A DNA stretch of 9,708 nt, from the NCBI GenBank assembly GCA_905067535.1, contig CAJHIR010000039.1:1-9708 (forward strand), written 5' to 3'. The first letter of the stretch is position 1. Every line of letters starts with the position of its first letter. Origin of the DNA: Candidatus Argoarchaeum ethanivorans (lineage in GTDB: Archaea > Halobacteriota > Methanosarcinia > Methanosarcinales > EX4572-44). The position numbers and the translations under genes are program-made. This document shows, piece after piece, positions 1 through 9,708 of the stretch. The notes beneath the pieces were generated by a model. That model worked only from the letters and a program-made list of their open reading frames with translations, was not told where the DNA came from and searched no databases.

Positions 1-1
1 C

Positions 2-229
2 ATCTCGGTTTACGTTCCGGATGGGTCGAACCCTGGCACCATCAAACAGATAATACAGCAATCATTCCCAGATACAATAAACAGCGCAGAGATTATTGAT
101 ACCTACCAGCGTCAAGACCAGGATAAGCAGAGTATTACCTACCAAATAGTGATGATTGTAGAAAAACATCGGCAAACTATGCAGCAGATTACAGAGCTTT
201 TGGAAGGTATCGGATGCACACTGCGTTAA
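2..229 (+). CDS. 3' end of a gene with a C-terminal FDX-ACB-like domain (partial)
   Basis: The frame is open from the left edge of the window to TAA at 227-229, giving the last 75 residues of a protein whose start lies outside. The pattern (a strand ISVYVPDG, then a helix, then a hydrophilic strand SAEIIDTYQ, then ITYQIVMIV, then a final helix ending in LLEGIGCTLR) resembles the ferredoxin-fold anticodon-binding domain at the C-terminus of bacterial-type phenylalanyl-tRNA synthetase beta chains. There, a core strand reading like ELFDVY is followed by a SLTYRLTY-like strand and a final LEGLGATLR-like end. The match is by pattern only. The protein could instead be another synthetase-related or ACT-like domain protein, since many ferredoxin-fold domains share this topology. 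No catalytic part is visible. Confidence 0.5.
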   Translation: MSVYVPDGSNPGTIKQIIQQSFPDTINSAEIIDTYQRQDQDKQSITYQIVMIVEKHRQTMQQITELLEGIGCTLR

Positions 230-277
230 TAGAGAAATCTCATTGATGGTATTGAATTGACAATGACAGTAGCGTCG

Positions 278-293
278 CGTTTATAATTTCCTA
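278..293 (+). repeat. 16-base repeat, copy 1
   Basis: The sequence CGTTTATAATTTCCTA occurs here and again, exactly, at 8343-8358. Both copies lie in intergenic DNA beside a two-hairpin repeat: 14 bases before the hairpins here and 2 bases after them at the second site. It contains TTTATAAT, which could act as a TATA box, but it may simply be part of the repeat family. Confidence 0.5.
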
Positions 294-306
294 CATATTC
301 AAAAAA

Positions 307-380
307 CTGCACAACTTCGCTTTCGCAGAACTGTACACGGAGTGTACAGTTGTTAATTCTTGATTGCGCTAGCAATCAAG
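307..380. repeat. Two-hairpin intergenic repeat, copy 1 (variant)
   Basis: Three short palindromic pieces follow one another. First is a degenerate form of hairpin A (CTGC at 307-310, GCAG at 325-328, with ACAACTTCG between). Second is a perfect 8-base-pair hairpin, CTGTACAC (331-338) and GTGTACAG (342-349) around GGA. Third is hairpin B, a perfect 9-base-pair stem CTTGATTGC (359-367) and GCAATCAAG (372-380) around GCTA. Hairpin B ends 4 bases from the stop codon of the minus-strand nucleosidase gene, so it could also end or protect that transcript. Related copies lie at 2907, 6814 and 8278. Confidence 0.75.
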
Positions 381-384
381 TGCA

Positions 385-1134
385 TCACATTTCCTCAAGC
401 AGTGTAAGCACTGCCTGCTGGCATCTTGATACTGCGAGTGGCAGATTCCATACCTGTTCAGACCTGTCCACGACAAGATTACTGATTCCCCGAACTTCAA
501 CAAGTGGAACATCATAAATGGTACACACATGAGCTGCTGCGGCACCCTCCATGTTTTCGCATATACCGCCAAAAAGACGATGTAAGTGTTCACCTTGTTT
601 TTGTGTGCCTGAGCAGCAAGACACAGTAACAAATGTACCAATGCGTGGTGCATAGCCGTTATTTTTCAAAACTTCCATAGCGCGTTTAGATAGCTCAGCA
701 TCCAGCAAAAATTCATTATAACAGGTGTTTCCTGGTGTATCAATAGTTGGCAGATTTATCTGTTGAAGATCGCAAAAACCATCTGGCGTGAGAATCCCTT
801 CATCACCATATACCTCCTTTGTAGCTACTGTTAAATCTCCAGTTGTTAGCCCTGTATCCAGATAAGCTCCAGCACACCCAAACAGAATCACCCTTCGAGG
901 GCTTATTCGTTCCATGATTGCCGTTAATGTGTGCGATACATTGGTTTTTCCAACCCCGCTTACAACAAGCATGATCTTATTGCCTGCGAGTTCTCCCGAG
1001 TGGACCTGCCTTCTTCCTATAGTCATTGAGGTAGTGTTTTTGATTTTATCCTGGAGGTGTTCTGCCTCAGCTTTCACAGAACACAGCAGTACAGTAATCT
1101 CATGCATCCTTTTGCCGGTTTGTATCTTATTCAT
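385..1134 (-). CDS. mqnB: Futalosine-hydrolase-like (MqnB-type) nucleosidase
   Basis: This 249-residue protein belongs to the nucleoside phosphorylase/hydrolase superfamily that includes MTA/SAH nucleosidase. It shows SGVGKTN (59-65), GCAGAYLDTGLTTGD (86-100), FVTVSCCSGT (168-177), ENMEGAAAAHVC (193-204, the ribose-binding MEGAA motif) and EVRGISN (213-219). The VRGISN motif with Asn219, where MTA/SAH nucleosidases have VRAISD with a catalytic Asp, and the following VxxRxxxxW pattern are typical of futalosine hydrolase. That enzyme splits futalosine into dehypoxanthine futalosine and hypoxanthine in the alternative menaquinone pathway. No other mqn gene is in the window, so the substrate is an inference and a related nucleosidase role is possible. 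The ATG at 1134 has no strong Shine-Dalgarno site; an in-frame ATG at 1107, just before HEITVLLC, would trim nine residues. It is divergently arranged with serA. Confidence 0.78.
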   Translation of the reverse strand: MNKIQTGKRMHEITVLLCSVKAEAEHLQDKIKNTTSMTIGRRQVHSGELAGNKIMLVVSGVGKTNVSHTLTAIMERISPRRVILFGCAGAYLDTGLTTGDLTVATKEVYGDEGILTPDGFCDLQQINLPTIDTPGNTCYNEFLLDAELSKRAMEVLKNNGYAPRIGTFVTVSCCSGTQKQGEHLHRLFGGICENMEGAAAAHVCTIYDVPLVEVRGISNLVVDRSEQVWNLPLAVSRCQQAVLTLLEEM

Positions 1135-1207
1135 TCTTATAGTTTTAGCCCCTGTTGCAAACTGAGGTCATGGGAATGATTTTCTACGGAAGATATGACT
1201 ATAGGAA

Positions 1208-1218
1208 CTATTAAATAA
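1208..1218. promoter_or_regulatory. Candidate TATA box between the divergent nucleosidase and serA genes
   Basis: TATTAAATAAT is AT-rich and nearly palindromic, sitting in the 149-base spacer between two divergent genes. On the + strand it lies about 66-76 bases before the serA start and could place a transcript start near 1240. The reverse complement could serve the nucleosidase. This rests on position and composition only; a second AT-rich stretch at 1251-1269 is an alternative. Confidence 0.3.
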
Positions 1219-1283
1219 TCGAGTTACATTATGTCCTGAAAAAGAGGTACTATTAACATAATTTTTTATGTGAGGACATGTTT

Positions 1284-2861
1284 ATGGATTTTAAGGTTCT
1301 TGTAACTGACCAGATTGCAGAGGAAGGTATTGAGATACTCCAGCAGAAATTTTTAGTGGATATTGCAACCGATTTAACCTCTGGTGAATTGATTAAGAGA
1401 ATACCCATGTACGATGCTCTGATGGTTCGAAGTCAGACGATGGTAACAAAAGAGGTCATCGAAGCTGGCAGTAAGCTAAAAATAATCGGTCGTGCAGGTG
1501 TTGGAGTGGATAATATCGATGTGGATGCTGCCACCCAGAAGGGAGTGGTGGTGGTAAATGCTCCGGAAGGAAATACCATCTCTGCTGCTGAACACACCGT
1601 TGCTATGACCCTTGCACTCTCAAGGGAAATACCAGATGCACATGCAAGTCTGAAGGCTAAAAAATGGGAGCGTAAGAAATTCCTTGGAGTGGAACTTCGG
1701 GGCAAGACTCTTGGAGTTATCGGACTTGGCCGTGTTGGTGCAGAGGTTGTGCGAAGAGCGATGGGTTTTGAAATGAACATTCTTGCTTATGACCCATATA
1801 TTTCAGATGAAAGAGCTTCTGAACTTGGAGTAAAGCTCACAACGGTTGACGACCTCATTAAAAAATCAGACTACATCACAGTTCATGTACCACTGACCGC
1901 AAGCACCAGAGACCTGATCAGCACCGGAGAGTTTGCCAAAATGAAGCCTTCTGCGCGGGTGATAAACTGTGCTCGCGGCGGTATAATCAACGAAGATGCA
2001 CTATATGATGCGCTCAGACTCAAAAGGATTGCAGGAGCAGCTATTGATGTATTTGTTGAAGAGCCTCCACTTAAAAGCAAGCTCTTGGAGCTTGATAACA
2101 TTGTACTCACACCACATCTTGGAGCATCCACCGAGGAGGCACAGGTAAAAGTAGCAATCACTGTTGCAGAACAGATTAAAAATGAATTATCAGGACAGCA
2201 AGTAAAAAATGCTATAAACATGCCCTATGTGCGTCCAGAGGTTGTGAATATTATCACTCCGTATGCACACCTGGCAGAAACACTTGGTCTTATTGGTGCA
2301 CAGCTTGTTGGAGGCAACTATGATTCCGTAGAAGTCTCTTACCAGGGCGATATTGCAAACAAGGATGTTGATACTGTTACTATAGCTGCTCTAAAAGGAT
2401 TGCTGGAGTCTGCTCTTGGTTCGGGCGTGAATTATATCAATGCACCGGTAATTGCAAAAGAGAGAAAAATAAAAGTCACTGAAAGCAAATCAGATACTAC
2501 AGACTGTTACCCAAGTGTCATAAGCTTGATTATTACTTATGGAGATACTGCCAAGAAAGTAAACGGTATTGTTGTTGGCAGTGAAAATCACATCGTGCAG
2601 ATAGATGATTATCACATAAACATCACTGCAAGCAAATATATGATACTGGTAATACACGAAGATCGACCAAATATAATAGGTCCATGCTGCGTGGTACTTG
2701 GAAAGCACAACACCAATATCGCAGGCATGCAGGTAGGACGCATCAAACAGGGGAGTAATGCCATAATGATTCTAAACATCGACACACCCATAACCGAAGA
2801 GATTCTAAAAGAAGTGCAGGCAGTAGATGGCATCGTCAGTGCCCGGCAGATAGTATTATAG
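1284..2861 (+). CDS. serA: D-3-phosphoglycerate dehydrogenase
   Basis: This 525-residue long-form phosphoglycerate dehydrogenase catalyses the NAD-dependent oxidation of 3-phosphoglycerate to 3-phosphohydroxypyruvate, the first step of serine synthesis. Visible parts are the substrate-binding half with GRAGVGVDNID (69-79), the NAD-binding motif GLGRVG (147-152), the catalytic trio Arg231 (in CARGG), Glu260 (in VEEPP) and His278 (in TPHLGAST), an intervening domain of about 130 residues, and a C-terminal ACT domain (about 452-525, starting near MILVIHEDRPNIIG). The length and the intervening domain fit the class found in Bacillus, mycobacteria and many archaea, where the ACT domain commonly senses serine. 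The start at 1284 is preferred because GAGG at 1272-1275 is 8 bases upstream. The ATG at 1278 would add two residues but is only 2 bases from that site. It is complete, with no broken motifs. Confidence 0.96.
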   Translation: MDFKVLVTDQIAEEGIEILQQKFLVDIATDLTSGELIKRIPMYDALMVRSQTMVTKEVIEAGSKLKIIGRAGVGVDNIDVDAATQKGVVVVNAPEGNTISAAEHTVAMTLALSREIPDAHASLKAKKWERKKFLGVELRGKTLGVIGLGRVGAEVVRRAMGFEMNILAYDPYISDERASELGVKLTTVDDLIKKSDYITVHVPLTASTRDLISTGEFAKMKPSARVINCARGGIINEDALYDALRLKRIAGAAIDVFVEEPPLKSKLLELDNIVLTPHLGASTEEAQVKVAITVAEQIKNELSGQQVKNAINMPYVRPEVVNIITPYAHLAETLGLIGAQLVGGNYDSVEVSYQGDIANKDVDTVTIAALKGLLESALGSGVNYINAPVIAKERKIKVTESKSDTTDCYPSVISLIITYGDTAKKVNGIVVGSENHIVQIDDYHINITASKYMILVIHEDRPNIIGPCCVVLGKHNTNIAGMQVGRIKQGSNAIMILNIDTPITEEILKEVQAVDGIVSARQIVL

Positions 2862-2906
2862 TCCTGTATTTTCAAAGAGAACATAATAGCAAGGTGTGAT
2901 ACAGCA

Positions 2907-2971
2907 CTGCACAACTTCGTTGTGCAGAGATAACGGTTAACGGCCAATTCTCGAGTGCGTTAGCAATCGAG
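2907..2971. repeat. Two-hairpin intergenic repeat, copy 2
   Basis: Hairpin A is a perfect 9-base-pair stem, CTGCACAAC (2907-2915) and GTTGTGCAG (2919-2927), with a TTC loop. After 22 bases containing GTTAAC and CCAATT comes hairpin B, CTCGAGTGC (2950-2958) and GCAATCGAG (2963-2971) around GTTA, with one G/A mismatch. Compared with copy 1, both arms of hairpin B changed from CTTGA/TCAAG to CTCGA/TCGAG, a paired change that keeps the stem. The copy lies 46 bases after the serA stop. Confidence 0.8.
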
Positions 2972-3069
2972 TGCAGAAACTAATAGCAAGTATTTTCAGG
3001 TATAAGAATAGAAAGGTGATACAGCACTGTACAACTTCGTTGTGCAGAAACTAATAGCAAGTATTTTCA
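2971..3069 (+). repeat. Direct repeat, two 28-base units spaced 71 bases apart
   Basis: The 28 bases at 2971-2998 recur exactly at 3042-3069; each begins GTGCAGAAAC and ends GTATTTTCA. The sequence after each unit is also related: 15-20 bases further on both reach GGTGATACAGCA (3015 and 3088). A weaker form of the same series is visible at 2866-2906 (GTATTTTCAAAG, then GGTGTGATACAGCA at 2893). The region therefore looks like decayed tandem copies of a unit of roughly 70 bases between serA and rsbR. No ORF of meaningful length lies in it apart from the short one at 3099. Confidence 0.75.
3027..3047. repeat. Single hairpin A of the intergenic repeat family
   Basis: CTGTACAAC (3027-3035) and GTTGTGCAG (3039-3047) form a 9-base-pair stem, one pair being T-G, around a TTC loop. 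It is preceded by GATACAGCA exactly as in copy 2 at 2898-2906, but hairpin B is absent; the sequence instead runs into the 28-base direct repeat. This suggests that the two hairpins can occur separately. Confidence 0.7.
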
Positions 3070-3098
3070 AGGCACAAAGTAGCCAATGGTGATACAGC

Positions 3099-3167
3099 AT
3101 GAGTAAGGATTTGAACTACAATCAAGAGTTATTTCCGTACACGGAGTGTGCGGGTGATACAGTATGA
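3099..3167 (+). CDS. 22-codon upstream ORF overlapping the rsbR start
   Basis: An ATG at 3099 follows GGTGAT (3088-3093) by 5 bases, the same arrangement as at rsbR (GGTGAT 3153-3158, ATG 3164). The ORF begins MSKDLNYNQEL, resembling the rsbR product's MSMNLNKEL, and the DNA from GGTGATACAG to GAGTT aligns between the two sites with one 6-base gap. Its stop TGA (3165-3167) overlaps the rsbR ATG as ATGA, which would allow translational coupling. It may be a leader peptide, or only a remnant of a partial duplication of the rsbR 5' end. No function for the peptide is recognised. Confidence 0.35.
   Translation: MSKDLNYNQELFPYTECAGDTV
3135..3158 (+). promoter_or_regulatory. Hairpin overlapping the rsbR ribosome-binding site
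   Basis: CCGTACAC (3135-3142) and GTGTGCGG (3146-3153) pair over 8 positions, with one T-G pair, around a GGA loop. The same CGTACAC/GGA/GTGTACG type of hairpin occurs at 331-349. The 3' arm covers the first two bases of the rsbR Shine-Dalgarno site GGGTGAT (3152-3158), so in RNA the fold could limit ribosome access unless ribosomes on the upstream ORF open it. The pairing is seen; the regulatory role is inferred. Confidence 0.45.
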
Positions 3168-3976
3168 GTATGAATCTAAACAAAGAGTTGAGTTTGTTGT
3201 TCGAGGGCCATGCAGATCAGTTGAAAGAGCAGTGGATATCTGAGATGAAAAAGCTTGGTTTTCTTGAACAGGTAAGCGATGATGAAATAGAAAAACAGTT
3301 CACTAATCTATATGATATAGCTGTATCAACCTTCAAAACCGGTAAATATGACGATGCTGAAAAATATGCAAGAGATATAGCACAGAAGGCTGTGCTTCAG
3401 CACATGACTGTTGACCAGATTATAGGTGGCATGTTAAAACTTCGAGATGTATATCAATGTTTCATATTTGAAAAATTCAAAGATGATAAAAGACTTTGCG
3501 ATCTTATATCTGCTTGTGCAACCGTTATAAATAAAATTGTGTCTATCAAGGCTCTTGCTTTTGTAGAAGAAAGCGAGAAAGAGATTCTGCAACAGCAAAA
3601 AGAAGCGATGCTTGCTTTATCCATACCAGTACTGCAAATACGGGATGAAATGCTGATACTGCCCTTAATCGGAATCATCGACTCTGCAAGGTCACAGCAA
3701 ATCGTGGAGGAACTGTTAAACAAGATTGCTGAATACCAGGCATCCATTATTATTATTGACCTTACCGGAGTTCCGATTATTGACAGCCTGGTAGCAAACC
3801 ATATAATAAAAACTGTGCAGGCAGCAAAAATGCTTGGTGCAGAAACCATTATCACAGGAATAAGCCCACCAAATGCGCAAACACTGGTAAACATTGGTGT
3901 TGATATTTCAACACTGATTACAAAAAATAATCTTCGTACAGGGCTCAAGTTAGCTGACGAAATGCTTCAAAAGTGA
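3164..3976 (+). CDS. rsbR: RsbR-like stressosome sensor/scaffold protein (RsbRD_N + STAS)
   Basis: This is a 270-residue protein. Residues 1-140 are helical and resemble the RsbRD-type N-terminal sensory domain, with ARDIAQKAVLQHMTVDQIIGGMLKLRDVY at 69-97. Residues about 150-268 form a STAS domain typical of RsbR: PVLQIRDEMLILPLIGIIDS (155-174), IIIIDLTGVPIIDSLVANHII (195-215), TGISPPNAQTLVNIGVD (231-247) and ITKNNLRTGLKLA (252-264). In Bacillus, RsbR and RsbS build the stressosome, which holds the kinase RsbT until stress. Ser208 in IIDS occupies the STAS position that RsbT phosphorylates; Bacillus RsbR has Thr there. The signal sensed by the N-terminal domain is unknown, and no haem- or flavin-binding motif is apparent. 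GGGTGAT at 3152-3158 supports this start. It is the first gene of a six-gene operon, with rsbS beginning 10 bases downstream. Confidence 0.9.
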   Translation: MSMNLNKELSLLFEGHADQLKEQWISEMKKLGFLEQVSDDEIEKQFTNLYDIAVSTFKTGKYDDAEKYARDIAQKAVLQHMTVDQIIGGMLKLRDVYQCFIFEKFKDDKRLCDLISACATVINKIVSIKALAFVEESEKEILQQQKEAMLALSIPVLQIRDEMLILPLIGIIDSARSQQIVEELLNKIAEYQASIIIIDLTGVPIIDSLVANHIIKTVQAAKMLGAETIITGISPPNAQTLVNIGVDISTLITKNNLRTGLKLADEMLQK

Positions 3977-3984
3977 GGTGATCC
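3975..3984 (+). promoter_or_regulatory. Extended Shine-Dalgarno site deciding the rsbS start
   Basis: GAGGTGATCC is fully complementary to the usual 3' tail of 16S rRNA (GGATCACCTC), and its first two bases lie inside the rsbR stop codon. It sits 2 bases before TTG at 3987. The GTG at 3978 lies within the site itself and so is not a plausible start. The next gene also has a close match (AGGTGG at 4351-4356, before TTG 4364). Confidence 0.7.
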
Positions 3985-3986
3985 GG

Positions 3987-4352
3987 TTGGATATTCCTAT
4001 CTTAAAAATTGAGAATTTTCTTGTTGTGACCATCCAGGCAGAAATGTCAGATGATGAGATATTAAAGCTTCAAAAAGACATATTATCCAGAATTAAGGAA
4101 GTTAGTGCATCCGGATTGATTATTGACATTACTGCCCTTGATGTGGTTGACAGTTTCATGGGTAGAACTCTTTCAAACATTGCAAACACCGCTGACCTCC
4201 TTGGTGCAAAGACTGTTGTGGTTGGCATCCGTCCCGCGGTTGCATTAACACTTGTAGAACTTGGAATACGTATCAAGTGGAATCTAAATACTGCATTGAA
4301 CCTTGAAAAAGGCATAGATATGTTAAAAAAACGTATTGAAACAAGAGGTTAG
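3987..4352 (+). CDS. rsbS: RsbS-like stressosome STAS protein
   Basis: This 121-residue single STAS domain protein closely follows Bacillus RsbS in pattern: DIPILKIENFLVVTIQAEMSD (2-22), GLIIDITALDVVDSFMGRTL (43-62), LLGAKTVVVGIRPAVALTLVELGI (71-94) and the C-terminal TALNLEKGIDMLKK (102-115). RsbS is the core stressosome subunit that sequesters RsbT. Ser56 in VVDSF matches the residue RsbT phosphorylates (Ser59 in Bacillus; the offset of three equals the shorter N-terminus here). The start is taken as TTG at 3987, behind an extended ribosome-binding site. This gives MDIPILK, in line with the family, whereas GTG at 3978 would add three residues. It lies directly between rsbR and rsbT, with rsbT following after 11 bases. 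Confidence 0.92.
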   Translation: MDIPILKIENFLVVTIQAEMSDDEILKLQKDILSRIKEVSASGLIIDITALDVVDSFMGRTLSNIANTADLLGAKTVVVGIRPAVALTLVELGIRIKWNLNTALNLEKGIDMLKKRIETRG

Positions 4353-4363
4353 GTGGTTTCGTT

Positions 4364-4774
4364 TTGAGTGAGACAGAAAAAAGAATATCAATCAAATCCA
4401 GTGCAGACATCATTACTGCACGGGGTGTTGGGAGAGAAATGGCGAAACAACTTGGTTTTAACATCGTTGATCAGACAAAAATCACCACTGCTATCTCAGA
4501 GCTTACCAGAAACATCGTCACTTATACAGGCAAAGGCAGAGTGATTATAAAAAAGATACACAGTGATGTTGATAAAAAGGATGGTATGGCAATTATATGT
4601 ACCGATAAGGGACCTGGCATAGAGAGCATTGAACTTGTTCTCAAAGCCGGATACAGCACATCAAACAGTCTTGGGCTTGGACTTTCCGGTGCAAAAATGC
4701 TCATGGATGACTTTGACATCAAATCAAAACCTGGACAAGGTACCAGGGTAACGATTAAGAAATGGTTAAGATAA
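4364..4774 (+). CDS. rsbT: RsbT-like switch protein kinase
   Basis: This 136-residue GHKL-fold serine kinase is of the RsbT type. The ATP-binding boxes are intact: N-box ITTAISELTRNI (40-51, with Glu46 and Asn50), G1 box DKGPGI (81-86), lid GYSTSNSLGLGLSG (96-109), and the closing GQGTRVTIKKWLR (124-136). Length and order match Bacillus RsbT (133 residues). In the known system RsbT is held by the RsbR-RsbS complex, phosphorylates its STAS domains on stress, then leaves and binds the N-terminal domain of its partner. Here the obvious partner is the RsbU_N-like protein encoded at 5730-6812. The start is TTG at 4364 behind AGGTGG (4351-4356). The next gene begins 7 bases after the stop. Confidence 0.93.
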   Translation: MSETEKRISIKSSADIITARGVGREMAKQLGFNIVDQTKITTAISELTRNIVTYTGKGRVIIKKIHSDVDKKDGMAIICTDKGPGIESIELVLKAGYSTSNSLGLGLSGAKMLMDDFDIKSKPGQGTRVTIKKWLR

Positions 4775-4780
4775 CACGTT

Positions 4781-5146
4781 ATGCAAGTTGCTACTGAAGT
4801 GCTGTATGTGAACAGTGAAGCAAGCATTGTAACTGCACGAGAAACGGTGAAAAAAATTGCAGAAAGTGTTGGGTTTGATGTTTATGATCAATATCGAATT
4901 GCTACCGCTGTATCAGAACTTGCTGAAAATGCAGTAAAATATGCAGATGGCGGAACCATGGAGTTTCATCCCATCGAGAGAGGACTTGAAATTATCTGCA
5001 AGGATTCCGGCAGAGATATGATGCAAAAAAATACTGGACACGGTCTTGGAATCGGTCTTAAAAGCATTGAACATCTGATGGATGAAATGATCATCACAAC
5101 AGATGCACATGGAACACGCATCCTGACAAGGAAGTGGTTGAAATGA
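4781..5146 (+). CDS. Second RsbT/RsbW-like ATPase-fold protein with a degenerate G1 box
   Basis: This 121-residue protein is related to RsbT along its whole length. Shared features are SIVTARETVKKIAESVGFDVYDQYRIATAVSELAENAVKYA (15-55, N-box Glu46 and Asn50), a short lid with GHGLGIGL (86-93) and a GTRILTRKWLK end (111-121). The G1 box reads DSGRDM (75-80): Asp75 and Gly77 are kept, but the second Gly of DxGxG is Asp79, so ATP binding or kinase activity may be weakened. In many bacteria such a domain is fused to an RsbX-like phosphatase. Here the two are separate genes sharing an ATGA stop-start overlap, which points to coupled translation and a joint function. It could be a regulatory partner of RsbX or a second switch kinase. 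The ATG at 4781 has no clear Shine-Dalgarno site and probably depends on translation of rsbT. Confidence 0.85.
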   Translation: MQVATEVLYVNSEASIVTARETVKKIAESVGFDVYDQYRIATAVSELAENAVKYADGGTMEFHPIERGLEIICKDSGRDMMQKNTGHGLGIGLKSIEHLMDEMIITTDAHGTRILTRKWLK

Positions 5147-5733
5147 ATGTAGGTGTAATCAGTCGCCCAAAGAAGGGTTTTAGTGCAAATGGGGATTCCT
5201 ACGTGATTGAAAAAATCAATCAGAAAATATTAATTAGTGTTATTGATGGGATAGGGCACGGAGTTCATGCAGACAATGCTGCAACAAAATGTGTAAACAC
5301 CATAAAAAAATACATTCAATCCAGCGAAGATTGCAATCTAATCATTCTTTTTAATCGATGCCATGAAGCACTTAAAAGCACTGATGGTGTAGTCATGGCT
5401 TCAGTTCTTGTCGATGCACCATGTGGCACGATACGCTATGCAGGAATCGGCAATATTGCAACACGCATTATTGGTATGAAAAACATTTATCCTATACCAA
5501 GAGGGGGCATAGTCGGGTACAACATGCCGGCAGTAAAAGAATACACATATCCATACAAAAGAGGAGATTTAATACTTATGTATACAGACGGCATAATCTC
5601 ACGAATCAACTCAGACCTGTGTATCAGACTGCAAAACCTTGAAGAACAAACAATAGCAGAAGAGCTATTCAAACAGTATGCACGAGATGATGATGATGCA
5701 ACGCTGCTTGTAGCGCGTGAGGAGAGTACATGA
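5143..5733 (+). CDS. rsbX: RsbX-like PP2C/SpoIIE-type serine phosphatase
   Basis: This 196-residue phosphatase has the size of Bacillus RsbX (199 residues). The metal-binding and core motifs of the SpoIIE/PP2C fold are present: NGD (16-18), VIDGIGHG (33-40, Asp35), VVMASVLVD (83-91), IRYAGIGNI (97-105), GDLILMYTDGI (141-151, Asp149) and DDDDATLLVA (182-191). RsbX removes phosphates from RsbR and RsbS and resets the stressosome; that role fits its place in the rsb operon. ATG at 5143 is preferred because it overlaps the previous stop as ATGA and GGAAGTGG lies just upstream. A GTG at 5134 would add three residues. The following gene again overlaps by ATGA (5730-5733). Confidence 0.9.
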   Translation: MNVGVISRPKKGFSANGDSYVIEKINQKILISVIDGIGHGVHADNAATKCVNTIKKYIQSSEDCNLIILFNRCHEALKSTDGVVMASVLVDAPCGTIRYAGIGNIATRIIGMKNIYPIPRGGIVGYNMPAVKEYTYPYKRGDLILMYTDGIISRINSDLCIRLQNLEEQTIAEELFKQYARDDDDATLLVAREEST

Positions 5734-6812
5734 ATCCTGAAGAACTGAAAGAGACATATATAACACTTCTTAATGACTATCTATTCGGGGGAGATGATGA
5801 AGCAGCACTCTACAAAGCCTATGAATTCAGCAGAGAGAGTATAAATGAAAGAGTTGGACTTGAAGAAATAGCTGCTGTCCATATAGATGGTATTGGAAAA
5901 ATGATTAATAAAGTGCCATTCAATGAAATTCCGCTTATCATCTCAAAATCCTCTATTTTCCTTCTTGAATTCATCATGAACTTCAGCCTCCTGTATAAAG
6001 AATACTTTGAGCTGTGGGAGAGAACCGGCAGTCAGCTGCATGAGGCAATAAAACAGACAGGGGATGCACTGACAGCATGTTTAAACCTCGATGAAACTCT
6101 TAAAATAATTTCAAGTTTAATGCAAAAAACTACTGGAAGCGATTCTATATTAATTTATCTATCAAAAAACTCACACCTGAAACATGCACATACAGATAAC
6201 ATCGTAATAGAAACGCTGCCCAAAGAAGCTGCTACACACAATACTCTTGCATGGGATGCCATATCTGATGCATCAATTAAAACCTCAATAACACCAGAAG
6301 ATATGAAAAAGTATCCTGCTCCAAAGATTAAAAATGGAATAGAGCCATTATCTGCTGTTGCAATACCACTCATTGGAAAAAATATGGTCATTGGTGCTGT
6401 CGAATGCTACTATGAACTGCCCCACAAATTAACCGAACTGGACAATAAGACTTTACTAAACTTAGCAAGCAGTGCAGCAAAAAGCATAGAGAATATATAC
6501 CAGCTCAGAAGCACAAACGAACACAAGAATATGTTAACGCCAGACGAAGCAGCCAGTCGATGCAGAGTTGCACGAAGGATAATACTTGGGGAAGGAGTAG
6601 AAGGGTACCACCTTCCGAACAAAGTCTGCAAAGGGTTAAAAGGACTGATAGAACATCTTGACAGCATCAAAGAAGAAGATGTCAAGTGGGTAGTGAGATG
6701 GATAGAGTACCTTGGTGATACTGAACTTGCTCTCCGAATTAAGGCACATCCAGAAGAGTTTAAAGAAATCATCAGAGACAGGTATGAACAGCTTAAGAAA
6801 TTTGCTCTATAG
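5730..6812 (+). CDS. RsbU_N-GAF protein with an unrecognised C-terminal helical domain
   Basis: This is a 360-residue protein in three parts. Residues 1-95 (ELKETYITLLNDYLFGGDD, YEFSRESINERVGLEEIAAVH, MNFSLLYKEYFELW) resemble the N-terminal domain of RsbU, the site where free RsbT docks. Residues about 115-258 form a GAF-like sensory domain that begins LNLDETLKIISSLMQKTTGSDSILIYL and has SAVAIPLIGKNMVIGAVECYY at 208-228. Residues about 265-360 are charged and helical, with RCRVARRIILGEGVEGYH (277-294), WVVRWIEYLGDTELALRIK (320-338) and EIIRDRYEQLKKF (346-358). This last part takes the place of the PP2C phosphatase of RsbU and is not a family I recognise. It has no HATPase, GGDEF or clear DNA-binding helix-turn-helix motif. 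As the last gene of the operon, with GAGGAG at 5719-5724 and an ATGA overlap with rsbX, it is the best candidate for the downstream output of the module. Confidence 0.82.
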   Translation: MNPEELKETYITLLNDYLFGGDDEAALYKAYEFSRESINERVGLEEIAAVHIDGIGKMINKVPFNEIPLIISKSSIFLLEFIMNFSLLYKEYFELWERTGSQLHEAIKQTGDALTACLNLDETLKIISSLMQKTTGSDSILIYLSKNSHLKHAHTDNIVIETLPKEAATHNTLAWDAISDASIKTSITPEDMKKYPAPKIKNGIEPLSAVAIPLIGKNMVIGAVECYYELPHKLTELDNKTLLNLASSAAKSIENIYQLRSTNEHKNMLTPDEAASRCRVARRIILGEGVEGYHLPNKVCKGLKGLIEHLDSIKEEDVKWVVRWIEYLGDTELALRIKAHPEEFKEIIRDRYEQLKKFAL

Positions 6813-6813
6813 C

Positions 6814-6867
6814 CTGCACACTTCGTTGTGCAGAAAATAACAAATCTTGAATTGCTGCGCAATCAAG
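6814..6867. repeat. Two-hairpin intergenic repeat, copy 3
   Basis: It begins 2 bases after the stop of the RsbU_N-GAF gene. Hairpin A is CTGCACA (6814-6820) and TGTGCAG (6827-6833); one A is missing relative to copy 2, which enlarges the loop to CTTCGT. Hairpin B is CTTGAATTGC (6846-6855) and GCAATCAAG (6859-6867), a 9-base-pair stem with one bulged A and a TGC loop. The position between convergent genes suggests a possible role at transcript 3' ends. Confidence 0.75.
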
Positions 6868-6950
6868 TTTAACAAAATCAGAGACCAAAAATCTGCGGAA
6901 TCGATGTTAGTGGGCACCCAATCTTTAACAAATACCCATATTTTGCCATC

Positions 6951-6960
6951 TATATTTTTT
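6951..6960 (+). terminator. Candidate T-rich terminator of the rsb operon
   Basis: TATATTTTTT in the convergent spacer, followed by more T-rich sequence, fits the T-tract type of archaeal terminator. It lies about 140 bases past the last rsb operon gene and touches the end of the opposing gene. No strong stem directly precedes it. Confidence 0.3.
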
Positions 6961-8261
6961 CATTTCTCTATGCTGCTGCTCGTATCACCCGTATCTTCGC
7001 TGTAAATATTATTTTCAATCATTGATTCAAACATGAAGTATTTTTCTACATAACCGCGCAGTTCCTCGTCTGAGATACAGGACACTCGCTGCTCTGTATC
7101 ATACAATCGGTGAATCTCTCTCTGGATTGCTTTTATACGCCTGTCATGTTTGTCAAGAGTAATGGTCACACGCATCAGTTTATTCAATGTCTCTTCTACT
7201 TTATGCCGGATCACTTCAAGTCCAGAAGAGTCCCCAATCAGAAGCTGCCTGGTTGCTCCTATCAACTCTGGCGGATAAGGCTCGTAGGTGAATGGATTTT
7301 TGATAACACCAGCTGAATGGATTCCACTTTCATGTGCAAACACATTTCGACCTACAAGTGCTTTGTTACATGGTATGCGAATTCCAATTTCATCCTCCAT
7401 AAAACGAGAGAATTCACTGATAGTGCTTAAGTCATATTTATCAAAACCTTCGACCCTCTGCTTTAAAAATAGCAATATCTTCTCAAGTTCGGCATTACCA
7501 GCACGTTCCCCGATACCAAGGAAGGTGACACTTGTCCAGTTAGCACCATGCCAGTAAGCTGAAATCGTGTTTGATACACCGAGCCCAAAGTCATCATGCA
7601 TGTGTGATTCAATATTCTTTACCCCGATTTCCTTCAATCCATTGATAATATAAGGTATCCCGTATGGTTCGCTCACATCCACAAATGGTATTCCAAAACC
7701 AAGCGTGTCACATGGTCTAATAATGCAGTTGGGGTCTATTTCAATCAGTTCTTTTACGAGCGGGAATACGAAATTATTGATATCCGAACGGGTAATATCC
7801 TCGATGTGAGCACGTGTACGAAGCCCATGATCCACTGCATACTGCAAAGTTTCAATATACTTGTCACGTGCTTCTTCTCTATTTTTAAGACCCATCTTCT
7901 CAATAATGTGTGAATCTGACACCGACATGAGGATACCAGTTTCTTCTATTCCCTCCATACTCAGTACAGAATCGATATCCTTTGGATTGGATCTTGCCCA
8001 GCCTGTAACTTCTGGACACTCATACCCGTAATCAAGCATGTCACGCACTGCTGCACGATCCCGCTCATTGAACACAAAAGCTTCAAGTTTTTCAATACAC
8101 ATTTTATGCAGGTAATCGTAGATCTTCAGCTTGTGGCGTTTCTTAAGTACGATTCCTGCCATTTGAGAGCCGTCACGGATCGTGCTATCGCTGATATACA
8201 CGTCCTGTCCATGAGGCAGCTTAATCTTAGGCAAATCTTCGTATGAACGATATTCTTTCAT
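6960..8261 (-). CDS. DRE-TIM aldolase, Re-citrate synthase / homocitrate synthase group
   Basis: This 433-residue acyl-CoA Claisen-condensing enzyme belongs to the homocitrate/isopropylmalate synthase superfamily. It has the start motif DSTIRDGSQ (25-33, with Arg29 and Asp30), the metal-binding ESHMHDDFGLGVSN (218-231, His220 and His222), GERAGNAELEK (251-261) and HESGIHSAGVIKNPFTYEP (310-328). The Ser in RDGSQ, where homocitrate and isopropylmalate synthases have RDGEQ, and the extended PFTYEPYPPELIG region are features I associate with the Re-citrate synthase group (oxaloacetate plus acetyl-CoA to citrate). It lacks the LeuA regulatory domain of 2-isopropylmalate synthases (about 510 residues). 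The C-terminal tail is Ser/Asp-rich and probably disordered. The start is ATG at 8261 behind GGAGTGAT (8273-8266 on the minus strand), rather than the upstream TTG at 8285. Annotation as homocitrate or isopropylmalate synthase is the alternative. Confidence 0.85.
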   Translation of the reverse strand: MKEYRSYEDLPKIKLPHGQDVYISDSTIRDGSQMAGIVLKKRHKLKIYDYLHKMCIEKLEAFVFNERDRAAVRDMLDYGYECPEVTGWARSNPKDIDSVLSMEGIEETGILMSVSDSHIIEKMGLKNREEARDKYIETLQYAVDHGLRTRAHIEDITRSDINNFVFPLVKELIEIDPNCIIRPCDTLGFGIPFVDVSEPYGIPYIINGLKEIGVKNIESHMHDDFGLGVSNTISAYWHGANWTSVTFLGIGERAGNAELEKILLFLKQRVEGFDKYDLSTISEFSRFMEDEIGIRIPCNKALVGRNVFAHESGIHSAGVIKNPFTYEPYPPELIGATRQLLIGDSSGLEVIRHKVEETLNKLMRVTITLDKHDRRIKAIQREIHRLYDTEQRVSCISDEELRGYVEKYFMFESMIENNIYSEDTGDTSSSIEK

Positions 8262-8277
8262 ATAAATCACTCCAACA

Positions 8278-8340
8278 CCACACAACTTCGTTGTGCGGAA
8301 ATATTAATAACTCTTAATTCTCGATTGCGAAGCAATCAAG
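8278..8340. repeat. Two-hairpin intergenic repeat, copy 4
   Basis: Hairpin A is CCACACAAC (8278-8286) and GTTGTGCGG (8290-8298) around TTC, with one A/C mismatch. Hairpin B is CTCGATTGC (8320-8328) and GCAATCAAG (8332-8340) around GAA, with one C/A mismatch that is a G-T pair on the other strand. It lies just upstream of the minus-strand aldolase gene and downstream of nothing, so unlike copies 1-3 it occupies a 5' leader or promoter zone. Confidence 0.75.
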
Positions 8341-8342
8341 TA

Positions 8343-8358
8343 CGTTTATAATTTCCTA
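8343..8358 (+). repeat. 16-base repeat, copy 2
   Basis: This is an exact copy of the 16 bases at 278-293, again beside a two-hairpin repeat, here directly after hairpin B. Confidence 0.5.
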
Positions 8359-8400
8359 TACGGTTTTAAAAAATATAGTAAACAATTACAATAGCCAGCA

Positions 8401-8416
8401 TATATTATAAATTTAA
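8401..8416 (+). promoter_or_regulatory. Candidate TATA box in the amrS upstream region
   Basis: TATATTATAAATTTAA is the most AT-rich stretch in the 200-base spacer before amrS. It could start a transcript near 8430, leaving a leader of about 130 bases. Within that leader an imperfect inverted repeat pairs TTAACCTTGGTTTTGA (8413-8428) with TCAAACCGTGGTAA (8458-8471). Nothing else in 8359-8558 is recognised. The box is assigned by composition and position only. Confidence 0.3.
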
Positions 8417-8558
8417 CCTTGGTTTTGAACTTTCACAATACCAGAAAAATCTCAAGGTCAAACCGTGGTAAGTGTGCGTTTGTTTGAGGGCTACGTTTTT
8501 AATGTTAGAGTGCTATGTATTAATTGTGAATATTTCCAAGTTATGGGTGTGATGTTGT

Positions 8559-9569
8559 TTGATTAAAGAAGCAATGCTGTATACATCGTTGGAAGATGGT
8601 AAAGTCAAGTGCCATGTATGCAATCGAGAGTGCATAATCTCCGAGGGTAAGTATGGTTTCTGCAGAACCCGGCAGAATAAAAATGGCAAGCTGTACACAT
8701 TGATTTATGGTGTTGTATCGAGTGCATCTGTTGACCCGATTGAGAAGAAACCACTATATCATTTTATGCCTCGCAGTACGAGTTATTCTCTTGGTACCGT
8801 TGGGTGTAATTTTAGATGTAAGAACTGTCAGAATTATACCATTTCGCAGATGCGTATTGACGAGGTGAATACTGTTGAAATACTTCCGGAAGACGCTCTC
8901 AACCGTGCTCTGTCTTCAGGCTGCCGGAGCATTTCATTTACTTACAATGAACCTGCGATATGGTTTGAGTATACCTATGATACTGCAAAACTGGCACACG
9001 AGGCAGGAATTGCTACCGTGTATGTTACAAATGGATACATCAGCGAGAAGGCACTTCGAATGATTGCACCATATCTTGATGCTTTCAGTGTTGACATTAA
9101 ATCATTTAGAGATGGTTTTTATAAAGAAATATGCAGTGCTAAACTTGCACCAGTACTTAGATCTGCAAAACTTGCAAGGGAACTTGGTATGCACGTAGAA
9201 GTTGTAAACCTTATTATTCCAACACTTAATGATTCCTTAGAGGAAATAAGAGAACTTGTGCAGTGGGTACGTGACAATCTTGGTGATTACACACCGATGC
9301 ACTTTACACGTTTTTATCCTTATTATAAATTGGATAAATTACCGTCCACACCACTTCGCACACTTGAAGACGCTTACAGCGTTGCCAAGGAGGAAGCTAT
9401 GAAATACGTGTACATTGGAAACGTGCCTGGCACAGAAAAAGATAACACCTATTGTCCAAACTGTGGTGAACTATTAATCAGACGGTATGGATTTGATGTA
9501 ACGTGTGATGGACTCACTTCTGATAACAGATGCCGGAAATGTAATACTGAGATAGAAATCAGACGCTAA
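8559..9569 (+). CDS. amrS: AmrS, radical SAM enzyme of the AmmeMemoRadiSam group
   Basis: This 336-residue radical SAM protein has the Cys motif CNFRCKNC (83-90, a CX3CX2C cluster that binds the 4Fe-4S centre cleaving S-adenosylmethionine). It also has an N-terminal Cys set (Cys18, Cys21, Cys25, Cys35 in CHVCNREC...GFC), a SASVDPIEKKPLYHFMP stretch (55-71) typical of AmrS, FTYNEPAIWFEY (127-138), and a C-terminal zinc-ribbon-like part (CPNC 299-302, CRKC 325-328). AmrS proteins are widespread in archaea and often accompany AMMECR1 and Memo-like proteins; neither is in this window, and the reaction is not well defined. Pyruvate formate-lyase activase is a common misannotation. The start is TTG at 8559; the next candidate is ATG at 8574. 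The frame is closed by TGA at 8550, so no longer form exists. GGGTGTGAT lies just upstream. The gene appears monocistronic. Confidence 0.93.
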   Translation: MIKEAMLYTSLEDGKVKCHVCNRECIISEGKYGFCRTRQNKNGKLYTLIYGVVSSASVDPIEKKPLYHFMPRSTSYSLGTVGCNFRCKNCQNYTISQMRIDEVNTVEILPEDALNRALSSGCRSISFTYNEPAIWFEYTYDTAKLAHEAGIATVYVTNGYISEKALRMIAPYLDAFSVDIKSFRDGFYKEICSAKLAPVLRSAKLARELGMHVEVVNLIIPTLNDSLEEIRELVQWVRDNLGDYTPMHFTRFYPYYKLDKLPSTPLRTLEDAYSVAKEEAMKYVYIGNVPGTEKDNTYCPNCGELLIRRYGFDVTCDGLTSDNRCRKCNTEIEIRR

Positions 9570-9584
9570 ATACTCCACCACTGG

Positions 9585-9594
9585 TTTTTATATG
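9585..9594 (+). promoter_or_regulatory. TATA-box-like promoter after amrS
   Basis: TTTTTATATG closely resembles methanogen TATA boxes. It lies 48 bases before an ATG at 9633 that has GAGGAG (9621-9626) at a good distance, so a new transcription unit with a short leader probably starts here. Confidence 0.45.
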
Positions 9595-9632
9595 TAACCG
9601 GGATTATCCAAAACGATTTAGAGGAGAAGTTG

Positions 9633-9680
9633 ATGATCGTGGAAAATTACTGTGAACAGATATTGTTTTCTGAACCTTAA
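9633..9680 (+). CDS. 15-codon ORF with a strong ribosome-binding site (unknown)
   Basis: An ATG follows GAGGAG by 6 bases, but the frame MIVENYCEQILF... stops at TAA 9678-9680 after 15 codons. It could be a leader peptide, the start of a small protein, or a gene broken by a frameshift: the frame at 9637 onward stays open to the window edge, though with no well-placed start. The window ends too soon to decide, and no family is recognised. Confidence 0.25.
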   Translation: MIVENYCEQILFSEP

Positions 9681-9708
9681 CTCCGCATCAATTGGGGAAT
9701 ATGTTCAA

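What the first reader, a model, noticed from the sequence alone, without database searches (positions are those of the whole stretch)
3164..6812. Complete stressosome-type rsb operon in a probable archaeon
Six tightly spaced genes encode RsbR, RsbS, RsbT, a second RsbT-like protein, RsbX and an RsbU_N protein. The RsbS phosphosite (Ser56) and the RsbT ATP-binding boxes are intact, so the partner-switch chemistry should work. The module is known from bacteria, where it ends on sigma-B or on cyclase-type outputs; archaea have no sigma factors. If the host is archaeal, the output must be new. No sigma factor, RsbV/RsbW pair or RsbU phosphatase appears in the window.
Basis: partly seen in the sequence, partly recalled or inferred. 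Interest (0 to 1): 0.85.

Follow-up and report, generated by a model that had tools for sequence, protein, structure and literature searches.

The report
Archaeal stressosome with swapped output protein
Ethane-eating archaea carry a bacterial-type stress-sensing switch whose usual enzyme output has been replaced by a protein ending in a small, uncharacterised archaeal domain, so the alarm seems to be wired to something new.

Summary
The six-gene cluster is real: RsbR, RsbS, RsbT, a second RsbT-like ATPase, RsbX and an RsbU_N-GAF protein. The RsbS phosphosite is Ser59, not Ser56, and the sixth protein has a third domain. The host is archaeal: the nearest contig is Ca. Argoarchaeum ethanivorans. 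R-S-T-T2-X occurs in 6 of 6 family genomes, the sixth gene's end in 5. Sigma70_r2: 0 of 14 genomes.

Archaeal stressosomes are already mentioned in print. In 18 of 19 other archaeal genomes read, RsbU_N is fused to a histidine kinase, an output type known from bacteria. So "the output must be new" fails for archaea in general.

It may hold for this family: its RsbU_N-GAF protein has no recognised catalytic domain and ends in an unnamed archaeal domain ("P6C"), whose homologues sit beside glycosyltransferase or nucleotidyltransferase genes in 14 of 17 loci read. Five of six family genomes, all five incomplete, show no HisKA kinase. Best reading: freed RsbT switches a non-catalytic adaptor. Its target is unknown; sugar metabolism is a lead only.

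The parts
3164..3976 (+). RsbR: N-terminal sensor-like region plus C-terminal STAS domain; Ser174 and Ser208 at the phospho-acceptor places
   Evidence: Pfam STAS E 8e-15; stressosome chains E 7e-32 and 3.5e-31; alignment
3978..4352 (+). RsbS: single STAS domain, phosphosite Ser59 (GTG start)
   Evidence: Pfam STAS E 3e-11; RsbS 6jhk E 4e-30; Ser position
4364..4774 (+). RsbT1: switch kinase with intact N, G1 and G2 boxes (TTG start)
   Evidence: HATPase_c E 1e-11; 3319 proteins at E up to 1e-3, many of the listed ones named RsbT or anti-sigma regulatory factor; alignment
4781..5146 (+). RsbT2: second RsbT/RsbW-like ATPase with shortened ATP lid; function unknown
   Evidence: HATPase_c_2 E 2e-9; alignment; dN/dS 0.14 and 0.15 against G001 and G004
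5134..5733 (+). RsbX: PP2C/SpoIIE-type reset phosphatase, DGIGHG / TDG / DDDD residues kept
   Evidence: SpoIIE E 1e-13; PDB 3zt9 E 7e-25, RsbX 3w40 E 5e-14; residue positions
5730..6044 (+). Sixth protein, residues 1-105: RsbU_N (RsbT-docking) domain
   Evidence: PF08673 E 1e-12; RsbU N-domain 2j70 E 6e-7; dN/dS 0.07 and 0.15
6045..6515 (+). Sixth protein, residues 106-262: GAF-like domain
   Evidence: GAF_2 E 4e-6, 27.6 bits against a cut-off of 28.6; low-confidence model, top fold matches (none at E 1e-3) are GAF-containing proteins
6516..6809 (+). Sixth protein, residues 263-360: 'P6C', a largely helical (low-confidence model) archaeal domain without a Pfam match
   Evidence: matches in 24 other genomes of 294 searched, E up to 0.01; 239 proteins with a 12-row profile; no Pfam match for the domain, none in Pfam or NCBIfam for two standalone homologues; invariant W...WxEYLGDxExA core

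Best explanation
This is a stressosome-type partner switch in a Ca. Argoarchaeum genome. Shown: the genes, their order, the phospho-acceptor and ATP/metal-binding residues, purifying selection, conservation in the archaeal family, no Sigma70_r2 domain in the genomes searched. Inferred: RsbR (perhaps with a PAS-STAS paralogue elsewhere in the genome) and RsbS hold RsbT1; on stress RsbT1 phosphorylates RsbS Ser59 and RsbR Ser174/208 and is released; it then docks on the RsbU_N domain of the sixth protein, whose GAF and P6C parts change their partner binding; RsbX resets the core. The output is then a protein-protein switch carried by a non-catalytic adaptor, not a sigma factor, phosphatase, cyclase or histidine kinase. 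What P6C binds is not known. RsbT2 may be a second partner or a sink.
For: Families and residues. Gene order in the f1 genomes, with the P6C end found in 5 of 6 and cut off in G002. Full-length relatives of the sixth protein: 8, at 55-96% identity, plus one partial GAF/phosphatase match. Tree of R+S+T+X: window with all f1 rows (100/100), Methanoperedens sister (100/99). The RsbU_N tail is a histidine kinase in 18 of 19 other archaeal genomes and GGDEF or HD in two bacterial loci (L113, L117, of 80 read) with the same R-S-T-T-X order, so the tail is the exchangeable part. P6C found once in each of five f1 genomes, only in the sixth protein. HisKA in 0 of G001-G004 and G006, 3 in G005. dN/dS against G001 and G004: P6C 0.12 and 0.21.
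Against: No biochemistry; RsbT-RsbU_N binding is carried over from bacteria. GAF match is just under Pfam's cut-off. Structure models are poor (mean pLDDT 41 and 60), with no fold match at 1e-3. Five of the six f1 genomes are 56-82% complete, so missing kinases may be unsequenced; other histidine kinase types and receivers were not searched. A separate response regulator or cyclase could act downstream. GAF dN/dS of 0.53 against G001 (0.28 against G004) hints at relaxed or shifting constraint in the middle of the adaptor.
Confidence: 0.6

Rival explanations
1. Ordinary two-component output: the sixth protein hands the signal to a separate histidine kinase or response regulator, as in the archaeal relatives, only unfused.
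For: RsbU_N-histidine kinase in 18 of 19 other archaeal genomes. In the sister clade G036 the RsbU_N-GAFx4 protein also lacks a kinase and a separate MEDS-kinase gene is the second gene on. G005 has 3 HisKA hits.
Against: HisKA 0 in G001-G004 and G006; no histidine kinase or receiver among the ten window proteins scanned, the HATPase-only T1/T2 aside. Flanks of the other f1 loci were not scanned for receivers.
Confidence: 0.15
2. Output loss: the kinase tail went, the sixth protein is a relic or an RsbT sink, and the real output is RsbT2 acting as an RsbW-like switch on an unknown target.
For: RsbT2 is present in all six f1 genomes and its best NCBIfam hit is RsbW, though far under the cut-off (27 against 145 bits); GAF dN/dS 0.53 against G001.
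Against: P6C is not a decayed kinase but a homologue of intact small archaeal proteins (E to 2e-17; profile probability 99.7) and is under purifying selection. RsbT2's ATP lid is shortened and its G1 box varies.
Confidence: 0.15
3. P6C is a DNA- or RNA-binding domain and the adaptor is a stress-controlled regulator of transcription.
For: One small homologue (P0138) is named by its source as an AbrB/MazE-fold DNA-binding protein; transcription is the usual end of the Bacillus pathway (recalled).
Against: That name is on one of the 120 listed; the others that bear a name are hypothetical or uncharacterised. No DNA-binding Pfam or NCBIfam match. Homologues mostly sit with sugar-metabolism genes.
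Confidence: 0.1

Closest known systems
Stressosome rsbRSTX module with two-component output (Gram-negative bacteria; PMC9237108)
   Same: R-S-T-X core, RsbX inside the module, no sigB cascade, downstream proteins with RsbU_N in some species (passages)
   Different: Outputs named in the passages are c-di-GMP enzymes or kinase/receiver relays; here the tail of the RsbU_N protein is P6C, and a second RsbT-like gene is present. I did not see the figure with the paper's eleven output types
Moorella RsbU_N-GAF-GGDEF (MtG) and the R-S-T-T-X loci L113 (RsbU_N-GGDEF, RsbU_N-GAF-HD) and L117 (RsbU_N alone, RsbU_N-GAF-HD)
   Same: RsbU_N-GAF front; two HATPases before RsbX in L113 and L117 (MtG from a legend of PMC12143880)
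   Different: c-di-GMP-type domains in place of P6C; the f1 RsbT2 does not group with the bacterial second ATPase (weakly resolved)
Archaeal RsbU_N-histidine kinase modules (Methanoperedens-like f5 and families f3, f4, f10, f28)
   Same: Same core; Methanoperedens G016/G036/L187 are the sister in the R+S+T+X tree (100/99)
   Different: Histidine kinase tail instead of P6C; G036 has neither
B. subtilis sigB operon
   Same: RsbR, RsbS, RsbT, RsbX and the RsbU N-domain
   Different: No sigma factor or RsbU phosphatase domain and no separate RsbW-type protein beyond T1/T2 in five of six f1 genomes; RsbV not searched with a model of its own

Membership tests
Stressosome rsbRSTX module | RsbR (sensor-STAS), RsbS (STAS), RsbT (HATPase), RsbX (PP2C) encoded together | tested here: met
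Stressosome rsbRSTX module | Hydroxyl phospho-acceptors in RsbS and RsbR; ATP boxes in RsbT | tested here: met
   Ser59, Ser174, Ser208, N/G1/G2 boxes (B. subtilis numbering recalled)
Stressosome rsbRSTX module | Assembly of a large RsbR-RsbS-RsbT particle | not testable with these tools
   needs expression and cryo-EM
Sigma-B cascade | Sigma factor and RsbU PP2C domain | tested here: not met
   PF04542 0 of 14 genomes; PF07228 one hit per genome, RsbX only, 6 of 6
Sigma-B cascade | RsbV | not tested
   no search with an RsbV model; the RsbS search found no other small STAS protein in G001-G006 at E 1e-3, which could miss it
Stressosome with two-component output | RsbU_N protein fused to a histidine kinase | tested here: not met
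   sixth protein has none; met in 18 of 19 other archaeal genomes
Stressosome with c-di-GMP output | GGDEF or HD-GYP-type domain on the RsbU_N protein | tested here: not met
   none in the sixth protein; GGDEF or HD present in L113, L117, L132, L143
DUF5752 (PF19027) | P6C matches the DUF5752 profile | tested here: inconclusive
   against the DUF5752-like tail of the nucleotidyltransferase: 8% (7 rows), 64% (18 rows), 16% (127 rows); 1-4% against DUF5752 itself; unrelated controls 0.2-0.6%; no Pfam match
P6C-like archaeal small proteins | Sequence homology over the W...WxEYLGDxExA core | tested here: met
   (probability 99.7)

The most novel reading that the evidence does not exclude
In ethane-oxidising archaea the stressosome ends directly on metabolism: RsbT released by stress switches an RsbU_N-GAF-P6C adaptor whose P6C domain docks on glycosyltransferases or sugar-nucleotide enzymes and so controls trehalose or glycogen synthesis without any transcription step.
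Probability: 0.18. Interest if true: 0.8.

Novelty: new variant of a known kind. Interest (0 to 1): 0.5.

Why it matters
Stressosome outputs in bacteria are known to be exchangeable, but those named in the passages I read are phosphatases, c-di-GMP enzymes and kinase/receiver relays. A family in which that tail was replaced by an archaeal domain would give a clean test of whether RsbT can control a plain adaptor, would show how a bacterial signalling module was rewired in archaea, and would give a functional handle on the P6C family, which has no Pfam match. It would also say how these archaea, in five of whose six genomes (those five incomplete) no HisKA kinase was found, pass on stress signals.

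Tried and rejected
Rejected: chimeric assembly (left flank recurs in G001, G003, G004; right neighbour pair recurs in G003). Rejected: bacterial host. Rejected: archaeal stressosomes as one simple inheritance: holding all 27 archaeal rows together is rejected (p 0.0009), but without G020 and G028, which nest among Acidobacteria, it is not (p 0.295; that second group was chosen after seeing the tree), so at least two entries, direction inferred. Led nowhere: single-sequence structure model (pLDDT 41; one of two jobs spent on it); fold search of the second model (no match at 1e-3); PDB match for RsbT; DUF5752 in print (0 papers); P6C as a DUF5752 member (looked suggestive, with more rows did not hold it up). 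RsbT-only tree is poorly resolved. Against the sugar lead: 3 of 17 P6C loci show neither enzyme (two of them, L105 and L106, lie within 0.3 kb of a contig end); in L099 the glycosyltransferase is on the other strand; P6C in the f1 genomes occurs only in the sixth protein, and their best matches to the ANME-1-type nucleotidyltransferase are 41-42% identical in five genomes, do not reach its C-terminal part, and are only fragments in G006; the GH15 gene beside the sixth gene in G005 and G006 is convergent, not co-directional, and its type is not assigned (all NCBIfam hits under cut-off).
Full report
What was claimed and what is there. The six genes at 3164-6812 are real, tightly packed and co-directional, with the expected domains and solved relatives for RsbS, RsbR, RsbX and the RsbU N-domain; RsbT found none at 1e-3. 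The phosphosite of RsbS is Ser59, not Ser56. RsbR has Ser at both acceptor places (reference numbering recalled). RsbT1 keeps its ATP boxes; RsbT2 has a shortened lid. Codon comparison with G001 and G004 shows purifying selection on each of the six genes (dN/dS 0.07-0.36), with the GAF part of the sixth protein the loosest (0.53 and 0.28) (NG86, small counts).

Host. The window's own assembly is not held. The nearest held contig, G001:C10, has the same length (78,810 bp) as a record titled Ca. Argoarchaeum ethanivorans Eth-Arch1; relatives are titled GoM-Arc1-GOS and ex4572_44. That the genus oxidises ethane is recalled. I call this family f1. RsbS hits are in 6 of 6 f1 genomes, R-S-T-T2-X in 6 of 6. 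The sixth gene is cut by a contig end in G002 and lies on another contig in G003, where the HMGL-like gene follows on the opposite strand as in the window. No Sigma70_r2 match in 14 of 14 genomes searched (6 f1, 8 others), against 10 of 14 controls.

What archaeal stressosomes usually drive. RsbU_N occurs in 24 of 392 genomes sampled from the phylum, once each. Sixteen of the 24 have RsbS and RsbT beside it. The tail of the RsbU_N protein is a histidine kinase in 17 of 24, a HisKA_2 fragment in 1 (G120), PAS only in 3 (G054, G072, G109; partial RsbU_N matches), GAF only in 1 (G114), and P6C in 2 (G001, G005). Adding relatives found through RsbS, I read 19 non-f1 archaeal genomes with RsbS-RsbT: f3 3, f4 7, f5 4, f10 3, f28 2. 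Eighteen have RsbU_N fused to a kinase; the exception, G036, has RsbU_N-GAFx4 with a separate kinase as the second gene on. Some of these readings rest on Pfam, the rest on phmmer with pieces of those proteins. So the usual archaeal answer is a two-component output, of a type already described in Proteobacteria (passages of PMC9237108 and PMC12143880).

What is different in f1. The readable f1 versions of the sixth protein are RsbU_N-GAF-P6C, and a database search found 8 full-length relatives (limited to proteins sharing exact words). P6C has no Pfam match, and two small homologues have none in Pfam or NCBIfam. Homologues: 33 matches at E up to 0.01, G001's own copy among them, in 25 of 294 phylum genomes, and 239 proteins by profile, 120 listed (that search only admits short proteins, so it cannot show long fusions). 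Names given include Methanophagales, Syntrophoarchaeum and Methanocella. I fetched 17 loci from 16 of the 25 genomes. ORFs there are 72-155 residues, one 297. A GT4 glycosyltransferase gene is next to the P6C-like gene in 13 of 17, a sugar-1-phosphate nucleotidyltransferase in 10 of 17, one or the other in 14 of 17; three (L100, L105, L106) show neither, two of them at contig ends (by phmmer). In L092 the enzymes are NTP_transferase, GT4 and phosphoglycerate kinase by Pfam. G197 holds both a kinase-type stressosome and a separate small P6C protein, so the two are not always linked.

How it came about. In the tree of R+S+T+X (48 rows, 568 columns) f1 is one clade and Methanoperedens its sister (100/99). 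The simplest story is an exchange of the tail for P6C in the f1 ancestor (inference). Archaeal modules are not one clade: p 0.0009 for all 27 rows, p 0.295 once G020 and G028 are left out.

Mechanism. The partner-switch chemistry can be carried over from bacteria. Passages of PMC12143880 say that RsbT binding to the RsbU N-domain and linker rigidifies the linker and dimerises the attached domains. With no enzyme recognised on the tail, the most likely output is a changed interaction of P6C. Two-component hand-over remains possible: HisKA was not found in 5 of 6 f1 genomes, all five incomplete (56-82%), and is present three times in G005.

The sugar lead. A DUF5752 protein and a 411-414 residue gene product are neighbours in the five f1 loci read (L201-L205; G002 not read); that gene is TreT by profile in L203, and the f3 neighbour in L206 too; the rest go by position, length and start sequence. 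A GH15 gene lies beyond three further genes from DUF5752 in G004, and beside the sixth gene, convergent, in G005 and G006. In Sulfolobus a mutant without trehalose does not grow under salt stress, although loss of treT alone gave no growth defect (passages of PMC7688234). P6C is not shown to be a DUF5752 domain, so this is a lead and not a finding.

Prior print. Passages of PMC9237108, PMC8942246 and PMC10014275 say that stressosome genes occur in some archaea. Among titles and abstract starts listed by my searches (25 of 42 papers; 12: 0; 24: 15 of 18; 25: 13 of 13; 82: 10 of 10; 83: 6 of 6) none has an archaeal stressosome as its subject. The library is open-access only, and the cited 2005 and 2017 reviews were not looked up. 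Passages were also seen of PMC7522486, PMC2739297, PMC4976288 and PMC2887360, which added nothing on archaeal modules. DUF5752 gave no paper; a search for Argoarchaeum with stress listed nothing on this system by title or abstract start.

Noticed in passing
L037:3794-5731 (G005); STAS hits also in G001:C40, G003:C18, G004:C1: A second RsbR-like protein away from the operon: four PAS domains plus STAS in G005 by Pfam, STAS hits in 4 of 6 f1 genomes, apparently split in G001; a possible extra sensor input.
   Followed up: partly
window 385-1134 (-): Futalosine hydrolase above the NCBIfam cut-off (201.6 against 124.7 bits), hinting at the futalosine menaquinone route in this archaeon.
   Followed up: no
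window 6960-8285 (-): HMGL-like protein (homocitrate/isopropylmalate synthase superfamily) under the cut-off of all 17 NCBIfam models listed; kept at 81-99% identity in five f1 genomes, in two frames in G001.
   Followed up: partly
window 8559-9569 (+): AmmeMemoRadiSam-type radical SAM enzyme above cut-off.
   Followed up: no
L140: Ca. Methanoperedens nitroreducens has RsbT next to RsbU_N-GAF-GAF-kinase with no RsbR or RsbS detected in the 12 kb read.
   Followed up: no
L077 (G373), L078 (G162): Orphan RsbU_N-histidine kinase genes without RsbS or RsbT detected in the 14 kb read.
   Followed up: no
L035 (G020), L036 (G028): A stressosome with RsbU_N-PAS-kinase-receiver output that nests among Acidobacteria (tree): probably a separate transfer.
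   Followed up: partly
L201-L206: DUF5752 protein next to a TreT or TreT-sized gene in five f1 loci and one f3 locus; no paper on DUF5752 in the library.
   Followed up: partly
L117:3507-3818: A standalone 103-residue RsbU_N protein in Peptococcaceae bacterium BRH_c4a, just before an RsbU_N-GAF-HD protein.
   Followed up: no
P0128 / G005: The f1 genome G005 (contig 1,922,745 bp) is named Candidatus Methanoperedenaceae archaeon GB37 by a source, while kinship puts it in the window's family f1.
   Followed up: no
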